DNA from: Candidatus Zhuqueibacterota bacterium | GTDB lineage: Bacteria > SM23-31 | Reading direction: 5' to 3' | Assembly: GCA_022562855.1 (NCBI GenBank) | Contig: JADFON010000127.1 | Location: 1-6,047, forward strand | Length of the DNA stretch: 6,047 nt | In this document: piece after piece, positions 1 through 6,047 of the stretch | Position numbering within the stretch: position 1 is the first letter of the stretch | Layout of the letters: each line of letters begins with the position of its first letter | The notes under the pieces: generated by a model | Seen by the model: only the letters and a program-made list of their open reading frames with translations | Database searches by the model: none | Told to the model about the DNA's origin: nothing | Made by a program: the position numbers and the translations under genes

Positions 1-81
1 CCCGTCAGCAATCCCCAGTTTTGAAAAAAGATCGCTCAGAACTTTTTCGATCGGTTCCGGATTTTCGAATGATGAAGCCAT
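1..81 (-). CDS. DciA-like (DUF721) protein, N-terminal fragment
   Basis: A minus-strand reading frame starts with ATG at 81 and stays open for 27 codons to the window edge. Its ATG shares one base with the recF stop codon (TGATG), which implies translational coupling. The visible peptide begins MASSFENPEPIEKVLSDLF and continues with a short helix ending SKLGIADG. An N-terminal Pro-Ile, hydrophobic helix and Leu-Gly-Ile pattern is typical of the start of DUF721/DciA proteins, which often follow recF and precede gyrB. DciA proteins help load the replicative helicase DnaB. The call rests on a short peptide plus position; the domain body is outside the window. The real reading frame is well supported by the overlap; the family is less sure. 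Confidence 0.6.
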   Translation of the reverse strand, partial: MASSFENPEPIEKVLSDLFSKLGIADG

Positions 82-1214
82 CAGTTTTTCAGTATCTTTC
101 CCCCCGTAACGGTAAAATTAGAAAAATCGGATTTGTCAAAACCGGCATCTTTTAAAATAGTATCATGATTAGTATCGCTGCTCGCGGTGATGAAAAATTG
201 CCGGAATTCCTGTAAAATTCTCAAAAACGCATCTATTCTTGTCCTGTCAAGTAAAGCAAACAAGTCGTCCAGAAGCACGATCGGCTGCATTCCCGCCAGT
301 TCGGCTATATAATGCGCCTCTGCTGCTTTTAGCGCTAAGAGTATTGTCTTTTGCTGCCCCTGAGAACCATACTTCCTGGCGTCATGCCCGTCAAGCTTGA
401 ACCAAAGATCATCGCGATGAGGACCGATCAAAGTTCGTTTTCTACGTCTCTCTTCCTTCCGGGACTGTTCCAACAGGAGCGTGAAATCCTCTTCGATTTG
501 TTCGGCGTCCTGCATTTTTGAGATGTATTCTACCGATAACTCTTCATCGCCCCGGCTTATCCGGGAATACATTTTCCGGCTTAATTCCGACAGGATCTTG
601 ACCGCATCCACCCGCCGTTTGATAATAAACGAACCGTGTTGCACAAGCTTGTCATTCCACGGCTCAATCTCCCCGGACCCTGCGGCGTTATCATAAGGCA
701 TTTTCGACAACAAGCTGTTCCGCTGCCTTACGACCCGTTTATATGCTATCAGGTTTTGCAAGTACTCCCGGTCAACAGTTGATATACAAAGATCGAGAAA
801 CCGCCGCCGCATCCGGGGTTGTCCCTGAGCTATTTCAAGACTCTCAGGGGACATTATCACCATTGGAAATGTGCCGATAAGCGACGACATTTTCGCAACC
901 CGGTCGTCATCGAGCGTGACTTCCTTTCTGCTCCCCTTAACCCAGGATACCTCTAAGCATCTTTCAATATCGGAACCGATTTCAAAGAAGGCTGAGATAT
1001 TAAATCTGTCTGAACCCCACTTCGCCAAATCGGCGCCAGCCATTCCCCTGAAACTGCGAAAAACTGACAGGTAGTAAATCGATTCTAAAAAATTTGTCTT
1101 CCCCTGACCGTTTCCCCCGATAAGCAAATTTCCCTTTTCATTGAATTCCGTTTCGGAATCGCTGCAATTGCGAAAGCTTCTCAACGAAAGCTTTTTTAGA
1201 AACAGGTTTAACAT
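81..1214 (-). CDS. recF: RecF, DNA replication/repair SMC-like ATPase
   Basis: RecF is a cytoplasmic ABC/SMC-type ATPase that binds gapped DNA and, with RecO and RecR, helps RecA load at stalled forks. The 377-residue length is normal for the family. Visible motifs in order: N-terminal LKKLSLRSFRN (6-16), Walker A GGNGQGKTN (33-41; most relatives have GENGQGKTN, and the Glu-to-Gly change keeps the P-loop pattern), the RecF hallmark SPESLEIAQG followed by RRRFLD (122-141), IGPHRDDL (263-270), ABC signature YGSQGQQKT (282-290) and Walker B with D-loop IVLLDDLFALLD (312-323). The ATG at 1214 is chosen because it sits just before the conserved beta strand; no Shine-Dalgarno sequence is visible. 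It lies downstream of dnaN on the same strand but is separated from it by 309 bp containing a terminator, so it probably has its own promoter. The stop overlaps the next gene. Confidence 0.97.
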   Translation of the reverse strand: MLNLFLKKLSLRSFRNCSDSETEFNEKGNLLIGGNGQGKTNFLESIYYLSVFRSFRGMAGADLAKWGSDRFNISAFFEIGSDIERCLEVSWVKGSRKEVTLDDDRVAKMSSLIGTFPMVIMSPESLEIAQGQPRMRRRFLDLCISTVDREYLQNLIAYKRVVRQRNSLLSKMPYDNAAGSGEIEPWNDKLVQHGSFIIKRRVDAVKILSELSRKMYSRISRGDEELSVEYISKMQDAEQIEEDFTLLLEQSRKEERRRKRTLIGPHRDDLWFKLDGHDARKYGSQGQQKTILLALKAAEAHYIAELAGMQPIVLLDDLFALLDRTRIDAFLRILQEFRQFFITASSDTNHDTILKDAGFDKSDFSNFTVTGGKILKN

Positions 1215-1352
1215 ACAGTCGGTTTACACGTAACAGTTAAGACGTAATGTCGAACGGCTCATCTATTAAAACTTTCTATTACATTTGTGCAAACCCGGAT
1301 TTCAATCTTACGAGGTGAATTCTCAAATTACCAGGCAAAAAAAACCTAATAT

Positions 1353-1383
1353 CAAAGGTAAAAATTTTTATCTTTCATTCAAA
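1353..1383 (-). promoter_or_regulatory. Candidate Bacteroidetes-type promoter for recF
   Basis: On the minus strand TTTG (1383-1380) is followed after exactly 19 bases by TACCTTTG (1360-1353). This fits the known Bacteroidetes primary sigma consensus, a -33 TTTG and a -7 TAnnTTTG separated by about 17-23 bases. Transcription would start near 1345 and leave a leader of about 130 nt before the recF ATG. The region is AT-rich, so a chance match is possible, but both elements match without a mismatch and the site lies between the dnaN terminator and recF, where a promoter is needed. Confidence 0.45.
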
Positions 1384-1461
1384 CAAAATTCTTATAAATT
1401 TATGTATTATTAAGGTTTTAGCCTGATGAATTTACTATCCGGTTTCGAAGGTATTTATGAC

Positions 1462-1493
1462 AAAAAAAACCGCATCTTTTTTGACGCGGTTTT
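1462..1493 (-). terminator. Rho-independent terminator of dnaN
   Basis: Read on the minus strand, AAAACCGC (revcomp of 1486-1493) pairs with GCGGTTTT (revcomp of 1466-1473) as an 8-bp stem over a 12-nt loop. The second arm runs into a tract of eight T residues (plus-strand A run 1462-1469). It lies about 30 bp past the dnaN stop, the expected position for an intrinsic terminator. The stem has four G-C pairs. The flanking A/T symmetry means it could also work weakly in the other direction, but no plus-strand gene needs it. Confidence 0.8.
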
Positions 1494-1523
1494 AGAAAAT
1501 ATACACCACAATGTTTTGCCTGT

Positions 1524-2645
1524 TTATTCTCTGAGTTTTATCGGCATAACAAGCATGAGAATGTCTTCATCTTCTTTTTGATTCTCCGGAAATACTAACG
1601 CAGGACTTACAGACGTGTCCAGGAGAAACTCCACATTTTCCGAATCAAGATGATTAAGCACGTCCAGTAAATATACAGAATTAAAACCGATCTCCATAGG
1701 ATCGCCCGTATATTCGGCTTCTATCGTCTCCAGCCCTTCACCGCGGTCCATATCCTGCGAAGCGATCGTTACTTTACTTTTCTCTAACGAAATCTTTACT
1801 TGCTGTGTAATCTTATTTGCAAGCACTGAAACCGTACGTAATGCGGATATTAATTGTTCACGGTTAATGAGCAGCTTCTTATCATTGTTAGAGGGGATGA
1901 CCTTATCATAATCCGGGTATTTTCCTTCAATCAACATAGCGTTGATAATGACATTGTCCAGGTCAAAAATCACGTGGTTAGACGCAAATGATACCTTTAC
2001 ATCCCCATCCGACTCTAAATTCTTTTGCAGAAGGTTCAATGCCTTAACAGGAATGATTATATCATCCACCGAATCACCGCCGGTAAATCTTTTATTAATA
2101 ATCTTCACCAACCTGTGCCCGTTTGTCGAAACCATTCTATATTCGTTCTCTTTTACTTGTAACAAAACCCCCATGAGCGACGCCCGCAGTTCGTCAGTCG
2201 AAACCGCAAATAGCGATTTATCAATATGTTCGTGCAGTAATTTCCTGTTAAACGAAATTTCATGTTTCACATCGATTGCCGGAAGCTGTGGAAAATCCTT
2301 TATATCTTCTCCAAAAAACGTATATTGTCCCCTCGAAGATTTCACAAGGATTCTATTGTTATCTACAACACTTATATCTAAGGGAATATCCGGCAGTTCC
2401 CGTACAACATCGAACAGCAGTCTTCCGGAGATAGTTATGTTTCCTTCGCTTTCCGCTCCATCGGGAGAAAGCTTAATTATTGTTTTCAAAGATACTTCGA
2501 GATCTGTTGCGCTTAGCGTAATTTGATTGTCCTTTAGCTCGAACAAAACATGGCTTAATATAGGAAGCGTGGTTTTTGTTGGGATGACATTAATAACCTG
2601 CTGTAAAGCTTTTTTTAAATCGGAGCAACCTATGCTAAACTTCAT
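1524..2645 (-). CDS. dnaN: DNA polymerase III beta subunit (sliding clamp)
   Basis: DnaN forms the dimeric ring that tethers the replicative polymerase and many repair proteins to DNA. The 373-residue length fits the family, which has three repeated clamp domains. Recognisable family segments: TTLPILSHVLFE near 25-36, LSATDLEVSL (44-53), FAVSTDELRASLMGV (146-160), STNGHRL (173-179), EGKYPDYDKVIP (240-251), NSVYLLDVL near residue 320, and the C-terminal MLVMPIKLRE (364-373), which corresponds to the conserved MPxRL-type tail lining the partner-binding pocket. The ATG at 2645 is preceded by a strong Shine-Dalgarno site, supporting this start. The gene faces away from the AT-rich gap, has its own terminator, and lacks an adjacent dnaA. 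Confidence 0.98.
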   Translation of the reverse strand: MKFSIGCSDLKKALQQVINVIPTKTTLPILSHVLFELKDNQITLSATDLEVSLKTIIKLSPDGAESEGNITISGRLLFDVVRELPDIPLDISVVDNNRILVKSSRGQYTFFGEDIKDFPQLPAIDVKHEISFNRKLLHEHIDKSLFAVSTDELRASLMGVLLQVKENEYRMVSTNGHRLVKIINKRFTGGDSVDDIIIPVKALNLLQKNLESDGDVKVSFASNHVIFDLDNVIINAMLIEGKYPDYDKVIPSNNDKKLLINREQLISALRTVSVLANKITQQVKISLEKSKVTIASQDMDRGEGLETIEAEYTGDPMEIGFNSVYLLDVLNHLDSENVEFLLDTSVSPALVFPENQKEDEDILMLVMPIKLRE

Positions 2646-2651
2646 CGAATG

Positions 2652-2658
2652 TCCTCCC
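2652..2658 (-). promoter_or_regulatory. Strong ribosome binding site of dnaN
   Basis: Minus-strand GGGAGGA lies six bases before the dnaN ATG. It fixes the start codon and is the only strong Shine-Dalgarno site in the window; recF and the MBL gene show none. Confidence 0.8.
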
Positions 2659-2703
2659 GGGATAAAATATCTGCACTAAATCGATAGATAATAATGATGG
2701 GTT

Positions 2704-2709
2704 ATTATA
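2704..2709 (-). promoter_or_regulatory. Possible -10 element of dnaN promoter
   Basis: The minus strand carries an exact TATAAT about 60 bp before the dnaN ATG, a sensible distance for a promoter. No convincing -35 box lies 16-18 bases upstream and no TAnnTTTG motif is present, and the sequence is very AT-rich, so this is only a weak candidate. Confidence 0.25.
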
Positions 2710-2815
2710 ACTATGAGAATACTAAATAGAAGTAAGTAAAAGTAGTGAAATCTAACCCTTTTTACAAGAAAAAAAATTCGATGAGAAAGAAGCGACTTTT
2801 TAAAGAAACTATAAA

Positions 2816-2824
2816 GTATCCACA
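2816..2824 (+). promoter_or_regulatory. DnaA-box-like site
   Basis: GTATCCACA differs from the consensus TTATCCACA only at the first base. Its core TATCCAC (2817-2823) is the exact inverted partner of GTGGATA at 2886-2892, so the two sites face each other across the A/T tract. Confidence 0.5.
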
Positions 2825-2832
2825 AATAACAG

Positions 2833-2884
2833 TAATATATAATAATTATATAATTTAAAAGATTATTATTATGTATTATTATAA
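2833..2884. other. A/T tract, candidate duplex unwinding element
   Basis: Fifty of 52 bases are A or T (only G2861 and G2873 interrupt), including a pure 28-bp A/T run at 2833-2860 and then ATT/TAT triplet repeats at 2862-2884. It is bounded by the two inverted DnaA-box-like sites. This is the easiest stretch of the window to melt. The triplet repeats recall DnaA-trio elements, but the spacing to the nearest box and the lack of a GC cluster differ from the described arrangement. Confidence 0.45.
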
Positions 2885-2901
2885 GGTGGATAATTGGATA
2901 A
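2885..2901 (-). promoter_or_regulatory. Two tandem DnaA-box-like sites
   Basis: On the minus strand TTATCCAAT (2901-2893, two mismatches) is followed directly by TTATCCACC (2893-2885, one mismatch), sharing one base. Tandem TTATCCA units immediately beside an A/T tract fit a DnaA assembly site at an unwinding element. Confidence 0.5.
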
Positions 2902-3004
2902 CTTAGATAGTATACAAGTTTTTGTTTTCTTGATATTATTGCTAACGATACTCCACGTTGTACAATAGTTACATAAAACATCAATATGTTTTTATCAAAG
3001 CCAA

Positions 3005-3019
3005 TACCGTCTTACGGTA
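3005..3019. repeat. Short perfect inverted repeat
   Basis: TACCGT (3005-3010) and ACGGTA (3014-3019) are exact inverted copies around CTT. There is no T tract, so it is unlikely to be a terminator. It is the first of several palindromes in the right part of the origin candidate. Confidence 0.5.
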
Positions 3020-3068
3020 AAACTTAGTGATTAATAAGCTGTACATATCTTAATAACCTTATGTTTTA

Positions 3069-3077
3069 TGTGGAAAA
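3069..3077 (-). promoter_or_regulatory. DnaA-box-like site beside a 14-bp palindrome
   Basis: The minus strand reads TTTTCCACA, which matches the relaxed DnaA box consensus TTWTNCACA and differs from TTATCCACA at one base. It directly abuts the perfect palindrome at 3078-3091. Confidence 0.45.
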
Positions 3078-3091
3078 CGAATTCGAATTCG
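3078..3091. repeat. Perfect 14-bp palindrome CGAATTCGAATTCG
   Basis: The 14 bases equal their own reverse complement and include two overlapping-style GAATTC units in tandem (3079-3084, 3085-3090). It sits between a DnaA-box-like site and an A-rich stretch. It may be a dimeric protein site; a second, weaker inverted repeat AATTCA-T-TGAATT follows at 3115-3127. Confidence 0.55.
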
Positions 3092-3231
3092 GGGATGATT
3101 TTAAAAACAAAATTAATTCATTGAATTTGTTAGGTTATTAACCTTGTATTCCTGTTTTGTCACATATTTATCAACCGGTTATTAAGAGTTTAAACGGAGC
3201 GTATTCAAGTAAATTCACCCGGTTTTTCGTC

Positions 3232-3262
3232 TTGACTTTAGACCCTTATACTTGTAATTTAT
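3232..3262 (+). promoter_or_regulatory. Weak promoter candidate for the MBL-permease operon
   Basis: TTGACT (3232-3237) resembles a -35 element. TAATTTAT (3255-3262), 20 bases after the TTG, matches the first six positions of the Bacteroidetes TAnnTTTG element but lacks its last two bases. An alternative TATACTTG at 3247-3254 has one mismatch to that element but no upstream partner. A start near 3269 would give a leader of about 50 nt. Support is weak. Confidence 0.25.
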
Positions 3263-3320
3263 CAGCTTATAAATTTTCATTATGATTTCAGGAATTATCC
3301 TATAACAAATTATCTTTAAT

Positions 3321-4100
3321 ATGCGTTTAACAATACTTGGAAGTGGAAGCGGAGGTAATGCCGCCGTCATTCAAAATAACGGATCGTCAATCCTTGTAGA
3401 TTCCGGTTTTTCGTATAAACTGTTGAACAGTAAATTAAAAATTTGTGGAATTCCGCCGGAGAGTTTCTCTGCTATGCTGATTACACACGAGCATGAAGAT
3501 CATGCTAAGGGGTTAGGCGCATTTTCACGTATTCACCGGGTGCCGGTATATATAAATGAGACAACGTATAAAGGTCTGATGAGAATAACCCGGAAAGATA
3601 TTGATGCGAACGTAAATTTTTTTGAAACCGGGGATGTATTGGATATAAACGGTATTGAGATAAAGAGCTTTCCTGTCCTTCATGACGCTGCGGAGCCTGT
3701 CGGTTTTTCCTTCACTTCAGGAAATAAGAAGATCAGTTATGTTACCGATATAGGTTCTATTACAGAACAGGTTGTCGATAATTTGAAAAATTCTTCTGTG
3801 GCTGTCATAGAGGCAAATCATGATGTTGAAATGTTGTTGAACGGTTTTTACCCTGCGTTTCTCAAAAACCGAATCAAAGGACCGACCGGGCACTTATCGA
3901 ATGATGACGCTCTTAAACTGATTCAATTGATCAGATGTGAAGAGTTGCAAGTGGTATATCTTACCCATCTCAGTAAAAAGAATAACAAACCCGAAGTTGC
4001 CTATAAAAAAATATTTGGTCCGCTTGCCGAAAGCGGCAAACATGTACCTGAAATCAGGATTGCGAACCAGGATGAGGTCTCCGAGCCATACAATTTGTAA
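3321..4100 (+). CDS. Metallo-beta-lactamase-fold hydrolase, WalJ/YycJ type
   Basis: This 259-residue protein starts with the MBL-fold opening strand MRLTILGSGSGGNA and contains a complete metal-binding set: HEHEDH (56-61, the HxHxDH motif), His121 in the VLHDA segment, Asp143 in VTDIG, and His191 or His216 in GHLSN and YLTHLS as the last ligand. The EANHD motif (164-168) together with GHLSN (190-194) is characteristic of the YycJ/WalJ subgroup, single-domain nucleases or phosphodiesterases found in many bacteria; in Firmicutes the gene sits with walKR, and some members act as DNA exonucleases. No signal peptide is present, so it is cytoplasmic. No Shine-Dalgarno is seen; the ATG at 3321 is chosen because the fold starts there at once. 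It lies 23 bp before the permease gene, probably in one operon. Substrate is unknown. Confidence 0.88.
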   Translation: MRLTILGSGSGGNAAVIQNNGSSILVDSGFSYKLLNSKLKICGIPPESFSAMLITHEHEDHAKGLGAFSRIHRVPVYINETTYKGLMRITRKDIDANVNFFETGDVLDINGIEIKSFPVLHDAAEPVGFSFTSGNKKISYVTDIGSITEQVVDNLKNSSVAVIEANHDVEMLLNGFYPAFLKNRIKGPTGHLSNDDALKLIQLIRCEELQVVYLTHLSKKNNKPEVAYKKIFGPLAESGKHVPEIRIANQDEVSEPYNL

Positions 4101-4123
4101 CAAGGTGAACGCTGAATGCGGAT

Positions 4124-5392
4124 ATGGATGATAAAACATTAGTATTGATAATTTTCGTTTTGGTTTACCTTTACCTCGTTATTTTCAGGCATAACCGCGC
4201 CATTGCAGTCTGGGGCGGTATTTTTGTTATTATCATATTTGCAAGTACGGTAAATTTCACCCACGCCGTATCTAAGGTACATTGGAATGTCATCGGAGTC
4301 TTTGCCGGAACATTGATTCTCGCTGAATTCTTTACCCTTTCCAAAGTACCGACATACCTTTCCGATATATTAGTCGGCAATTCGAAGAGCGCCGGTTCGG
4401 CAATGCTGCGCGTTTGTATCATGTCCGGTTTTTTATCTATTTTTATTGAAAACGTCGCGGTGGTTTTAATCGTGGCGCCCATAGCCCTCGAAGTCATAAA
4501 AAAGCTGAAAGTATCCCCGGTTCCTGTTCTCATTGGCATAGCTATAGCGAGCAATCTGCAGGGCACAGCAACGCTTATCGGCGATCCTCCAAGCATGATA
4601 CTTGCCGGTCAGCTAAAAATGAATTTTAACGATTTTTTCTTTTACCAGGGACGTCCGGGTATCTTTTTTGCCGTCGAGGTCAGCGCCCTCGCGTCATTTG
4701 TTGTTCTCTATCTGTTTTTTAAAGGCAATAAAGACCCGGTTGCAAAGGTCGCAAGAGAAGCCGTCGAGAGCTGGATACCCGCTTTGCTGTTATGTTTGAT
4801 GGTAGTTGGTTTAGCCGTCGCCCCGGTTTTCGACCCAGGTTTTCTCTGGTTGAGCGGTACAATCTGTGTCTTGTTTGCAATAGTTGCGATATTCTGGGGA
4901 ATGTCTTTTGATAGAGGGGAAACGGTAAAAACGCTTAAGCGGTACGATTGGGACACCACATTTTTTCTTGCCGGCGTATTTGTACTGGTAGGTTCCTTTG
5001 AAGAAGTCGGATTGATCGTAAGCCTGAAAAATATCCTGAACGATCTCCTCGGAACGAGTCTGCTGATAAGCTTTTTATTCGTAATTATTTTTTCAGTCGT
5101 GATCTCGGCTTTTATCGATAATGTTCCATTTATTACATTAATGATACCGGTTACCTATCAAATGGGACTCGAAGCCGGCGCGGAATATTTGCTGGTCTTC
5201 GGCTTATTGATTGGAACATGCATGGGAGGAAATATAACCCCTGTTGGAGCAGCGGCAAACATAGTCACGGTAGGTCTCTTAAAAAAAGAGGGATATTCTA
5301 TCTCTTTTTGGGAGTTTACAAGAATAGGACTGCCGTACACAATAGTCGCTACAACAGCCGGGGCTGTTTTTATATGGTTTGTCTGGAGCTAA
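4124..5392 (+). CDS. ArsB/NhaD-superfamily anion or ion permease
   Basis: This 422-residue integral membrane protein has about ten to twelve hydrophobic segments and a two-fold internal layout. In the first half ENVAVVLIVAP (109-119) is followed by SNLQGTATLIGDPPSMIL (143-160); in the second half DNVPFITLMIPV (332-343) is followed by MGGNITPVGAAANIV (367-381). Paired Asn-Val hairpins and Gly-Asp-Pro-Pro/Gly-Ala-Ala-Asn-Ile motifs define the ion transporter superfamily that includes ArsB, NhaD, CitM and the P protein (OCA2). The true substrate (arsenite, sodium, citrate, other anion) cannot be read from sequence; no ars regulator or reductase is nearby, which argues against a simple arsenic operon. 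The ATG at 4124 lies 23 bp after the MBL stop; AAGGTGA at 4102-4108 is a possible but distant ribosome site. Confidence 0.9.
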   Translation: MDDKTLVLIIFVLVYLYLVIFRHNRAIAVWGGIFVIIIFASTVNFTHAVSKVHWNVIGVFAGTLILAEFFTLSKVPTYLSDILVGNSKSAGSAMLRVCIMSGFLSIFIENVAVVLIVAPIALEVIKKLKVSPVPVLIGIAIASNLQGTATLIGDPPSMILAGQLKMNFNDFFFYQGRPGIFFAVEVSALASFVVLYLFFKGNKDPVAKVAREAVESWIPALLLCLMVVGLAVAPVFDPGFLWLSGTICVLFAIVAIFWGMSFDRGETVKTLKRYDWDTTFFLAGVFVLVGSFEEVGLIVSLKNILNDLLGTSLLISFLFVIIFSVVISAFIDNVPFITLMIPVTYQMGLEAGAEYLLVFGLLIGTCMGGNITPVGAAANIVTVGLLKKEGYSISFWEFTRIGLPYTIVATTAGAVFIWFVWS

Positions 5393-5667
5393 ATCTTTTG
5401 ATTGCGAAAAACATAACATGAGAGCGTTGTATAATTATTTTTCTGTCGCCCTGAACTTGTTTCAGGGTCTGCTTTTGTGCTCAAAGATGCCGAAACCCCG
5501 AAATAGGGGCCACATACTGGCAAGCAGGCTAAGTTCGGCATGACAGTAGATATGGACATTTTTTTTGTAATTATGCAACGCCCTCAAAAAAAACAGCAAA
5601 CTATATGATTTAAATCAATTTTTTCATTAATCGCTTTTCAGCAATCCAAAAAACAAGAAAGAATACA
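5393..5667. other. Noncoding spacer with palindromic element
   Basis: This 275-bp gap between the permease and the protease contains no gene. Most of it (5419-5586) is a palindromic repeat element described separately. The last 80 bp before the protease start are AT-rich with no promoter of recognisable type. No classic terminator for the permease was found, although the hairpin at 5449-5467 followed by a short T-rich stretch may slow transcription. Confidence 0.6.
5419..5586. mobile_element. 168-bp MITE-like palindromic element
   Basis: Ends are inverted: TGAGAGCGTTGTATAATTA (5419-5437) and the reverse complement of 5568-5586, TGAGGGCGTTGCATAATTA, agree at 17 of 19 positions. Inside, CTGTC (5443-5447) pairs with GACAG (5542-5546). 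Further in are a hairpin CCCTGAA-CTTGT-TTCAGGG (5449-5467), a long-range pair ATGCCGAA/TTCGGCAT (5487-5494 with 5534-5541), CCCC-GAAATA-GGGG (5496-5509) and GCCA-CATAC-TGGC (5509-5521). It has no coding capacity. Such a layout fits a miniature inverted-repeat transposable element or a REP/BIME-like repeat moved by a transposase elsewhere. No target duplication is evident at its borders. It is locally more GC-rich than its flanks. Confidence 0.65.
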
Positions 5668-6047
5668 ATGATTATTCGTATCCTGATAATAATATTATCG
5701 GTTGTACTTTTCTTTGTCCGTGATATTTCAAGCGGTGTGGCTTTAGAAAAATACTGGGTGTTTTTTAAGGACAAAGATGCAAGTCTCCTTGCAAAAGCAT
5801 CGCAGGATATTTCGTATCAGCGCTCACTGGTAAGCGACCGCTCTCTGAAAAGGAGGGCAAAACTACTCGGCGATTCCCCGATAACGGAATCGGATATACC
5901 GGTTTCTAAACACTATCTTGAAATTTTGAGTGAATCAGGTCTAAATCCTGTAATAATCTCGCGATGGTTAAATGCCGGCTCATATTATATTGATAATTCG
6001 CAAGTCGAAGAGATAAGGAATCTTCCCTTTGTTGTAAGGGTCGCCAG
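5668..6047 (+). CDS. Secreted subtilisin-like (S8) serine protease, N-terminal part
   Basis: The frame opens at ATG 5668 and runs uninterrupted for 126 codons to the window edge. The first 25 residues look like a signal peptide: MIIR, then a hydrophobic core ILIIILSVVLFFV, then a short polar stretch ending SSGVA before LEKYW. The mature start KYWVFFKDKD, then SDRSLKRRAKLLG (about 65-77), DIPVSKHYLEIL and SRWLNAGSYYID, then IRNLPFVVRV near the edge, is the pro-region pattern seen before S8 catalytic domains in Bacteroidetes, Ignavibacteria and related phyla. There the pro-region folds and inhibits the protease until removed. The catalytic Asp-His-Ser residues would lie past the window. An AAGAAAG stretch 8-14 bases before the ATG is only a weak ribosome site. 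Family is inferred from the pro-region alone. Confidence 0.7.
   Translation, partial: MIIRILIIILSVVLFFVRDISSGVALEKYWVFFKDKDASLLAKASQDISYQRSLVSDRSLKRRAKLLGDSPITESDIPVSKHYLEILSESGLNPVIISRWLNAGSYYIDNSQVEEIRNLPFVVRVA

Follow-up and report, generated by a model that had tools for sequence, protein, structure and literature searches.

The AT-rich gap between dnaN and a divergent MBL-fold metallohydrolase gene may well be a DnaA-responsive control region that survives from the dnaN half of an ancestral dnaA-dnaN origin, as suggested, tentatively, by sequence comparison with related genomes. The gap would act as the shared control region of the dnaN-recF operon on one side and the MBL-transporter operon on the other, having arisen, after dnaA moved off, from the half of the ancestral origin that adjoined dnaN. 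DnaA probably binds the boxes in the gap as a transcription factor, and could tie expression of the clamp (dnaN) to the DnaA-ATP cycle, with origin function presumably lost at the gap or located elsewhere. Since replication forks pass the orthologous gap in a relative (G002), a control region or a retired origin is likelier than a proven chromosome origin.

The locus and its genomic context

The window analysed is the whole 6,047-bp contig (C133), one of 491 contigs in a 2.51-Mb draft genome (G000) that is about 80% complete. It was compared with two genomes of the same family but other genera (G001 and G002) and with three further genomes of the same class (G003, G004 and G005). Among other genome records, a close dnaN was found only in the 'bacterium SM23_31' MAG, the nearest named relative with the locus, whose DnaN is 65% identical. 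The genes of the window are as follows:

81–1214, minus strand: recF (TIGR00611, E 2e-100)
1524–2645, minus strand: dnaN, DNA polymerase III beta clamp (TIGR00663, E 6.5e-90)
3321–4100, plus strand: MBL-fold metallohydrolase (PF12706)
4124–5392, plus strand: CitMHS/ArsB-type ion transporter (PF03600, E 3e-57)
5668–6047, plus strand: N-terminal part, truncated at the end of the contig, of a presumably subtilase-like (S8) gene, 56% identical to its G001 homologue

No NCBIfam model scored above its cut-off for the MBL hydrolase, and a Pfam search with the S8-like fragment returned no match.

Composition of the gap and its DnaA boxes

The gap lies between dnaN-recF on the minus strand and the operon of the MBL hydrolase and CitMHS-type transporter on the plus strand. 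The first-pass annotation had described a noncoding gap from which the genes diverge, with an MBL hydrolase as the neighbour of dnaN across it, and both points hold. Its sole ORF of at least 60 aa, a 102-codon TTG ORF, matched no Pfam or NCBIfam family, and an Rfam search of the gap gave no match. The features recognized within it are listed below.

2646–3320, no strand: AT-rich divergent intergenic region, candidate DnaA-responsive control region or possible oriC (675 bp, 27% GC)
2739–2767, minus strand: predicted dnaN promoter (-35 TTGTAA at 2762–2767, 17 bp, -10 TACTTT at 2739–2744), a conserved block
2816–2824, plus strand: DnaA-box-like GTATCCACA, 1 mismatch from TTATCCACA
2824–2883, no strand: 60-bp stretch with the lowest thermodynamic stability in the contig by nearest-neighbour energies (DUE-like)
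2861–2884, minus strand: TAA/ATA triplet run right after the box pair (DnaA-trio-like), a conserved block
2885–2893, minus strand: DnaA-box-like TTATCCACC, 1 mismatch from TTATCCACA, inside the best-conserved block of the gap
2893–2901, minus strand: TTATCCAAT, a second, weak box with 2 mismatches that overlaps the 2885–2893 box in an 8-bp register
3069–3077, minus strand: DnaA-box-like TTTTCCACA, 1 mismatch from TTATCCACA
3173–3185, minus strand: conserved TTAATAACCGGTT motif near the MBL side (15 of 25 columns identical)

The three near-consensus boxes, correctly placed from the outset, exceed the 0.25 boxes with at most one mismatch expected when the gap sequence is dinucleotide-shuffled (p = 0.004). 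Genome-wide, 698 one-mismatch sites occur in 2.51 Mb, which corresponds to 0.19 per 675 bp. A looser TTWTNCACA ±1 pattern showed no enrichment over the whole window (17 vs 15.5). The strong A/T tract noticed earlier proved to be where the contig is least stable, with the least stable 60-bp stretches beginning at 2821–2836, between the first two boxes. Two properties expected of an oriC, an above-chance cluster of DnaA boxes in non-coding DNA and an AT-rich unwinding element beside them (2824–2883), are found in the gap.

Conservation of the gap in related genera

G000, G001 and G002 share the order MBL / gap / dnaN, with gaps of 783 bp in G001 and 578 bp in G002 (25–26% GC), and gyrB comes next after dnaN-recF in both relatives. 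Near-perfect boxes number two in the G001 gap (p = 0.02) and three in the G002 gap (p = 0.004). Alignment of the three gaps yielded 187 identical columns, whereas 60 shuffled sets averaged 135.5 and peaked at 178. The best-conserved blocks are the box pair with its triplet run, the TTAATAACCGGTT motif, and TTGTAA-N17-TANTTT. In the box-plus-triplet block, 15 of 25 columns are identical (shuffle maximum 13), and the 8-bp register of the box pair at 2885–2901 recurs in G001 and G002. When scored genome by genome, the triplet run reaches significance in G002 (p 0.003) but in neither G000 (p 0.19) nor G001 (p 0.10).

TTGTAA-N17-TANTTT, the likely dnaN promoter, is kept in all three genera, and in G000 and G002 the predicted promoter lies about 50 bp downstream of a DnaA box; the G002 box, TTATCCACG, is comparable to GTATCCACA at 2816–2824. 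A conserved predicted promoter with DnaA boxes nearby, the arrangement expected of a DnaA-regulated promoter, is present in the gap. As a separate observation, a GGTTATTAA/TTAATAACC motif is repeated at 3048–3058, 3132–3141 and 3177–3187; the three copies fall inside 140 bp of gap sequence, and one of them is kept in G001 as TTAATAACCGGTT.

Strand asymmetry and the direction of replication

A GC-skew switch had been proposed as support for an origin in the gap. The local flip is indeed present, but it is a gene-orientation effect, and the strand asymmetry of G000 is near zero; divergent genes create a false local GC-skew switch, which calls for caution at loci of this kind. Raw and third-position GC skew were rejected as evidence because they were mutually discordant and both gene orientation and amino-acid composition confound them, and 2-fold synonymous contrasts were used in their place. 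The contrast, defined as ln G/A at purine-ending codons minus ln C/T at pyrimidine-ending codons over synonymous 2-fold sites, was compared between genes on opposite strands of the same contigs, thereby separating replication from transcription. The strand difference was 0.16 in G000, not distinguishable from 0 (chi2 20.4, 14 df), and 0.12 in G001, without usable signal (chi2 13.6, 13 df); it reached 0.70 in G002 and 1.46 in G004. Replication-strand asymmetry at synonymous sites is therefore near absent in two genomes and strong in two others of the same class.

In G002, the contig carrying dnaN (C242) and the one carrying aspS and, further along, rsmG-mnmG-mnmE-yidC-rpmH (C179) join inside one subtilase-like gene. 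The basis of this join is the single split S8 gene, with residues 12–112 on C242 and 126–684 on C179 as the sole match of such quality, together with synteny (the same gene order) in G001. Along the joined 86 kb, no sign change in asymmetry was found at the orthologous dnaN gap, the place where a switch would be expected of an oriC. On the dnaN side, to the right of the gap, genes pointing away (leading) had a value of +0.59 and genes pointing toward it (lagging) −0.18; on the MBL side, to the left, the relation was reversed, with a difference of −0.75 that 0 of 5,000 permutations reached. A switch placed at the gap had a log-likelihood of −38 relative to no switch, and of −6.3 when computed from the four nearest genes alone. 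The 4-fold sites alone were weak and slightly favoured a switch at the dnaN gap, its advantage over the rpmH gap being under 2 log units, and all third positions combined favoured no switch at the dnaN gap. As the asymmetry shows no sign change, forks in G002 traverse the gap, entering on the MBL side and leaving on the dnaN side, barring a very recent inversion of the entire left arm. The initial claim that the gap is the origin, unproven in G000, is thus contradicted by G002, the one relative that allowed a test.

Location of dnaA and resemblance to known systems

The relocation of dnaA surmised by the first-pass annotation was confirmed. In G000 the gene is found on contig C324, beside a cbiM-like gene, and dnaA and dnaN also occupy separate contigs in G002, G003, G004 and G005, that is, wherever dnaA was found in the class; a search for dnaA in G001 found none. 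The DnaA of G002 retains GGRDHTTVLHA, which we take to be the box-reading motif of the protein. Box pairs or close clusters, some pairs 11 bp apart, occur upstream of dnaA in G000, G002, G004 and G005, as expected under autoregulation. In addition, four boxes or variants at intervals of about 75 bp and in one direction are shared by G004 and G005 upstream of dnaA (L074, L073). The dnaA gap was also considered as an origin and rejected on the evidence of G003 and G004, where dnaA lies on the lagging strand amid one-signed asymmetry.

Regulation by DnaA of dnaA itself and of nrd genes has been described in other bacteria, including E. coli (PMC8203912, PMC11317965). The gap resembles these autoregulated dnaA or dnaA-dnaN and nrd promoters in having boxes upstream of the promoter of a replication gene, and within the family boxes also occur at dnaA, dnaG and an nrd gene. 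It differs from them in that the candidate target is a dnaN split from dnaA and the boxes are single, not double.

A second comparison concerns the oriC of Synechococcus elongatus PCC 7942, located between dnaN and ccbZp with dnaA elsewhere, at 1.1 Mb (PMC3480399, PMC7198777, PMC2275245). Likeness lies in the non-coding gap adjoining dnaN, in DnaA boxes including TTTTCCACA, and in the distant dnaA. However, the cyanobacterial origin has 11 boxes and experimental proof, whereas the gap in G000 has three imperfect boxes and a relative with contrary asymmetry.

The basal unwinding system (BUS) of bacterial origins consists of DnaA-boxes and DnaA-trios (PMC8287927, PMC6669920), and its loose published pattern asks for a box that has three or more NAN triplets no further than 16 bp away (PMC8287927). 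In the gap, one or more boxes are followed directly by at least three NAN triplets in a block conserved in three genera, which fits the loose pattern. Unlike in the BUS, the triplets are ATA/GTA/TAA, mostly 3'-TAT-5' in that register and not the preferred 3'-GAT-5' on the expected strand (as judged from the C. difficile example), the boxes of the pair overlap with an 8-bp register, and significance in any single genome is weak.

Weighing of the alternative explanations

The control-region interpretation draws on boxes above chance in G000, G001 and G002, on a dnaN promoter kept in three genera, and on the missing replichore switch in G002. Boxes upstream of dnaA, dnaG, nrd and rpmH also support it: together with those at dnaN, they look like a DnaA regulon of replication genes. 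Against it count the length of the gap (578–783 bp), which is long for a promoter region, and the box and triplet run beside the least stable DNA, a layout of an unwinding region and not of a promoter. Furthermore, E. coli DnaA favours double boxes, whereas each of the three here stands alone and is imperfect, and the weight of G002 is reduced by its belonging to a different genus in which the origin may have moved. That the gap is instead the working oriC of G000, with dnaA encoded elsewhere as in S. elongatus, is somewhat unlikely. Box-bound DnaA would nucleate a filament on the triplet run and melt 2824–2883, from where forks would leave in both directions. Above-chance boxes in three genera, the box-plus-triplet block coinciding with the least stable DNA, the proximity of dnaN-recF (with gyrB next in G001 and G002) and the cyanobacterial precedent speak for such an origin. 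The orthologous gap in G002 shows no replichore switch, however, and the three boxes are all imperfect, compared with 11 reported in S. elongatus; the triplet-run scores of G000 and G001 are not significant, and dense perfect boxes occur at other loci in relatives. S. elongatus already offers the example of an origin that adjoins dnaN but not dnaA, and a working origin here would add to such cases, bringing a deep uncultured lineage to the few dnaN-adjacent origins without dnaA. DnaA boxes next to dnaN are nevertheless insufficient for calling an origin.

It is improbable that the gap is just a common AT-rich promoter region for divergent genes, whose DnaA-box-like words are chance or functionless, even though the looser box pattern is not enriched, none of the three boxes is perfect, and the roughly 700 one-mismatch sites of the genome would leave a few 675-bp windows with three by chance alone. 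Enrichment in three genera at a locus of a priori interest argues against chance, as do the 187 identical columns, compared with at most 178 in 60 shuffles. Compatible both with a control region and with chance boxes is an origin of the family at the rpmH-rnpA-yidC-mnmE-mnmG-rsmG (parS) end, the other fragment of an ancestral rpmH/oriC/dnaA region; this location is likewise doubtful. Forks in G002 run from the rpmH side toward dnaN, the rpmH gap of that genome contains a pair of perfect boxes separated by 2 bp along with two TTATTAACA, and parS sites lie within 7 kb. On the other hand, no box with at most one mismatch was found upstream of rpmH in G000 or G001, rpmH of G004 is only about 80 bp from its neighbour, and the asymmetry of G002 seems to run on past rpmH (residual sum 36.7 vs 32.5). 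A far more speculative scheme, considered very improbable, is that the ancestral origin of the family was split into dnaA, dnaN and rpmH fragments, several of them retaining boxes, and that G000 and G001 replicate without one fixed start site; this would explain the near-vanished strand asymmetry in the two genomes, and can be likened to the multiple or DnaA-independent origins of some cyanobacteria. With dnaA apart from dnaN across the class, and rpmH apart as well in G002, these genomes form a natural setting in which to ask which of the fragments has retained origin function.

Further DnaA-box and parS sites in the family

The first-pass annotation had named a better box cluster elsewhere as a finding against an origin in the gap, and clusters as good or better do exist upstream of dnaA, dnaG, rpmH and the nrd gene. 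Close box pairs were located by exact searches, and the names dnaG, ribonucleotide reductase, aspS and leuS come from reading the sequences, not from family searches. In G000, two TTTTCCACA boxes 23 bp apart lie upstream of a dnaG-like primase gene (C232, L135, 1570–1601). In G001, three perfect boxes within 34 bp precede a ribonucleotide-reductase-like (nrd) gene (C9, L165, 8077–8110), with an extra box pair inside the neighbouring ORF (7362–7385); this dense cluster was rejected as the true origin on account of its position upstream of the reductase gene.

Conserved tandem boxes 2 bp apart, perfect or near-perfect, are located just beyond the 3' end of leuS in G001 (C234, L166, 4949–4968) and G002 (C242, 15271–15290), in the latter between convergent genes. 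This pair was rejected as an origin, since G002 shows no strand switch there; it could be a titration or reactivation site like datA or DARS.

parS was not found in G000, whose genome is incomplete. Elsewhere, parS sites occur where rsmG, mnmG or both begin, or close by, namely at 6736–6751 in L038, 4696 and 4846 in L040, 3267 and 5172 in C114 of G001, and 22971 and 24902 in C179 of G002. In G004, a parS site lies about 7 kb from the upstream end of dnaN.
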